Positions 1 to 64,000 of a DNA stretch of 64,000 bases are shown one piece after another. The DNA is taken from NCBI GenBank assembly GCA_023630215.1, contig JALPRQ010000001.1:1674001-1738000 (forward strand), in the 5' to 3' direction. Made by a program: the position numbers and the translations under genes. The number at the start of each line of letters is the position of its first letter. The stretch's first letter is position 1. This DNA comes from Rhodobacteraceae bacterium NBU2976 (GTDB lineage: Bacteria > Pseudomonadota > Alphaproteobacteria > Rhodobacterales > Rhodobacteraceae). Below the pieces are notes generated by a model. It was not told the DNA's origin, ran no database searches, and saw only the letters and a list, made by a program, of their open reading frames with translations.

Positions 1-1719
1 TTAGCCCTCCTCGGTCACCGGCTCTTCTGCCTTTGATTTGCGAGGCGCACGCTTGCGTTTAGGCTTCTCGGCAACGGGTTCCTGTGCGTCCGCTGACGCC
101 ACTTCGGTTGTGGAATCATCTGTTTTTGCAGCGGGTTTTTTGCGGCTACGCGTTGTTTTTTTCGGGGTATCTTTTGTTTCGTCGGACGCCGTACTATCCG
201 ATTTCTTCGCGCGAGAACGTGTCGATTTCGGCTTCTTATCGTCAGCTTTTATGTCGTCGCTTGTTTGATCCGCTTCAGTATTACCCGCAGTTGCTTGTTT
301 TTGAACAGGTTTGGGGGCTGGAACATCATCTTTTCCAGCTGCCACAAGTGCTTTGGACAGATCGATCAGCATGAAAGCGGGAACGTGATCCCCCATACCC
401 ACCACCGAGTCACGGGTGTTCGATTTACGTTGACGTTGAGTATCGTCCGATGATCGCGGTGCCTGTGATTTGGCACGTGCCGGTTGCTGAGTTTCGGCCG
501 CTGGTTTGCTGTTGCGGGTGCTATCTTTGCTGCTGGTGTCTTGACCTGTTTCGGCTTTTGGCGCTTGTGACTTAAGGGGGCTTTCGATGCGTGGAATTTC
601 CTGTTTCACAAGGTCTTCGATTGCGGCAAGATATTTTTCGTCTGATGGCACAAATATCGAATAGGCTTTGCCGTCACGCCCGGCGCGTCCGGTTCGTCCA
701 ATCCGGTGAACGTAATCTTCGGCATGAGACGGAATATCGAAATTGAAGACGTGACTGACCGATGGGATGTCCAGACCACGCGCCGCCACGTCAGAGGCCA
801 CCAACAATTTCAACTTTCCATCGCGGAAGCTTTCCAGAATCCGTGTGCGCACGGATTGATCCAGGTCACCATGGATCGCGTCCGCATCAAAGCCATGGCT
901 TTTCAAGGATTTGGCAACAACATCAACGTCCCGTTTGCGATTGCAAAAGATGATCGCGTTGGTCAGTTTCTCGCCTTCGCTGGTGATCAGCGAGCGTAGA
1001 ATTTCCCGTTTGTCTTTGAACGCCATGTCCTTGCGCCGTGGTTTATGTATCACGATGCCTTGTTCAATGGTTTCCGACGTAGACGATTGCCGCGCGACTT
1101 CGACACGAACCGGGTTGGAAAGGAATTCGTTGGTCACGCGGGTGATCTCAGGAGCCATTGTGGCTGAGAAGAACAGGGTCTGACGCGTAAACGGTGTCAG
1201 TTTGAAGATACGTTCGATATCGGGAATAAATCCCATATCCAGCATTCGATCCGCTTCGTCGACCACCATGATCTGTACGCCGGTCAACATCAGTTTGCCG
1301 CGTTCGAAATGGTCCAACAGTCGGCCCGGCGTTGCGATCAGAACGTCGACCCCTCGGTCAATCAGCTTGTCCTGATCACCAAAGCTGACGCCGCCAATCA
1401 GCAGCGCCATCGACAGTTTCATATGCTTGGCATAGGCTTCGAAATTCTCGGCCACCTGGGCGGCCAGTTCGCGCGTCGGGCATAGAACCAAGGATCGTGG
1501 CATGCGGGCGCGGGCACGCCCCTTTGCCAGCATGGTGATCATCGGCAATGTAAAACTTGCGGTTTTTCCGGTTCCTGTCTGGGCGATGCCCAAAACGTCA
1601 CGCCCTTCAAGAGCATGCGGGATGGCTTGCGCCTGTATCGGGGTGGGGGTTTCGTAGCCGGCTTCGACCACGGCTTGCAGGACCTTCGGGTCCAGCTTCA
1701 AATCAGAGAATGTCGTCAT
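1..1719 (-). CDS. DEAD-box ATP-dependent RNA helicase (RhlE-like)
   Basis: ATP-driven RNA helicase that remodels RNA structures or RNA-protein complexes in the cytoplasm. Seen in the 572-residue product: N-terminal Q motif, Walker A AQTGTGKT (about 46-53), PTREL (81-85), DEAD (154-157), SAT (185-187) and HRIGRTGR (about 338-345). The last ~170 residues form a low-complexity Lys/Arg/Ser/Thr/Ala-rich tail, as is usual for RhlE-type helicases, where tails help bind RNA. An upstream in-frame ATG at 1779 would add 20 unlikely residues; the start at 1719 (MTTFSDL) places the Q motif normally. The stop codon is the first three bases of the window, so the gene is complete. The exact RhlE/DeaD paralogue cannot be assigned. 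Confidence 0.93.
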   Translation of the reverse strand: MTTFSDLKLDPKVLQAVVEAGYETPTPIQAQAIPHALEGRDVLGIAQTGTGKTASFTLPMITMLAKGRARARMPRSLVLCPTRELAAQVAENFEAYAKHMKLSMALLIGGVSFGDQDKLIDRGVDVLIATPGRLLDHFERGKLMLTGVQIMVVDEADRMLDMGFIPDIERIFKLTPFTRQTLFFSATMAPEITRVTNEFLSNPVRVEVARQSSTSETIEQGIVIHKPRRKDMAFKDKREILRSLITSEGEKLTNAIIFCNRKRDVDVVAKSLKSHGFDADAIHGDLDQSVRTRILESFRDGKLKLLVASDVAARGLDIPSVSHVFNFDIPSHAEDYVHRIGRTGRAGRDGKAYSIFVPSDEKYLAAIEDLVKQEIPRIESPLKSQAPKAETGQDTSSKDSTRNSKPAAETQQPARAKSQAPRSSDDTQRQRKSNTRDSVVGMGDHVPAFMLIDLSKALVAAGKDDVPAPKPVQKQATAGNTEADQTSDDIKADDKKPKSTRSRAKKSDSTASDETKDTPKKTTRSRKKPAAKTDDSTTEVASADAQEPVAEKPKRKRAPRKSKAEEPVTEEG

Positions 1720-1918
1720 CTGTGTCCGTCTGTTGCGGCTTGTTACATGCCGCAATGTCAGCGCGGCGCGGGAAACCATATTGCCTCCCTTCGTGATAAG
1801 GGGTGCATATAGAGAAATCGTGGGGACGTCAATGTAACTTCCGGCGGCTATTTGCCAATTAGGGCTTTAATTGCCGCCACGTCGGGGCTATATGCCCGTC
1901 AATTGATCGAGGTTTTAC

Positions 1919-2710
1919 ATGCTGAAAGAACTCCCAAAAGCATATCGCGGTTTGGAACTGTTAAATGTCACGTCGGTGCGCCACTGGACGGACAAAACTT
2001 TTTCCTTCACCACACAACGTCCTGACAGTCTGCGCTTTCGCTCGGGCGAGTTTGCCATGATTGGTCTGGAAAATGGAGAGCGCCCCTTGTTGCGCGCCTA
2101 TTCCATCGCGTCACCAAATTGGGCCGAGGAACTGGAGTTCTATTCGATCAAGGTGCCTGACGGTCCGCTGACATCGCGGCTTCAACATTTGAAAGTCGGG
2201 GACGAGATTCTAATCCGCCCCAAACCTGTCGGCACACTGGTGCATGACGCGCTTGTGCCCGGCAAACGGTTGATCCTGTTTTCAACAGGCACGGGGATTG
2301 CCCCGTTTGCCTCGACAATCCGGGATCCTGAAACCTATGAGAAGTTTGACGAGGTTATTCTGACCCAGACCTGTCGTGAACTGAAAGAGCTGGATTATGG
2401 CAAGCATCTGGTGGCTGAAATCGAAAGCGACGAGCTGTTATCCGAAGTGGTCGATGGTAAGCTGCGCTATATTGCGACCACAACGCGCGAGGAAAGCGAA
2501 AAGATGGGCCGCATGACCGACTGGCTTCGTGACGGTCGCTTCGAGGCGGAAACCGGCAAGGCGCTGGATCCGGAAACGGACCGGGTGATGATCTGCGGCT
2601 CAATGGAAATGCTGCAAGAGCATAAAGCGATTTGCGAAGAGGTCGGGATGATCGAAGGATCAAATTCCGAACCCGGGCAGTTCGTCATTGAAAAGGCGTT
2701 TGTGGACTAA
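1919..2710 (+). CDS. fpr: Ferredoxin--NADP(+) reductase, bacterial plant-type
   Basis: FAD flavoenzyme moving electrons between NADPH and ferredoxin or flavodoxin, used in redox balance and oxidative-stress defence. The 263-residue product has the FAD-binding motif RAYS (59-62) and the NADP-binding motif with GTGIAPF (124-130). The C-terminus ends in VIEKAFVD, resembling the extended tail of Azotobacter/Rhodobacter-type Fpr that contacts FAD. ATG start; the upstream 199-bp gap shared with the divergent helicase gene presumably carries both promoters and contains a GC-rich interrupted inverted repeat near 1841-1876. It stands alone and converges on the acylase gene. Confidence 0.92.
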   Translation: MLKELPKAYRGLELLNVTSVRHWTDKTFSFTTQRPDSLRFRSGEFAMIGLENGERPLLRAYSIASPNWAEELEFYSIKVPDGPLTSRLQHLKVGDEILIRPKPVGTLVHDALVPGKRLILFSTGTGIAPFASTIRDPETYEKFDEVILTQTCRELKELDYGKHLVAEIESDELLSEVVDGKLRYIATTTREESEKMGRMTDWLRDGRFEAETGKALDPETDRVMICGSMEMLQEHKAICEEVGMIEGSNSEPGQFVIEKAFVD

Positions 2711-2890
2711 GGGTCAAGGTCCATTGATTGCACCGCATCAAAGGAATCCCGCTAAACCAACAGACAGAACACGGCTGGGCTCTCCCGCCCAATGCGCCTG
2801 ACGCTTCGTGTCATTTGTGTTCGTTGGGTGTGGCCTCGGCTTCGCCTCGGGGTGAGGAATTATCGAATATGGGGTTAGGCGGGATTTACC

Positions 2891-2930
2891 GCTGATTGAC
2901 GCGTGAACCCGCGCAGATTCACGTGTCAGC
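2891..2930. repeat. Long inverted repeat in convergent gap (possible terminator)
   Basis: In the 260-bp gap between the convergent fpr and acylase genes, arms TGACGCGTGAA (2897-2907) and TTCACGTGTCA (2918-2928) pair over 11 positions with one G-T wobble around a 10-nt loop; flanking GCTGA/TCAGC could extend it. No T-run follows on either strand, so it is at best a factor-assisted bidirectional terminator. The remainder of the gap (2711-2890) contains GC-rich short hairpins and no convincing ORF. Confidence 0.4.
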
Positions 2931-2970
2931 CGTTTGCATTCATCAAGGGCAGAGTCCGGGTCGCAGAACC

Positions 2971-5427
2971 CTATTGTGGCAAGAGGGTGGTTATCCCCAC
3001 AGCGCCGCCACGGGCGCGGTCGGGATCGAGTGACATTGGAATATATTCGCCCCGTCGCCAAAGTAGCGACAGATCATCATAATAGCGGGACAGAAAATGC
3101 CCCGACTGGCCGGTTGAGATGATCATGACCGAACTGTCCGGGTCGGCAAAATCGAATACGCCGCGAAATCCGCTGCCATGGACATTGGTGAAAGGGGCTT
3201 CTCCAGTGCCCCGGGTCAGCCCGCGTAGCAGGGTAAAGTCGCCCCCCGGTGTTTCCTGACGGATATTGGCGAACCATCCGAGGATCGGAATGCGACCTAT
3301 GACAGCCGAGCTATGCACCGCCTGATGCGCCGCCCCCCAGCGCCAGCGGGTCGGGGTCAGGCCGTAATCTTCCTCGAGCATCAGAAGTGCTTCGTCGAGT
3401 GCCAGTTCCGACATATCCTTGCAGGTTTCCACAAGGGTGGTTTGCTGAATGTCACACCAAGCGGCCGCGCCGTCGATATTACGAAAGGCGCGTTCGATGA
3501 AATCAGGGTTGATGCGGGTAAATTCAGTGGAAAGGTTGCCGAGCTCGTCAACGATGATCCGCCGCTGTAATGCCTGCACCCAAGCCGCATAAACCAGCGG
3601 TTCTGGATCATGTTCGCCCATCTCTCCATTCCAGTTGGCCAACAGCTCTAGCACTTCTTGCTTGCGCCTTTCGCGCGTGTCGGTGGCGGCAGGTTGGCCG
3701 GTCCACCAAATATCGCGGGCCATTAGCGGCAGCAGGGTCCGCGCGGCGATGGACACCGGGTCCGTTTGTATTTCGATGAAGCTGGTCAGAGTGTGATACT
3801 GGCGCTGGTTCAACAGTGCAGTCGCACGTCGGATGCGCTGCGTATCGCCCCAGTCATAGCTGAAATGTTCGGGGAAGGGTGCGTCGACAATCTGGTTGTT
3901 GGTGTTGGCGACAATACCGCTGGTGGGATTTACGACCAGCGGGTTGCTTTCATAGGGGAAATACCCTTCCCATTCCACATCCGGGTCCCAGCCGGGCGCG
4001 GGCATCATGCCTTGCGTCGGGTGGTTCGGATGACGCAGGGGGATCTTGCCGCTGGCCACCATCGCGATATCTTGCCCATCCGCCAAGATCAGGTTCTGCG
4101 AGGGCGCGGTATAATTTCCAATCGCCGTCAAGGCCTCGGCCACGGAATGGGAGCGCATAAGGGTCAGCGCCGCCTCGATCGAGCGATCCTGTTCCTCCAG
4201 CGCTGTCCATTGCAAGGTGGCGACATGTCCCGGTGGCGTAACCGAGGCCAGATTATATCGGTGCAACGGGATGACAGGTCCATGACGCGACCAACGCAAT
4301 TGACGGGCGACGGCGGTTTGGTCTTTGATCTCGATCAGGATGTCTTTGGTCTCGAATGGTTCAAACCCGTCTTCGGTCCGATACTCTAGCGGGTTCTGAG
4401 GATTTAACTGTTCGATCACAACGTCCTGATCGTCGAGATAGGCGGTCGTCAGGCCCCAACCCACGTCGGCATTGCGCCCGATCAGAATGCCGGGAATGCC
4501 GGGTATAGTGGCCCCGATCACCCCGCCATCAGAAAATTCCAACCTCGCCAACATAAACTGGCTTGGGGCGGTCAATGGCAAATGTGGGTCGGTTGCCAGC
4601 AACGTCCCGCCCGATGCTGACCGCAATCCCATCGCCGCCCATGCGTTCGATGCCCCAACCATATCGAATGCCGGAACCGGGTCCAGCGGGTGGCGGTCCG
4701 TGGTCAATGCTGCAAACTGGGTGGGCAGGTCCGGGAACAGGCTGGCAAATTCCGGCAAGGCCATCACCGGGTTGTGGGGTTCGGGATACAGGTCGTTTAA
4801 CCGTTCTTCTGGAAGGACCAGTGACATGCGGGCGCGCTGCACCTCGCGGCTGGCCTGTCCCGTCAGTTGCAGCGCCATCAGCTTCACAAGCGCGATACTA
4901 TCAGCAGGAAGCCACGGTGCTATCTGTTTGGAAGATATAAAAAATTCCGGCGCTCCGCGACCCAGCGCTTCGGTCCTCACCAGCTCGATATACGCGTTGA
5001 CGCCGGCGGAATAGGCTTCTAGCGCCTCTATCGTTTCGGTGGTCTGATGGGTGACTGCACGTTGCGAGATTGTGTAGATATCAAGCGAGCGCATAAATTC
5101 GTCGATGGGCAGGGTGTCTGGGCCAAACAATTCTGACAGGCGGCCTTGAGCGGTGCGGCGCATCAGCACCATCTGCCACAGCCGATCCTGCGCGTGGACA
5201 AATCCCAGCCCATAAAGCGTATCCGCGTCGGTAGTCCCAAAAATATGCGGAATCGCGTTTGTATCGCGCACGATCTCAAGCTCGGCATCCAGCCCGCGCA
5301 CACGATACGTGGCGTTGTAGTCCGGTAGCGAGCGGGAGGCGAGGTAATAGACAATCCCGGCTGCAATCAGTGCCAGCACAAGTGCCAGCGCCAGAAACCG
5401 TATTGACCAGCGGAAAAGTCGAAGCAT
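2971..5427 (-). CDS. Penicillin acylase family protein (Ntn hydrolase)
   Basis: Member of the N-terminal-nucleophile hydrolases that cleave amide bonds of penicillins, acyl-homoserine lactones or other N-acyl compounds in the periplasm. The precursor (818 residues) starts with a hydrophobic signal or anchor segment (about 8-30). It contains the family hallmark SNAW (260-263), whose Ser would become the new N-terminal nucleophile after self-cleavage into alpha and beta chains; a Pro/Asp-rich spacer precedes it. I place the start at 5427 rather than 5454 because the signal peptide then begins MLRLFRW. Substrate cannot be told from sequence: quorum quenching, cyclic lipopeptide or other amide hydrolysis are all possible. 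Confidence 0.88.
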   Translation of the reverse strand: MLRLFRWSIRFLALALVLALIAAGIVYYLASRSLPDYNATYRVRGLDAELEIVRDTNAIPHIFGTTDADTLYGLGFVHAQDRLWQMVLMRRTAQGRLSELFGPDTLPIDEFMRSLDIYTISQRAVTHQTTETIEALEAYSAGVNAYIELVRTEALGRGAPEFFISSKQIAPWLPADSIALVKLMALQLTGQASREVQRARMSLVLPEERLNDLYPEPHNPVMALPEFASLFPDLPTQFAALTTDRHPLDPVPAFDMVGASNAWAAMGLRSASGGTLLATDPHLPLTAPSQFMLARLEFSDGGVIGATIPGIPGILIGRNADVGWGLTTAYLDDQDVVIEQLNPQNPLEYRTEDGFEPFETKDILIEIKDQTAVARQLRWSRHGPVIPLHRYNLASVTPPGHVATLQWTALEEQDRSIEAALTLMRSHSVAEALTAIGNYTAPSQNLILADGQDIAMVASGKIPLRHPNHPTQGMMPAPGWDPDVEWEGYFPYESNPLVVNPTSGIVANTNNQIVDAPFPEHFSYDWGDTQRIRRATALLNQRQYHTLTSFIEIQTDPVSIAARTLLPLMARDIWWTGQPAATDTRERRKQEVLELLANWNGEMGEHDPEPLVYAAWVQALQRRIIVDELGNLSTEFTRINPDFIERAFRNIDGAAAWCDIQQTTLVETCKDMSELALDEALLMLEEDYGLTPTRWRWGAAHQAVHSSAVIGRIPILGWFANIRQETPGGDFTLLRGLTRGTGEAPFTNVHGSGFRGVFDFADPDSSVMIISTGQSGHFLSRYYDDLSLLWRRGEYIPMSLDPDRARGGAVGITTLLPQ

Positions 5428-5502
5428 TAGCCGGGTATCCTCCCTTGACCCCACCCCGATAGCAGGCCAGAAATTTGTCTACAACATATGATGGAGGGTG
5501 CG

Positions 5503-6378
5503 ATGACAAAAGTGGCGTTTTTGGGCTTGGGTGTGATGGGCTATCCAATGGCAGGATATCTGGCCAAAGCCGGTCATGAGGTCACGGTGTATAATCGCAC
5601 AGCGGCAAAGGCGGAAAAATGGGTTGGCGAATATGGTGGCGCGACGGCCGATACACCGGCAAGGGCGGCGAGCGAGGCAGAGGTCGTGTTCGCCTGTGTC
5701 GGCAATGACGATGACCTGCGACAGGTCGTGGTCGGGGAGAGCGGGGCGTTTGGCGCAATGGCGTCCGGCACTGTGTTTGTAGATCACACTACGGCGTCCG
5801 CTGAAGTGGCGCGCGAACTTTACGCCGCAGGGGCCGAGAAGGGGATTGATTTCATTGACGCGCCCGTGTCAGGCGGACAGGCAGGGGCCGAGAATGGTGT
5901 TTTGACCGTCATGTGTGGCGGTGATCAGGCCGTGTTTGACAGGGTCTTTCCGCTGATCGACTGCTTTTCCAAATCCTGTCTGCTTATGGGGCCGTCTGGG
6001 GCTGGGCAACTCACCAAGATGGTGAACCAGATTTGCATTGCCGGGCTGGTTCAGGGCCTGTCCGAAGGGTTGCATTTCGCACAGAAAGCGGGGCTGGACG
6101 GCAAGAAGGTCGTCGATGTGATCTCCAAAGGGGCGGCGGGTAGCTGGCAGATGGAGAACCGCGGTTACACGATGCTGGATGATCAGTTCGAATTCGGATT
6201 TGCCGTCGATTGGATGCGCAAGGATCTGGGCATCGTGCTGGACGAGGCGAATAACAATGGTGCCTCGCTACCCGTCACGGCTGTGGTCGATCAGTTCTAC
6301 AAGGATGTACAGAAGCTGGGCGGCGGGCGATGGGATACGTCGTCTTTGATCCGGCGGTTGCGGAAGCTGGACAGTTAA
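5503..6378 (+). CDS. NAD(P)-dependent beta-hydroxyacid dehydrogenase
   Basis: 3-hydroxyisobutyrate dehydrogenase / tartronate semialdehyde reductase-type oxidoreductase. The Rossmann motif GLGVMG (8-13) lies at the N-terminus, and the catalytic Lys and Asn of the family appear in TKMVNQ (K172, N175). PVSGG (121-125) matches the substrate-loop signature (D-x-PVSGG). Length 291 residues is usual. Start chosen at 5503 because a GGAGG sequence lies 6-7 bases upstream; earlier ATGs would place the start inside that ribosome-binding site. It overlaps the converging VIT1-like gene by 4 bp. Exact substrate (hydroxyisobutyrate, tartronate semialdehyde, glyoxylate/succinic semialdehyde) is not decidable here. 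Confidence 0.88.
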   Translation: MTKVAFLGLGVMGYPMAGYLAKAGHEVTVYNRTAAKAEKWVGEYGGATADTPARAASEAEVVFACVGNDDDLRQVVVGESGAFGAMASGTVFVDHTTASAEVARELYAAGAEKGIDFIDAPVSGGQAGAENGVLTVMCGGDQAVFDRVFPLIDCFSKSCLLMGPSGAGQLTKMVNQICIAGLVQGLSEGLHFAQKAGLDGKKVVDVISKGAAGSWQMENRGYTMLDDQFEFGFAVDWMRKDLGIVLDEANNNGASLPVTAVVDQFYKDVQKLGGGRWDTSSLIRRLRKLDS

Positions 6379-7079
6379 CGGAACATCAGTCCCACACCAA
6401 ACGCCACCAACGCGCAGATGCCACCGATCAGGACGGTCTCGCCGACGCAGCGGAGCAGGGACTCGTTTGTCACCCGCCAGCGTAGCATTCCCAGCGCAAC
6501 CAGCGCCGCAAAGGTCGCCGTGACCGAAAGGTAGAACGTTCTCTCCACCGGATCGAGCAGGAAATAGGGGAACAGGGGTACGGACCCCAAGACGATGAAG
6601 CTTAGAAATGTCATCAGGCCGTTCATACCCGCTGAACTGTCGGACGGATCGGCCATCTGCACCTCGTAATGCATTGAAAAGTCTGTCATAAATTCCGGGT
6701 TGCGTGATAGAAGTTCACTGAATTCAACGGCATCTGACGGCGAGACTCCACGAGCGCTCAGAACAGCGATCAAATCGGCCTTGGCCCCCGCCGGGTCGGT
6801 GTCAATTTGCGCGCGTTCCCGGGCGCGGGTTGCGTTAAAAACATCCTGTTGAGACCGCGCTGACAAAAACTCACCCAACCCCATCGCCGTTGCGTCGGAC
6901 AGCAAATTGGCAATCCCGAACAGCAACACGGCAATGCCGCCAATTTGTGCCGCGCCGTCCGCGCCAGCGCCCGCAAATCCGGCGACAATGGCAAACGTCG
7001 TGACGATCCCGTCATTGCCGCCATAAATGATCTGTTTCAGATATTCCTGAAACGCCCCAACCTTGTGTGATCCTGCCAT
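6375..7079 (-). CDS. VIT1/CCC1-family transporter
   Basis: Integral membrane protein (234 residues) of the vacuolar iron transporter/CCC1 family, which moves Fe2+ or Mn2+. Seen: the N-terminal family signature ([18 protein letters not shown]) including the Gly-Asn-Asp-Gly turn, a first membrane helix, a hydrophilic Arg/Glu-rich middle region (about 65-130) matching the cytosolic metal-binding domain of VIT1, and three C-terminal hydrophobic segments. Bacterial members are thought to export or store iron/manganese, but the metal is not visible in sequence. Single-gene unit, divergent from lipA. Confidence 0.85.
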
Positions 7080-7166
7080 GCGCCTCTTTCAATCCGGCTA
7101 TGTGTGCCCAGATTACATAAAGACAACCCGAAAGAAATCCGCTATTTACCGGGCAAAGAGGTGAAA

Positions 7167-8126
7167 ATGTCGCGTGATCTGAAAGACAAAGCTCAGCGCC
7201 ATCCGGAAAAGGCGCACAAGGCCGATACCCCGATTCTTCGCAAACCCAGCTGGATCCGGGTGAAGGCCCCGACCTCGCAGGGCTATCGCGACACGGCGAA
7301 AATCATGCGAGAGCATCAAATGACCACCGTTTGCGAGGAAGCGGGCTGCCCCAATGTCGGTGAATGCTGGTCACAAGGCCACGCGACGATGATGATCATG
7401 GGCGAGATTTGCACACGTGGCTGCACCTTCTGCAATATCGCCACAGGCCGCCCGGAAACACCGGGAGAGCTGGACGTGTTCGAACCGGGCCGGGTGGCGA
7501 ATGCAGTGGAAAAGCTGGGGCTTAGCCATGTCGTGGTCACATCCGTTGACCGCGACGACGTAAAGGACGGCGGGGCAGAGCATTTTGCCCAGACGATCCG
7601 GGCGATCCGCCACCGCTCGCCGGATACCACGATTGAAATCCTAACGCCTGACTTCCTACACGCGACCCCCGGCTATCTGGAGGTGGTGGTCGAAGCGAAA
7701 CCGGATGTGTTCAACCACAACCTCGAAACCGTGCCGGGGCTGTATCCGGAGGTTCGCCCGGGCGCCCGCTATTTCCATTCGCTGCGCCTGCTGGAGCGGG
7801 TGAAGGAGCTGGACCCCACGATCTTCACCAAATCCGGGATTATGGTGGGGCTGGGCGAGGATAAACAGGCCGTGCATCAGGTCATGGACGACATGCGCGC
7901 CGCCGACATCGATTTCCTGACGATTGGGCAGTATTTGCAGCCCTCGTCCAAGCACCACGCCGTGGATCGGTTCGTCACGCCGGAGGAGTTTGCCTCGTAC
8001 GAGAAAGCCGCCTATGGCAAGGGGTTCCTGATGGTGTCCGCCACGCCGTTGACGCGGTCGTCCTACCACGCGGGCGAGGATTTCGCGCGGCTAAGAGCGG
8101 CGCGGTTGGCTAAGTTGGCTAAGTAA
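7167..8126 (+). CDS. lipA: Lipoyl synthase
   Basis: Radical-SAM enzyme that inserts two sulfurs into octanoyl groups on lipoyl domains of 2-oxoacid dehydrogenases and the glycine cleavage H protein. Both Fe-S clusters are visible: the auxiliary cluster Cys at 56, 61 and 67 (C-x4-C-x5-C) and the radical SAM motif C-x3-C-x2-C at 82, 86 and 89. The C-terminal RSSYHAGE contains the Ser that ligates the auxiliary cluster. Start at 7167 (MSRDLKD) follows GAGGTG; the longer frame from 7104 adds unrelated residues. Product 319 residues, normal length. lipB is not adjacent. Confidence 0.96.
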
Positions 8127-8247
8127 CTCAAGCCTTTGCAGCTTTGCGAGGCAAATAACCGTAATGATCAAGCGCCCGTTGCACGTCAGTCCTAACCGTC
8201 TTATCCCAATATTGATATCATCGCGGATGGCAAATGGGTAATCTGTA

Positions 8248-8736
8248 ATGGAAAGCACTCGAACCGATATAGGCATTTCATGGGCAACGACTGAGAAAAG
8301 CGACGCGCTAGTCCCGCTTCTCATGGCTCTATACAAACATGATGTGCCGCTGGCGGATGAGCCAACCATTGATGAGGTAAAGGCACATATTGCCCAGTTG
8401 GTTGATCCAGCGACTCCACACCGATTGGCGATTGCCTGGCATGGCGAAAACTGTGCTATTGGTTTAGCGGCGGTCGGGATATTTGTTTCAGTTAGTGATC
8501 CACGATTGAGTCAACGTAAGCAGGCGGAGTTGAAAGAACTTTTTGTTCTTCCTGACTTTAGAGGCCAAGGGATAGGAGCGGTTTTACTTGACTGGATCGA
8601 AGAATACTTGCGTTCCTCAGATATTTGCCGATTGGATTGGCATGTAAAGACTGACAATCACCGCGGAATATCCTTTTATGAGTCGTTTGGTGGAAATATT
8701 GTGGAAAATCGCATCAGTATGCGAAAATATTTCTGA
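8248..8736 (+). CDS. GNAT family N-acetyltransferase
   Basis: 162-residue acetyltransferase of the GCN5-related fold. The acetyl-CoA-binding motif A is seen in ELFVLPDFRGQGIGAVLLDW (about 95-114, with R/Q-x-x-G-x-G/A), followed by a Trp/His-containing motif B and FYESFGG near the C-terminus. Substrate unknown; it may be a self-contained stress or antibiotic acetyltransferase. Its AT content is higher than that of lipA and the GFA gene, and together with the next gene it forms a small accessory patch. The ribosome-binding site is weak. Confidence 0.85.
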   Translation: MESTRTDIGISWATTEKSDALVPLLMALYKHDVPLADEPTIDEVKAHIAQLVDPATPHRLAIAWHGENCAIGLAAVGIFVSVSDPRLSQRKQAELKELFVLPDFRGQGIGAVLLDWIEEYLRSSDICRLDWHVKTDNHRGISFYESFGGNIVENRISMRKYF

Positions 8737-8797
8737 ACACCTCTCATAAATCAATCTTGGATGGACCTGCGGTTGACGAGGACAATTGATTTTACCG

Positions 8798-9304
8798 ATG
8801 CCGAAACCAACAAGCGATTTTCTAAGCGAAGACATTGCCAAGCATTTGGATGAGAGAACGCTGACAATTCTGGCCGAAGCCGAGTCCTTTCAGGAATGGG
8901 ATCGAGAGCAGCAATTGACTTTGGCGAAGGTCCAGCGTGACGATGCGGTCCGAATTCTTGCCTGGTTGAACGCAGTCTTTGCGGCAGGAAACGCCAAGTA
9001 TGGCGATAGATGGTCGGCGGGTATTTCAATTATTCAAGCGCATAGCCACCTGAATAGTGATGACGAGTCTGCGGCTGCAGAAAAAATTCGAAGCCTACAT
9101 GATACGTTCGATACCGTGACCCTCTCTGTCCGGAGCGCGGTAGCTGACGACGACAGTTTAGATCCCGTTTACGAGGCCGACTTGATGGCCGGTGTGCGGA
9201 TCACAACGCGAGCTTTATTCGATAGTATTCGATCTCCGTCAAAATCCACCGACGAGATCGTTCAGGATGCGATAAAGGCCGTTAGGCAACAATTGCTTGG
9301 GTGA
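8798..9304 (+). CDS. Hypothetical protein, helical, no recognised domain
   Basis: 168-residue acidic, apparently all-helical soluble protein with no signal peptide and no motif I recognise. It begins MPKPTSDFLSEDIAKHLDER, contains heptad-like stretches, and ends in a helix DAIKAVRQQLLG. A TTG at 8786 is an alternative start, but GAGGAC (8778-8783) lies only 2 bases before it; the ATG at 8798 is preferred although its spacing (14) is long. It follows the GNAT gene by about 60 bp in the same AT-richer patch and may be co-transcribed. The following 100 bp hold only a weak GTGAAA/TTTCAC hairpin. Confidence 0.65.
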   Translation: MPKPTSDFLSEDIAKHLDERTLTILAEAESFQEWDREQQLTLAKVQRDDAVRILAWLNAVFAAGNAKYGDRWSAGISIIQAHSHLNSDDESAAAEKIRSLHDTFDTVTLSVRSAVADDDSLDPVYEADLMAGVRITTRALFDSIRSPSKSTDEIVQDAIKAVRQQLLG

Positions 9305-9404
9305 AATTTCATAGTTTCACGCGTGTTGTATGTAATCATTCTCTGCATCACACCTCCCCGCAGTTTCATCAGTCTATCGGAGGTCGGCTCGGTTCGTGTT
9401 TTAT

Positions 9405-9809
9405 CTAGCCCGGCAGTCCATCGATGCTTTCAACGGTGTCTAAATCGGCATCCCAACTCGCACGGTCTGAAACGCAAATATGTGCTGTCGGGCGTATATC
9501 GACGCGGTCGTCCAGCGTGCCCGCAGGCACCACGACGACGTCTTCATTATGGGCAAAAGGTAGCGCTGAACCGCAGTTGATACAAAAACATTTTTGATGG
9601 CGGGAGTCGGGGAGTTGGAATATTTTCACACTATCCTTGCCGGTCAACCACGCGATTTTTGCGTTGGAGGAAAACAGGTTTGCTGCATGAGCGCTTCCCG
9701 TGTCCTTTTGACAGCGCGAGCAATGGCACAGGAAAAAGCTGTCGAACGCACCTGACACGCGGAAGGTCACACGACCACACAGACAACTTCCATTAAATGA
9801 CGTAACCAT
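9405..9809 (-). CDS. GFA family protein (CENP-V/Gfa zinc fold)
   Basis: Small zinc protein of the glutathione-dependent formaldehyde-activating enzyme/CENP-V superfamily. The 134-residue product shows CLCGRVTF near the N-terminus, CHCSRC and later CFCINCGS, i.e. the conserved Cys pairs that bind the two zincs. Start at 9809 is preceded by GGGAGGA on the minus strand. Most genomic members are not proven formaldehyde enzymes; without adhI or fghA nearby, the role is unknown. Confidence 0.87.
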   Translation of the reverse strand: MVTSFNGSCLCGRVTFRVSGAFDSFFLCHCSRCQKDTGSAHAANLFSSNAKIAWLTGKDSVKIFQLPDSRHQKCFCINCGSALPFAHNEDVVVVPAGTLDDRVDIRPTAHICVSDRASWDADLDTVESIDGLPG

Positions 9810-9837
9810 GCGTCCTCCCGTGGTCTGCAATATCCGA

Positions 9838-10476
9838 CTAGTTCGTTGCTGCCGCCGCCTTTATCTCCGCAATCACCTGTTCCCACAGTTCCGTCGGTTG
9901 CGCGCCTGACAGGGCATGTGCCCCCGCGATGATGAAACAGGGGACACCTTGCACACCCATTTCGCGGGCTTGGCGGTCTTCGGCTTGGACCTCTGCGAGG
10001 TCGGCATCGCTGGACAGCAGGCGGGCGACGGCGTCGGGGTCCATATCGGCTTGGCGCGCTACATCCACCAGAACGACGTGGTCAGAAATATCCTCGCCCA
10101 GCACAAAATTGCGGTTGAACAGATCGGTGACGACGGCGTTCTGTTTGCCTTCGACCCCGGCCCAGCGGATCAGACGGTGCGCGTCCAGCGTATTCGGCGT
10201 CCTCTGGATTTTGTCGTAGTTGATGGTGATACCTGCCGCGGCGGCGTGTTCCTCGACCACGGCATAGGCCTTCACCGCGCCTTCTTTGCCGAACTTCGCC
10301 TCCAGATATTCGCGCCGACCCATTCCTTCCCGCGGCATGTCGGGATTCAACTGGAACGGGCGCCATGTGATTTCGAACGGATGGTCGGGGTTCGCGGCCA
10401 GCGCCTTATCCAGACGCGCCTTACCGATATAGCACCACGGGCAAATCGGGTCGGAAATAATGTCCAATCTTGTCAT
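9838..10476 (-). CDS. DsbA family oxidoreductase (FrnE-like)
   Basis: Cytoplasmic thioredoxin-fold protein with a DsbA-type helical insertion. The active site CPWC lies near residues 11-14 (SDPICPWCYIGK), and the cis-Pro loop is in GVQGVPCFII. 212 residues, no signal peptide, so it is the FrnE type, a cytoplasmic disulfide oxidoreductase/isomerase linked to oxidative stress in other bacteria, and not periplasmic DsbA. Start chosen at 10476; upstream extension to 10665 overlaps the divergent regulator and lacks family similarity. The gene ends 28 bp before the GFA gene and could be co-transcribed with it. Confidence 0.87.
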   Translation of the reverse strand: MTRLDIISDPICPWCYIGKARLDKALAANPDHPFEITWRPFQLNPDMPREGMGRREYLEAKFGKEGAVKAYAVVEEHAAAAGITINYDKIQRTPNTLDAHRLIRWAGVEGKQNAVVTDLFNRNFVLGEDISDHVVLVDVARQADMDPDAVARLLSSDADLAEVQAEDRQAREMGVQGVPCFIIAGAHALSGAQPTELWEQVIAEIKAAAATN

Positions 10477-10530
10477 TTCATGCGCTTTCTGCCAAATCAC
10501 TACGCCTGACGTAACCTCGGGAAGCCGATC

Positions 10531-11148
10531 ATGCAAGATGCCCCCTCTGTCCTGAAAATTGCCCGTGAGAGTGGCGAGGTCGAAAGTCAGGAGCCTTTGG
10601 ACCTCGGCGAAAGGGTGCGGGCGCTGCGCAAGGCCAAGAATTGGACGCTGGAACAGGCGGCGCAAAAGGCGGGGCTGGCGCGGTCCACCTTGTCAAAAAT
10701 CGAGAACGGGCAGATGTCGCCCACGTTTGACGCTGTGCGCAAGCTGGCGACGGGGTTGGATATCACGGTGCCGCAGCTGTTCACGCCGCCAAAATCGGAC
10801 AAGGTGCTGGCGCGACGCGCGATTACCAAATCGGGCGAGGGGAAGGGGCTGATTACCGCGACCTATGAACATGAAATCCTCGCCGCCGATATGACGCAGA
10901 AGCGGATGATGCCCTATCGCGCCACAGTCCGGGCGCGAAAGTTCGAGGATTTTGATGGTTGGGTTCGCCATGATGGCGAGGAATTTCTGTATGTTCTAAC
11001 CGGGATCATTCAGTTCTTTACGGAATTTTATGAACCGGTGGAACTGCGCCGGGGCGACAGCGCTTATTACGATGCCTCGATGGGGCATAATGTTGTGTCC
11101 ACCTCGCAGGAGGACGCGGTTATTCTGTGGGTGACGTCGCTGGAGTAA
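10531..11148 (+). CDS. XRE-family transcriptional regulator with C-terminal cupin
   Basis: 205-residue DNA-binding regulator. An HTH_3 domain occupies about 25-80 (LGERVRALRKAKNWTLEQAA then STLSKIENGQMSPT, a textbook XRE helix-turn-helix). A cupin_2 barrel follows (about 125-203, DGEEFLYVLTG then GDSAYYDASMGH). Proteins of this architecture usually sense small metabolites through the cupin. It is divergent from the FrnE-like gene (54 bp between starts), which is the most obvious candidate target, and overlaps the converging aquaporin gene by 29 bp. Effector unknown. Confidence 0.9.
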   Translation: MQDAPSVLKIARESGEVESQEPLDLGERVRALRKAKNWTLEQAAQKAGLARSTLSKIENGQMSPTFDAVRKLATGLDITVPQLFTPPKSDKVLARRAITKSGEGKGLITATYEHEILAADMTQKRMMPYRATVRARKFEDFDGWVRHDGEEFLYVLTGIIQFFTEFYEPVELRRGDSAYYDASMGHNVVSTSQEDAVILWVTSLE

Positions 11149-11782
11149 AGACCACGCGGGCAACGGTCACGGCCAGCAGCGCACCGACGATCTGAGCAAT
11201 GATGAATGGCACAACATTCGCAGGCGCGATCCCGGCGAATGTGTTGGACAGGCCACGCGCAATCGTGACGGCCGGGTTGGCAAAGCTGGTGGATGCGGTG
11301 AACCAGTAGGCGGCAGTGATATACAGACCGACGAGCATCGGTACGGTCTCTGGCTTGTGGCGGATGCCGCCGAAAATCACGAAAACAAGTCCGAAGGTCG
11401 CGACGATCTCTGCCCACCATTGCGCGGGGCCGGTGCGGAGCTTTTCGGAGAATTGAATGATCTCTGTCCCAAACATACCATGCGCCGCCCAAACACCAAG
11501 GATCCCACCAATGATTTGTGCGGCGATATATTGGGAGGCGAGGGGGGTGCTGATCTCGCGCCGTGTTAAAAACGCCAGCGTCACCGCAGGGTTAAAATGC
11601 GCGCCCGATACGGGACCGAAGATGGTGATCAGCACCACAAGGATCGCACCCGTTGGAATGGTGTTTCCCAAAAGGGCAATCGCAACATTCCCGCCTGCCA
11701 GAGTCTCGGCCATGATGCCGGACCCGACTACGGTGGCTAGCAGGAAGGCGGTCCCCAACCCCTCGGCAAGCAGTTTTTGCAT
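11120..11782 (-). CDS. MIP family channel, AqpS-like (arsenic-associated aquaglyceroporin)
   Basis: Six-helix major intrinsic protein, 220 residues, forming a membrane channel for water, glycerol or metalloid acids. Two half-helix motifs are visible: NPA at 64-66 and NPA at 169-171. The residue after the second NPA, an Arg in almost all aquaporins (the ar/R filter), is Val172, implying a wider, uncharged pore. Its start codon overlaps the arsC stop (TAATG), so it is translationally coupled to arsC. By analogy with Sinorhizobium meliloti AqpS, it probably lets arsenite made by ArsC leave the cell down its gradient; this is inference from gene order and the filter change. Confidence 0.87.
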   Translation of the reverse strand: MQKLLAEGLGTAFLLATVVGSGIMAETLAGGNVAIALLGNTIPTGAILVVLITIFGPVSGAHFNPAVTLAFLTRREISTPLASQYIAAQIIGGILGVWAAHGMFGTEIIQFSEKLRTGPAQWWAEIVATFGLVFVIFGGIRHKPETVPMLVGLYITAAYWFTASTSFANPAVTIARGLSNTFAGIAPANVVPFIIAQIVGALLAVTVARVVFTPATSPTE

Positions 11783-12258
11783 TATTTCGTCCCTATCTCG
11801 GTCAACAGATGCTGAAGGTCACCAGCTGACATTTCCTCGAAATTTGTATCAAGCAGGGCTTTAGCGCGGATGAGCAATGCGTGATAGGCGAGATCAAACG
11901 CCTGCGGGCGGCTTTCGTCCGGGATATGCGGATCGGCGGGGTCGTCGACACCCCAATGCGCCCGCAGTGGTGCCCCCGGCCAGATCGGACAGGTTTCCCG
12001 CGCTGCATTGCCACAGACGGTGATCACCATATCCATTTCGGGGGCCAGCGCATATTCATCCCAGCTTTTGGAGCGCAAAAGACGGGTGTCATGCCCTTTC
12101 GCTTGCAACAATTGCAGCGCATAGGGGTTTACGTCGCCTGCAGGATGCGATCCGGCGGAATGGGCCAAAAGGCGGTCATGAGCATGGTGCCGGAAAATGC
12201 TCTCCAGCATGATGGACCGGGCCGAGTTGCCGGTACAAAGGATAAGGACGTTAAGCAT
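11782..12258 (-). CDS. arsC: Arsenate reductase (low-molecular-weight phosphatase family)
   Basis: Cytoplasmic reductase converting arsenate to arsenite, or alternatively a low-molecular-weight protein tyrosine phosphatase. The P-loop C-x5-R is CTGNSAR (C8-R14), with Asn11 and Ser12 as in thioredoxin- or glutaredoxin-coupled ArsC. 158 residues. A strong ribosome-binding site (AGAGAGGTGA) precedes the ATG. Coupling to a MIP channel favours arsenate reductase over phosphatase. No arsR, arsB, acr3 or arsH is present within the window. bdhA lies 52 bp upstream on the same strand, so the three genes may be one transcript. Confidence 0.87.
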   Translation of the reverse strand: MLNVLILCTGNSARSIMLESIFRHHAHDRLLAHSAGSHPAGDVNPYALQLLQAKGHDTRLLRSKSWDEYALAPEMDMVITVCGNAARETCPIWPGAPLRAHWGVDDPADPHIPDESRPQAFDLAYHALLIRAKALLDTNFEEMSAGDLQHLLTEIGTK

Positions 12259-12310
12259 AAGTCACCTCTCTTGTGGCGAGCTTTACGCAAGTTTTGTGAC
12301 AGATTGGTGA

Positions 12311-13087
12311 CTAGAGCGCCGTCCAGCCGCCGTCGATAGAGATTGTCGTACCGGTGATCTGTTTCGCGGCGTCGGAACATAGGAACACAGTTGTCTGGCC
12401 GATCTGCTCGGTTGTTGCAAACTGCTTCGACGGCTGACGTTCCAGCAGCACCTCGCGCACGACCGTTTCGCGGTCCATTTCGTATTTCGCCATCGTGTCG
12501 GGGATTTGCGCCTCGACCAGCGGGGTAAGGACATATCCGGGGCAAATAGCGTTACAAGTAATATCAACCTCGGCCGTTTCCAGCGCCGTGGTCTTGGTCA
12601 GGCCAACCACACCATGTTTTGCCGCAACATAGGCGGATTTGTACGGGGAAGCGGTCAGGCCATGCGCCGAAGCGATATTGATAATGCGCCCCCAACCCCG
12701 CGCATACATGCCGGGAAGGGCGGCAGCGGTCGTGTGGAAGGCGGAGGACAGGTTGATCGCGATAATGGCGTTCCATTTATCGGTCGGAAATTCTTCGATC
12801 GCGGCGACATGCTGAATCCCGGCATTGTTGACAAGGATATCGACATTCCCAGCCTCGGCCACCAGGGCGCGGCACTCGTCAGGGTTTTGCAAATCAGCTT
12901 TAAGATAGCGTGCGAACACATTGTATTCATTAGATATATCATGGGCGATTTGGTCATCTTCGGGGCGATCTGTGAAGCTGTTGATCACGATATCCGCGCC
13001 CTGGGCGGCCAATTCTCGGGCCACACCCAATCCGATCCCAGAATTTGATCCGGTCACCAACGCCAATTTTCCCGATAATGTGCCCAT
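12311..13087 (-). CDS. bdhA: 3-hydroxybutyrate dehydrogenase (SDR family)
   Basis: Short-chain dehydrogenase oxidising D-3-hydroxybutyrate to acetoacetate with NAD+, in polyhydroxybutyrate and ketone-body catabolism. 258 residues: cofactor motif TGSNSGIG (13-20), NNAG, catalytic Ser (IASAHG), and YVAAKHG with the Tyr/Lys pair. C-terminal GTTISIDGGWTAL is characteristic of the BdhA subgroup. The ribosome-binding site is poor (AGCAG), and a strong terminator hairpin ends only 17 bp before the ATG; see the leader/sRNA entry. arsC follows 52 bp downstream. Confidence 0.9.
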   Translation of the reverse strand: MGTLSGKLALVTGSNSGIGLGVARELAAQGADIVINSFTDRPEDDQIAHDISNEYNVFARYLKADLQNPDECRALVAEAGNVDILVNNAGIQHVAAIEEFPTDKWNAIIAINLSSAFHTTAAALPGMYARGWGRIINIASAHGLTASPYKSAYVAAKHGVVGLTKTTALETAEVDITCNAICPGYVLTPLVEAQIPDTMAKYEMDRETVVREVLLERQPSKQFATTEQIGQTTVFLCSDAAKQITGTTISIDGGWTAL

Positions 13088-13103
13088 GCGATACTGCTAG
13101 CCC

Positions 13104-13131
13104 AAAAAAAACGCCCTCACAAGGAGGGCGT
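13104..13131 (-). terminator. Rho-independent terminator between sRNA and bdhA
   Basis: Perfect 8-bp GC-rich stem (13111-13118 with 13124-13131) and 5-nt loop, followed on the minus strand by eight T residues (13104-13111). One of the strongest intrinsic terminators in the window. Confidence 0.8.
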
Positions 13132-13179
13132 AAAGTTATTGAGGCAGGTTTCATACAGGCAAGAAACCTATCGAGCAGT
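13104..13179 (-). ncRNA. Candidate small RNA or attenuator leader upstream of bdhA
   Basis: Read on the minus strand, a sigma70-like promoter (13186-13214) is followed by about 76 nt containing hairpin 1 (AGGTTTC, 10-nt loop, GAAACCT; about 13144-13167) and then a perfect intrinsic terminator (ACGCCCTC, 5-nt loop, GAGGGCGT, then eight T). No ORF of meaningful length lies inside. The terminator is 17 bp before the bdhA ATG, so the unit could be a free-standing trans-acting sRNA or a premature termination leader controlling bdhA-arsC-aquaporin. The 5' end is predicted from the -10 box only. I cannot assign it to a known RNA family. Confidence 0.55.
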
Positions 13180-13185
13180 GGTTTA

Positions 13186-13214
13186 TATATAGGACGAGGA
13201 CTCGTTTCTGCCAA
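13186..13214 (-). promoter_or_regulatory. Sigma70-type promoter for sRNA/bdhA leader
   Basis: Minus-strand TTGGCA (-35, 13209-13214), exactly 17-bp spacer, TATATA (-10, 13186-13191). Predicted start near 13179. Spacing and hexamers are close to consensus, and the downstream terminator supports real use. Confidence 0.55.
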
Positions 13215-13565
13215 GCTGAATCTGGGAAAAAGTCGTTTGAGATTCTGTGCTTAGCCCCGAAAAGCTGAATCATTTTGGAGTCTGTTGCAAGAATGTGACT
13301 CTGAAAGCATGGGGTTTGGTTGCACGAAACTTGTGAACAATCATACCGTCTGTAGTGTGTTGTAGCGGCTATATGGCACGGGAAAAATGGTGCCACAACA
13401 TCTTGTTTCGCATTTTGATACATTCTTGCAAGAATCGGTAATATTCTTGCCAACAAAGCTACGCAAACTTCCGCCGAAAGGAATCAAGCGATTCTGCTCA
13501 TGGATTAGGCGAAATTTGGCACACATGTGCGAATCGTTCGATTTTTTCCGATTCGTTTCAGCCGG
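13215..13565. other. AT-rich intergenic region with repeated TTCTTGC palindromes
   Basis: This is the longest gene-free stretch. No ORF here has a plausible protein. It contains a perfect 14-bp palindrome ATTCTTGCAAGAAT (about 13423-13436), further copies of its half-site near 13284-13293 and 13441-13449, and a CGAATCG/CGATTCG hairpin (about 13530-13555) just past the lysE stop, probably a weak lysE transcription end. The repeated half-sites look like a regulator operator upstream of the sRNA/bdhA promoter. Confidence 0.4.
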
Positions 13566-14180
13566 TTAGAGGGTGCGGATCAACCCATAGGACAGATACA
13601 GCATCAACAAACCGATCAGAATATCCAGCACCTGCCATGTGCGTGGGGTTTTCATAATCGGGGCAAGAATTCGGGCCCCATACCCAAGAGAGAAGAAAAA
13701 TACAAAAGACGATGTGACAGCTCCCGCCGCAAAGGCCAGTTTTAGCGACACCCCCTCGAATTGGGTCGATACCGCTCCGATCAAACCTAGCGTGTCCAGA
13801 TAGACATGAGGATTTAACCAGGTCAGCGCCAAGCACGTCAGCAATGTCGGCCAAAGAGGGGCGGTTTGGCCGGAAATGCCCTGCGCATCCCCACCACGCC
13901 ACGCCGCCCAGAACCGGGACAGCGCATAGAAGATAAGAAACGCCGCTCCCCCCATGGCCATCCAACGGGGAAGTGACGGATACATTTCGACGATCACCCC
14001 AAAGCCGGCGACCCCGGCCGAGATCAGTATCGCATCAGAAACTGCGCAAATCAGACAGACCCAGAATATGTGGCTGCGCATGATACCCTGCTTCAGCACA
14101 AACGCATTTTGCGCCCCGATCGCGAGGATCAGGGCAAACGCGGTCAGAAAACCGGTCGAGGCCGCGGGCCAAAACGTCAT
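13566..14180 (-). CDS. LysE/ArgO family amino acid exporter
   Basis: Membrane exporter of basic amino acids (Lys/Arg), 204 residues with about six hydrophobic segments. The N-terminal signature ALILAIGAQNAFVLKQGI is diagnostic of the LysE/ArgO branch. The conserved aromatic/Pro motif LTWLNPHVYLD is also present. Its start overlaps the stop of the DUF502 gene by 4 bp (ATGA), implying translational coupling. No lysG/argP-type regulator is adjacent. Confidence 0.9.
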   Translation of the reverse strand: MTFWPAASTGFLTAFALILAIGAQNAFVLKQGIMRSHIFWVCLICAVSDAILISAGVAGFGVIVEMYPSLPRWMAMGGAAFLIFYALSRFWAAWRGGDAQGISGQTAPLWPTLLTCLALTWLNPHVYLDTLGLIGAVSTQFEGVSLKLAFAAGAVTSSFVFFFSLGYGARILAPIMKTPRTWQVLDILIGLLMLYLSYGLIRTL

Positions 14181-14872
14181 TTGCCGTTAGATTTTGGGGC
14201 AGGTTTACGCTGTGCGGCAATTTCTTCGGCAGTCGGGGGAACCACCAATCCAGCAGAAATAATCAACTTGGCCGCGTCTTCGACACTCATGTCCAGAATT
14301 ACAACATCAGACTTCGGAACAAACAGCAGAAACCCCGAAGTAGGGTTAGGAGTTGTTGGCAAAAACACGGAAACCACTTCGTCCGAGGGGATATGCTCAA
14401 AGACTTCGCCTTTTGTATCGGTGGAAATAAAGGCAATCGCCCATATGCCGGGGCGCGGATATTGCACAAGGCAAGCTTGCTGAAACGACGCACCTGACTG
14501 GCTGAGGATCGTCTCGACGATCTGTTTCAATCCTTTATAGACCGAACGCACAACTGGTGTTCGCGAAATCAGGTTTTCCCAGAACCGGACCAACTGTCGC
14601 CCGAACAGTCCTTTTGTCAGGGCGCCGACGATGGCGGTGAAAATGATAAAAATGATCACACCAAAGCCGGGCACATCCACGCCAATATAGGTATTGGGGT
14701 TATAGATGGACGGGACCCAAGGCACGACTTTGGCGTCGATGAAGTTCACCACGGTCCAGATCAGGTAAATGGTAAGCACCACTGGGGCGACGATGACCAG
14801 ACCCGTCAGGAAGTTCCCGCGAGTGCGTTGCCAGATGGTCTGTCTGGGTATTTTGTTACTGCGTCGCGCCAT
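14177..14872 (-). CDS. DUF502 family membrane protein
   Basis: 231-residue inner-membrane protein of the widely conserved but poorly understood DUF502 family. Two strong transmembrane helices (about 20-42 and 65-90) are followed by a soluble domain with the family's VRSVYKGLKQIVETI and GFLLFVPKSDV stretches, and a basic C-terminal tail. It lies 51 bp after psuG and is coupled to lysE. Function unknown. Confidence 0.85.
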   Translation of the reverse strand: MARRSNKIPRQTIWQRTRGNFLTGLVIVAPVVLTIYLIWTVVNFIDAKVVPWVPSIYNPNTYIGVDVPGFGVIIFIIFTAIVGALTKGLFGRQLVRFWENLISRTPVVRSVYKGLKQIVETILSQSGASFQQACLVQYPRPGIWAIAFISTDTKGEVFEHIPSDEVVSVFLPTTPNPTSGFLLFVPKSDVVILDMSVEDAAKLIISAGLVVPPTAEEIAAQRKPAPKSNGK

Positions 14873-14923
14873 TTTCGCCCCTATTTTCGGCCAATGTAGG
14901 GATCGCAGGTGCCAAGGACAATC

Positions 14924-15823
14924 TCATTTTACTAAAGATTTTGCGATCTCGACCGCAATACGGGCATTGTTACGCACCAATTCGATATTCGACGCAAGCG
15001 ACTGGCCGTTTGTCAGTTCAAAAATGCGTTGCAACAAAAAAGGTGTGACCGATTTGGCGGCGATACCTTGCGCTTCGGCTTCTGCCAACGCTTGTGCGAT
15101 AACCGGGGCAAGGGTTTCAGTAGCGATTTCATGTTCAACCGGGATCGGGTTTGCAACCAGCATCCCGCCCGAAAGACCCAACTGTTGACGGGTACGGAAG
15201 GTTTTGGCGATGTCGTCGGCGCTGTCGGCACGAAGCGGTGAGGGCAGGCCGGAGCTGCGGGACCAGAAGGCGGGGAAATCATCCTGACCGAACGTCACCA
15301 CGGGCACGCCTTGCGTTTCCAGATATTCCAGCGTTTTGGGCAGATCGAGGATCGCCTTCGCGCCTGCCGCCACGGTGATGACCGGCGTTTGGGCAAATTC
15401 TGGCAGATCGGCGGATATGTCAAAGCTGGTCTCTGCGCCCCGATGCACGCCGCCAATGCCACCGGTGGCGAATACTTCGATTCCCGCCAGATTCGCGCAG
15501 ATCATGGTCGCCGCCACCGTGGTCGCCCCTGTGCGGCCGGTGGCCAGACCAAAGGGCAAATCGGCGCGGGATAGTTTCATGACATCCTTGGCTTGGGCCA
15601 GCGTTTCCAACTGCGCGTCTGTCAGGCCGACATGGATTGCGCCGTCCATGATCGCGATAGTGGCGGGGGTTGCCCCGGCCTTGCGGATGTCATCCTCGAT
15701 CATCCGCGCGGTGTCGAGGTTTTGCGGGAAAGGCATCCCGTGAGTGATGATCGTCGATTCCAGTGCAACGATAGGGCGGGAGGTTTCGCGCACCTCGTCC
15801 GAGAGGATCAGGGGGAGGGTCAT
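14924..15823 (-). CDS. psuG: Pseudouridine-5'-phosphate glycosidase
   Basis: Cleaves pseudouridine 5'-phosphate to uracil and ribose 5-phosphate, salvaging the C-nucleoside released by RNA turnover. 299 residues. Family stretches are clear: ALESTIITHGMPFPQN at the N-terminus, LATGRTGATTVAATM, and FATGGIGGVHRGAE. The start overlaps the stop of the kinase gene by 4 bp, so PsuK product passes directly to PsuG. No uridine/pseudouridine transporter is adjacent, as sometimes found in other bacteria. Confidence 0.95.
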   Translation of the reverse strand: MTLPLILSDEVRETSRPIVALESTIITHGMPFPQNLDTARMIEDDIRKAGATPATIAIMDGAIHVGLTDAQLETLAQAKDVMKLSRADLPFGLATGRTGATTVAATMICANLAGIEVFATGGIGGVHRGAETSFDISADLPEFAQTPVITVAAGAKAILDLPKTLEYLETQGVPVVTFGQDDFPAFWSRSSGLPSPLRADSADDIAKTFRTRQQLGLSGGMLVANPIPVEHEIATETLAPVIAQALAEAEAQGIAAKSVTPFLLQRIFELTNGQSLASNIELVRNNARIAVEIAKSLVK

Positions 15824-16710
15824 GTGACCTCCTTACATATATGATTAGCGGCGGCTTGGATTGCGGCGGCCAAGGTTTCGGTGGGGCTACCGCCTGCCAA
15901 CTCAGCGGCAATGAATCCGGCAAGGAAGCTATCGCCTGCGCCGGTCAGGGACCGCGTTTCGACGGTCGGCGGTATTTCGACGATAACTCCCGTTGCATCC
16001 GCCAGTGCAGCCGGGGCTGGGCCGTCGGTGACGACAGCGCGGCTTGCACCCAGTTGTAGCATGGCACGGGCGGCGGTTTCAGCATCGGGAAACTCCTTGC
16101 GGCAAAGAATCTCTGCCTCCCCCCTATTCACGAACAACGTGCCATGAGAGGCACGAAGCGCTGCCCGCATTCGGCCCGCTTTACCGGGGGAGGCGGGGAC
16201 GAAATGCAGGTCCGCCTGCGCCATGTCGCCATTATCGGCAATCGACTCCAGCACCGCCACTGGCAAATTGCCATCTATGACAACCGACCCCATCCAAGGC
16301 GCATCAGCCGATGCTAGCCGCCCATCGCGGAGCGGGTCCAGTACAGCCTCGCCCGCCTTTTCCAGCGAGGCACAATCGGCAATGGCGGCAAAGACCTCTC
16401 CATCCGGATTTTCGATAGCCAGATAGCTGTCGGTCGGATCATCCGTGCAGGTGACATAGGAACAGTCGATCCCGGCTGACTCCAGTTCTGCAATCAGCGC
16501 GTCACCCTGTGCCCCGCGTCCGATCACCGTCAGCAGCGCCACGCGGGTTCCACCTGCCGCCAGCGCCAGCGCGATATTGCCCGCAACCCCACCGGGGCGG
16601 CGACGGATTAGGCCGGGAACGTCATTCCCGATCTTCAGCCGAACGGACGAAGAGGCAATGATATCCCACAAGGCGGACCCGATACACAGGACAGGCAGAT
16701 CAGCAGACAT
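15820..16710 (-). CDS. psuK: PfkB-family carbohydrate kinase, probable pseudouridine kinase
   Basis: Ribokinase-like ATP-dependent sugar/nucleoside kinase of 296 residues. PfkB signatures: the Gly-rich [16 protein letters not shown] near the N-terminus and the catalytic/anion-hole motif [14 protein letters not shown] at about 256-269. Tight coupling with psuG identifies the substrate as pseudouridine with good probability; in sequence alone it could be any PfkB kinase. First gene of a run psuK-psuG-DUF502-lysE, divergent from rpsB. Confidence 0.88.
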
Positions 16711-16788
16711 GACCCCGCTTTTAGCCCAATTTATAGGGCTTGCAATCCCGAAACGCTTCCCCTAGAAGCCGCTTCATTGAAATCCACA

Positions 16789-16860
16789 GGCGGGGTCGCG
16801 GCCCTTGGGGGAGACATCCCCAAGTGTCCACCGGTTGGGCGAAACGCTCTTCTCCCCGCT
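16789..16860 (+). promoter_or_regulatory. Structured 5' leader of rpsB (candidate ribosomal-protein autoregulatory element)
   Basis: An outer helix GGCGGGG (16789-16795) with CCCCGCT (16854-16860) encloses a perfect hairpin CTTGGGG (16804-16810), 7-nt loop, CCCCAAG (16818-16824). The structure ends about 11 bases before the ribosome-binding site GGAAAGG (16872-16878) and resembles the kind of leader through which S2 or other r-proteins repress their own mRNA. The exact Rfam class is not recognised. Confidence 0.45.
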
Positions 16861-16887
16861 GAGGCAAAACCGGAAAGGTATATGACA

Positions 16888-17745
16888 ATGGCTCTACCCG
16901 AGTTCACATTGCGCCAGCTATTGGAAGCCGGCGTTCACTTTGGCCACCAGACACATCGCTGGAATCCGCGCATGGAGCGTTACATCTACGGCTCCCGCAA
17001 TGGCATTCATATTATGGACCTGACGCAGACAGTTCCGCTGCTGGATCAGGCCTTGCAGGCGGTATCCGCATGCACCGCAAAAGGTGGCCGCATCCTGTTT
17101 GTTGGCACCAAGCGTCAGGCCTCGAAAGCCGTTGCTGATGCTGCTGAGCGGTCCGCACAATATTATATGAACCACCGTTGGCTGGGTGGCACGCTAACCA
17201 ACTGGAAAACCGTTTCCGCATCTATCAGCCGTTTGAAAAATATCGACGAGCAAATGGAAGCCGGTGCTGCTGGTCTGACCAAGAAAGAAGCGCTTCAGAT
17301 GACGCGCGAGCAGGACAAGCTGCAAGCCTCGCTGGGCGGTATCCGCGAAATGGGCGGCACGCCGGACATGATGGTCGTCATCGACACCAACAAAGAAGCG
17401 CTGGCAATTGCCGAGGCGAAAAAGCTGGGCATTCCGGTCATTGCGGTTCTGGATACCAACTCGGATCCGACTGGCATTGATTACCCGATCCCGGGCAATG
17501 ACGACGCCGCCCGCGCGATTGCGCTTTACTGCGACCTTATCGCGGGTGCCGCACTTGATGGGATGGCACAGCAGCTGGGCGCTGCCGGTGTCGATATTGG
17601 CGCTATGGAAGAAGCTCCGGCAGAAGAAACGCTGGCCGAAGTGGTTACCGAAGAAGAACCGAAGGTGAAGGTCGAGAAAAAACCGGCCAAGAAAGCCACT
17701 AAAGCCAAGCAAGACGACGTTCCGGCCGAAGAAAGCGCCGAATAA
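16888..17745 (+). CDS. rpsB: 30S ribosomal protein S2
   Basis: Small-subunit protein bound near the head/platform and needed for S1 association. 285 residues beginning [21 protein letters not shown], the conserved S2 N-terminus; [12 protein letters not shown] and YPIPGNDDA are conserved core motifs. The C-terminal ~40 residues are an acidic then Lys/Ala-rich extension, common in Rhodobacterales. Start at 16888 gives proper spacing (9) to GGAAAGG; an ATG at 16882 is too close. tsf follows after 70 bp that hold an 11-bp stem-loop. Confidence 0.97.
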
Positions 17746-17757
17746 GCCTTGTCTTAA

Positions 17758-17788
17758 GCCTGTCGCATTGATCCGCTATGCGGCAGGC
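17758..17788 (+). promoter_or_regulatory. Stem-loop between rpsB and tsf
   Basis: GCCTGTCGCAT and ATGCGGCAGGC pair over 11 positions with one G-U, loop TGATCCGCT. No T-run follows, so it is not an intrinsic terminator; it may stabilise or process the rpsB-tsf mRNA. Confidence 0.45.
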
Positions 17789-17818
17789 ACCCCAAATGAC
17801 TGATAAAGGAGAGTAGTG

Positions 17819-18697
17819 ATGGCTATCACTGCAGCTATGGTTAAGGAACTGCGCGACAGCACTGGCGCAGGCATGATGGATGCAAAAAAAGCGTTGACGG
17901 AAACTGATGGCGACATGGAAGCCGCGGTTGACTGGTTGCGCACCAAAGGTCTGGCGAAGGCCGCCAAGAAATCCGGCCGCACCGCTGCCGAAGGTCTGGT
18001 TGCAGTTGCGGTTGACGGCGGCGTAGGCGTTGCGGTCGAAGTAAACTCGGAAACCGATTTCGTCGCGAAAAACGCGGATTTCCAGAAAATGGTTGGTTCG
18101 ATTGCGAGCGTGGCTTTGGGTGTATCCGACATCGAGGCCTTGGTTGGTGCTGACATGGGCGGCAAATCGGTTGGTGACGTTGTGACCGACAAGATCGCCA
18201 CGATTGGTGAAAACATGACCGTGCGCCGCATGGCACGTCTGGAAGGGGACAGCGTTGCTGCCTATGTGCATAATGCTGCCGCAGACGGAATGGGTCAGAT
18301 CGGCGTGCTGGTTGCCGTCAAAGGGAACGACACGCAAGGCATCGCCAAGCAGATCGCTATGCATGTTGCTGCGACCAGCCCGGCGTCGTTGAATGAAAAT
18401 GACCTGGACCCGGCATTGGTCGAGCGCGAGAAAAACGTTCTGACCGAACAGGCTCGTGAATCTGGCAAGCCCGAAAACATCATTGAAAACATGATCGTTG
18501 GTCGCATGAAGAAGTTTTTCTCCGAGGTCACGCTGGTCAACCAGCAGTTCGTGATTAACCCGGACATCACGGTGGCTCAGGCCGCAAAAGATGCTGGCGT
18601 CGAGGTCACGGGCTTTGTGCGTTTGGCCGTCGGTGAAGGCATTGAAAAAGAGGAAGAGGATTTCGCAGCCGAAGTCGCGAAAACCATGGGGGGTTAA
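17819..18697 (+). CDS. tsf: Elongation factor Ts
   Basis: Nucleotide-exchange factor that recharges EF-Tu with GTP. 292 residues. N-terminal UBA-like domain with signature [19 protein letters not shown], followed by the duplicated dimerisation core ([11 protein letters not shown] is the EF-Tu-contacting TDFV). Start is the ATG at 17819 behind AAGGAGAG; the overlapping GTG at 17816 is less likely. Ends 24 bp before a strong terminator. Confidence 0.97.
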
Positions 18698-18721
18698 ACA
18701 CCTCTGACTTCCATGTTAGCC

Positions 18722-18752
18722 AAAGGCGCGAGGTCATCACTCGCGCCTTTTT
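18722..18752 (+). terminator. Rho-independent terminator after tsf
   Basis: Stem AAAGGCGCGAG (18722-18732) with CTCGCGCCTTT (18740-18750), 7-nt loop, T-run to 18752. It ends the rpsB-tsf transcript before the sulfotransferase gene. Confidence 0.85.
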
Positions 18753-18765
18753 GCTTGGAGTAGGG

Positions 18766-19518
18766 ATGGCGTATCTTTCGCTTGTGACAGTGCATCGTCA
18801 CCGATTGGTATATGTGGCGGTGCCCAAGAATGCTTCTCGGAGCATGTATCAATTGATGGTGCATCTGGCAGGTGTGCCCAGCGATTACCCGGATCCGTTT
18901 GGTCGATTTCCCCGCGGGTTAAACCCGGAACTGTCCCGCTATGGTTTGACAGAGAAATTCATGGGGCGTGATGATGCCGTGCGCTATCAGGAAAGTCTGG
19001 GTGGTTACACTTGGTTTGCCGTGACGCGCGATCCTTACAGGCGCAGCGCTTCTGCCTATTTCGATAAGCTCAACCGGTATGCTCGCGTCTATGCACGTGG
19101 GCCGCATCTTTGGTCGAAATTTCGCACATTTGCCGGACCGATGCAAAACTGGGGGGATACCGCTCGGGCGAACGCATATTTGCGCCGCTCGCTCTCGTTC
19201 GAGGATTTTTTACAAGGCCTGCAAACGCACGGCACAGATATTGACCCGCATTTTGCCACCCAACATCATTTGCTGGGCGAGGGGGCCGTCCACATAGATC
19301 ATATTTATCCCCTGTCAGAACTCTCTGAATTGATGAGCACCCTTGGTCATCTGGTCGGGCAGAGCGAACTGGAACGCTTTGCAGAGAAAAAAGTTAACGT
19401 TGGAAGAAATCCCGAAAAATACGCGAACTTAATGACGGATACAGCGTGTCAGCTTATCGACAGTCTTTACCAAGAAGACTTTACCCATTTGGGTTTTGCA
19501 CGCCGAAAACCCGTATGA
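18766..19518 (+). CDS. Sulfotransferase family protein
   Basis: Likely transfers sulfate from PAPS to a carbohydrate, lipid or small molecule. In the 250-residue product the 5'-phosphosulfate-binding loop is VAVPKNASRSMY (about 19-30) and the 3'-phosphate-binding segment is TRDPYRRSASAYFDKL (about 87-102), as in carbohydrate-type sulfotransferase family 2 proteins. No signal peptide. Start at 18766 follows GGAGTAGGG. It lies between a strong tsf terminator and pyrH and so interrupts the otherwise conserved tsf-pyrH order; it may supply its own promoter. Acceptor unknown. Confidence 0.82.
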   Translation: MAYLSLVTVHRHRLVYVAVPKNASRSMYQLMVHLAGVPSDYPDPFGRFPRGLNPELSRYGLTEKFMGRDDAVRYQESLGGYTWFAVTRDPYRRSASAYFDKLNRYARVYARGPHLWSKFRTFAGPMQNWGDTARANAYLRRSLSFEDFLQGLQTHGTDIDPHFATQHHLLGEGAVHIDHIYPLSELSELMSTLGHLVGQSELERFAEKKVNVGRNPEKYANLMTDTACQLIDSLYQEDFTHLGFARRKPV

Positions 19519-19613
19519 TCCGAACAAATCTGCACAAAAAATCCCTGCTTTTGACGTTGAAACCGTTCGTCTTTTCCGACATGGTGCATCCAATTCGAAA
19601 AGGGGGATGATCA

Positions 19614-20351
19614 ATGCCGGATGGAGACACACAAACCAAGCCGAAATACAAACGTGTGTTGTTGAAAATTTCCGGGGAAGCCCTGATGGGGGATACCCAG
19701 TTCGGCCTGCATCCGCCGACAGTTCAACGGGTTGCTGAAGAAATCAAGAAAGTGCACGAGCAGGGGGTGGAAATCGGTGTTGTCATCGGTGGGGGCAATA
19801 TTTTCCGCGGTCTCCAAGGATCTGCACAGGGGATGGAACGCACAACCGCCGATTATATGGGCATGTTGGCGACGGTCATGAACGCGTTGGCCATGCAATC
19901 TGCCCTGGAAGGGATGGGCGTTTTCACCCGCGTGATTTCTGCAATTCCCATGGATCAGGTCTGTGAGCCCTATATCCGGCGTCGCGCCGTCCGCCATCTA
20001 GAGAAAAAACGCGTCTGTATATTTGCAGCGGGCACTGGCAATCCCTATTTTACGACGGATACGGCAGCAACGCTGCGCGCGTCGGAAATGGGCTGCGAAG
20101 CCCTGTTCAAGGGCACTCAGGTGGATGGAATTTATGACAGCGACCCGAAACTCAACCCGGATGCCAAACGGTATGAGCTGGTCAGCTATGACGAAGTATT
20201 GCAAAAGAATCTGAAGGTTATGGATGCCTCGGCCATTGCCCTGGCGCGCGACAACAAACTGCCGATTGTTGTATTTTCACTGAATGCGCCGGGCGGTTTC
20301 CTTAGCATTTTAAATGGCGAAGGCAATTTCACTGTAGTAGAACCTTCGTAA
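19614..20351 (+). CDS. pyrH: UMP kinase (uridylate kinase)
   Basis: Hexameric bacterial UMP kinase phosphorylating UMP to UDP in pyrimidine nucleotide synthesis, regulated by GTP and UTP. 245 residues with [14 protein letters not shown] at the N-terminus (ATP phosphate-binding Lys), [11 protein letters not shown] and the conserved [13 protein letters not shown]. Start ATG at 19614 lies behind AAAGGGGGATG-type sequence. First gene of the long run pyrH-frr-uppS-cdsA-dxr-rseP. Confidence 0.97.
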
Positions 20352-20364
20352 GAGGAGTTTTCAC

Positions 20365-20922
20365 ATGTCTGACGAAGAAATTGATCTGGACGATCTGGAA
20401 AAACGCATGCACGGCGCTTTGACAGCGTTGAAGCATGATTTTGCATCATTGCGGACGGGGCGTGCCTCGGCATCTATGCTGGATGCTGTGGTTGTGGATG
20501 CTTATGGGGCAGCCATGCCCATCAACCAGGTTGCGACCATCAACGTCCCAGAACCGCGTATGGTTTCGGTCAGTGTCTGGGACAAGGGATTGGTGAATGC
20601 CGTTGACAAGGCGATCCGCCAATCCGGACTGGGGCTGAACCCTGTTGTCGATGGCACCACTTTGCGTCTGCCCATCCCCGAACTGAACGAGGAGCGACGC
20701 ATCGAATTGACTAAGCTGGCCGGTCAATATGCCGAACAATCCCGTATCGCGGTGCGCAACGTGCGCAAAGACGGAATGGATCAGGTCAAACGTGCCAAGG
20801 ACAGCATGTCCGAAGATGATCAGAAGATGTGGTCTGACGAGATTCAGGAACTGACAGACAAGGCGATCAAGGATATCGACAAAGCACTGGACGTGAAACA
20901 AGCCGAGATCATGCAGGTATAA
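20365..20922 (+). CDS. frr: Ribosome recycling factor
   Basis: Splits post-termination ribosomes together with EF-G. 185 residues, the usual length; three-helix-bundle sequence with [12 protein letters not shown] and the conserved [26 protein letters not shown]. Behind AAGAGGAG 13 bp after pyrH, so co-transcribed. Confidence 0.97.
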
Positions 20923-20926
20923 ATCG

Positions 20927-21631
20927 GTGAGCGTTCCCCGACATGTCGCCATTGTAATGGACGGAAACGGTCGCTGGGCGACCCGTCGGGGATTGCCACG
21001 ACTGGCCGGGCACAAGGCAGGAGCTGAACGTGTACGCGACGTGGTCGAGCTAACCCCCTCGTTAGGGGTTGAGTATCTTACGTTATTTGCCTTTTCGACA
21101 GAAAACTGGATGCGTTCACGCGGCGAAGTGAACGGCCTGATGATGTTGTTCAAACATTATATGAAATCCGAAGCGGCAACGTTGGTCAGAAATGGTGTCC
21201 GTGTGCGGTTCATTGGAGAACGCAGCCGACTGGAGCCTGACATTCAACGGCAAATGCAGGGGTTGGAGGAGCAGACCTCCAATAACAGCAAACTGCATCT
21301 GACGTTGGCGCTGAATTACGGCGGGCGCGACGAGATTACGCGTGCGATGAAGCGGATCGCAGCCAAGGTTAAAACTGGCGAGATAATGCCGGATGACATC
21401 ACTCAGGACGTTGTGTCAGCCCATTTGGATACGGCAGGATTACCCGATCCCGACCTGATTATTCGCACCTCTGGGGAGTTGCGCACTTCGGGATTCCTAC
21501 CTTGGCAATCCGCCTATGCTGAGTATGTGTTTCCCGAAACATTGTGGCCGGATTTCGTTCCGGGTGAATATGTAGACATCATCAACAGTTTTGGAACTCG
21601 GGAACGCCGTTTTGGCGCGGTGGCGGGATGA
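20927..21631 (+). CDS. uppS: Isoprenyl transferase (undecaprenyl diphosphate synthase)
   Basis: cis-prenyltransferase that elongates farnesyl diphosphate with isopentenyl diphosphate to the C55 lipid carrier for peptidoglycan and O-antigen. 234 residues: MDGNGRW (11-17) with the catalytic Asp, AFSTENW, and the C-terminal RTSGELRTSGFLPWQ with the Arg pair that binds IPP. GTG start 4 bp after frr; overlaps cdsA by 4 bp. The usual SNFLLWQ is TSGFLPWQ here, a conservative variation. Confidence 0.96.
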   Translation: MSVPRHVAIVMDGNGRWATRRGLPRLAGHKAGAERVRDVVELTPSLGVEYLTLFAFSTENWMRSRGEVNGLMMLFKHYMKSEAATLVRNGVRVRFIGERSRLEPDIQRQMQGLEEQTSNNSKLHLTLALNYGGRDEITRAMKRIAAKVKTGEIMPDDITQDVVSAHLDTAGLPDPDLIIRTSGELRTSGFLPWQSAYAEYVFPETLWPDFVPGEYVDIINSFGTRERRFGAVAG

Positions 21632-22401
21632 ACGAAGGGTCCAAATATGCTGATCTGACACCGCGCATCGCCTCGGCCATTGTGCTGATCGGTATCGCGG
21701 CTGTGGGATTTGCAGCAGGCGGGATTTGGGCCGCGTTACTGATTGCGGTTGTGTCGATGATCATGTTGTGGGAATTCGCGCGATTGACCCGATTTAACGC
21801 CGGATATTTCATGCCGGTGATGGTCGCAACCGGGGCAATTTCCATTCTGATCACTTGGCAAACCTCGGCTTGGGTAGGGATGCTCATTCTTGTCGTCGGA
21901 ATGTTGGCGCTTTATCGCGAAAATCGACGTGAGTGGGCGTTGTCAGCATTGGGGCTTGCCTATGTAGGCGGAGCGGCCTTGGCGATTTATACGATTTACG
22001 TCGGTGCGAACGGGATCTGGAACCTATTTTGGGTGATCCTTGTTGTGGTTCTGTCTGATATCGGCGGATATTTCGCTGGTCGCACCTTTGGTGGCCCGAA
22101 GCTTTGGCCAGCTATTAGCCCAAAGAAAACCTGGTCCGGAACGCTTGGCGGGTGGGGGCTGGCAGTTGTTGGGGGCATCATTATTGCGATCTTTACGCCC
22201 TATCAGCTGTTCTTCGCCATTCTCGTCTCGCTAGTTTTGTGCATCGCAGCACAAGCGGGGGATTTGTTGGAGAGCTGGGTGAAACGCAAACAGGGGGTAA
22301 AAGATGCCTCGAACCTCATTCCCGGCCACGGCGGTTTTTTGGATCGATTTGATGCATTGATGGCGGCGGCATTGATCTTTCTGGCTTTGCCGGGCGTTTG
22401 A
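21628..22401 (+). CDS. cdsA: Phosphatidate cytidylyltransferase
   Basis: Polytopic membrane enzyme making CDP-diacylglycerol from phosphatidate and CTP, the branch point of phospholipid synthesis. 257 residues, about seven hydrophobic helices. The family signature is visible near the C-terminus: SWVKRKQGVKDASNLIPGHG then DRFD (S-x-x-K-R-x4-KD...GHGG-x2-DR-x-D). Start overlaps uppS stop (ATGA). Confidence 0.96.
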   Translation: MNEGSKYADLTPRIASAIVLIGIAAVGFAAGGIWAALLIAVVSMIMLWEFARLTRFNAGYFMPVMVATGAISILITWQTSAWVGMLILVVGMLALYRENRREWALSALGLAYVGGAALAIYTIYVGANGIWNLFWVILVVVLSDIGGYFAGRTFGGPKLWPAISPKKTWSGTLGGWGLAVVGGIIIAIFTPYQLFFAILVSLVLCIAAQAGDLLESWVKRKQGVKDASNLIPGHGGFLDRFDALMAAALIFLALPGV

Positions 22402-22404
22402 TCA

Positions 22405-23559
22405 ATGCGAACTGTCAGCGTATTTGGTTCTACGGGTTCTATCGGGTGTAACACGCTTTCCCTGCTGGGGGCAGAACATCATGTCAAAGTTCTGACAGCC
22501 GCCAGAAATGCGGCGAAACTGGCAGATCAGGCCATTGCCCACAAGGCCGAGCTGGCCGTCATCGAAGACGAAACCCTGTTGCCTGAATTGACCTCACGAC
22601 TATCAGGAACATCTGTTCGGGCCACGGCCGGACAGACGGCCTTGATCGAAGCGGCGCAGGAACCTGTGGATTGGGCCATGTCCGCGATTATCGGTTCGGC
22701 GGGTCTGGCCCCGACATTGGCATTGGCAGGGTCCGCCCGCACATTAGCGCTGGCAAACAAGGAAAGCATGGTCTGCGCGGGCGAGCTGGTAAACGCCAAA
22801 TGCGCGGCGTCAGGGTGCCAACTGATCCCAGTGGACAGCGAACATAGCGCCATCTTTCAGGCATTGGCTGGTCAGGACAGCAAACAGGTGCGCCGTGTGC
22901 TCTTGACCTCTTCAGGCGGTCCGTTTCGCACTTGGAGCCTTGCCCAAATGAAGGAGGCAAGCCTGGCAGATACGTTGAACCATCCGAATTTTTCGATGGG
23001 ACAGCGGATCACGATTGACAGCGCCACAATGTTTAACAAGGCGCTAGAGGTGATCGAAGCCCAGCAATTATTTGCGGTTACGTCAGAACAGATCGACGTG
23101 GTGGTCCATCCTCAGCAAATCGTGCATTCCATGGTCGAGTTTCAGGACATGACCATTTTGGCGCAGCTTGGCAGCCCGGATATGCGCGGCGCGATTGGAT
23201 ATGCCTTGCATTATCCCCAGCGAAAGCCATTGCCGATTGAACCGTTGGATTTTATGACACTGTCGCGCTTGGATTTTGAACCCCCGGATGAAACCCGCTT
23301 TCCGGCATTGCGACTGGCACGCGAAGTGCTGGTGCATGGTGGATTGACCGGAACCGTTTTCAACGCCGCAAAAGAGGTGGCACTCGATAAGTTTATCGCA
23401 GGGCATATCGGTTTTTTGGACATGGCTGATCTAATCGCTTATGTTTTGGACCGGTTGGTAGAAGAATCGGCGGTGCAGCACAGCACCGAAGGGCTCGACA
23501 TTGTGATGGGTATGGATAAATCGGCCAGAGATATCGGCCAAACCTGGAGGCCCACCTGA
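22405..23559 (+). CDS. dxr: 1-deoxy-D-xylulose 5-phosphate reductoisomerase
   Basis: Second enzyme of the MEP isoprenoid pathway: NADPH-dependent conversion of DXP to MEP. 384 residues. NADPH-binding GSTGSIG (8-14), ALANKES, and the metal/substrate site with PVDSEHSAIFQ and SSGGPFR are seen. It sits between cdsA and rseP with 3-bp and overlapping (1-bp) junctions, and supplies IPP used by the neighbouring UppS. Confidence 0.96.
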   Translation: MRTVSVFGSTGSIGCNTLSLLGAEHHVKVLTAARNAAKLADQAIAHKAELAVIEDETLLPELTSRLSGTSVRATAGQTALIEAAQEPVDWAMSAIIGSAGLAPTLALAGSARTLALANKESMVCAGELVNAKCAASGCQLIPVDSEHSAIFQALAGQDSKQVRRVLLTSSGGPFRTWSLAQMKEASLADTLNHPNFSMGQRITIDSATMFNKALEVIEAQQLFAVTSEQIDVVVHPQQIVHSMVEFQDMTILAQLGSPDMRGAIGYALHYPQRKPLPIEPLDFMTLSRLDFEPPDETRFPALRLAREVLVHGGLTGTVFNAAKEVALDKFIAGHIGFLDMADLIAYVLDRLVEESAVQHSTEGLDIVMGMDKSARDIGQTWRPT

Positions 23560-24917
23560 TGGAGCTGATCTCGCAAATTCCCTTGTTTGGCGGCGTAATT
23601 TCGACATTTGTATCATTTCTGGCCGTCATCGGGATCGTCGTGTTTGTCCATGAATATGGTCATTATATCGTGGGGCGCTGGTGTGGGATTTACGCCGAAA
23701 CTTTCTCGATGGGGATGGGGCCAGTGATCTGGTCGCGCAAAGATCGACACGGCACCGTTTGGCAAGTTTCGGCGGTTCCCATTGGCGGCTATGTAAAATT
23801 TCTTGGCGATCGCAATGCAGCGAGCGCGCCCGAAGACGCGGAGGCGATCGCGCAGATGAGCGAGATCGATCAGGCGCGAAGTTTCCCGCGAGCGGCGGTT
23901 TACAAACGCGCGCTGACCGTGCTTGCCGGACCGATGGCCAATATGCTGCTGTCGATCGTCGTTTTTGCCGGACTTATCTTGTGGCAGGGCACCGCAACCG
24001 AGGTCCCCACCGTCGGGCAGGTCATGACGCTTCCCGATGGCAATGATAGCCTGCGCGAAGGCGATGAAATTCTGGCGGTGCAGGGGCAGAACGTCTCGTC
24101 CTTCAGCGAAATTTACGAAATTGCCCTGAATATGGAAGAGCCCGGCAATATGGGAATGCTGATCCGGCGTGACGGTCAGGAACTTCTGGTTTCGGTTCCC
24201 TATCTGTTGCCCGCCGCGATTTACGGCGTAGAACCTTTATCTGCTGCTGATAATGCCGGGTTGCGAACTGGGGATATCATACTGGAAGCCAACGGCGAAC
24301 CGTTGGTGGCCTTTCACAATCTGCGCAAAATTGTCGAAGCGTCGGGGGATACGCCCATTCCCATTAAAGTCTGGCGCAACGAACAGGTGGTCGACTTGAC
24401 GGTAACACCACAATTACGCGAATTTCCCGACGGGAATGGCGGGTTCGAAAAGCGGGTCATGATCGGTATAAGCGGGGCGTTTCTGATTGAACCGGCCACC
24501 GAAACTCCGGGCTTCCTGACGGCTCTATCGCTCGGGGCGAGGCAGGTTGTGCGGGTGCTGGACAGTTCCTTGAACGCCCTGAAACATATCATTCTTGGCA
24601 ATCTAAGTCCAAGCAATCTGCAAGGACCATTAGGCATCGCGCAAATGTCTCAATCCACCGCCATGCAGGGATTGACGACATTTCTGTCATTTGTTGCGGT
24701 GGTCTCTATCGGGATCGGAATGTTGAACCTGTTCCCAGTACCGATGCTTGACGGCGGACATTTGGTCTTCTTCCTGATCGAGGCGGTACGCGGCAAGCCG
24801 CTTGGCGGAAAAACAATTCAGATTTCAGTATCAATTGGGCTAGCTATGGTCCTGTTACTAATGGTATTTGTCACGTATAACGATATCGGTCGACTTATCG
24901 CTCGGTTGGTCGGTTAG
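23559..24917 (+). CDS. rseP: RIP metalloprotease RseP (site-2 protease)
   Basis: Intramembrane zinc protease cleaving anti-sigma factors in envelope stress and remnant signal peptides. 452 residues. Zinc site HEYGH (31-35) in the first transmembrane helix and the third ligand region NLFPVPMLDGGH near the C-terminus. Two PDZ domains lie in the periplasmic centre (about 130-290). Four hydrophobic segments overall. Start overlaps the dxr stop by one base. Confidence 0.95.
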   Translation: MELISQIPLFGGVISTFVSFLAVIGIVVFVHEYGHYIVGRWCGIYAETFSMGMGPVIWSRKDRHGTVWQVSAVPIGGYVKFLGDRNAASAPEDAEAIAQMSEIDQARSFPRAAVYKRALTVLAGPMANMLLSIVVFAGLILWQGTATEVPTVGQVMTLPDGNDSLREGDEILAVQGQNVSSFSEIYEIALNMEEPGNMGMLIRRDGQELLVSVPYLLPAAIYGVEPLSAADNAGLRTGDIILEANGEPLVAFHNLRKIVEASGDTPIPIKVWRNEQVVDLTVTPQLREFPDGNGGFEKRVMIGISGAFLIEPATETPGFLTALSLGARQVVRVLDSSLNALKHIILGNLSPSNLQGPLGIAQMSQSTAMQGLTTFLSFVAVVSIGIGMLNLFPVPMLDGGHLVFFLIEAVRGKPLGGKTIQISVSIGLAMVLLLMVFVTYNDIGRLIARLVG

Positions 24918-24965
24918 TGCTGCCTAATTCAGGAATCGGAGCTGCTCCCGATTCTTGTGAAACAT

Positions 24966-27281
24966 ATGGATGTTTGTTTTATGAAGCCTGCTCTGGTTGA
25001 GAAAGCCAACGTAAAGTCATGTATTGCCAGTATATTCTTTACGCTGCCGCTTGCCGCCCCATTTATTGTTTCCGCGATTGCACCAACTGCGGTTCATGCC
25101 ACGGTGATCAATGCGATATCGGTTCAGGGCAATTCGCTGATTCCTGCCGAGACGATTCGTGACTTTACCGGCGTGCCCATCGGAACAGATGTCAGCCCGG
25201 GCGAAGTGAATGCCGTTGTGCGCCGTCTTTACGATTCCGGCATGTTCGAGAATGTCGAGATCAATATCTCGGGTTCGACCATGGTCGTGTCTGTCGTCGA
25301 AAACCCAACAATTTCCGTCATTGCGTTTGAAGGGAACCGCGCGATTGATGACGCGGCCTTGTCCGGACTGGTTACATCGACCTCGCGTCGCCCGTTCAAC
25401 CGGCTGACCGCCGAAGCGGATGCTGCGGTGATCGCACAATATTATGCCCAGACAGGTCGGGTTGGGGCCGTGGTCCGCCCGGTCGTTATCCCGATTGGCG
25501 AAGGGCGCGTAAATCTGGTCTATGAGATCAGCGAAAGCCCAGTAGCGGGAATTGATCGGATCAGCTTTCTGGGGAACTCCGCCTATTCCGACCGTCGTTT
25601 GCGCGGGGTTATCGAAAGCGATGAAACCGGATTTCTGGATTTCCTTCTGGGTCGCCAGCCTGTGGATCCTGCAACCGTTGATCGCGACCGCCAGAAGCTG
25701 ACTGAATTCTATACCAACCGCGGTTATATTGACTTCCAGCTTCTGTCCGCCGTGCCAGAATTGAACGCAGATCAAAGCGCGTATGTCTTGACCTATTCGA
25801 TTAACGAAGGGTTCCAGTATCGCTTTGGTGGGGCGTCCGTCTCCTCTAATATTACGGGTGTTGACGCGGCCGAATTTGATCGTTTCGTGCGTATTCGAGA
25901 AGGTAAACTCTATAGCTCCGAAGACGTGCGCGACGTGATCGACGACATCGAGACCGAGGCGGTGCGACGTGGTCTGCCATTCCTGCGCGTTCAACCGCAA
26001 TTCACGCGTGATCAGAATAATCGTGTCGTTGACGTGAATTTTGTTCTGGTGAACGGTCGTCCGGTATATGTCGAACGTATTGATATTGTTGGCAATACCA
26101 GCACACTGGAACGCGTCATTCGCCGCCAGTTCGATTTTGTCGAAGGTGATGCCTTTAACCCGCGCAAATTGGCCGAGGCTGCGGACAAACTCCGCGCGCT
26201 GGGAATTTTCGGCAATGCCAATGTTACGGTTCGCGAAGGGTCGACCCCTGATAAGGCGGTTGTGAATGTCGAAGTCGAGGAAATCCCGACCGGCAGTGTT
26301 GGTTTTGCCCTTGGCTATTCGTCTGAAGGTGGCTTTAACGGCACAATCAATTTCTCGGAACGCAACTTTCTGGGGCGTGGTCAGGCCTTCTCGTTTGATC
26401 TAAACATCTCCGAAAATTCGAATGTTCTGTCGTTCAGTTTCTTTGAACCCGCGCTATTCGGTCGTGATGTTGGTGCAGGTCTAAGCGCCTATTATCGCGA
26501 TGTGAATCGAGTGGAATCATCGTTCCAGACCACGAATATCGGCATCGAACCCAGTCTGCGTTTTGCCTTGGGGGAAGATACAGATATCAACCTGCGCTAT
26601 CGTCTGTCACTCGATGAAATCCGCGATTTCGAAGCGGGCGCTTCACCCTACCTGATGCTGGATGAAGGGGAACGTTTGACATCTGCCCTGTCGGTGACAT
26701 TGACCTATGACCGTTTGAATTCGCCGATCGAACCGACCTCGGGCTATCGACTGAGTATCGAGAACGAATATGCAGGGCTGGGTGGTGACGTCAATTATAA
26801 CAAGACCGTTGCCAAAGCACGCGCTTACACGTCGCTGTTCGATGAAAGTCTGATCTTGTCCGCTGAACTGGAAGCCGGGGCCATTATCTCACAAGATGGG
26901 CAAACACGGGTTATCGATAGATTTTTCCTTGGGGGAAATACGTTGCGCGGGTTTGCAACCGGTGGAATTGGTCCGCGCGATTCAGATGATGCGCTTGGCG
27001 GCAACTACTACTCGGTCTTGCGTCTGAAATCGAGCTTCCCGCTGGGCTTCCCTGATGATTACGGCATTTTCGGTGGTGCCTTTGTCGAAGCCGGATCGGT
27101 TTGGGGGCTGGATAACCCAGGCGCGATTGATGATGACATGTATATCCGTGCGTCTTATGGTGTCAGCCTGTTCTGGACCACACCAATCGGACCGTTGGAA
27201 TTCAGCTATGCCATTCCATTCCAGTCCGAAGCGGATGATATCGAACAGAATTTCAGCGTCTCGGTTTCGACGCGTTTCTGA
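24966..27281 (+). CDS. bamA: Outer membrane protein assembly factor BamA
   Basis: Omp85-family core of the BAM complex that folds beta-barrels into the outer membrane. About 770 residues: signal peptide (roughly the first 45, ending APTAVHA), five POTRA repeats (INAISVQGN, ISVIAFEGN, IDRISFLGN, FRFGGASV-type and VERIDIVGN starts are visible), then a C-terminal 16-strand barrel domain with the lid-lock motif FLGGNTLRGF and a terminal Phe. The start is uncertain: GTG 24957, ATG 24966 and ATG 24981 are all in frame and none has a strong ribosome-binding site. A small hairpin (24932-24953) lies just upstream. Confidence 0.95.
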   Translation: MDVCFMKPALVEKANVKSCIASIFFTLPLAAPFIVSAIAPTAVHATVINAISVQGNSLIPAETIRDFTGVPIGTDVSPGEVNAVVRRLYDSGMFENVEINISGSTMVVSVVENPTISVIAFEGNRAIDDAALSGLVTSTSRRPFNRLTAEADAAVIAQYYAQTGRVGAVVRPVVIPIGEGRVNLVYEISESPVAGIDRISFLGNSAYSDRRLRGVIESDETGFLDFLLGRQPVDPATVDRDRQKLTEFYTNRGYIDFQLLSAVPELNADQSAYVLTYSINEGFQYRFGGASVSSNITGVDAAEFDRFVRIREGKLYSSEDVRDVIDDIETEAVRRGLPFLRVQPQFTRDQNNRVVDVNFVLVNGRPVYVERIDIVGNTSTLERVIRRQFDFVEGDAFNPRKLAEAADKLRALGIFGNANVTVREGSTPDKAVVNVEVEEIPTGSVGFALGYSSEGGFNGTINFSERNFLGRGQAFSFDLNISENSNVLSFSFFEPALFGRDVGAGLSAYYRDVNRVESSFQTTNIGIEPSLRFALGEDTDINLRYRLSLDEIRDFEAGASPYLMLDEGERLTSALSVTLTYDRLNSPIEPTSGYRLSIENEYAGLGGDVNYNKTVAKARAYTSLFDESLILSAELEAGAIISQDGQTRVIDRFFLGGNTLRGFATGGIGPRDSDDALGGNYYSVLRLKSSFPLGFPDDYGIFGGAFVEAGSVWGLDNPGAIDDDMYIRASYGVSLFWTTPIGPLEFSYAIPFQSEADDIEQNFSVSVSTRF

Positions 27282-27298
27282 TCAACAGGGGGGATTGG

Positions 27299-27871
27299 GT
27301 GCTTCGCTTACTGCTTGCCGCGTGGATAACGCTGTTCTTGACAGGTCCGCTGAACGCCCAATCCACCTTACAGACCTACTTTCCGACGGTTTTTCCCAAG
27401 CCTGTCCTGATCGTTGATCCCGATCAGCTTTTGCGCAATTCCCAACTTGGGATCGATCTTCTGGCCGATCTCGAGTCAAAGCGTCGGGATCGGGTCACCG
27501 AAAATCAGGAGATCGCGACAGAATTAGAGGCAGAGGAGGCCCGTCTGACCGACCTACGCCCCACGCTTGACCCCGCCGAGTTCAACACCCTGTCCGAAGC
27601 TTTTGACACCAAAGTGCAGCAAATTCGCGAAGAGCAAATCGCCAAGGACGTTGCCCTGCAACGCGAAGCTGATCAGATCCCGATCCGTTTCATCGAGATT
27701 GCCGCCCCAATTCTGAACAGTCTTTTACAAAAATATCAGGCGGGTGCGATTGTCGATCGGCGGGCAACGATTTTATATAATCTGAACATGGATGTTACGG
27801 TCGAAGCGATTGCACTGATCGACGAAGCCTATAAAAACAATCCCGACATCCTGACCGAGGAGGAGCCGTAA
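27299..27871 (+). CDS. OmpH/Skp family periplasmic chaperone
   Basis: Periplasmic holdase that keeps unfolded outer-membrane proteins soluble on their way to BamA. 190 residues: N-terminal signal peptide ending about LNAQS, then VLIVDPDQLLRNSQLG (the Skp opening strand) and a long charged coiled coil (about 55-130) typical of the Skp tentacles. GTG start behind AGGGGGG; 17 bp after bamA and abutting fabZ, consistent with one transcript. Confidence 0.88.
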   Translation: MLRLLLAAWITLFLTGPLNAQSTLQTYFPTVFPKPVLIVDPDQLLRNSQLGIDLLADLESKRRDRVTENQEIATELEAEEARLTDLRPTLDPAEFNTLSEAFDTKVQQIREEQIAKDVALQREADQIPIRFIEIAAPILNSLLQKYQAGAIVDRRATILYNLNMDVTVEAIALIDEAYKNNPDILTEEEP

Positions 27872-28333
27872 ATGTCAGATGATCTGCTCAGCGCGGATAT
27901 TGCAGAAATCAAGCGATCCATTCCCCACCGCTATCCCTTTTTGCTGATCGACAAGGTGCGCGACATCAAGGTGAATGAAAGCGCGGTTGGGATTAAAAAT
28001 GTGACCGTCAACGAGCCGCATTTCAACGGGCATTTTCCGCAACAACCGGTGATGCCCGGTGTGCTGATTGTCGAAGCGATGGCGCAAACAGCCGCAATAT
28101 TGGTAACCAAAACGCTGGACCTGATCGACAAGGGAATGATGGTTTACTTTATGACCATCGATGCCACGAAATTTCGTCAGGTGGTCGCGCCTGGCGACGT
28201 GCTGGAGCTTCATGTCAAGGTTTTGCGCGGACGTGGCAAAGTTTGGAAATTTTCTGGCGAAGGGATCGTTGACGGCAAAGTGGTTGCCGAGGCAGAATTT
28301 TCCGCCATGATTGCCCCTCCGGTGGACGCATGA
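27872..28333 (+). CDS. fabZ: 3-hydroxyacyl-[ACP] dehydratase FabZ
   Basis: Dehydrates 3-hydroxyacyl-ACP in fatty-acid elongation and controls the 3-hydroxymyristoyl-ACP pool shared with lipid A synthesis. 153 residues, hot-dog fold. Active-site His in HFNGHFP and Glu in [11 protein letters not shown] are present; N-terminal [13 protein letters not shown] is the family signature. Starts immediately after the ompH stop and overlaps lpxA by 4 bp. Confidence 0.96.
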
Positions 28334-29112
28334 TCCACCCGTCATCCGTCATCGAGGAAGGGGCCAAAATTGGCGCTGATGTCAAAATCGGCCCGTTTTG
28401 CCATATCGGACCGCAGGTCACGCTGGGTGATGGGGTTGAACTGAAAAGCCATGTTGCCGTCGCTGGCCATACCACAATCGGCAAAGACACGCGGATTTGG
28501 CCTTTTGCATCCGTTGGGCATCAACCGCAGGACCTAAAATATGCCGGAGAAGAGACACGGCTGGAGATTGGCGAGCGTTGCATGATCCGGGAAAGCGTGT
28601 CGTTAAACCCCGGAACCAAAGGTGGCGGTGGTCTGACCCGGATCGGGGACGATTGCCTGTTCATGTTGGGTTCACATGTTGGTCATGACTGTATGATTGG
28701 TAACCGTGTCGTCGTCGCCAACAATGCGGCCATTGCCGGACATGTGGTGGTTGGCGATGACGTGGTGATTGGCGGACTTGCCGGGATTCATCAGTTTTGC
28801 AAAATCGGGCAGGGGGCCATGATTGGCGCGGTCTGCATGGTCACGGCTGACGTTATCCCCTTTGGCACCGTGATGGGAGAGCGCGCGGACCTGTCCGGCC
28901 TGAACCTGGTTGGTCTGCGACGTCGCGGGGCTCAAAAGTCCGACATAAACGGACTGCGCGCGGCCTTTGACGCCTTGTTTGGCGAAACTGGCACCTTGCA
29001 GGAGCGTATCTCGTCGGTGCGCGAAGATTTCGTAGATAACCCGTTGGTCGACGAAGTGATCAGCTTTTTGGAACAGCAATCCACCCGCAACATCTTGACC
29101 CCTCGCTCATGA
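28330..29112 (+). CDS. lpxA: UDP-N-acetylglucosamine acyltransferase
   Basis: First enzyme of lipid A synthesis: moves 3-hydroxyacyl from ACP to the 3-OH of UDP-GlcNAc. 260 residues with left-handed beta-helix hexapeptide repeats from the N-terminus ([19 protein letters not shown]) and the C-terminal helical domain. The catalytic His lies in the VGHDCMIGN region. Coupled to fabZ and lpxI by 4-bp overlaps on both sides. Confidence 0.97.
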
Positions 29113-29912
29113 GTGGTCTGGGGATCATAGCCGGGCAGGGTGACCTTCCACGACTGCTGGCCGAGAAAGCGGCCGCACATCTTTGGCGGTATCATGTCGT
29201 GACACTGGATAATGCGCCAATTGACTGGGCCAAACGGCATCCAACGATCCCCGCCCGCATCGAACGCATCAGCGCCTTGTGTGACGACCTGAAGAAGGCA
29301 GGGTGTGACGAACTGGTCTTTGCGGGCGCTATGACCAGACCACAAATAGATCCCAATGCGCTTGACCCGTTGGGGATGAAGCTGGCCGAAGCGGTGTTGG
29401 GGGCAACAAAAAAAGGGGACGATCAGACCCTGCGATTTGTCGTTGATCTGTTCGAAGCCGAGGGGTTTCGAATATTCGGTGCGTCGGACATCTTGCCAGA
29501 ACTTGTTCCCGAAGCGGGCGTGTTGACCCAGCGCGAACCAACAGATCTCGACATATCGGATTCACAACGTGCCATGGAAATCGTTCAGGTCTTGGGCAGT
29601 CTGGACGTCGGACAAGGGGCGGTCGTTGCCGCGGGATTATGCTTGGGCATCGAAACAATCCAAGGCACTGACATAATGCTAAATTTTGTCGCACAAACCC
29701 GAACTGGGCAGGGGGGCATCTTGGTCAAGGCGCCAAAACCGGGTCAGGATATTCGAATTGATATGCCTGTGATTGGCCTAGGAACGATCCGGAATGCTGC
29801 CAAGGCCGGACTGAGTGGCATTGCACTTGGGGCGGACGGAGTAATGATCATTGACCGCGAAGCCGTGATTGCCGCCGCCGACGAGGCCGGCTTGTGCATC
29901 TGGGCACGCTAG
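29109..29912 (+). CDS. lpxI: UDP-2,3-diacylglucosamine pyrophosphatase LpxI
   Basis: Peripheral enzyme hydrolysing UDP-2,3-diacylglucosamine to lipid X, the alphaproteobacterial replacement for LpxH. 267 residues: N-terminal GLGIIAGQGDLPRLLAEKA and C-terminal DUF1009 core with GTDIML, KAPKPGQDIRIDMPVIG and AGLSGIALGADGVMIID, the conserved catalytic region. Placed between lpxA and lpxB, as is typical in this order. Confidence 0.95.
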   Translation: MSGLGIIAGQGDLPRLLAEKAAAHLWRYHVVTLDNAPIDWAKRHPTIPARIERISALCDDLKKAGCDELVFAGAMTRPQIDPNALDPLGMKLAEAVLGATKKGDDQTLRFVVDLFEAEGFRIFGASDILPELVPEAGVLTQREPTDLDISDSQRAMEIVQVLGSLDVGQGAVVAAGLCLGIETIQGTDIMLNFVAQTRTGQGGILVKAPKPGQDIRIDMPVIGLGTIRNAAKAGLSGIALGADGVMIIDREAVIAAADEAGLCIWAR

Positions 29913-29914
29913 CC

Positions 29915-31084
29915 GTGAGCCGTCAATTCTTCCTTATTGCGGGGGAACCATCAGGAGATGCCCTTGGCGCTGCGCTGATGGACGGTCTTATCTCGGAATG
30001 TAACGCCAATTTCGTTGGCGTCGGGGGACCGATGATGAGCGCTCGCGGCCTGTCCAGCATTTTCCCAATGGATGAACTGACAGTGATGGGTATTGCCGAG
30101 GTTTTGCCAAAGCTCTTTCATCTGCTACGCCGTGTGCGCGAAACCGCCGATGCAGTCCTGGCGTCTGACGCCGATGCCCTGATCACAATAGACAGTCCGG
30201 ATTTCTGCTTACGCGTTGCCAAAGCGGTAAAATCTGTGCGCCCTGACTTTCCTGTGATCCATTATGTTGCACCGTCGGTATGGGCGTGGCGCCCCGAACG
30301 CGCGGCAAAGATGGCACGATATGTCGATCATGTCCTTGCGCTTTTGCCGTTCGAACCCCCGTATATGCGCGAAGCGGGGATGAGCTGCGATTTTGTCGGG
30401 CATCCGGTTGTGGCGCTTCCACAACCCAGCGCCGATGATGTCCAGACCTTTCGCGAGGAATTCAATATTTCAACCCGTCAGAAATTACTGGTGGTCCTCC
30501 CGGGGTCCCGCTCGGGCGAAGTGACGCGTCTTTCTCCCATTTTCCGCGAGGTGGCGGACCGGCTCTGCGACCATATCCCCAATCTGGCAGTTGTCGTTCC
30601 TGCCGTGCGCACGCAAATTGGGGCGTTGGAAAGGGCGTTCGAAGGCGCGAATTACACCATCATCGACCCCCGTGATTTTTCCGACGCCGAAGCGGATATG
30701 TATAAGCGATCAGCGTTTGTTGCGGCTGATGTCGCGCTGGCCGCGTCCGGCACCGTGTCGCTCGAATTGGCGGCGGCCGAGACTCCGATGGTTGTCGGGT
30801 ACAAGATGAACTGGCTGACCTCGCAGATCATCAAGCGCAAGGTGAAGCTGGACACCGTGACGCTGGTCAATCTGGTAACCGATACGCTAACGGTGCCGGA
30901 ATTCCTGTTGGATGCGTGTACCGCAGACAATATCTATCCCGAGGTCCATCGCCTGTTAACTGACCCCAACGCCGAAGACGAGCAGTTGGCAGCCGAGGCA
31001 AAAACAATGGAAATGTTGGGGCAGGGCGATGCCCCTCCCGGACTTCGCGCAGCAAAATCGATCTTGGCGTTTCTTAACAGGTGA
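29915..31084 (+). CDS. lpxB: Lipid-A-disaccharide synthase
   Basis: Family GT19 glycosyltransferase joining lipid X and UDP-diacylglucosamine to the lipid A disaccharide. 389 residues beginning SRQFFLIAGEPSGDALGA; HYVAPSVWAWRPERA and LPGSRSGEVTRL are conserved. GTG at 29915 is preferred (2 bp after the lpxI stop); a GTG at 29894 overlapping lpxI would add seven residues. The 3' end overlaps the converging ybaK-like gene by 11 bp. Confidence 0.95.
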   Translation: MSRQFFLIAGEPSGDALGAALMDGLISECNANFVGVGGPMMSARGLSSIFPMDELTVMGIAEVLPKLFHLLRRVRETADAVLASDADALITIDSPDFCLRVAKAVKSVRPDFPVIHYVAPSVWAWRPERAAKMARYVDHVLALLPFEPPYMREAGMSCDFVGHPVVALPQPSADDVQTFREEFNISTRQKLLVVLPGSRSGEVTRLSPIFREVADRLCDHIPNLAVVVPAVRTQIGALERAFEGANYTIIDPRDFSDAEADMYKRSAFVAADVALAASGTVSLELAAAETPMVVGYKMNWLTSQIIKRKVKLDTVTLVNLVTDTLTVPEFLLDACTADNIYPEVHRLLTDPNAEDEQLAAEAKTMEMLGQGDAPPGLRAAKSILAFLNR

Positions 31085-31544
31085 AATCTGCCAGTTCGGC
31101 GTCCAGTGCGTTTAGCAGGATGCGGGGATTGATATCGAAATTGTGGTTAGGCGTTCCCGCCGCCGCCCAGATCACGTCAAAATCCAGAATATGCGGATCA
31201 ACAAAAGTCTGGATTGGGGTCAGATGGCCCAGCGGACTGACACCCCCAATGGCAAAGCCCGTATGGCTGCGAATCGACGCCGCGTCGGCTTTCTCCAGCG
31301 GTTTCCCACAAACGGTGGCGGCCTTTGCCGGATCAACACGGTTATTTCCGGCGGTCAGGAACAGAATATGTTCATCGCTGTTGGCAACTTTGAAAATGAT
31401 CGATTTGACGATCTGATCGACCAAAACCCCGGCCGCCCGCGCGGCATCTTCTGCCGTCAGGGTGCTTTGGCTGTGGTGCGTTATCTTGATGGAAAGGCCG
31501 CGGGCTTCAGCGTCCGCGACCACACGTTTCAGGCTTTTGCTCAT
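31074..31544 (-). CDS. YbaK/EbsC family aminoacyl-tRNA deacylase
   Basis: Trans-editing hydrolase of the INS/YbaK superfamily that removes wrongly attached amino acids from tRNAs (for example Cys- or Ala-tRNAPro). 156 residues; the catalytic Lys region is VDQIVKSIIFKV, with GNNRVDPAKAA and AIGGVSPLGH as conserved core loops. It starts one base after the gltA stop, so is likely co-transcribed with citrate synthase. The exact tRNA substrate cannot be told. Confidence 0.88.
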   Translation of the reverse strand: MSKSLKRVVADAEARGLSIKITHHSQSTLTAEDAARAAGVLVDQIVKSIIFKVANSDEHILFLTAGNNRVDPAKAATVCGKPLEKADAASIRSHTGFAIGGVSPLGHLTPIQTFVDPHILDFDVIWAAAGTPNHNFDINPRILLNALDAELADFTC

Positions 31545-32843
31545 TCAGCGTTTTTCAACGTCGACATAGTCGCGATGTTTTGCACCGGTATAAAGCTGAC
31601 GCGGACGGCCGATTTTCTGTGTCGGGTCGGCGATCATCTCTTTCCACTGCGACACCCAACCAACGGTGCGTGCCAACGCAAAGATCGGCGTGAACATCGA
31701 CGTCGGGAAACCCATCGCGTCCAGAATGATGCCGGAATAGAAATCCACGTTGGGGTAAAGTTTTTTCTCGACAAAATATTCGTCTTCCAGCGCGATCCGT
31801 TCCAGCTCTTTGGCAACCTGCAAGGTCGGATTATTGTCGATACCCAGCAGGCCCAAAACCTCGTCCGCGGACTGTTTCATAACTTTTGCGCGGGGGTCAA
31901 AATTCTTGTAAACCCGGTGACCAAATCCCATCAGGCGGAACGGGTCGTTTTTGTCCTTGGCGCGGGCGATGAATTCCGGAATACGGTCCACCGTGCCAAT
32001 CTCACGCAGCATATTCAGGCAGGCTTCGTTCGCCCCACCGTGCGCGGGTCCCCATAGACACGCAATCCCCGCCGCAATACAGGCAAACGGGTTTGCGCCC
32101 GACGAACCGGCAAGGCGCACGGTCGAGGTCGACGCGTTCTGTTCGTGATCGGCGTGCAGTGTGAAAATACGGTCCATCGCGCGTGAAAGGATAGGATCGA
32201 CGACATAATCCTCGGCCGGGACCGCAAAACACATATGCAGGAAGTTAGACGCATAATCCAAATCGTTGCGCGGATAGACGAACGGTTGACCGATGGAATA
32301 TTTATAGGCCCAAGCCGCAATGGTTGGGATTTTTGCGATCATGCGGATGGCCGCGATCTCGCGTTGATCGGGGTCCGTGATATCGGTCGAATCATGATAA
32401 AACGCCGACATCGCGCCAACCACACCCACCATCGTGGCCATCGGGTGCGCATCTCGGCGGAAACCACGATAAAAATAGGTCATCTGATCTTGCAGCATCG
32501 TGTGACGGGTCACACGCGGCACAAAGTCGTCCAGCTGGGCCGCTGTTGGCAGCTCTCCGTAAAGCAGAAGATAGCAGACTTCCAGGAAATGTGATTTTTC
32601 GGCAAGCTGATCAATGGGATAGCCGCGATACAGCAGCTCCCCTTTGTCGCCGTCGATATAGGTAATTGCGGATTCGCATGACGCGGTCGACGTGAATCCT
32701 GGGTCGTAAGTAAACACATCACCCTGGGCATAGAGCTTCCGGATGTCGATCACATCAGGACCCAGGCTTGGGCTCATCATCGCGAAGTCGAGTTCCTTGT
32801 CGCCGAAAGTGACCTTTGCTGTCTTGTTGGAGTCCAAAGCCAT
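31545..32843 (-). CDS. gltA: Citrate synthase (type II)
   Basis: Condenses acetyl-CoA and oxaloacetate to open the TCA cycle. 432 residues, the hexameric NADH-sensitive gram-negative type by length and N-terminal beta domain. Catalytic residues are seen in [11 protein letters not shown] (His), GPAHGGANE (His) and [13 protein letters not shown] then [11 protein letters not shown] (Asp in IILDAMGFP-type context). Upstream 78 bp separate it from gltX on the same strand. Confidence 0.96.
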
Positions 32844-32921
32844 TCCTCACCTCTTTAGTGCCCGATGGCGGGCGTTATACCGGACTGGCATTGCCAAATT
32901 GTGACGCACCCAAGGGCCGGG

Positions 32922-34313
32922 TCAGACACTGGCGTCTTCCAGTCGTGCGATGCTTTCGTCTTTGCCCAAAAGCACCATCATATCGAAAACACTGGGCGAA
33001 ATGGTTCGCCCGGTCAGGGCAGCGCGAAGCGGCTGTGCCACCTTTCCCAGACCGATTTCCTCGGTCTCGGCAAACGCGCGAATTTCTGCCTCCAGAATAT
33101 CGTGGGTCCAGCTAACACCACGCAGTCGCGAAGTCAATCTATTCAGCATACCACGGGATACCGTATCCAGAAGTTTCGCCGCTTTCTCGTCCGGAACAAA
33201 GGGGCGCGTACCCAGTATAAAGTGCGCCATTTCAAGTAGTTCAGGAAATGTCTTCGCGCGCTCTTTCATGCCATCCATTCCCGCAAACATGAGACGTTTT
33301 TGCGCATCTGTCAGGTCCGTTTGCCCGGTTGCGGACAGGAATTCCTCCAGTTTCGCCAACAGCGTTTCATTGTCAGCAGCCCGGATGTGCTGACCCGACA
33401 GATTTTCCAGTTTCTTGAAATCAAACCGTGCGGGCGATTTGACGACATCTTCCAGCCGAAACCAGTCGATGGCTTGTTTCATAGTGAAAAATTCATCATC
33501 ACCATGGCTCCATCCCAAACGGGCCAGATAGTTCATGACAGCGTCAGGATAATATCCCATGGCCTGATATTCCTCGACCCCCATCGCGCCATGGCGCTTG
33601 GACAGTTTTTTGCCATCTGGACCATAGACCAGCGGAATATGGGCGAAAACCGGGATATCCCATCCCATGGCAGTATATATCTGGCTTTGGCGCGCCGCGT
33701 TGGTCAGGTGATCGTCACCCCTGATAATATGGGTGATCCCCATGTCATGATCGTCCACCACGACCGCCAGCATATAGGTCGGCGTCCCGTCCGAACGCAG
33801 CAGGATCATATCGTCTAGCGTTTCGTTTTTCCACGTCACGGTCCCTTGCACCACGTCATTTATCGTGGTTTCCCCGTCCCGCGGCGCCTTAAGGCGGATC
33901 ACATATGGAAGGTCAGGCGTTTCAGCGCTGTCGCGCCATGGCGACAAGAATAGGGGCGGGCGACCTGCCTCGCGGGCGGCTTCGCGAAAGGCGTCGATTT
34001 CTTCTTTGGTCGCATAACATTTATAGGCAGTTCCATTCGCCAGCATCTGATGTGCGACGTCGGCATGACGATCGGCACGGGCGAATTGGCTAATGGCCTC
34101 ACCATCCCAATCCATGCCCAGCCATTTCATGCCACGATATATAGCTTCCGTAGCTTCCGGCGTTGAGCGCGAACGGTCCGTATCCTCGATCCGCAGCAGA
34201 AACCTACCATTATGGTGACGTGCAAATAGCCAGTTGAACAACGCCGCACGGGCCGTTCCGATATGCATATATCCGGTGGGCGAGGGCGCAATACGGGTCA
34301 CGATCTGGGACAT
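32922..34313 (-). CDS. gltX: Glutamate--tRNA ligase
   Basis: Class I aminoacyl-tRNA synthetase charging tRNAGlu. 463 residues with the HIGH-type motif in [19 protein letters not shown] (about 9-27) and the KMSKS equivalent in [11 protein letters not shown]. Length and tail fit discriminating or non-discriminating bacterial GltX; many alphaproteobacteria carry two copies, and this one cannot be further classified. Divergent from comEC with overlapping or nearly touching 5' ends. Confidence 0.95.
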
Positions 34314-34325
34314 TCATTTAACCTT

Positions 34326-36434
34326 TTGGAAACCAAGATTTGGCACTTTCGGCCTGCTTGTAGGCCATTCGGGCCAGGTATCACAAGGGCCGTAGCCATA
34401 TCCACAATCATAGACAGTTTTGAAACCCAGCGCCACCGGCTATTCCTGTGGATCCCAGTTGCCTTTGGCATGGGCATAGGCCTTTATTTCGCCGTCGCAA
34501 GCGAGCCGACACATCTACAGATTTCCTTGGTATTTCTGGGCGCGATCCTGTCAGCCTTGGTCATTCGCCGTGATCAGATACTTCGGTATGTGCTGATGGG
34601 CGCACTGACTTTCGTCTTGTTCGGGTTTGGGTATGCCGCGCTCCAAACCCGCTGGGTTGCGGCCCCTGTGTTGACCTATCATTACTATGGCCCAATCGAA
34701 GGGCGGATCATCAACCTTGATCGATCCGCCAGCAATGCTCCGCGCGTTACGCTTGATCAGGTCTATCTGCCCGGAATACCCCGCAAGGACACTCCGACAT
34801 ATGTGCGTATATCATTGCAAGGGATGATCCCCGACGACACCATACGTGCTGGTGGGCGGATTACCCTGACGGGCAGCCTGTCGCCCCCCTCGCCACCTGT
34901 TGAACCCGGGGGCTTTGATTTCCGACGGATGGCGTGGTTTCTGCAACTGGGCGCGGTCGGATATACCCGTAACCCGGTTTTGCCGGTTGCCGAACAATCA
35001 GAGGGCATAGGGATATGGTTGTTCGCGACACGGTTGCGGATTGCGGATGCCATAAGGGTTCATTTACCGGGGCAATCCGGGGCATTTGCTGCCGCGATTG
35101 TCACCGGGGACCGATCCGAAATTGACCCGGAGACTATGGACAAGCTGCGTATTACGAACCTCGCGCATTTGCTGGCGATTTCCGGGCTTCATATGGGGCT
35201 TCTTTCTGGTTTTGTCTTTGCGGTGGTGCGATACGGATTGGCGCTTGTGCCCCGCCTCGCCATGCGATTTTCGGCCAAGAAAGTTGCCGCGATGATCGCG
35301 CTGATGGCGGGGGCGGCCTATCTGGCATTGTCGGGGGCGAATGTCGCGACCCAACGCGCCTTTATCATGACGGCCGTCGTGTTATTCGCCGTTATGCTCG
35401 ATCGACCGGCTTTAACCCTTCGCGCGGTTGCGCTGGCAGCAATGATTATCCTTCTGATAAAACCTCACAGCCTTTTAGAGGCCGGGTTCCAGATGTCCTT
35501 TGCGGCAACCATAGCGCTGATCGCCACGTACGAAGGGTTAAGGGGAACGCAATTCTGGCGGGCGATGAACCGACCGCGCTGGCGCTTCGTTCGTCCGGTA
35601 TTTGCGCTGGTGTTGACCTCCAGCGTGGCGGGCGCGGCCACGGCACCCATCTCGGCCTTCTACTTCAACCAACTGTCGCAATATGGCCTGTTTGCCAACC
35701 TTTTATCGGTTCCGGTCATGGGGTTGTTGGTGATGCCGGGGGCCGTAATTGCCGCGCTTCTGATCCCATTCGGGTTAGAGGGGATTGCTTTGGCAGTGAT
35801 GGGGATTGGCATTGATTGGATCATCAGTGTCGCCCGATTTGTCGCCGGGCTAGAGGGGGCCGTCACCCCCATACGCTCGGGACCGCCGATAACCCTGACG
35901 CTTATCGCATTGGGGGGCATCGTGCTTGCCCTCTGGCAAGGGCGTGCGCGTTATTCCGGTCTTTTCCTGATGATGATTGCCTGTGTGATCTGGTGGGAAT
36001 CAGAACGACCCATCCTGTTGATTTCTGATGATGGTCGTTTGTTGGGATTGATGACCGATGCGGGTCGTGCCCTGTCAAAACAGCGTGGGCATTCCTATGA
36101 ATCGCGCATCTGGTTGGAAAATGATGGTGAAAGGATCTCGCAGGAGGTTGCCGCTGCCCGCATAGGTATCTTGGCCGAAGGTAGACTGGCCATGACCCAG
36201 TTGGAGGATTGGACCGTCTATAGCTATTGGGGGAAAGAGCCGACGGACATTGCGGACCTATGTTACGAAGGGGCTGTGCTTATCGTTTCGGAACTGCCGC
36301 CACCGTCGGGTGATTGCATGGCGATTAACAAAGGTGATCTTCGCCGACTTGGTGCATTGGCGATTTCTGTTGCCGAGGAACTGGAGATTATCGGAAGTCG
36401 AGATGCCGCGTCACTGCGCCCTTGGGGATATTAG
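34326..36434 (+). CDS. comEC: ComEC/Rec2 family DNA-uptake channel protein
   Basis: Polytopic inner-membrane protein thought to carry transforming single-stranded DNA into the cytoplasm. About 700 residues: N-terminal hydrophobic segments (LFLWIPVAFGMGIGLYF), an OB-like soluble part, then the Competence domain with the core HLLAISGLHMGLLSGFVFA and many helices. The C-terminal metallo-beta-lactamase-like part of long ComEC proteins is absent, as is normal in Rhodobacterales. The start is uncertain: no ATG/GTG lies near the expected N-terminus; TTG 34326 is used here, and ATG 34263 would overlap gltX by 51 bp. No other competence gene is nearby. Confidence 0.86.
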   Translation: METKIWHFRPACRPFGPGITRAVAISTIIDSFETQRHRLFLWIPVAFGMGIGLYFAVASEPTHLQISLVFLGAILSALVIRRDQILRYVLMGALTFVLFGFGYAALQTRWVAAPVLTYHYYGPIEGRIINLDRSASNAPRVTLDQVYLPGIPRKDTPTYVRISLQGMIPDDTIRAGGRITLTGSLSPPSPPVEPGGFDFRRMAWFLQLGAVGYTRNPVLPVAEQSEGIGIWLFATRLRIADAIRVHLPGQSGAFAAAIVTGDRSEIDPETMDKLRITNLAHLLAISGLHMGLLSGFVFAVVRYGLALVPRLAMRFSAKKVAAMIALMAGAAYLALSGANVATQRAFIMTAVVLFAVMLDRPALTLRAVALAAMIILLIKPHSLLEAGFQMSFAATIALIATYEGLRGTQFWRAMNRPRWRFVRPVFALVLTSSVAGAATAPISAFYFNQLSQYGLFANLLSVPVMGLLVMPGAVIAALLIPFGLEGIALAVMGIGIDWIISVARFVAGLEGAVTPIRSGPPITLTLIALGGIVLALWQGRARYSGLFLMMIACVIWWESERPILLISDDGRLLGLMTDAGRALSKQRGHSYESRIWLENDGERISQEVAAARIGILAEGRLAMTQLEDWTVYSYWGKEPTDIADLCYEGAVLIVSELPPPSGDCMAINKGDLRRLGALAISVAEELEIIGSRDAASLRPWGY

Positions 36435-36436
36435 CG

Positions 36437-36556
36437 CCAATTGCCACTTGGCAAGACAGTGTCAACGACAGCTATGATACCTATTCAGCGATCAAGGATG
36501 AAATTCCTAAGACATTGCTATATAACGATAAATATAAATTGCCACATGGCAATTGG
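36437..36556. repeat. AT-rich element bounded by near-perfect inverted repeats
   Basis: Left arm CCAATTGCCACTTGGCAA (36437-36454) and right arm TTGCCACATGGCAATTGG (36539-36556) are inverted copies matching at 16 of 18 positions; each arm also contains its own palindrome TTGCCA-N2-TGGCAA. The ~84 bp between are clearly AT-richer than the flanks and have no ORF. It fills the 136-bp convergent gap between comEC and lexA. It may be a tiny MITE-like element, a paired operator or a long bidirectional terminator. Confidence 0.5.
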
Positions 36557-36570
36557 TGTGGTTTCCTAAC

Positions 36571-37251
36571 TCAATACGTACGGATAAGACCCACCAGCTT
36601 ACCTTGGATTTTCACCTGATCGTCGCGATAGACTCGCGTCTCGTAAGCCGGGTTTGCCGCCTCCAGCGCGATAGAACTTCCGCGTTTGCGCAAACGTTTC
36701 AACGTAGCTTCCTGATCCTCGACAAGCGCTACGACGATATCGCCATTGTCGGCATCCGGTTGTTCCTTGATCACCACGATATCCCCGTTGTTGATCCCGG
36801 CATCGATCATCGAATCCCCTTTAACCTCCAACGCATAGTGACGCCCTTTGCCCGACAGCATTGCGCCGGGCACAGCGACATTATGGGACACATCCTGAAT
36901 TGCTTCGATCGGTGTGCCGGCGGCGATCCGGCCCATCACGGGCAGTTCCAGCGCGTCAACCTCGACAGGCATGGCGGCGCGGGGTTGATCGACGCGTCCG
37001 CCTTGCACCACGGATGGCGTGAAGCCACCATCCATTCCGTCCGGCATCTTGATAATTTCAATCGCACGGGCCCGGTGTGCGAGGCGCCGAATAAAGCCAC
37101 GTTCCTCTAGTGCCGTGATCAAACGGTGAATCCCGGATTTTGAACGCAAATCCAGCGCCTCCTTCATCTCGTCGAACGAGGGGGGCACGCCGTCTTTCTG
37201 CATACGTTTATTGATAAATTGCAGCAGATCGAGTTGCTTGCGGGTCAACAT
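36571..37251 (-). CDS. lexA: LexA repressor
   Basis: SOS regulator: binds GTTC-N7-GTTC operators and self-cleaves when RecA is activated. 226 residues: winged-helix DNA-binding domain ([17 protein letters not shown]..., about 1-66), linker, and S24 peptidase domain with the Ala111-Gly112 cleavage site, catalytic Ser147 ([10 protein letters not shown]) and Lys185. Start at 37251 is preceded by CGGAGGAT; the longer frame from 37281 is not needed. Its promoter overlaps an SOS box, so it is autoregulated. Confidence 0.96.
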
Positions 37252-37296
37252 ATCGGTATCCTCCGAACATCTTATGTCCACATATAGTCACGTTAA

Positions 37297-37325
37297 GTTC
37301 TACATGTGTTCCCGTTTTGTGTCAA
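37297..37325 (-). promoter_or_regulatory. lexA promoter with overlapping SOS box
   Basis: On the minus strand TTGACA (-35, 37320-37325), 17-bp spacer, TAGAAC (-10, 37297-37302). The perfect alphaproteobacterial LexA box GTTC-N7-GTTC occupies 37297-37311 and covers the -10, so bound LexA would block RNA polymerase. The same box lies 40 bp upstream of the divergent membrane-protein ATG, whose own -10 may be GATAAT (37331-37336). Confidence 0.8.
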
Positions 37326-37350
37326 CTGTGGATAATTTTAGGAAATTCTA

Positions 37351-37767
37351 ATGAATTCTGACGAACGAAAGACGTTGGCCATTATTTTAAGACCTAATAC
37401 CGCATTTCTTTTGGCGACAGTTTTGTTTTCGATATTTTACGCCGTGGATGGACAACCCGATTTCGTAATGATGGGAGCTATCACCGGAGTTTTCTTTCCA
37501 ATCCTTGCCATAACTCTCGGACTGTTTTTCGGGAATCGTTTGCAGTACGCCGCAGCCCTGATCGTTAACTTGTTTGTACAGATTATTATTTTCTCGGTGC
37601 TCTTGATGATGGGTTTTGCCGACAACCCGGCAAAAATAAGCTATTTGGGGGCGATTATTATGGTCAATGCGATGGGAGGTCTTTTCGGCATTTCGATACT
37701 GGTGTTGTATGGTTTAGCATCTGCACTGAGAGGTGCGCTAAGCAGGTTTACGAAGAAATCCGAATGA
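37351..37767 (+). CDS. Small four-helix membrane protein, divergent from lexA
   Basis: 138-residue hypothetical protein with four hydrophobic segments (about 17-33, 40-60, 66-88, 98-122) and short charged ends; no domain recognised. AGGA sits 7 bases before the ATG. Base composition is AT-richer than moeA or lexA, suggesting later arrival between two genes that are usually neighbours. The only regulatory signal upstream is the lexA SOS box, so LexA control is plausible but unproven. Its 3' end overlaps moeA by 20 bp. Function unknown. Confidence 0.72.
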   Translation: MNSDERKTLAIILRPNTAFLLATVLFSIFYAVDGQPDFVMMGAITGVFFPILAITLGLFFGNRLQYAAALIVNLFVQIIIFSVLLMMGFADNPAKISYLGAIIMVNAMGGLFGISILVLYGLASALRGALSRFTKKSE

Positions 37768-38938
37768 ATTCAACTGGATCGCCCGCCTGACGTGCTGGTT
37801 CGTCCGGCCTGCGCACCATCAATACATTTGCCGCTGACAGCACCGATAGTAGTGAGCTGTCCTGCCGTTTGAACGGCACAATCTGCCAACCCTTTTCGGT
37901 CAGCGTCCCGACGGCCCGCAGATATTGCTCGCGCATGCCATTCGGTTCTATATCTTCGCCCAACACGCCAATTTCGCGTTGCAATGGTCGGGCGGGGAGG
38001 CCCAACATCACATCCAGCATTGGACGCAGGAAGACGTGGCCGCAGACGATGGAGGAGACCGGATTGCCCGGCAAGCCAACCATCGGAGTGTCGCCAAGTT
38101 TTCCGGCCATCAGCGGTTTGCCGGGTTGCATGGCGACCTTGTAGAAATCGACGCTTAGCCCGCGCTCAACCGCGACGTCCTGCACAATATCATAATCCCC
38201 GACTGACGCCCCACCCAGCGTCACGATCAGGTCAGCCCCCGTCGCCAGATCCAGCACCTGGCGCAGGCTTTCGGGCGTGTCTTTGGCAATCGGTAACATC
38301 CGGCATTCTGCACCATGGGCTTCCAGCAACGCCTTCAGCGCAAAACTGTTCGATGCAATAATCTGGTCGGGCGAGGGGGTCTCGCCCGGCATCACCAGTT
38401 CATTCCCAGTCGCAATCAGCGCCACAACGGGGCGGCGGGTGACGGGCATGTCGGGAATGTTCATCGAGGCCAGCAGCGACAGGTCCACAGGCGACAGACG
38501 GCGCGGCGCAGTCAGCGGGTCGCCCATGGCAAAATCCCCTCCAGCGGGGCGGATATAGGTGGCCGTGTCGCGGTTTTCGCGCACGGTAATTGTGTTGCCT
38601 TTGCGGTCGGCGTCCTCCTGTATCAGGATCGCGTCGGCACCGTCCGGGACAGGGGCACCGGTGAAGATGCGGACGGCTTCCCCCGTGCCAAGCGTGCCGG
38701 GAAACCGAGCGCCAGCAGCGGATTCACCGATGACTTTCAATGACATACCGGGTTGTGCGTCGACATTTCGAACGGCATATCCGTCCATGGCAGAGGACGC
38801 GAAGGGCGGTTGGGTCATGCGGGACAGGACATTCGCTGCCAGCACCCGACCAGCGCCGTTGGCCAACGGCACGGTTTCCGCTGGAAGCGGCGAAGCCAGC
38901 GCAAACAGGCGATCCAAGGCTTCGGCGACAGAGATCAT
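37748..38938 (-). CDS. moeA: Molybdopterin molybdotransferase MoeA
   Basis: Inserts molybdate into adenylylated molybdopterin in the last step of Mo-cofactor synthesis. 396 residues; [12 protein letters not shown] (MoeA_N) at about 46-57, the MoCF-binding core with [12 protein letters not shown] (GGxSxGD-type), and [22 protein letters not shown] are diagnostic. Start overlaps the moaC stop by 4 bp. Last gene of the trpG-trpD-trpC-moaC-moeA run. Confidence 0.95.
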
Positions 38939-39405
38939 TCTGCCGTATACCGCCCGGATTTTCCGCCGTCTTTCAGCACAAGGCGGATGTCGGAAATTAC
39001 CATGCCTTTATCAACCGCCTTGACCATGTCATAGACGGTGAGGGCGGCGATATTGACAGCGGTCAGGGCCTCCATCTCCACCCCGGTCTGGCCGGTGGTT
39101 TTGACGGTGGCTTCAATTTCGATGCCATTTTCGACAGGGGTCAGTTCGACACTGACCTTCGACAACGCCAGAGGATGACAGAGCGGGATGAGATCGTGGG
39201 TTTTCTTTGCGCCCATGATGCCAGCCAGCCGCGCGACGCCCAGAACGTCGCCTTTTTGGGCCCGCCCCTCGGTGATCAGCGCCAAAGTGGCGGGCGACAT
39301 CGTGATCGTGCCCCGCGCCACGGCAACGCGGGAGGTCACCGCCTTGTCCGACACATCCACCATATGCGCCGCCCCTTTGTCGTCAAAATGGGTTAGATCA
39401 GACAT
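38935..39405 (-). CDS. moaC: Cyclic pyranopterin monophosphate synthase MoaC
   Basis: Second half of the GTP to cPMP conversion in molybdopterin synthesis. 156 residues beginning [30 protein letters not shown] and VEMEALTAV with the conserved catalytic Lys/Glu region follow ([10 protein letters not shown]). Two adjacent ATGs (39408 and 39405) are possible; the former overlaps the trpC stop as ATGA. The extended frame to 39492 lies within trpC and is not real. moaA is not in the window. Confidence 0.94.
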
Positions 39406-40196
39406 CATGCCGCCCTTGGGTTGGCCAGCAGCAAGCGCGTGGCGGTTTCGACATCTGCTTGGCGCATCAGGCTCTCGCCAATCAAGAAGCAACGCACACC
39501 TATTTCGGCCATGCTGGCGAGGTCGTCTGGCGTAAACAGGCCGGATTCCGACACGATGGTTTTGCCTGCCGGGGCCAGTTTCACCAGTTCGCGCGTGGTA
39601 TTCAGCGAGGTCTCAAAGGTTTTCAGGTTGCGGTTATTGATCCCGAGCAAAGGGGAATTCAGGATGGTGGCGCGCTCGAGTTCCTCGGCATTATGGACCT
39701 CTACCAAGACATCCATGTTCCATGTCATCGCGGCGTCTTCGAGTTCCTGCGCCTGCGCATCGGACACTGACGCCATGATGATCAGGATACAATCTGCCCC
39801 CAACGCACGAGCTTCGGCGACCTGATAAGTGTCATACATGAAATCCTTGCGCAAAACGGGTAAGGTGGTTGCGGCACGGGCGGCGATCAGGAAGTCGTCA
39901 GCACCCTGGAACGATGGGGTGTCGGTCAGGACCGAAAGACAGGTCGCGCCGCCGGCTTCATACGCCTGTGCCAGCGCGGGTGGGTTGAAATCTGCGCGAA
40001 TTAACCCTTTGGAAGGACTGGCTTTTTTAACCTCGGCAATCAGGCCATACCCCGTTGCCTTTTTCAATGCTGCGGCAAAGCCGCGAACAGGCGACGCCGC
40101 CTTCGCGGCCTCCGAGAGCTGATCAAGGCTGACACGCGACTTGCGGTCGGCAATTTCTTCAAGCTTATACGCTTTGATCTTTTCCAACACATCCAT
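39405..40196 (-). CDS. trpC: Indole-3-glycerol phosphate synthase
   Basis: TIM-barrel enzyme closing CdRP to indole-3-glycerol phosphate in tryptophan synthesis. 263 residues; [18 protein letters not shown] (catalytic Lys), [11 protein letters not shown], and [11 protein letters not shown] then SESGLF are family-defining. The ATG at 40196 comes one base after the trpD stop and is preferred over the overlapping GTG at 40205. Monofunctional (no TrpF fusion). Confidence 0.96.
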
Positions 40197-40197
40197 G

Positions 40198-41211
40198 TTA
40201 GGCACTCGTCACTTTTGCCAAGGTTTCAACCGCATTTCTGGCACGTCCGCTATCAATACTTTCTGATGCCATTTCAACACCTTCTGACAAAGTGTTAACC
40301 TTATCAGCGATCATAAGAGCCGCTGCCGCATTGAACAAAACCGCATCACGATAGGCGTTTTTGGCCCCGTTCAGCAAGGCGCGGAAAGCCTCGGCATTTT
40401 GGGCGGGGGTGCCGCCCCTGATTTCGTCAAACGGATGAACGGGCAGGCCTGCTTGTTCGGGGTGCAGCTCGTGGTCCTCGACCTTGCCGTTGACCAAGGC
40501 CGCAACCCAGGTGATGCCGGCGATCGAAATCTCGTCCGTGCCATCAGCGCCATGTACCAGCCATGCCTTTTCCGACCCCAACGCGCCCAGCGTTTCGGCC
40601 ATGGGGCGGATCACCTCTCGGCTGAAGGCGCCGGTTAGCTGACGTTTAACGCCCGCAGGGTTTGTTAAGGGACCAAGAATGTTGAAAAGTGTCCGTGTGC
40701 CCAATTCCTGCCGCACTGGCATAACGAATTTTGTGGCGGGATGGTGCATTGGCGCCATCATGAAACCGATCCCGGCCTCGGCCAGACCACGTTCGACCAC
40801 ATCAGCCCCAACCATGACATTAATGCCCATTTCGGTGAGCACGTCCCCCGCACCGGACAGTGAGGACAGGTTCTTGTTGCCATGTTTGGCCACCGGCACA
40901 CCGGCCCCGGCAACCACGAAGGCTGTCGCGGTAGAGATGTTCAGCGTTTTCATCCCGTCTCCACCTGTGCCAACGATGTCCATCGCGCCCTCGGGTGCCT
41001 TCACCGGCACACATTTGGCACGCATCGCAGCGGCGGCGGCAGCATATTCGTCGACGCTTTCGCCACGCGTCCGCATTGCCATCAGCAACCCACCGATTTG
41101 CGCGGGCGTGGCATCACCAGCCATAATGGCATCAAACACCTGTTGCGCGTCTTCACGGCTAAGAGGGCCCTCTACAGCTTTGTTAATAAAAGGTTTTAAT
41201 GTGTCGCTCAT
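40198..41211 (-). CDS. trpD: Anthranilate phosphoribosyltransferase
   Basis: Joins anthranilate to PRPP. 337 residues with the PRPP-binding [14 protein letters not shown] (about 81-94) and [22 protein letters not shown]-terminal domain with [15 protein letters not shown] and [11 protein letters not shown], as expected. Overlaps trpG by 4 bp; not fused to TrpG. Confidence 0.96.
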
Positions 41212-41789
41212 TTTCCACCTCCCGCAATATCGAGAAAGTTTTTTAGCATCGCGTGCCCATGTTCCGACGCAATGGATTCGGGGTGAAACTGCACGCCATG
41301 GATCGGCAATTCGCGGTGTTGCAACCCCATGATCGTACCGTTTTCCAATTCGGCGGTGATTTCCAGACAGTCGGGCAATGTGTCGCGATCAACCACCAAC
41401 GAATGGTAGCGCGTCCCCTGAAATGGCGTCGGCAAACCTGCGAACAGTCCCTTGCCGGTATGATGTATCGTGCCCATTTTGCCATGAACGATTTCGTCAC
41501 ATCGAACCACATTTCCGCCAAATGACTGCCCAATTGCCTGATGGCCAAGGCAGACCCCGATCAGAGGGGTTTTTGTCTCGGCTGCGGCTTCGACCAGGGC
41601 CAGACATATCCCGGCTTCGCTGGGGGTGCAGGGCCCCGGAGAAAGCATGATCGCGGACGGTTTCATCGCCATGGCTTCCTGCACATTGACTTGATCATTC
41701 CTTTTTACGGCCACATTTGCGCCCAATTCACTGACATAATGGACCAAGTTGTAAGTGAAGCTGTCGTAATTATCGATGAGTAGTAGCAT
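41208..41789 (-). CDS. trpG: Anthranilate synthase component II (glutamine amidotransferase)
   Basis: Supplies ammonia from glutamine to TrpE. 193 residues, class I amidotransferase triad: Cys80 in [11 protein letters not shown], His and Glu in [10 protein letters not shown]; oxyanion motif [11 protein letters not shown]. Start at 41789 ([11 protein letters not shown]). First gene of trpGDC-moaC-moeA; its partner trpE is on the same strand 1.4 kb away, separated by the oppositely oriented deacetylase-like gene. Confidence 0.96.
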
Positions 41790-41906
41790 TAAGTGGTCTT
41801 TCACGCAGAGAGGCTTACAACGGAAGCGTAATGCACGGTATCGCGCGTTTTTACAACACCGTAGTTGGCATGGTTGTCAGCGCCAATTGCCGAAGGGAAG
41901 ATAGAA

Positions 41907-43127
41907 ATGTCTTTGTTGAAGACCAAGGTTAAAGCCTCGCAAACCGTTTCTGGTGGTGGTTATTTTCGCGGATTTCTGGCGGCAACTGTCGTCAGCTCGG
42001 TGTCGTTTATCGCGATTTCGACAGCGTTTCCCAGCGGATCTACGCAATTCATAACACAGCCGACCAGCGCCCGACCCATGCAAACGGCAGCTATCGTCGA
42101 GCCTGCGGCAAATCGGCTGGTTCCGCTGGATGGGACAAACCAGACGGCAACGCTGGGCATTCAGCCACCGTCGTTTGGTGGACCAGCTACGGAAAGCAAT
42201 TCCGGTTTGGGACCTGTTGCAACGAATATGTCGGCACCGACATTATCGTCCGGTCAACCCGCTGGTTTGAATGTCAGCACCGAAGGCACCGAGGTGGCCG
42301 TCGCCAATACCGAAGCGATGGAACGTCCGACCGCCGGGCTTGATGTTCAGACAGCCAGCATCGCGGTCCCCATCACGGAAAGCAGCACGGGCGCGGTTGT
42401 CGAACCCGCGGTTAATGTTGCGGCCGTTGCGACCACGGAACTGCCACCGATCCCAAAAGCCCTTGAGACGGGGATGTTTGCGCAAAACGCACAACAATTT
42501 ACCGACTCGGGCACACGGCCGCTGATGTCGCTGATCCTGAAGGTTAACGATATTGAAGAGGTGAAAGCCGCGTTCGGCCTTGCTGCTTCGGTCACGATTG
42601 CCATTGATGCCGATAATCCAAATGCGTTGGAGCTGGCCGCCGCCTACCGGATGGTTGGTGGCGAGTCTGTCCTGCTATTGTCGGATGGCACCTTGGCGCT
42701 GGATGCCACCCCGGCGGTTGCAAAATCCGCGTTTGACGCATTGTTGCCTTCGGAACTTCAGGTCGTTGGCGTGCTGGATGTTAGTGGAACCGCCATCCCA
42801 GATTCAACATTGTCAGTTGACGCCGCGATGCGCACGCTCTCCCCGTTGGGAGCTGCCGTTATCACAGTGCCCGGGCATTCAGCGATAAATGTGGCGCAGT
42901 CCGCGAATATTCCGACGATTGACATTCTGGATGTCATCGAAGGGGCTGATACGGCAGCTGTGATTGCTGACATTAATAGGAATTTGCCGGTCATGACCGG
43001 GCGCGGTGCGTCTGTTTTATATGGCACGGCAGATAACGTAACGATTTCGGCGCTGTATAGCTGGTTAGCGAGTTCCAGCGCGACAAGTTTTATCATGGCA
43101 CCAGTATCTGCTGCAATTGCGCGCTGA
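41907..43127 (+). CDS. Divergent polysaccharide deacetylase family protein (YibQ-like)
   Basis: 406-residue exported protein. A signal or anchor helix (about 20-45, FLAATVVSSVSFIAIST) is followed by a long Ala/Thr/Pro-rich low-complexity region (about 50-200), then a C-terminal domain resembling the divergent deacetylase YibQ/DUF610 found between trpG and trpE in Rhodobacterales: LAASVTIAIDADNPNALELA, ESVLLLSDG and the terminal FIMAPVSAAI. Metal-binding DD of true deacetylases is not evident, so enzymatic activity is doubtful. Possibly a cell-envelope protein. Start at 41907 after GGGAAG. Confidence 0.72.
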   Translation: MSLLKTKVKASQTVSGGGYFRGFLAATVVSSVSFIAISTAFPSGSTQFITQPTSARPMQTAAIVEPAANRLVPLDGTNQTATLGIQPPSFGGPATESNSGLGPVATNMSAPTLSSGQPAGLNVSTEGTEVAVANTEAMERPTAGLDVQTASIAVPITESSTGAVVEPAVNVAAVATTELPPIPKALETGMFAQNAQQFTDSGTRPLMSLILKVNDIEEVKAAFGLAASVTIAIDADNPNALELAAAYRMVGGESVLLLSDGTLALDATPAVAKSAFDALLPSELQVVGVLDVSGTAIPDSTLSVDAAMRTLSPLGAAVITVPGHSAINVAQSANIPTIDILDVIEGADTAAVIADINRNLPVMTGRGASVLYGTADNVTISALYSWLASSSATSFIMAPVSAAIAR

Positions 43128-43156
43128 TTGAGGTTTGTAAATGGTGAGCGAGGTAG

Positions 43157-43180
43157 AAGGCGGGCTTATTGCCCGCCTTT
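43157..43180. terminator. Bidirectional hairpin spanning the trpE stop codon
   Basis: Perfect 9-bp stem AAGGCGGGC (43157-43165) with GCCCGCCTT (43171-43179); loop TTATT contains the complement of the trpE stop. It serves the convergent ends of the YibQ-like gene and trpE; the T-run is short (three) on the plus side. Confidence 0.65.
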
Positions 43181-44677
43181 GAATTTTACAAAGGTCCCAG
43201 CCCCTTCGGCGGCTTTCATCAGTGCCTTGGCCTTATTGACGGTTTCCTGATATTCCGCTTCGGGATCACTGTCATAGACAACGCCACCACCTGCCTGCAC
43301 ATAGAGAGTGTCGTCCTTTAGGACGGCGGTGCGCAGCGCAATACAGATATCCATGTCTCCGTTTGACGAGAAATATCCGACACCACCGCCATAAACGCCG
43401 CGCTTTTCCTTTTCCAGCTCGTCGATAATTTCCATGGCGCGGACTTTTGGAGCCCCTGATACCGTGCCCGCAGGCAGACCCGCCAACAGGGCAGCAAGGG
43501 CATCGTAATCTTCGCGCAATTCACCATCGACGTTGGAAACAATATGCATCACATGGCTGTAACGCTCGATGATGAATTGTTCATTGGGATCCACCGTGCC
43601 GATTTTGGCAACACGGCCCACATCGTTGCGGCCAAGATCCAGCAGCATCAGATGTTCCGCCATTTCTTTCGGGTCGGACAACAGGTCGCGTTCCATTGCA
43701 ATGTCTTCGTCGAGGGTGGCGCCGCGCGGGCGCGTGCCGGCGATCGGTCGAATCGTGACCTTATTATTCTGGACCCGCACCAGAATTTCCGGACTGGCCC
43801 CGACAATCTGAAACCCGCCCATGTTAAAAAAGAACATATACGGCGAGGGATTGGTACGTCGCAGGGACCGATAAAGTGCGAAGGGGGGAAGGTCGAATTG
43901 CTGTGACCAGCGCTGCGAGGGGACAACCTGAAATATATCCCCGGCGCGGATGTAAGATTTCGCCTTTTCGACAATGTCGAAATATTCGGCTTTGGTTGTG
44001 TTGGAAACCGGGTCGAGGATAAAGGATTCCCCATCAAGATCCCGTGTCTGGTCCGGAACATCACGATCCAGATCGCGAACCGCTTCGGACACCCGTTCGG
44101 CGGCTTGGGCATAGGCAGCACGGGCATTCTGACCATCGTGTGCCCAGACTGGGCTGATGACTGTGACCTCGCCTTTGACACCATCCAGAACGGTGATGAT
44201 GGTCGGACGCATCATGATGGCATCGGGAATGCCCAATATGTCGGGGTTGATATTTGGCAGATGTTCAACCAGCCGGACGGTGTCATACCCAAGATAGCCA
44301 AACAATCCGGCTGACATAGGGGGAAGATCGGCCGGTAGGTCGATCCGGCTTTCCTCGATCACCTGACGGAGCGAGGTCAGGGTGTCGTCTTTTTCGGCGC
44401 TAAATTCGTTTGAAAAACGGGCAGAGCGATTGATTTCAGCGGAATTGCCGTGGGCGCGCCAGATCAGATCCGGTTTCATCCCCAGGATAGAGTAACGACC
44501 ACGCACCTCGCCGCCCGTGACGGATTCCAGCAGGAAACTGTCTTTGCCGGCACCCGACATTTTCATATAGAGCGAAACCGGCGTGTCGAGATCGGCAACC
44601 AGACGGGTCCAGACCACCTGGTTCATTCCGGCATTGTAACCGGTCTCGAACGCACTGAAATCAGGGAATATCTGCAT
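43166..44677 (-). CDS. trpE: Anthranilate synthase component I
   Basis: Chorismate to anthranilate; 503 residues. N-terminal regulatory part with the tryptophan-sensing LLESV element (SFLLESVTGGEVRGRYS), C-terminal chorismate-binding domain with RPIAGTRPRGAT, ERDLLSDPKEMAEHLMLLDLGRNDVGRV and GGGVGYFSSNGDMD. Its start overlaps the ppiD stop (TAATG), so translation is coupled to a periplasmic folding protein. No leader-peptide attenuator is possible directly before it. Confidence 0.96.
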   Translation of the reverse strand: MQIFPDFSAFETGYNAGMNQVVWTRLVADLDTPVSLYMKMSGAGKDSFLLESVTGGEVRGRYSILGMKPDLIWRAHGNSAEINRSARFSNEFSAEKDDTLTSLRQVIEESRIDLPADLPPMSAGLFGYLGYDTVRLVEHLPNINPDILGIPDAIMMRPTIITVLDGVKGEVTVISPVWAHDGQNARAAYAQAAERVSEAVRDLDRDVPDQTRDLDGESFILDPVSNTTKAEYFDIVEKAKSYIRAGDIFQVVPSQRWSQQFDLPPFALYRSLRRTNPSPYMFFFNMGGFQIVGASPEILVRVQNNKVTIRPIAGTRPRGATLDEDIAMERDLLSDPKEMAEHLMLLDLGRNDVGRVAKIGTVDPNEQFIIERYSHVMHIVSNVDGELREDYDALAALLAGLPAGTVSGAPKVRAMEIIDELEKEKRGVYGGGVGYFSSNGDMDICIALRTAVLKDDTLYVQAGGGVVYDSDPEAEYQETVNKAKALMKAAEGAGTFVKFKGGQ

Positions 44678-46542
44678 TACTGAAGCTGAAGGTGTAGAGA
44701 GTCGATGCGGGCACGATTCACGACAGGGTCGGCCTGCTGAATCAACGCGCGCCCGAAATAGTTCAGCACGTCTTCGGCGACCTGTATATCACGCTCCTGT
44801 TGAAAACCTTCGATTTGCACCGCCAGTTCTGGGTCAGCGGGATCGAAGGGCGTGGTCGACCACAATTCGACAATTACAACCGATTTGCCATCGTCTAGGA
44901 TCGCTGTCTCGCCGGTTTCAAGGGCGAAGACGGTATCGACGATGCCGGCGGGTAAATCCGCGAGGCTGGAGGTCCGCGCCACATCGCCAACAAAATCAAG
45001 GTCCAGCAGGTTGGCAAAGTCGGTGACAGAGCCACCCGATGCGTTCACAGCAGCGACGATCTGTTCGGCGCGTTCCCGGATTTTTGCCAACGTGTTCTGT
45101 TCCGTCAGGATAGTGATCATTTCGTCTTGCACATCACCATAGGGCTTCAGTTCTGGTTCGCGAATTTCATCTACGCGCAGGACCAGCAAGCCGCCATCGG
45201 GCAGTTCGATCAGGTCACGTTCTTCACCCACTTCGGCCGAGACGGCCTCGTCCCGGAATTCAGTATAGGCAGCGATCCCGTCAGTGTTCCCTTCGGGCCA
45301 GCTTATTGTGCCAAGGGTCATGGAGGTGGTTTCTGCCAATTCCTCGATTGTCGCTCCACCGGCCACAAGATCGACAATGCGGTCGATATCTTGTCCGATC
45401 TGAAAATTGGCAAGGTCTATCGCCAGTTCATAGGCAAGATCGTCATAGACTTCGTCGAGGGGCACAGATTGCGCTGCAATCGCAGCATTGACGCGATAAA
45501 TCGACGGACCAAGATCATCCATCGCTGGGCCATAGATACCGGGGTCTTCAGTGGCAAACAGCAAATCTGCGGCCTCTTTCGACACGTCACCGCGGGTAAT
45601 ATCACCAAGATCCAGCAAGGAGAGGTCGAGACCGCGTTCCTCGGCAATGGTATTGAAACTTGTATCGCCGGACACGATCCGGGCAACGGCGTCATTGGCT
45701 TCGTCCAAAGACCCGAACACGATGCGTTCCACGAAACGACGTTCGGGTGTTTCATATTCATCGCTTCGCGCATCATAAAGCGCCTGCACCTCTTCTTCGG
45801 GCACCGAAAGCGTTTCAGCAAGTTCAGACGGCAGCAACGCGGCGTACGTGATTTTGCGTGTCACCGGGATTTCAAACTGCTGAGGATTATTGTCGTAATA
45901 GGCTTGCAGTTCATCAGCGGTCGGCGCAGGGACAGTGCCAATAATGTTGGCTTCGGTCAGACGGATATAGTTGAAGGCACGGTTCTCGCCCAGATATTCG
46001 AACAAGGGAAGCGTCGCCTGATCCGGCAAACTGATACCAGCAACAACAGAATCAATGACGATTTGCTGCGCCGCATCGTTACGCAGCAATTCTTCGTATT
46101 CGGCAGTTGATAAACCCGCACGGCGGATCGCATCGCGATACACTGTTTGATCAAACTGCCCGTCGATGCCCTGAAATCCCCGGGTCGACAACAAGACTTC
46201 ACGCACCGTTTCATCCGAAACAGATACTCCCATCCGGTTGGTCTCGCCCCGGAACGCCGCCTCTTGCACCAGACGGGCAAGAACATTCTGATCCAACCCA
46301 AAGGCAATCGCCTGATCAATTGTCAGATTCGTGCCGAACTGTTGCGACATCTGGTTCAATTCATTTTGCAGGGCACGAAAATAATCATCAGCCGAGACAT
46401 CTTCGTCACCCACGGTTGCCACACTTGCAGATTGCGATTGGGAAAATATCCCGGTGATACCGAAACCGCCCATCGCCAAGACGCAGATCAGCAGAATGGC
46501 GTAGAAGGCAAAACGTGATACCGGCGACTTTGATTTGGCCAT
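44677..46542 (-). CDS. SurA N-terminal domain/peptidylprolyl isomerase (PpiD-like)
   Basis: Membrane-anchored periplasmic folding factor. 621 residues: one N-terminal transmembrane helix (about 10-32, FAYAILLICVLAMGGFGITG), a SurA_N_3/chaperone domain (to about 240), a parvulin-like central domain (FVERIVFGSLDEANDAVARI), and a C-terminal chaperone region. It resembles PpiD, which helps proteins leaving the Sec translocon. Co-transcribed with trpE (one-base overlap); this pair is a known Rhodobacterales arrangement in my recollection. Confidence 0.88.
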   Translation of the reverse strand: MAKSKSPVSRFAFYAILLICVLAMGGFGITGIFSQSQSASVATVGDEDVSADDYFRALQNELNQMSQQFGTNLTIDQAIAFGLDQNVLARLVQEAAFRGETNRMGVSVSDETVREVLLSTRGFQGIDGQFDQTVYRDAIRRAGLSTAEYEELLRNDAAQQIVIDSVVAGISLPDQATLPLFEYLGENRAFNYIRLTEANIIGTVPAPTADELQAYYDNNPQQFEIPVTRKITYAALLPSELAETLSVPEEEVQALYDARSDEYETPERRFVERIVFGSLDEANDAVARIVSGDTSFNTIAEERGLDLSLLDLGDITRGDVSKEAADLLFATEDPGIYGPAMDDLGPSIYRVNAAIAAQSVPLDEVYDDLAYELAIDLANFQIGQDIDRIVDLVAGGATIEELAETTSMTLGTISWPEGNTDGIAAYTEFRDEAVSAEVGEERDLIELPDGGLLVLRVDEIREPELKPYGDVQDEMITILTEQNTLAKIRERAEQIVAAVNASGGSVTDFANLLDLDFVGDVARTSSLADLPAGIVDTVFALETGETAILDDGKSVVIVELWSTTPFDPADPELAVQIEGFQQERDIQVAEDVLNYFGRALIQQADPVVNRARIDSLHLQLQ

Positions 46543-46575
46543 GATTTCCCCGTGGTTCGCAAAGTATGTCGCAGG

Positions 46576-46604
46576 TTTTTAGGCTGTGTTGCGCAGGGTT
46601 ACAA
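46576..46604 (-). promoter_or_regulatory. Possible promoter of ppiD-trpE
   Basis: Minus-strand TTGTAA (46599-46604), 17-bp spacer, TAAAAA (46576-46581), about 30 bp before the ppiD ATG. Both boxes match consensus at four or more positions; no other support. Confidence 0.35.
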
Positions 46605-46658
46605 GTCCCGTTGACGGGGTGTCTTGACGCGCGTTGACGGAACAGAGATAGAGACGTC

Positions 46659-48476
46659 ATGGCAAGCGCACCTATCCTAACATTAAACGATGTTTCGCTA
46701 AGTTTTGGCGGCAATCCCTTGTTGGATTCGGTTGATCTGTCGATTGCTGAAGGGGACCGTATCGGCCTGGTCGGGCGGAATGGATCAGGTAAGTCCACCC
46801 TGTTGAAGATCATGGCGGGTATCGCCGAGCCGGATCAGGGGGAAAGAATTCTGCATCCCGGTTTCCATATGGCACTGATGGAACAGGACCCTGATTTCAG
46901 CGGTTATGCGACATTGGGCGATTATGCCTCTGACGATCTGGACCCATCGGACCTTTACAAGGTGGAAATGGTGATGGAGGGCATCAAACTTAACCCTGCA
47001 CAAACGCCCGCGCTGGCCTCGGGTGGGGAAAGGCGGCGAGCGGCCTTGGCCAAACTGTTGGCGTCGGATGCGGAACTTTTATTGTTGGACGAGCCGACCA
47101 ACCATCTGGATATCGAGGCGATTACCTGGCTGGAAGAGTATCTGGCCTCGACGAAAAAGGCATTTGTGATCATTTCGCACGACCGCGCATTCCTACGCAG
47201 TCTGACCCGCAGCATTGTCTGGGTCGATCGGGGCATTGTGCGGCGACTGGATCAGGGATTTGCTCATTTCGAGGATTGGCGGGACAAGGTTTTTGAGGAA
47301 GAAGATATCGCCCGGCACAAGCTGAAGCGGCTTATCAAGGAAGAAAGTCGTTGGGCGGTAGAGGGTATTTCGGCCCGACGCAAGCGTAATATGGGCCGGG
47401 TCCGCCGCCTGCATCAATTGCGAGACGACCGGGATTCCCATATCGGCCGTGTCGATGCAGCCAAAATGGCGCTACAGGATGCTCCAAAATCCGGAAAATT
47501 GGTGATCGAGGCGGATTCCGTCTCAAAAGCGTTTGGGGACAAACACATTGCCAACGGCTTTTCGATACAAATTCAGCGCGGTGATCGCGTTGCCCTTGTC
47601 GGTCCGAACGGGGTCGGCAAAACCACGCTTTTGAACATTCTTATTGGCAAGATGGTCCCGGATTCCGGGCAGGTTAAATTGGGAACGAAGCTGTTGCCAA
47701 TCCTGTTTGACCAGAACCGAGATGCGCTTGATCCCAATGCAACCCTGTGGGAGACGCTGACAGGTGATACGGAGCTGGGCGTGAGCGGGCGAAATGACCA
47801 GATATTGGTACGCGGCACGCCCAAACATGTTGTGGGTTATCTAAAGGAATATCTGTTTGATGAGACGCAGGCGCGCGGTCCCGTCTCGGCCCTGTCTGGC
47901 GGTGAAAAGGCGCGGTTGTTGCTGGCAAAGTTGATGGCGCATGAAAACAACCTGTTGATCCTGGACGAGCCGACCAATGATTTGGATGTCGAGACGCTCG
48001 ATTTGTTGCAAGAACTGATCGACGATTATGCGGGCACAGTACTGTTGGTCAGCCATGACCGGGATTTCATCGATCGTGTGGCGACACAGACCATCGCGAT
48101 GGAGGGAAGGGGGCGTATCACGGTATATCCAGGCGGATGGAGCGATTATCAGGCGCAAAAGCCAGCGATCAAACCTGAAACAAGCGTAAAACCGTCAAAG
48201 AAATCCTCTGAGGCGCCGGCGAGCGCCAAGCAAGCCGTCAAGGGTTTGACATTTACGCAGCAGCATCGACTGGATATTTTGCCAAAAGAGATCGACAAGG
48301 TCAGCGCAGAAATTGCCAAGCTGGAAGAATTTTTGTCGCAAAAGGATCTGTTTCAGCGGGAACCAATGAAATTTCGCAAAGCAAGCGATGGATTGGTCGA
48401 GCGTCAAACGCTGTTAAGTAAGCTTGAAGAAGAGTGGCTGGAGCTGGAAGAGCTGAAAGAAAGTCACTCGGTCTGA
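46659..48476 (+). CDS. ABC-F family ATP-binding protein (Uup-like)
   Basis: Soluble twin ATPase without membrane domains, acting on ribosomes (translation rescue or biogenesis). 605 residues: first Walker A GLVGRNGSGKST (about 34-45) and signature SGGERRRAALAK; Walker B LLLLDEPTNHLD; second Walker A VGPNGVGKTT and signature SGGEKARLLLAK with ILDEPTNDLD. Linker between domains is basic. The C-terminal coiled coil (about 540-600) is the Uup-type DNA/RNA-binding end. Upstream TTGACG repeats could serve as -35. Confidence 0.92.
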   Translation: MASAPILTLNDVSLSFGGNPLLDSVDLSIAEGDRIGLVGRNGSGKSTLLKIMAGIAEPDQGERILHPGFHMALMEQDPDFSGYATLGDYASDDLDPSDLYKVEMVMEGIKLNPAQTPALASGGERRRAALAKLLASDAELLLLDEPTNHLDIEAITWLEEYLASTKKAFVIISHDRAFLRSLTRSIVWVDRGIVRRLDQGFAHFEDWRDKVFEEEDIARHKLKRLIKEESRWAVEGISARRKRNMGRVRRLHQLRDDRDSHIGRVDAAKMALQDAPKSGKLVIEADSVSKAFGDKHIANGFSIQIQRGDRVALVGPNGVGKTTLLNILIGKMVPDSGQVKLGTKLLPILFDQNRDALDPNATLWETLTGDTELGVSGRNDQILVRGTPKHVVGYLKEYLFDETQARGPVSALSGGEKARLLLAKLMAHENNLLILDEPTNDLDVETLDLLQELIDDYAGTVLLVSHDRDFIDRVATQTIAMEGRGRITVYPGGWSDYQAQKPAIKPETSVKPSKKSSEAPASAKQAVKGLTFTQQHRLDILPKEIDKVSAEIAKLEEFLSQKDLFQREPMKFRKASDGLVERQTLLSKLEEEWLELEELKESHSV

Positions 48477-48498
48477 TATCGGTATTGTGACAGGAAAT

Positions 48499-48540
48499 GT
48501 CATCGCCCCAAATTTGGTGGGGGGAGGATGGGGCGATGAC
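48499..48540. repeat. 12-bp perfect inverted repeat between convergent genes
   Basis: GTCATCGCCCCA (48499-48510) and TGGGGCGATGAC (48529-48540), 18-nt G/A-rich loop. Lies between the ends of the ABC-F and cupredoxin genes; probably a bidirectional transcription end although only a short T-run (ATTTCC) follows on the minus strand. Confidence 0.55.
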
Positions 48541-48551
48541 GACGATCGATA

Positions 48552-48875
48552 TCAGGCGATCGTAAAGGAACCTTTCATATTGCGATGGAAGGCGCAGAAA
48601 TAGTTACCGTCCATGCCGGCTGTTACCTGCAATTGCGCAGACTCTCCGCGATTGAGGCGACCTGTGTCCCATGAACCGTTATTGGCCGTTGCGGTATGCG
48701 GGGCCGAATCCATGTTGGTGAAAACGATCACGTCACCCGGGGCGACGGCGATGTTAGCTGGTGAAAATTTCATTCCCTGAATGGAAACCTGATGGGTTGC
48801 CGCCGAAGCCACCTTGGGGAGTGCCAGTGCTGCGCTGGTTACGATGGCGGTTTTGAAAAAGTCTCTACGGTTCAT
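48552..48875 (-). CDS. Exported cupredoxin (plastocyanin/amicyanin-like blue copper protein)
   Basis: Small periplasmic type-1 copper electron carrier. 107 residues: Tat-type leader NRRDFFKTA with hydrophobic stretch and ALPKVASAA cleavage region, then a cupredoxin domain. Copper ligands His60 (APHTA), Cys94, His97 and Met100 (NYFCAFHRNM) are all present. Redox partner unknown; amicyanin or pseudoazurin-like roles are possible. Ribosome-binding site AAGGGAC. Not clustered with a dehydrogenase or nitrite reductase. Confidence 0.88.
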   Translation of the reverse strand: MNRRDFFKTAIVTSAALALPKVASAATHQVSIQGMKFSPANIAVAPGDVIVFTNMDSAPHTATANNGSWDTGRLNRGESAQLQVTAGMDGNYFCAFHRNMKGSFTIA

Positions 48876-48937
48876 TTTTTGTCCCTTTTATCGAAGTTGA
48901 TGGGGGCACAATATGGGAGGCCGCTGGGTCACGAATA

Positions 48938-49039
48938 GCCCCCTCAAGCTTGTGTGATTGGCTACGAAACATTCCTCACCTTTTTGTCAGCCCCGTTTCT
49001 GGATTATTTCAGATTTCACTGACAAACGCGTGAGGGGGC
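48938..49039. repeat. Nested inverted repeats forming a ~100-nt structured element
   Basis: Outer arms GCCCCCTCA (48938-48946) and TGAGGGGGC (49031-49039) enclose inner arms TTTGTCAG (48983-48990) and CTGACAAA (49019-49026). It lies in the 221-bp gap upstream of the cupredoxin gene and downstream of the GT32 gene. A separate hairpin TGTAACAGTTC/GAATTGTTACA (49059-49086) follows and may end the GT32 transcript. No ORF in this gap. Confidence 0.35.
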
Positions 49040-49096
49040 GTAATGTTGGCGGTTGGTTTGTAACAGTTCTCTCGCGAATTGTTACATATTCAGGGG

Positions 49097-49900
49097 TCAG
49101 CCATATGTGCAGAGCGCCCAGTCCCAGAATGAACCGGGAATCGGGGGCTGTTTCTGTCGCGCTTTCTTGTGGATATGGATGCCGATATGATGCGGATCAT
49201 CCAAAAAATGCTGGAAACTGACAGGATCAAACAGCTGCTCAGCTTTGGACCCGGTCCAGTCATAGAAACTGGATTTCGCCAGGGCGTCACGATAACAGCC
49301 ATGCCGTTTTGCCAGCCGCGAAAACCCGTCATTCCCGTAAATCGTGATCCCCAGATCAGGGGGAGAGAATTCTATCCCCATCATTTTCCAGACCAGAGGG
49401 CGCAGAGTGCCGCGTACAAACCCCAGCCAGTTCGGCATCAGGTCATCCTTCGCAATTAGCGCGTCATACTCGGCGATAATCGGGTGATCCGGGGGCAGAT
49501 AAAATACTGGTGACCCGATCCTGCCTTTACCTTCGAACGCAAAAAACACTTTTTCCGTATCGTAGGTAAAGGGGCGGAACAGAAAAACGTCGGTATCGAG
49601 CCACAGACCCTTCCCGGCTTTCAGCTGATAGATGCGGAAAAAATCGCTAAAATTCACCAGCGGCTGCCAGGACCCGTGAGTAGCGGCCTTTTTTACCGGC
49701 GCCAGTCGGGACAAGAGGGAAGTGTCCAGAACTTCGTTCCCGTCGGCAAGCGCGATCCCGGCGGGCAGGTTGGGGATATCCCCATATGTGTAGACGGAAA
49801 CATCCATCCCCTGGGCCACCATCGACGCCAGACTGACCCGCGCCACGTCATGGAGCGGACCGTCATACCACATCGTCGAGATTTTGTTGGAAAGTGCCAT
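49097..49900 (-). CDS. GT32-like glycosyltransferase
   Basis: Putative sugar transferase of the DXD-containing capsular polysaccharide/GT32 type, 267 residues. The nucleotide-sugar motif is GKGLWLDTDVFLFRPF (Asp-x-Asp), preceded by FSDFFRIYQL, and a C-terminal HIHKKARQKQ. No signal peptide; cytoplasmic. Start at 49900 (MALSNKISTMW) fits the family; the 33-bp longer frame is unlikely. Product and acceptor unknown; possibly surface polysaccharide or glycoprotein decoration. Confidence 0.78.
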   Translation of the reverse strand: MALSNKISTMWYDGPLHDVARVSLASMVAQGMDVSVYTYGDIPNLPAGIALADGNEVLDTSLLSRLAPVKKAATHGSWQPLVNFSDFFRIYQLKAGKGLWLDTDVFLFRPFTYDTEKVFFAFEGKGRIGSPVFYLPPDHPIIAEYDALIAKDDLMPNWLGFVRGTLRPLVWKMMGIEFSPPDLGITIYGNDGFSRLAKRHGCYRDALAKSSFYDWTGSKAEQLFDPVSFQHFLDDPHHIGIHIHKKARQKQPPIPGSFWDWALCTYG

Positions 49901-50005
49901 CGTTACCCCAACTTGCCCCCCTGTCCAAATCAAAGAATGTGATCTGGATCAATGATAATTTTTACGAACAGGATCAGTCTGAGCGCAACAGACAGGAGAC
50001 CCGCC

Positions 50006-50434
50006 ATGAGATTCTCGATTTTCGTTGCCAGTTTGCTGATTGCCGCCCCTGTGCTGGGGCAGGAAAGCGACGACCCGTTTGCGCCGGAAGGGAACGCAGT
50101 GGGGGAGGCGAGCTTCCTTGTCCATTGTGCGACGTGCCACGGGGAAGACGCCAAAGGAAACGGCCCGATGGCGGAACATCTGGTGACCAAACCGGCGGAC
50201 CTGACGCGCCTTGCGGCCGAAAATGCCGGAATATTCCCGTTTGGTGATGTGATCCACGTCATAGATGGGCGCATTCCGTTGAAAGGTCATGGCGGGCCAA
50301 TGCCGATCTTTGGGGCTTTGTTCGCCAAGGATTTTAATCCGGCCCTCGCCCCATTTATCGGCGAAGAGATCGTACGTGGGCGGATATTGGCACTGACCTA
50401 CTATCTGGAATCGATTCAGCAGATTGACGGGTAG
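50006..50434 (+). CDS. c-type cytochrome
   Basis: Periplasmic monoheme cytochrome c, 142 residues. Signal peptide MRFSIFVASLLIAAPVLGQE, heme motif CATCH (C41, C44, H45), and a candidate sixth ligand Met in GGPMPIFG (about 107-113). Start at 50006 follows ACAGGAGAC; the longer frame from 49952 lacks a signal peptide at its front. Electron partner unknown. It converges with the small gene after parE. Confidence 0.88.
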   Translation: MRFSIFVASLLIAAPVLGQESDDPFAPEGNAVGEASFLVHCATCHGEDAKGNGPMAEHLVTKPADLTRLAAENAGIFPFGDVIHVIDGRIPLKGHGGPMPIFGALFAKDFNPALAPFIGEEIVRGRILALTYYLESIQQIDG

Positions 50435-50440
50435 GGGCAA

Positions 50441-50641
50441 TCAATCCGGCGGAGTAAGGAACCGTATTCCGCTGGGTTCCGAAGCCCCATTCGCATCCAA
50501 AATCGCGTTCAAATCTTTAAATTTTTGCGCAATGAACAGCACCAATGGAACAAGTATTGCGCACAGGATCAGCCACGTAATGACCCGTCGACGAAGCCGT
50601 CGGCGGCTGTTGGCCAACCTGTCATCATCCGCGTCGCTCAC
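50441..50641 (-). CDS. Small single-span membrane protein, unknown
   Basis: 66 residues: acidic then very basic N-terminus (RRRLRRR), one transmembrane helix (about 20-40, VITWLILCAILVPLVLFIA), and a short periplasmic or cytoplasmic tail. Starts inside the last codons of parE (4-bp overlap), which makes it a probable real gene translationally coupled to parE. Function not recognised. Confidence 0.65.
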   Translation of the reverse strand: MSDADDDRLANSRRRLRRRVITWLILCAILVPLVLFIAQKFKDLNAILDANGASEPSGIRFLTPPD

Positions 50642-52620
50642 ACGTCCAGTTCCTCGACAAATTTGGCGTTTTCCTGAATATATTGAAAGCGCATTTCAGG
50701 TTTCTTGCCCATAAGGCGTTCCACAAGATCCGCCGTTTCACCCGGGCTAAATTCGTCGATCGTGACGCGGATCAATTTGCGTGACTTGGGGTCCATTGTG
50801 GTTTCCTTGAGTTGTGAGGGGTTCATTTCCCCCAATCCCTTGAAGCGCGACACATCGATCTTGCCGCGTCCCCCCAATCCACTGGCTAACAATTTGTCAC
50901 GCGCAACGATGTCTTCGGCATATGCAATCTTGTCCCCTTGTTTCAGCCGGAACAAGGGCGGCGAGGCCAGATAAAGATGCCCAGTGTCGATCAGGGCACG
51001 CATTTGGGTAAAAAAGAACGTCATCAGCAAGGCAGCAATATGTGCCCCATCCACGTCCGCATCAGTCATAATGATTATGCGATCATATCGGAGGTCTTCG
51101 ACATTGAATTTCAAACCCGGCTGCACTCCCATCGCCTGACACAGATCCGCTAGTTCCTGATTTTGCATCATCTTGCCAGACGCCGCCCCCAGCACGTTCA
51201 AGATTTTACCGCGCAAAGGCAGAATAGCCTGTGTTTTGCGATCCCGGGCCTGTTTTGCCGAGCCGCCGGCCGAATCCCCTTCGACAAGGAATAGCTCGGT
51301 TCCATCGCGCGTAGCGCCGGAACAATCGGCAAGCTTTCCCGGCAGACGAAGTTTCTTGGTGGCGGACTTGCGCTGGGTTTCCTTTTCAGCGCGGCGACGA
51401 AGGCGCTCTTCGGCGCGCAACACCAGATAATCCAGAATGGCACCAGCGGATTTGGTGTCGGCAGCCAACCAATTGTCAAAATGATCGCGCACCGCATTTT
51501 CCACCAAGCGGGCGGCTTCAGTTGTCGCCAGTCGATCCTTCGTCTGGCCGACAAATTCGGGTTCCCGAATGAAAACCGAAATCATCGCACACCCTCCGGC
51601 CACGAGATCCTCACGAGTGATCTGGCTGGCTTTGCGATTGTTGGCCAATTCACCATAGCCGCGAATACTTTTCAGTATCGCTGCCCAAAAACCGGTCTCA
51701 TGCGTGCCCCCTTCGGGGGTTGGGACGGTGTTACAGTAAGAATTGACGAAACCATCCCGGGCGGGTGTCCAATTGATCGCCCATTCGACCGATCCAACCG
51801 TATCGCCACCAAATCTTTCAGAAAAATCCACCCGTCCGGCAAAGGGTTTTTCCGCATATGTTGCGGACCCGGCAAGCGTTTCGTTTAAATAATCCGCCAG
51901 ACCTCCTGGAAAATGGAACACCGCCTGTTCAGGTGTATCATCGTCCAGAACCTCGGCGGCACATTTCCAGCGGATTTCAACACCAGAAAACAGATAGGCT
52001 TTGGATCGGGCCATCCCCAGCAATCGCGCCGGTTTGAAATGTGCCTTGGGTCCAAAAATTTCGGCGTCCGGATGAAAGGTTACCGTGGTGCCACGTCGAT
52101 TGGGGGCTGCGCCCAGCTTTTGGATGGGGCCCTGCGGGATACCGCGCGAGAAGCTTTGTGAATACAGTTCCTTGTTACGCGCGACCTCTACCGTCACTAT
52201 ATCCGACAGCGCATTCACGACCGAGACGCCAACCCCATGCAAACCGCCCGAGGTCTGGTAAGCTTTGCCACCGAACTTACCGCCGGCGTGAAGTGTGCAC
52301 AAAATAACTTCGAGCGCCGATTTGTCAGGAAACTTCGGGTGGGGATCAACAGGCATCCCGCGACCATTGTCCCGAATGGTTATGGAATAATCTGCGTGAA
52401 GCTCGACCTCTATCCGATTGGCATGGCCAGCGACGGCTTCATCCATCGAATTGTCCAGAACCTCGGCAACCAAATGGTGCAAGGCGCGTTCATCCGTGCC
52501 CCCAATATACATACCGGGGCGTTTGCGAACGGGTTCGAGACCTTCGAGGACTTCGATGGAATCAGCGTTATACGATTTTGATGCGTCCTCGTTAAACAGG
52601 TCGCTGTCAGGAGTGGCCAT
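50638..52620 (-). CDS. parE: DNA topoisomerase IV subunit B
   Basis: ATPase subunit of the decatenase topoisomerase IV. 660 residues: GHKL ATPase domain with EVLDNSMDEAVAGHA and TIRDNGRGMPVD, the ATP lid GGKFGGKAYQTSGGLHGVGVS, transducer domain, and TOPRIM with LFLVEGDSAGGSAKQ and IIIMTDADVDGAHI. C-terminal PMNPSQL-type sequence (EMNPSQLKETTMD) fits ParE rather than GyrB in that it lacks the GyrB insertion. parC is not in the window. Confidence 0.95.
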   Translation of the reverse strand: MATPDSDLFNEDASKSYNADSIEVLEGLEPVRKRPGMYIGGTDERALHHLVAEVLDNSMDEAVAGHANRIEVELHADYSITIRDNGRGMPVDPHPKFPDKSALEVILCTLHAGGKFGGKAYQTSGGLHGVGVSVVNALSDIVTVEVARNKELYSQSFSRGIPQGPIQKLGAAPNRRGTTVTFHPDAEIFGPKAHFKPARLLGMARSKAYLFSGVEIRWKCAAEVLDDDTPEQAVFHFPGGLADYLNETLAGSATYAEKPFAGRVDFSERFGGDTVGSVEWAINWTPARDGFVNSYCNTVPTPEGGTHETGFWAAILKSIRGYGELANNRKASQITREDLVAGGCAMISVFIREPEFVGQTKDRLATTEAARLVENAVRDHFDNWLAADTKSAGAILDYLVLRAEERLRRRAEKETQRKSATKKLRLPGKLADCSGATRDGTELFLVEGDSAGGSAKQARDRKTQAILPLRGKILNVLGAASGKMMQNQELADLCQAMGVQPGLKFNVEDLRYDRIIIMTDADVDGAHIAALLMTFFFTQMRALIDTGHLYLASPPLFRLKQGDKIAYAEDIVARDKLLASGLGGRGKIDVSRFKGLGEMNPSQLKETTMDPKSRKLIRVTIDEFSPGETADLVERLMGKKPEMRFQYIQENAKFVEELDV

Positions 52621-52700
52621 TGTTTCTGGTCCGATTCTGTTCTGCTCTTTGCGCTACAATATGACAGATTGCGGACATGACATACAATATAAGGGGGCAA

Positions 52701-52730
52701 AAAGAAAAACGCCGCGACTGGCGCGGCGTT
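52701..52730 (-). terminator. Rho-independent terminator of the 52755-52964 gene
   Basis: Stem AACGCCGCG (52708-52716) with CGCGGCGTT (52722-52730), loop ACTGG, followed on the minus strand by five T residues. Confidence 0.78.
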
Positions 52731-52754
52731 CATTCTAATAACTTTCAAACAGGC

Positions 52755-52964
52755 TTAGCGGCCGTCGTTATCAGAGCTAGACGTGGAAATCGCCAGAGCA
52801 ATCAAACCAATTGCAATCAAAGGAATAATCCAAGCGCCCGAGGACCCCATTGGTTCGCTTGGTGCCATAACGTCAACCGGTGGTGCAACATAAGCAACGG
52901 TGCCTGCGATGGATGCAGAAGCTGCCAGAAGACCAGTAGTGGTGAAAGTGATAAGTTTTTTCAT
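52755..52964 (-). CDS. Small hydrophobic protein A, Rhodobacterales-type, unknown
   Basis: 69 residues: signal-like N-terminus MKKLITFTTTGLLAASASIAG, a Pro/Val/Ala linker, then PMGSSGAWIIPLIAIGLI (about 40-57), a single membrane helix, and a Ser/Asp tail. Shares this exact segment with the neighbour at 53094-53297, so they are paralogues. Has its own terminator. Similar short proteins recur in Rhodobacteraceae; the function is unknown. Confidence 0.72.
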   Translation of the reverse strand: MKKLITFTTTGLLAASASIAGTVAYVAPPVDVMAPSEPMGSSGAWIIPLIAIGLIALAISTSSSDNDGR

Positions 52965-53038
52965 TAGATACTCCTCTGATTAATCATGCGAGATCATATT
53001 AACGCAAATTGAGAAGTCACCAAATAAACATATGTAAC

Positions 53039-53069
53039 AAAAAAAACGCCGGGCAGTGTGTGCCCGGCG
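53039..53069 (-). terminator. Rho-independent terminator of the 53094-53297 gene
   Basis: Stem CGCCGGGCA (53047-53055) with TGCCCGGCG (53061-53069), loop GTGTG, and eight T on the minus strand (53039-53046). Strong. Confidence 0.85.
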
Positions 53070-53093
53070 CCACATACCAATTAGCGGTAAAGC

Positions 53094-53297
53094 TTAGTCG
53101 GTGCTGCTGTCCTGCGAGATTGCCAGGGCGATAAGGCCGATAGCGATCAGCGGGATGATCCAAGCGCCCGAGGAACCCATCGGTGCGGATTCTTCGACGA
53201 CGACCGGAGCGGCCGGTGCGACATAAGCAACAGCGCCAGCGATCGCAGAACCAGCTGCAAATACACCAGCAAGTGCCAGACGTACAGTTTTCAACAT
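53094..53297 (-). CDS. Small hydrophobic protein B, paralogue of A
   Basis: 67 residues starting MLKTVRLALAGVFAAGSAI (signal-like). The sequence PMGSSGAWIIPLIAIGLI is identical to its neighbour, followed by ALAIS and a short acidic tail. Start at 53297 is chosen because the longer frame (from 53348) lacks a signal-like N-terminus. GAGTCTCCAATT precedes it. Divergent from the GT2 gene. A tandem duplication with separate promoters and terminators is likely. Confidence 0.72.
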   Translation of the reverse strand: MLKTVRLALAGVFAAGSAIAGAVAYVAPAAPVVVEESAPMGSSGAWIIPLIAIGLIALAISQDSSTD

Positions 53298-53381
53298 TGG
53301 AGTCTCCAATTTAGTTACAAATTTGTATTCGCGGTATAGTATGAACAACTTAGCGATGTCCAGACTTACGGAAGTGATATT

Positions 53382-54317
53382 ATGATATGCGCGGCTATTT
53401 GCACACGAGAGCGCCCCGAAATGTTGCGAAGAATGTTTAATAGTTGCGCAAATGTCACAAAATCACACAAGATCGGCTTCAAAATCATACTGGTTGAAAA
53501 CGGTGACGCTATCTATGGCCAGCAAATCGCTGCCGAATATTCAGATCGCTTGACGATAAACTATATCAATGAGCCGGAACTGGGTCTTGTCTGCGCACGA
53601 AATGCCGCGATCGAGGCATTTCTAAAAACGGATTGCGACTGGATGGCCTCGCTTGATGATGATGGGGCGGTTTTGGAGGGATGGCTGAACGCTTATTTGC
53701 ACGCAATCGAGCTTTATCCCGATGCCAAAGCCTTTGCCGGCCCGACGCCACAGATTGAAATGGCCTCGGCGAGCCCATGGTTCCAACGCAAAAAGTCCCG
53801 CGATCACAAATTGGGTGGGGTGGAGTGGGATGCCTCGACGGCAAATGCGCTTTTTCACCGGAGTCTATTTGATGAGACCGGTCCGGGTTTGCGCTTTGAT
53901 CCCAGATTCAATTTAAGCGGAGGCGAAGATACCCGGCTTTTCCGACAGCTCAAACATCTAGATATCCCGGTCCTTTGGGTTCCCGACGCCATTATTTTGG
54001 AAAAGACCGATGAAACACGCGGGAAGTTTGCCAATCGGTTTCGACGCGCGACTCAATTTTCGCAAAATCGAGGTAAAATCGCCATCTTGGAGCATGGGAT
54101 TGTTTTGGGTTTGATTTTAAACCTTGGGACATCGTTATTGTCCCTGATTAACGCTGGATTGCAATTGCCCGCCGGATTGCTGACCGCGTTGGTGAAGCAA
54201 AATCTGGGTCAGCAAATATTCTCGAACGGCATGCGTATGTTTGCACAGGCGTTGGGACGCCTGAAGGCTGTGTTTCGTCCCTTGGGTGGGTATTACATGG
54301 AAACGGACGGCAAATGA
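53382..54317 (+). CDS. Glycosyltransferase family 2
   Basis: Cytoplasmic GT-A fold transferase, 311 residues. MICAAICTRERPEML (family start), NEPELGLVCARN, then the metal motif LDDDGAVLEGW (DDD) and a final hydrophobic stretch (about 230-275, GLILNLGTSLLSLINAGLQL), which may anchor it to the membrane. Acts on an unknown lipid- or polysaccharide acceptor. Its stop overlaps the next start by 4 bp, so the two genes are coupled. Confidence 0.85.
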   Translation: MICAAICTRERPEMLRRMFNSCANVTKSHKIGFKIILVENGDAIYGQQIAAEYSDRLTINYINEPELGLVCARNAAIEAFLKTDCDWMASLDDDGAVLEGWLNAYLHAIELYPDAKAFAGPTPQIEMASASPWFQRKKSRDHKLGGVEWDASTANALFHRSLFDETGPGLRFDPRFNLSGGEDTRLFRQLKHLDIPVLWVPDAIILEKTDETRGKFANRFRRATQFSQNRGKIAILEHGIVLGLILNLGTSLLSLINAGLQLPAGLLTALVKQNLGQQIFSNGMRMFAQALGRLKAVFRPLGGYYMETDGK

Positions 54318-55117
54318 GCGGGGACGCGATTTTACACACGCGTCTGCCACTGGATCCTGCTGCCTTGACGTCGTTGCACCGTTTGCCGGGCACATTTGTG
54401 TGTGCCCAAGCGGACTGGTTGATACGTGATGAGGTGTTTGCGCAGCAAATGTCCTATCGTGAGCGGCTGATTACCGAACATTCCGACAAGGTCATTGCCC
54501 ATCCGTCAACAGAATCCGGCTGGTTATCTCCGCTAATAGACATGATCCTATCTGCACTTGATCCACATTATATTATAGGGCGCGATATTATTACCCGGCC
54601 AGACGGACATCAGGTGGCGCGCACCAACGATCTGAAAATGATCGGGCAATTGGTTCAAGAGGATATTTTGATTTTGGAGCGCGACGGGTCAGAACATCGC
54701 CTTGTGGGTGGCATATTGTGTTTTCCTGCAAGTTGGACCTTGTCACAAAAGGTCGGCGCGTCCCTGAACCGCATTCATGCGCCGGTGTCCGCATATTCCG
54801 ACAGCATGAACGACCGCGTCGAACGTATGTTCCACAATCTGCCGATGGACAGGATATTGGCCCGATATAACTTTCTGGAATATGATAGCCCAGAGCTTTT
54901 TCATCCGCTTGGCGAATATGAAACCCGGCCACAGGGGACGCGAAACTATTTGCGGATGGAGCGACAGACCATTCGATGTATCCCGGGAAGCGAAGCGCGG
55001 GTGTTTGCCATTCATACTTATGTCGTCGACAAGCGAAAATTGCCCGTGGATCAGGTGCAGTTGGTAAACAAGATACGTGCAGATCGAAACCACTTGCGAC
55101 AATCGCACGCATCCTGA
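54314..55117 (+). CDS. DUF3445 heme-dependent oxidative N-demethylase-like protein
   Basis: 267 residues of the DUF3445 family (HODM alpha-subunit type), some members of which demethylate dimethylamine using heme. Visible: FCAQADW-like opening, the family core (RTNDLKMIGQLVQEDILILER), LCFPASWTLSQKVGASLNRIHAPV and YLRMERQTIRCIPGSEA. No HODM partner subunits (reductase/ferredoxin or amine genes) are nearby. Here it is translationally coupled to a GT2 glycosyltransferase, an unexpected pairing. Confidence 0.8.
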   Translation: MSGDAILHTRLPLDPAALTSLHRLPGTFVCAQADWLIRDEVFAQQMSYRERLITEHSDKVIAHPSTESGWLSPLIDMILSALDPHYIIGRDIITRPDGHQVARTNDLKMIGQLVQEDILILERDGSEHRLVGGILCFPASWTLSQKVGASLNRIHAPVSAYSDSMNDRVERMFHNLPMDRILARYNFLEYDSPELFHPLGEYETRPQGTRNYLRMERQTIRCIPGSEARVFAIHTYVVDKRKLPVDQVQLVNKIRADRNHLRQSHAS

Positions 55118-55199
55118 TCGCACAATTCCAAGCGCTGGACATCTTTAAAAATGGACGATCAGCGCTAGATCATTGGAAACGAACAGGAAAGGAACCGTT

Positions 55200-55826
55200 A
55201 TGAGCATTCGTCTGGGAGATATCGCTCCGAATTTCACGATTGCCACCACTAAGGGTGACATTGATTTTCATGACTGGGCAGGGGAGTCGTGGGTGTTCTT
55301 CTTTAGCCACCCCGCAGATTTTACGCCTGTCTGCACCACCGAAATGGGGATGACATCGAAATTATCGGCGGAGTTTGCAGCGCGCAATGTCAAACCGCTG
55401 GGTCTGTCCACGGACACGGTCGAAGAACATCTGCGTTGGATCAATGACGTCAACGAAACGCAGGGCACAGACCTGCAATTCCCCATCGTTGCCGACAAGG
55501 ATCGCAAGATCGCAACGCTTTACGACATGATCCATCCGAACACGGATGATACGGCTGCGGTGCGCAGTGTCTTTATTATCGACCCCAACAAAAAAGTCCG
55601 CCTGACACTGACCTATCCGATGAATGTCGGGCGCAATTTCGACGAGATTCTGCGCGTAATTGATGCGTTGCAGTTTGCTGATAAAAATACCGTCGCAACC
55701 CCAGCCAATTGGCGTCCGGGCGATAAGGTAATCATTCCCCTGTCGGTTTCGGATGAGCAGGCGGCAACAAAATATCCCAATGGATTTGAGACGATCAAAC
55801 CTTACCTTCGGACCACAAAAATCTGA
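55200..55826 (+). CDS. 1-Cys peroxiredoxin (Prx6-type)
   Basis: Thiol peroxidase reducing H2O2 and organic hydroperoxides. 208 residues with the peroxidatic Cys45 in PADFTPVCTTE and no other cysteine, so a 1-Cys enzyme needing an external reductant (glutathione, ascorbate or thioredoxin). C-terminal domain WRPGDKVIIPLSVSDEQAA typical of Prx6. Start at 55200 lies behind AAAGGAACC. Terminator immediately downstream. Confidence 0.93.
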   Translation: MSIRLGDIAPNFTIATTKGDIDFHDWAGESWVFFFSHPADFTPVCTTEMGMTSKLSAEFAARNVKPLGLSTDTVEEHLRWINDVNETQGTDLQFPIVADKDRKIATLYDMIHPNTDDTAAVRSVFIIDPNKKVRLTLTYPMNVGRNFDEILRVIDALQFADKNTVATPANWRPGDKVIIPLSVSDEQAATKYPNGFETIKPYLRTTKI

Positions 55827-55830
55827 TATA

Positions 55831-55859
55831 AAAGGGCCCCACATTCGGGGCCCTTTTTC
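55831..55859 (+). terminator. Rho-independent terminator after peroxiredoxin
   Basis: Stem AAAGGGCCCC (55831-55840) with GGGGCCCTTT (55847-55856), 6-nt loop, further T residues. Confidence 0.85.
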
Positions 55860-55912
55860 TATTCCCTCGGCTAACGGACTGGTCTAGGACTGTTCGCGGG
55901 AGGAGTCCCCAA

Positions 55913-56818
55913 TTGACAAATCATTCTGCTGGCCGCCCCGTTTACGGGGTTTTTCTTGTGGTGGTTGCCGTTCTGGCTTTTGCCATCACGGATGTATTGG
56001 TGAAATTCCTTGTCGAGCGCCATCCCGTCAGTGTGATTGTTGCGTTCCGATATACCGTAAGTCTGATCATGCTGACGGCGCTGATGTGGCCGCGCTATCG
56101 TGGTGCACTCTGGCGCACAGAGCGCACCAAAATGGTGGTGTTGCGGGGGATGGTCTTGTCGGTCGGATCACTGACCATGGGGCTGGCTTTGCAGCGGATT
56201 CCGGTCGCCGAGGCGGTGTCTATTCTTTATATCTCGCCATTTGCGGTCATGTTGCTAGCCGCGCCCCTGTTGGGAGAGCGGTTGACACCCATCATGTGGC
56301 TGGGGGCCGTGTTTGGTTTTGCCGGGGTCCTGCTGATATTGCGGCCGGGCGGGGGGCTTGACGGGGTTGGTGTGGCGCTTGCCTTGGCCAACGCGGTGTT
56401 GGCAACGGCCTATCACCTTCTGACTCGTTTCCTGACCCGAACGGAATCAACCAAGGCAATGCTGTTTCATGTAACTCTGGTGGGTGCGGTGTTCTTTAAT
56501 ATTCTCGCCATTGGGGCAATTGGCGATTTCCGTCCAACACTCGCAGAAATCGGCTTGATGCTGATGCTCGGCGTATTTGCGACACTGGGTCACTTTCTGT
56601 TTACGGCTGCCTATCGCGAGGCCCCGGCGTCCTTACTGGCTCCGATCAATTACATGCATATTGTCTGGGCGACTGGGCTTGGGTGGCTGGTGTTCGGGGA
56701 TATTCCGGCAGTGCTGAGTGCGCTGGGAATGGGGATGATCATCGCATCGGGTGTCGTGACGACTTTGCTGGCCCGTCGCGCACGAAAAAGCCCGCCAAAA
56801 CTGGCGGGCTTTACCTGA
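55913..56818 (+). CDS. DMT superfamily EamA-type transporter
   Basis: Ten-helix drug/metabolite exporter with two EamA repeats, 301 residues. Repeat 1 ends in VAEAVSILYISPFAVMLLA and repeat 2 in APASLLAPINYMHIVWA, both EamA signatures. Start is a TTG at 55913 behind GGGAGGAG with six-base spacing. Substrate unknown. Its last codons contain the glnA terminator on the other strand, so coding sequence and terminator are superimposed. Confidence 0.88.
   Translation: MTNHSAGRPVYGVFLVVVAVLAFAITDVLVKFLVERHPVSVIVAFRYTVSLIMLTALMWPRYRGALWRTERTKMVVLRGMVLSVGSLTMGLALQRIPVAEAVSILYISPFAVMLLAAPLLGERLTPIMWLGAVFGFAGVLLILRPGGGLDGVGVALALANAVLATAYHLLTRFLTRTESTKAMLFHVTLVGAVFFNILAIGAIGDFRPTLAEIGLMLMLGVFATLGHFLFTAAYREAPASLLAPINYMHIVWATGLGWLVFGDIPAVLSALGMGMIIASGVVTTLLARRARKSPPKLAGFT
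56785..56812 (-). terminator. glnA Rho-independent terminator inside the EamA coding end
   Basis: Stem AAAGCCCGCCA (56787-56797) with TGGCGGGCTTT (56802-56812), loop AAAC; minus-strand T-run 56785-56789. It ends the glnBA transcript yet encodes the last residues of the convergent EamA gene. Confidence 0.82.
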
Positions 56819-56831
56819 ATTGTCGTGCTGA

Positions 56832-58241
56832 TTAGCAGCTGTAATACATGCCGTATTCAACCGGGTGAGGTGTGTGTTCGTATTTGTACACTTCTTCCCA
56901 CTTCAGTTCCATGTAGCCTTCGATCTGGTCTTTGGTGAACACGTCACCAGCCAGCAGGAAGTCCATGTCGGCTTCCAGTTCGTCCAGCGCTTCGCGCAAG
57001 CTCGCACAGACGGTTGGGATACCGGCCAGCTCTTCCGGCGGCAGATCATAAAGGTCTTTGTCCGACGGATCGCCTGGATCAATCTTGTTCTTGATCCCGT
57101 CAATGCCCGCCATCAAAAGGGCGGCAAAGCACAGATACGGGTTCGAAGACGGATCAGGGAAGCGCGCCTCGACACGTTTCGCTTTCGGCGATTCTGCCCA
57201 AGGAATACGGACACAACCCGAACGGTTACGAGCAGAATATGCACGCAGAACCGGGGCTTCGAAGCCCGGGATCAGACGCTTGTAGCTGTTGGTCGACGGG
57301 TTGGTGAAGGCATTGAGCGCTTTTGCGTGCTTCAGGATCCCACCAATGAACCACAGAGCTTCGGAGGACAGATCAGCATATTTGTCGCCAGCAAACAGCG
57401 GCTTGCCATCTTTCCAAACCGACATGTTCACGTGCATCCCAGTGCCGTTGTCACCAGCAATTGGTTTCGGCATGAAGGTAGCGGATTTGCCATAGGCCTG
57501 CGCCACATTGTGGATCACATATTTGTATTTCTGCAGCTCGTCCGCCTGTTTGGTCAGCGTGCCGAATATCAGACCCAGCTCGTGCTGACACGACGCCACT
57601 TCGTGGTGATGCTTGTCAACTTTCATGCCCATGCGCTTCATGGTGGACAGCATTTCGCCGCGAATGTCCTGCGCCGCATCTGTCGGTGGAACCGGGAAAT
57701 ACCCGCCCTTGACACCCGGACGGTGGCCGGAGTTGCCCATTTCATATTCGGTATCGGAGTTCCAGGCGGCATCAATCGCATCCACCTCGAACGACACTTT
57801 GTTCATCGTGTTGGCGAAACGCACATCGTCAAACAGGAAGAATTCTGCTTCCGGGCCGAAATACGCCGCATCACCGATACCCGAGGCTTTCAAGTAAGCT
57901 TCGGCTTTGGTTGCGGTCGAGCGTGGGTCGCGCGCATAGGCTTCGCCAGTGTCGGGTTCTACGATGGAACAATGAATACACAGGGTTTTTTCAGCGAAGA
58001 ACGGATCGATATAGGCGGACTCGGGGTCCGGGATCAGTTTCATGTCGGATTCATTGATGGCTTTCCAGCCAGCGATGGAGGATCCGTCAAACATGAACCC
58101 GTCTTCGAGGAAATCCTCGTCTACCTGGTCTTCGCACAACGTAACGTGCTGCAATTTGCCACGCGGGTCGGTGAAACGAATATCGACATATTCGATCTCC
58201 TCGTCCTTGATGGTCTTCAGAATGGTTTTGATGTCACTCAT
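56832..58241 (-). CDS. glnA: Glutamine synthetase, type I
   Basis: Assimilates ammonium into glutamine with ATP; dodecameric and adenylylated on Tyr. 469 residues: [19 protein letters not shown], the Arg/flap loop and the adenylylation-site context DLYDLPPEE (GSI-beta type). C-terminal EYGMYYSC. Downstream partner of glnB (21 bp apart), the standard alphaproteobacterial glnBA operon under NtrC control in other species; no NtrC site is asserted here. Confidence 0.97.
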
Positions 58242-58262
58242 GATGATTTCCTTTTATTGGAA

Positions 58263-58628
<366 letters not shown>

Positions 58629-58756
58629 TCACAAAACATCTGTGCAGAGCCGTTTCAATTCGTTAGCTTTTTTAGGGATTGGGGCAGGTGAGGTTTCCCT
58701 TAGGTCTGCCTATATTTTGTGCAATTTGCTTAATTGCTGAACAGATTGAGAAGGCC

Positions 58757-60418
58757 ATGACGGAACTGCTGACTGCCGCCCAGATGCGGGCCATCGAACA
58801 AGCTGCGATTGACAGCGGGGAAGTGACCGGGCTGGAGCTGATGGAACGGGCAGGGCGCGGTGTCGTCGAGGCAGTGCTGGAGGAATGGCCGGAAATGGCG
58901 ATGGCACCGCAGCGGGCGGTGGTGCTATGCGGGCCTGGGAATAACGGCGGCGACGGGTTTGTCGTGGCGCGTTTGCTGAAAGACCGCGGCTGGGCGGTAG
59001 AGGTGTTTTTGTATGGGGAGGTTGCGAAGCTGCCGCCGGATGCGAAGGTGAATGCAGAGCGGTGGTTGGAGATTGGGGAAGTAAAGAGTCTCAACCTTGA
59101 ATCAATGCAATTACTCGCTAATGAAATGGATGTAGAGACTGGGGTATTGGTTGATGCGATATTTGGTACAGGATTGAGCCGGCCAATCGATCAGGAATTG
59201 ATACAATGCATCGATTTCGTTACTCGCCATAGACCATTTTTTTTCCTGCAGGTCGTTAGCATCGACATTCCCAGCGGGATGTGTGCCGATAGCGGTCGAA
59301 TTCTTAGGGAAGCAAACAGTGACAATCCACTTCTTCGATCTGATCTGACAGTAAGTTTCCATACTGGCAAAACAGGACAGTATGCATCCGATGCTTTGAA
59401 CACAATCGAGCGCATCCGCGTTGTAGATATTGGTCTAGATAACATCTCGATGGATGACATTCCGCAGCAGACGGAACTAATCGAGGGTGTCGGGTGGAAC
59501 TTAAGCAAGGCTACTAAAGCTATTGGTTACAAATACTCCTACGGCCACGCCCTCATCCTCTCAGGCCCACATACCAAAACCGGGGCGGCACGCCTTGCCG
59601 CGCGTGGTGCGATGCGGATCGGGGCAGGACTGGTGACCGTTGGTTCCCCTTCAGACGCCCTTGCGGAACATGCTGCGCAGTTGAATGCGATTATGCTCGG
59701 GGAGATTGGAGACGCCGAAGCCTTGACGGAAGCTCTCAGTGATACGCGTATCAACGCGCTTTGTCTCGGGCCGGGATTAGGATTGGATGACCGCGCTAAA
59801 GGGTTGGTGGAAGCTGCCCTTGTCTTCAATGAAAATAGGATCGTGCCCGACGCTGAGGTGGGCGTATCGCGCCCTCCCCGGGGGGAGGGGCGGGCGCGAT
59901 CCGGGGCTGACGCTCCGGGGACGGTATTGGATGCGGATGCTTTGACCATCCTGTCAAAAGAACCGGACTTGTTCGCACTACTACACGACAAATGCGTCCT
60001 CACCCCGCACGCAGGCGAGTTCGCGCGGCTATTCCCTGACATCGTCGAAAAACTAAACGCTATCCCAACCACCGGCCCTGCCTATTCCAAGGTTGATGCT
60101 ACGCGCGAAGCCGCCAAGCGGGCAGGGTGCGTGGTGTTGTTCAAAGGGCCGGACACTGTCATCGCTGCGCCTGACGGCAGATGCTCCATCAACTCCGCCC
60201 ACTATGAACGCGGCGCCCCGTGGCTTGCCACCGCCGGATCGGGGGATGTGCTTGCCGGGTTCATCACCGGATTGCTCGCCCGTGGCTTTCCGCCAATGCA
60301 AGCTGCAGAAACCGCGGCTTGGCTACATGTAGAATGTGCATTGACGTTCGGCCCGGGACTGATTGCCGAAGATATTCCCGAACAGCTTCCCGCGGTGTTT
60401 AAAGCGCTGAACCTCTAG
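58757..60418 (+). CDS. nnr: Bifunctional NAD(P)H-hydrate repair enzyme Nnr
   Basis: Repairs damaged NADHX/NADPHX: an N-terminal epimerase (YjeF_N, about 1-215; GPGNNGGDGFVVARLL) and a C-terminal ADP-dependent dehydratase of the ribokinase fold (about 225-553; NxD-type VLDADALT and GSGDVLAGFITG). 553 residues, slightly long. Two oddities: codons about 110-260 (59085-59540) are AT-richer than the flanks, and codons about 362-388 are a GC-rich in-frame insertion inside a conserved loop. Start at 58757 (MTELLTAAQMRAIEQ) follows GAGAAGG. Coupled in overlap (4 bp) with the convergent DUF2314 gene. Confidence 0.9.
   Translation: MTELLTAAQMRAIEQAAIDSGEVTGLELMERAGRGVVEAVLEEWPEMAMAPQRAVVLCGPGNNGGDGFVVARLLKDRGWAVEVFLYGEVAKLPPDAKVNAERWLEIGEVKSLNLESMQLLANEMDVETGVLVDAIFGTGLSRPIDQELIQCIDFVTRHRPFFFLQVVSIDIPSGMCADSGRILREANSDNPLLRSDLTVSFHTGKTGQYASDALNTIERIRVVDIGLDNISMDDIPQQTELIEGVGWNLSKATKAIGYKYSYGHALILSGPHTKTGAARLAARGAMRIGAGLVTVGSPSDALAEHAAQLNAIMLGEIGDAEALTEALSDTRINALCLGPGLGLDDRAKGLVEAALVFNENRIVPDAEVGVSRPPRGEGRARSGADAPGTVLDADALTILSKEPDLFALLHDKCVLTPHAGEFARLFPDIVEKLNAIPTTGPAYSKVDATREAAKRAGCVVLFKGPDTVIAAPDGRCSINSAHYERGAPWLATAGSGDVLAGFITGLLARGFPPMQAAETAAWLHVECALTFGPGLIAEDIPEQLPAVFKALNL
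59866..59900. repeat. GC-rich palindromic element inserted in frame in nnr
   Basis: ATCGCGCCC (59866-59874) and GGGCGCGAT (59892-59900) are a perfect 9-bp inverted repeat; inside lie TCCCC and GGGGA runs that extend the stem. A further CCGGGG/CTCCGGGG repeat follows to about 59918. The whole inserted stretch (about 59840-59920, 81 bp) keeps the reading frame. It resembles intragenic palindromic repeats. Confidence 0.6.
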
Positions 60419-61065
60419 CGGACAAAAAACGGCGGAATCGGGTCCGAGCTGAGGATCGTTTTCATCGCGGCAACCTCATCTTCAGCCATATATTGGAACA
60501 ACGCTCGTGTCGAGAAATGACCGTAAATGGTGCCGTCAGCCACGATCGACCAGTCTTGAATCATCTCTTCGGTGAATTCCAATCGCTCGCCAATTTCGAA
60601 TCCGTCCAACCATTCCGGAATATTGTCGAGAGCCGCTGAATAGTGGCCTTCTCCCAGTTGAAGAAGATCGGTTGTCCAGATGATTTCGTGAGCGTAACTG
60701 CCCTGATCCATGATGGGGAATCGCACCTTGACGGTAAAGTCGTCTTGGTTCGCACCGGGAGCATTAAACGCATCAAGAAACTGCCCCAGATACTGGCGCG
60801 AAAGGGCCTCGGCCTGATTCATGTTCAGATCGTCTGCGGCAGTGATGATCAGACTACCACCTTCAGAACCCCCCGAGGGGTTGACCGTCTTGGCGACAGA
60901 CTTGCCGCCCGTTTCAGGTGTGTTGTCCGTGTTCAGGATGCTGGTTGCACGATCCCTGATCCCATCAATTCCCCCGATTCCGTCGAGAATGTGAGGATTG
61001 TCCTGATAGTATCCGTGTCCAATCGCGGCGATTATAACGCCTGCAATGATAACACCTCGCGCCAT
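60415..61065 (-). CDS. DUF2314 domain protein, exported, paralogue 1
   Basis: 216 residues: N-terminal hydrophobic leader (ARGVIIAGVIIAAIGHG), Ser/Thr-rich linker, then a DUF2314 (YegJ-like) domain (about 90-216) with VKVRFPIMDQGSYAHEIIWT and a C-terminal DPIPPFF. Secreted or membrane-anchored; function unknown. It lies just upstream of paralogue 2 in the opposite sense of transcription order (both minus strand). Overlaps the nnr stop by 4 bp. Confidence 0.78.
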   Translation of the reverse strand: MARGVIIAGVIIAAIGHGYYQDNPHILDGIGGIDGIRDRATSILNTDNTPETGGKSVAKTVNPSGGSEGGSLIITAADDLNMNQAEALSRQYLGQFLDAFNAPGANQDDFTVKVRFPIMDQGSYAHEIIWTTDLLQLGEGHYSAALDNIPEWLDGFEIGERLEFTEEMIQDWSIVADGTIYGHFSTRALFQYMAEDEVAAMKTILSSDPIPPFFVR

Positions 61066-61122
61066 CGTGCTCCCTCCGGTTTCCGTCTATTCTATCCTTG
61101 CCTCGATGATTCCTGAACCCGG

Positions 61123-61626
61123 TTATTGGCTCAGAAAATCGTCGGGAACCGGGTTATCATGAAGCGTCGACATAATGCTATCAGCTTTTTCGGGTGACAG
61201 TTTCGGTAGCAGCACCCGGACTGTGAAATATCCAAAAACCTTGCCGTTTTCGTTTATGTACCAGTCAACGATCATGTCCTCGGCGAATCGAACGTTACTG
61301 CCCAGATGAAATCCCGGCATATAGTTTGGCTCGTTCGACAGGCGACCAACAAAACTGCCATCTTCCAGCCGATCAAAATAGGTTACCCAGATCACTTCGG
61401 CGGTTGTCGCTGCATTATCGACCGGAAATTCTACTTTGACGCCAAAATCTGCTGGTTCCCCCTTGTGGCGATCATAGCGATCCAGAAATTGTGGAAGATA
61501 GGTAATGGCAGTTTCGATTGCTGCCGACATGTCTGGATCGTTGGAGTCGGTTTCAATGACCAAATCACCCGCAATCCCCGGAAGGGCCATCAGCCATAAA
61601 ATCACAAAGACAATCAGGTTTCGCAT
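61123..61626 (-). CDS. DUF2314 domain protein, exported, paralogue 2
   Basis: 167 residues: signal peptide (RNLIVFVILWLMALPGIAG) followed directly by a DUF2314 domain: VKVEFPVDNAATTAEVIWVT, GRLSNEPNYMPGFHLG and VDWYINENGKVFGYFTVRVLL. Paralogue of the downstream gene (same strand, 57 bp gap), consistent with tandem duplication. Role unknown. Confidence 0.8.
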   Translation of the reverse strand: MRNLIVFVILWLMALPGIAGDLVIETDSNDPDMSAAIETAITYLPQFLDRYDRHKGEPADFGVKVEFPVDNAATTAEVIWVTYFDRLEDGSFVGRLSNEPNYMPGFHLGSNVRFAEDMIVDWYINENGKVFGYFTVRVLLPKLSPEKADSIMSTLHDNPVPDDFLSQ

Positions 61627-61800
61627 CATAAATTACGTTCCAGCGCCCACTTGCGCGCCAGACTATAGCGTCGCACCAACATTTGTCATCGCACAAGTCT
61701 GTGCTTTGCGCGAAAAATGTGATTTTCCCCTCGCCACCCCAATAATCCTCTGCTAGAGAGGCGCCGGAATTTCTGTCGCCTTGGCGGCGGCTATTGGTAT

Positions 61801-61885
61801 GCGGGTGTGGCGAAATTGGTAGACGCACCAGATTTAGGTTCTGGCGCCGAGAGGCGTGGGGGTTCAAGTCCCTCCACCCGTACCA
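61801..61885 (+). tRNA. tRNA-Leu (anticodon UAG)
   Basis: 85-nt class II tRNA with CCA encoded. Acceptor GCGGGTG pairs with CACCCGT (first pair G-U); anticodon stem CCAGA/TCTGG with loop TTTAGGT gives UAG; long variable arm; T-arm GTTCAAGTC. Just upstream of tig. No integrase or direct-repeat attachment site accompanies it. Confidence 0.95.
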
Positions 61886-61903
61886 CAGATATGAGGAATG
61901 GAT

Positions 61904-63235
61904 ATGCAGGTCACAGAGACCAAAAATGAAGGCCTTGAGCGCGGATATAACATCACCGTTTCGGCATCTGAACTGGAAACAAAAGTGAATGAAAAGCTGG
62001 AAGCTGCGCGGGCAGATTTTCAGATGAAAGGCTTTCGCAAAGGCCACGCGCCGCTGGCACTGATGAAGAAAATGTTTGGCAAATCCGTACTGGGGGAAGC
62101 CATGCAGGAAACCATCGACGCCGCAATGCAAGACCATTTCGAAAAGTCCGGCGACCGTCCTGCCGTTCAACCCGACGTCAAGATGACCAACGAAGACTGG
62201 AAAGAAGGCGATGACCTGGAGGTTTCGCTGGAATATGAGACGCTGCCAGAAGTGCCCGAAGCCGATTTTGGCAAGTTGAAGCTTGAAAAGCTGGTTGCCG
62301 AGGTTGACGACGCATCCGTCACCGAAGCGCTGGAAAATCTGGCGAAGTCGGCGAACAATTTCAGCAAACGTAAAAAAGGGTCCAAGGCAAAGGAAGGCGA
62401 TCAGGTCGTGATCAATTTCCTTGGTAAAGTGGACGGCGTAGCTTTTGAAGGTGGCGCTGCGGATGATTATCCGCTGGTTCTTGGCTCTAACAGTTTTATT
62501 CCTGGTTTCGAAGCACAGCTGATCGGCGCAAAGGAAGGGGACGAGGTTGAAGTCAACGTTACCTTCCCGGAAAATTATGGGGCTGCCAATCTGGCCGGAA
62601 AAGACGCCGTTTTCACTTGTAATGTGAACGAAGTCAAAGAACCCAAGCCGGCTGAAATTGATGACGAACTGGCGAAGAAATTCGGGGCCGAGGATCTGGC
62701 CGCCCTGAAGGGTCAGATAGAGGAACGACTGGCGACGGAATATGAAAATGCGTCGCGCATCGTTATGAAGCGCGCGTTGATGGACGAACTGGACAAGATC
62801 GTGAAATTTGATCTGCCCCCTTCATTGGTGAAAGCTGAAGCCGAGCAGATTGCCCACCAGTTGTGGCACGAAGACCACCCGGATCACCACGGTCATGATC
62901 ACGACAAGATTGAACCGACCAAGGAACAAAATGAACTGGCGGAGCGTCGCGTGCGCCTTGGTCTTTTGTTGGCAGAAGTCGGCAACACGCAGAAAATCGA
63001 AGTGACCGATCAGGAATTGCAGCAGGCCATGTTCCAGCAAGCCAGCCAATATCCGGGTCAGGAGCGTCAGTATTTCGAGTTCATCCAAAAGAACCCGCAG
63101 GCCCAGCAACAGCTGCGCGCACCGATATTTGAAGACAAGGTGGTGAACTATATTTTCGAACTGGCACAGGTGAAAGAGAAGAAGGTCACCAAAGCCCAGT
63201 TGGAAAAGGCAATTGAAGATTTGGATAACGAGTAA
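61904..63235 (+). CDS. tig: Trigger factor
   Basis: Ribosome-bound chaperone and prolyl isomerase for nascent chains. 443 residues: N-terminal ribosome-binding domain with the signature [19 protein letters not shown] (about 43-61), FKBP-type domain (about 160-245, [14 protein letters not shown] and [15 protein letters not shown]), and helical C-terminal domain with a His/Asp-rich insertion ([16 protein letters not shown]) that could bind metal. ATG at 61904 preferred over 61898. Confidence 0.95.
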
Positions 63236-63258
63236 TCTATTTTCCTTCGTTAACCTGG

Positions 63259-63286
63259 GGCAGGCATTTGCCTGCCCTTTCTTTTA
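63259..63286 (+). terminator. Rho-independent terminator after tig
   Basis: Stem GGGCAGGC (63259-63266) with GCCTGCCC (63271-63278), loop ATTT, T-rich tail to 63286. Confidence 0.85.
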
Positions 63287-63388
63287 CGACAAATCTGTTG
63301 ACTGACCCTTGCGGTCGCGAACCGCGATAATTAAACCTTTCAGAAAGGGTTTGCCGCTATCCCAGCCGCACCCAGCGGAGGCCACAAA

Positions 63389-64000
63389 ATGCATGATCCG
63401 ATCGATCAGTTCACCAGCTTCATCATTCCGACCGTAGAGGAAACGTCCGCGCGCGGATCCATGCGCTATGACATTTTCTCTCGTCTTCTGAAGGAACGTA
63501 TCGTGTTTGTTGCCGGTCCGATCGAAGATCAGATGGCGACCGTCGTTGTGGCGCAACTTCTGTTTCTTGAAGCCGAGAACCCCAAGAAAGAGATTTCGAT
63601 GTATATTAACTCGCCCGGTGGGGTCGTGACATCGGGCCTTTCGATCTATGACACGATGCAATTGGTGCGTCCCGAAGTCTCCACCGTGGTTGTTGGTCAG
63701 GCCGCGTCCATGGGGTCACTACTGCTGGCGGGCGGGACAAAGGGCAAGCGCTATGCTCTTCCCAACGCCAATATCATGGTCCACCAACCTTCGGGAGGGT
63801 ATCAGGGACAGGCCACAGACATTCTGATCCATGCCGAACATACCAAACGCCTGAAACAACGTTTGAACGAAATTTACGTCAGCCATACTGGTCAGGATTA
63901 CGCCGCAGTCGAAAATGCTTTGGAGCGGGACAATTTCATGACCGCACAGGAAGCCAAGGATTGGGGGCTTGTTGACGAAATTATTACCCGACATGATCGG
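63389..64000 (+). CDS. clpP: ATP-dependent Clp protease proteolytic subunit (partial, 3' end beyond window)
   Basis: Serine protease subunit partnering ClpX/ClpA. 204 codons are present, ending without a stop at the window edge, so it is missing from closed-ORF calls. [20 protein letters not shown] opens it. Catalytic Ser107 ([14 protein letters not shown]) and His132 (MVHQPSGG) are seen, and the Asp region [18 protein letters not shown]. Start at 63389 follows GCGGAGG. tig-clpP adjacency is typical, with clpX expected next. Confidence 0.96.

Follow-up and report, generated by a model that had tools for sequence, protein, structure and literature searches.

A putative StsR orthologue beside bdhA in a Rhodobacteraceae genome and its predicted pairing with the mraZ leader

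StsR (formerly RSs0827) is a stress-induced RNA that slows growth in Rhodobacter sphaeroides. The published RNA is 72 nt long, is under RpoHI/HII control, and binds UpsM, the dcw 5' UTR and rpoE (PMC8307010, PMC11354728). It triggers RNase E cleavage and is abundant in stationary phase (PMC8307010, PMC11354728, PMC5089854); R. sphaeroides is the one species for which binding of Hfq and RNase E cleavage of UpsM are known (PMC8307010, PMC5089854). The pairing of StsR with rpoE mRNA is near the start codon, and UpsM, the sRNA of the dcw 5' UTR, is published as a 206-nt RNA with a 130-nt 3' fragment. Promoters of the RpoHI/HII type have a reported TTG/TAT core (PMC10673084). The other described system that has to be considered here is the alphaR8 / MmgR / SisA-D group (RF00519, suhB), short alphaproteobacterial sRNAs that combine a 5' hairpin with an intrinsic terminator, the alphaR8/mmgR type being defined by a single-stranded UUUCCUCCCU core (PMC12559287).

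The locus described below lies in a stretch of 64,000 nt of Rhodobacteraceae bacterium NBU2976, which in its whole length we refer to as the window. Its features are as follows.

13186..13214, minus strand, promoter read directly from the sequence: -35 TTGGCA at 13214..13209, 17-nt spacer, -10 TATATA at 13191..13186
13104..13179, minus strand, predicted StsR-type sRNA, 76 nt long with the whole T run and 72 nt if four U are counted
13173..13178, minus strand, second pairing segment, RNA nt 2-7, CUGCUC
13146..13169, minus strand, hairpin 1, AGGTTTC/GAAACCT, a perfect 7 bp (13169..13163 / 13152..13146) with a 10-nt loop
13144..13160, minus strand, main pairing segment, RNA nt 20-36, GCCUGUAUGAAACCUGC
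13104..13131, minus strand, intrinsic terminator, made up of an 8-bp stem closing a 5-nt loop (13131..13111) and the T run ending at 13104
12311..13087, minus strand, bdhA, 3-hydroxybutyrate dehydrogenase (TIGR01963, 362 bits), not part of the RNA

Read along the minus strand, the order is TTGGCA, 17 nt, TATATA, TAAACC and the A at 13179, followed by ACTGCTCGATAGGTTTCTTGCCTGTATGAAACCTGCCTCAATAACTTTACGCCCTCCTTGTGAGGGCGTTTTTTTT to 13104. This A is the predicted +1, from the spacing to the -10 and from the invariant ACTGCTC, in the register given by the family alignment. An initial annotation of this DNA had noted a TTGGCA-17-TATATA promoter, a hairpin and an 8-bp terminator within about 76 nt, and all three are present as read and conserved throughout the family. 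The 79-nt stretch folds at -22.8 kcal/mol (z = -3.95), with none of 200 shuffles as low, and folding predicts one extra U:G pair in hairpin 1. A scan for promoters and terminators returns 1 and 2 sites respectively, against 1.6 and 1.6 expected from shuffles; it calls the terminator and misses the sRNA promoter, of which the -10 is uncalled. As these counts are no higher than those of the shuffles, the case for the locus rests on conservation and not on matches to consensus sequences.

Over 145 family loci the promoter consensus is TCAAACTTTTAGCTTGGA-N16-TTATAAAG. The family pattern CTTGG ... TTATAAAG fits the TTG/TAT consensus, and we infer that an RpoHI/HII-type sigma factor may act at this promoter, noting that a sigma-70-type promoter would look alike. 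Just 5' of the -35, from -48 to -38 relative to the sRNA start, is a CAAACTTTTAG block that is strongly conserved (loci L001-L148), beyond what an ordinary UP element would need, and that is degenerate in the window; it is a possible activator site.

The distribution of the RNA is sharply bounded. A first search with a 171-bp query matched 35 of 61 genomes, comprising all the same-family genera sampled and no other family, with a few incomplete same-genus genomes missed; in the distant genera the match is confined to the ~76-nt RNA, at 83-99% identity. A covariance model built on 48 sequences matches every one of 299 family genomes (one per genus, at least 95% complete) and scores 106 bits (E 2e-23) in the genome of the window. 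The gene is single-copy in nearly all of the 299, a second match being present in four genomes among those listed. In a class-wide set of 241 genomes the strong matches are again confined to the same family. The other alphaproteobacterial families sampled gave three weak matches of about 30 bits, which are bare terminator-like hairpins without the 5' core, and these were rejected as homologues as they have the terminator hairpin alone in common. In some Paracoccus the sRNA gene is on replicons of 1.5-2.2 Mb that are filed as plasmids (NZ_CP035287, CP038202, NZ_CP038196, NZ_CP038206).

Conservation within the RNA is concentrated at the 5' end. Nucleotides 1-18 are identical in all 30 loci that were fetched without the core as probe, and up to nt 40 the sole differences among these loci are an indel or substitution at one loop position. 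A DNA scan with the core itself finds, among the matches listed, almost exclusively Rhodobacterales (Ruegeria, Paracoccus, Sulfitobacter, Thioclava, Rhodovulum, Neomegalonema and others); because these loci were selected by the core, they widen its range and are no independent proof of its invariance. The stem of hairpin 1 is unchanged in all 48 aligned sequences and so provides no covariation information, an invariance that we attribute to its 3' arm doubling as pairing sequence. The terminator stem, in the same alignment, covaries among relatives, with six pairs changed on both sides. Both hairpins, the conservation of which had been named in the initial annotation as the point on which the unit would stand or fall, are therefore kept in relatives, and the proposal of a stand-alone small RNA is borne out. 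Taken from the DNA, from which the RNA itself is predicted, the promoter-hairpin-terminator unit is a real sRNA gene.

The covariance search of Rfam and of relatives that had been suggested for this locus finds the RNA in every family genome tested and no Rfam family for it at the gathering score, at which the whole window gives one tRNA only. The earlier remark that the unit belongs to no known family is thus correct for Rfam, whereas its features match those of StsR. The matches that Rfam gives at a low threshold, on either strand (asX2, Hrs1, RyhB and others), were rejected, as they involve mainly the terminator hairpin. The best alphaproteobacterial match is to suhB/mmgR (RF00519), at 22 bits (E 0.019 in a search of 321 bases) against a gathering score of 41. 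This match, together with a CCTCC in the window sequence that had been thought able to pair with Shine-Dalgarno regions, would speak for an anti-Shine-Dalgarno sRNA of the alphaR8/mmgR (suhB) or CCUCC-motif type. However, the score is far below the cut-off, the UUUCCUCCCU core is absent both from the window RNA and from the family alignment, and the CCTCC is situated inside the terminator stem, where it is replaced in most genera. At this position the stem changes freely between species (GCCCTC, GCCCGC, GCCGGC, GCCAGC, CCCCGG), and a sequence that comes and goes among relatives cannot be the working sequence. A role through CCTCC was rejected on these grounds, and the alignment largely refutes this type of sRNA, which we consider highly improbable here. 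The likeness to the alphaR8 group is one of general plan, both being small RNAs of alphaproteobacteria in which a hairpin at the 5' end is followed by an intrinsic terminator; the complementarity of the window RNA, located in the invariant 5' 40 nt, is to the dcw leader and not to Shine-Dalgarno regions.

RNA nt 20-36 are exactly complementary to GCAGGUUUCAUACAGGC in the mraZ leader, the UpsM region (G000:C1:1254968-1254984). In the genome of the window the exact GCAGGTTTCATACAGGC has two copies, one opposite the sRNA gene (13144-13160) and one 177 nt upstream of mraZ. With up to two mismatches allowed, the complement of the 17-mer is found in the mraZ leader of 16 of 19 same-family genomes as against none of nine from other families, and the family copies sit about 165-230 nt ahead of mraZ; of the three exceptions, two contain a close variant that has a small deletion, and the mraZ match of the third looks foreign. 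RNA nt 2-7 are complementary to a GAGCAG that lies downstream of the first site in the leader; the order is right for antiparallel pairing and consistent with the two sites forming one bipartite duplex. The exact 16-mer is present twice in about 162 of the 299 family genomes (a hand count of the table), while the reversed control pattern is absent from all 299. In four genomes (G029, G064, G092, G127) the RNA is present by the covariance model and the exact 16-mer is absent.

Duplexes with the leader are 2.7-7.4 sd below shuffles in same-family genomes, with one exception at -1.8, and the co-folding gain with the leader of the window's own genome is -23.7 kcal/mol, compared with a mean of -5.1 (sd 3.1, minimum -18.9) kcal/mol for 150 control pieces of the window. 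The long mraZ leader of this genome (G000:C1 ~1254.9-1255.2 kb) has an UpsM-like terminator as well as the exact StsR complement. The partner in this pairing would be UpsM, which is conserved within the family and located upstream of mraZ (C1 ~1.255 Mb in this genome) and not at the sRNA locus. From its complementarity the window RNA is predicted to pair with both UpsM and the 5' leader of dcw (mraZ), as described for StsR.

For a direct view of the model species we turned to genome G084, in which PufL aligns without difference to the reaction-centre L chain 4in5, which we take to be the R. sphaeroides protein; by this protein sequence G084 is R. sphaeroides. The sRNA occurs in it once, and the copy is 72 nt when read to four U, which is the length reported for StsR and supports the identity of the two. 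The complement in its UpsM/mraZ leader has one substitution and is 215 nt before mraZ, and the RNase E cut implied by the UpsM fragment sizes would fall about 5-10 nt downstream of it. For R. sphaeroides, co-folding yields a modest gain of -9.3 kcal/mol. Two guides to map position in this species were set aside: the number in RSs0827, because RSs0019 is on chromosome 2, and the position of mbfA, which is uninformative. The main text of the Ruegeria and Paracoccus sRNA papers has no identifiable entry for the window sRNA.

Because of these correspondences we propose that the window sRNA is very probably an orthologue of StsR and a stand-alone, trans-acting sRNA. We base the identity on length, promoter type, target and uniqueness, compared with StsR by its published description. 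Like StsR, the RNA is predicted to come from a single intergenic gene of its own with a TTG/TAT-type promoter and an intrinsic terminator, is 72 nt if four U are counted (76 nt in full), and has complementarity to both UpsM and the dcw 5' leader; the genome of R. sphaeroides carries this RNA as well. The differences are that the target site is exact in the window genome and has one substitution in R. sphaeroides, that bdhA follows 16 nt downstream in the window with the usual intervening region absent, and that other species in the genus of the window lack one base of the loop. As the comparison was with a description and not a sequence, the RNA might instead be an undescribed UpsM-pairing sRNA that is distinct from StsR and coexists with it. 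However, R. sphaeroides has one such RNA, which agrees with StsR in length, RpoH-like promoter and target, so that we think a coexisting second RNA quite improbable.

As a StsR orthologue, the RNA would be a trans-acting sRNA of about 72-76 nt, made from its own stress-type promoter and ending at its own intrinsic terminator. From what is known in R. sphaeroides, its action would open the dcw leader to RNase E, and this access would lower the dcw mRNAs and slow growth. For the window organism, expression, Hfq binding, RNase E cleavage and the growth effect would follow by analogy. StsR has so far been described in one model species, and the results indicate that StsR and the site it targets in the dcw leader form a pair across the whole family, with the sRNA in 299 of 299 genera tested. 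A core of 40 nt that hardly changes is without an Rfam family, and sRNA control of cell division becomes testable across marine roseobacters, Paracoccus and others. For the known target 6 + 17 nt would suffice, yet far more is fixed, which suggests further targets beyond the dcw leader.

The relation to bdhA deserves separate consideration. Its ATG, at 13087, is 16 nt after the T run and has no clear Shine-Dalgarno sequence, in agreement with the weak ribosome-binding site reported earlier. In 110 of 164 stretches (several of these being the window's own locus) bdhA shares the strand of the sRNA and is no more than 700 nt away, and bdhA is downstream of the sRNA in R. sphaeroides also. The median sRNA-bdhA gap is about 112 nt, and that of 16 nt in the window is the shortest seen. 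A TGC-N2-4-TGC motif, often TTTTGCAnnTGCAGCAT, is present in 49 of 106 such gaps (loci L012-L148) versus about 10 expected from shuffled sequence, about fivefold, and is probably a separate bdhA promoter or operator. The TTTTGCAnnTGCAGCAT-like motif is missing in the window gap (13088-13103), and only in the window genome are the gap and the promoter region of bdhA nearly gone.

This arrangement had led to the suggestion that the unit is a termination-controlled leader of bdhA-arsC-aqpS, in which the terminator decides whether bdhA is transcribed from the sRNA promoter. A gap of 16 nt leaves no room for another promoter, the ribosome-binding site is not clear, and the stsR-bdhA order is common, all of which would fit such an attenuator. 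Nevertheless the RNA is complete at loci that have no bdhA downstream (L002, L004-L011, L014, L044, L100, L126 and others), and in same-genus relatives a convergent HTH-cupin gene follows the intact RNA, so that the constant association with bdhA expected of a cis-acting attenuator is not seen. Where bdhA does follow, it mostly has some 110 nt of its own upstream sequence, often promoter-like with the TGC-N2-4-TGC motif. No alternative anti-terminator pairing was seen, and selection on the 5' part is for a match to mraZ and not to bdhA. We regard attenuation of bdhA as unlikely, and as a primary role it does not survive these comparisons.

With the RNA taken as StsR, bdhA may in the window genome alone depend on read-through past the sRNA terminator. 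Loss of the bdhA upstream region could have fused bdhA-arsC-aqpS to the stsR unit, which would then give both StsR and a read-through mRNA, although we hold this to be a rather doubtful possibility. If true, the read-through mRNA would serve 3-hydroxybutyrate use and arsenic handling from a stress-induced sRNA promoter, and the frequent stsR-bdhA neighbourhood would reflect a functional link between growth arrest and the use of storage carbon. An insertion of bdhA-arsC-aqpS beside the sRNA gene was considered and dropped when stsR-bdhA proved, in a wider comparison of neighbours, to be the common order. Beyond bdhA the window has arsC and aqpS (11120-12258) and an HTH-cupin gene (10531-11148); in many genera aqpS-arsC and the HTH-cupin regulator gene are again close to the sRNA, in changing order and on changing strands, which indicates that this neighbourhood has been repeatedly rearranged.
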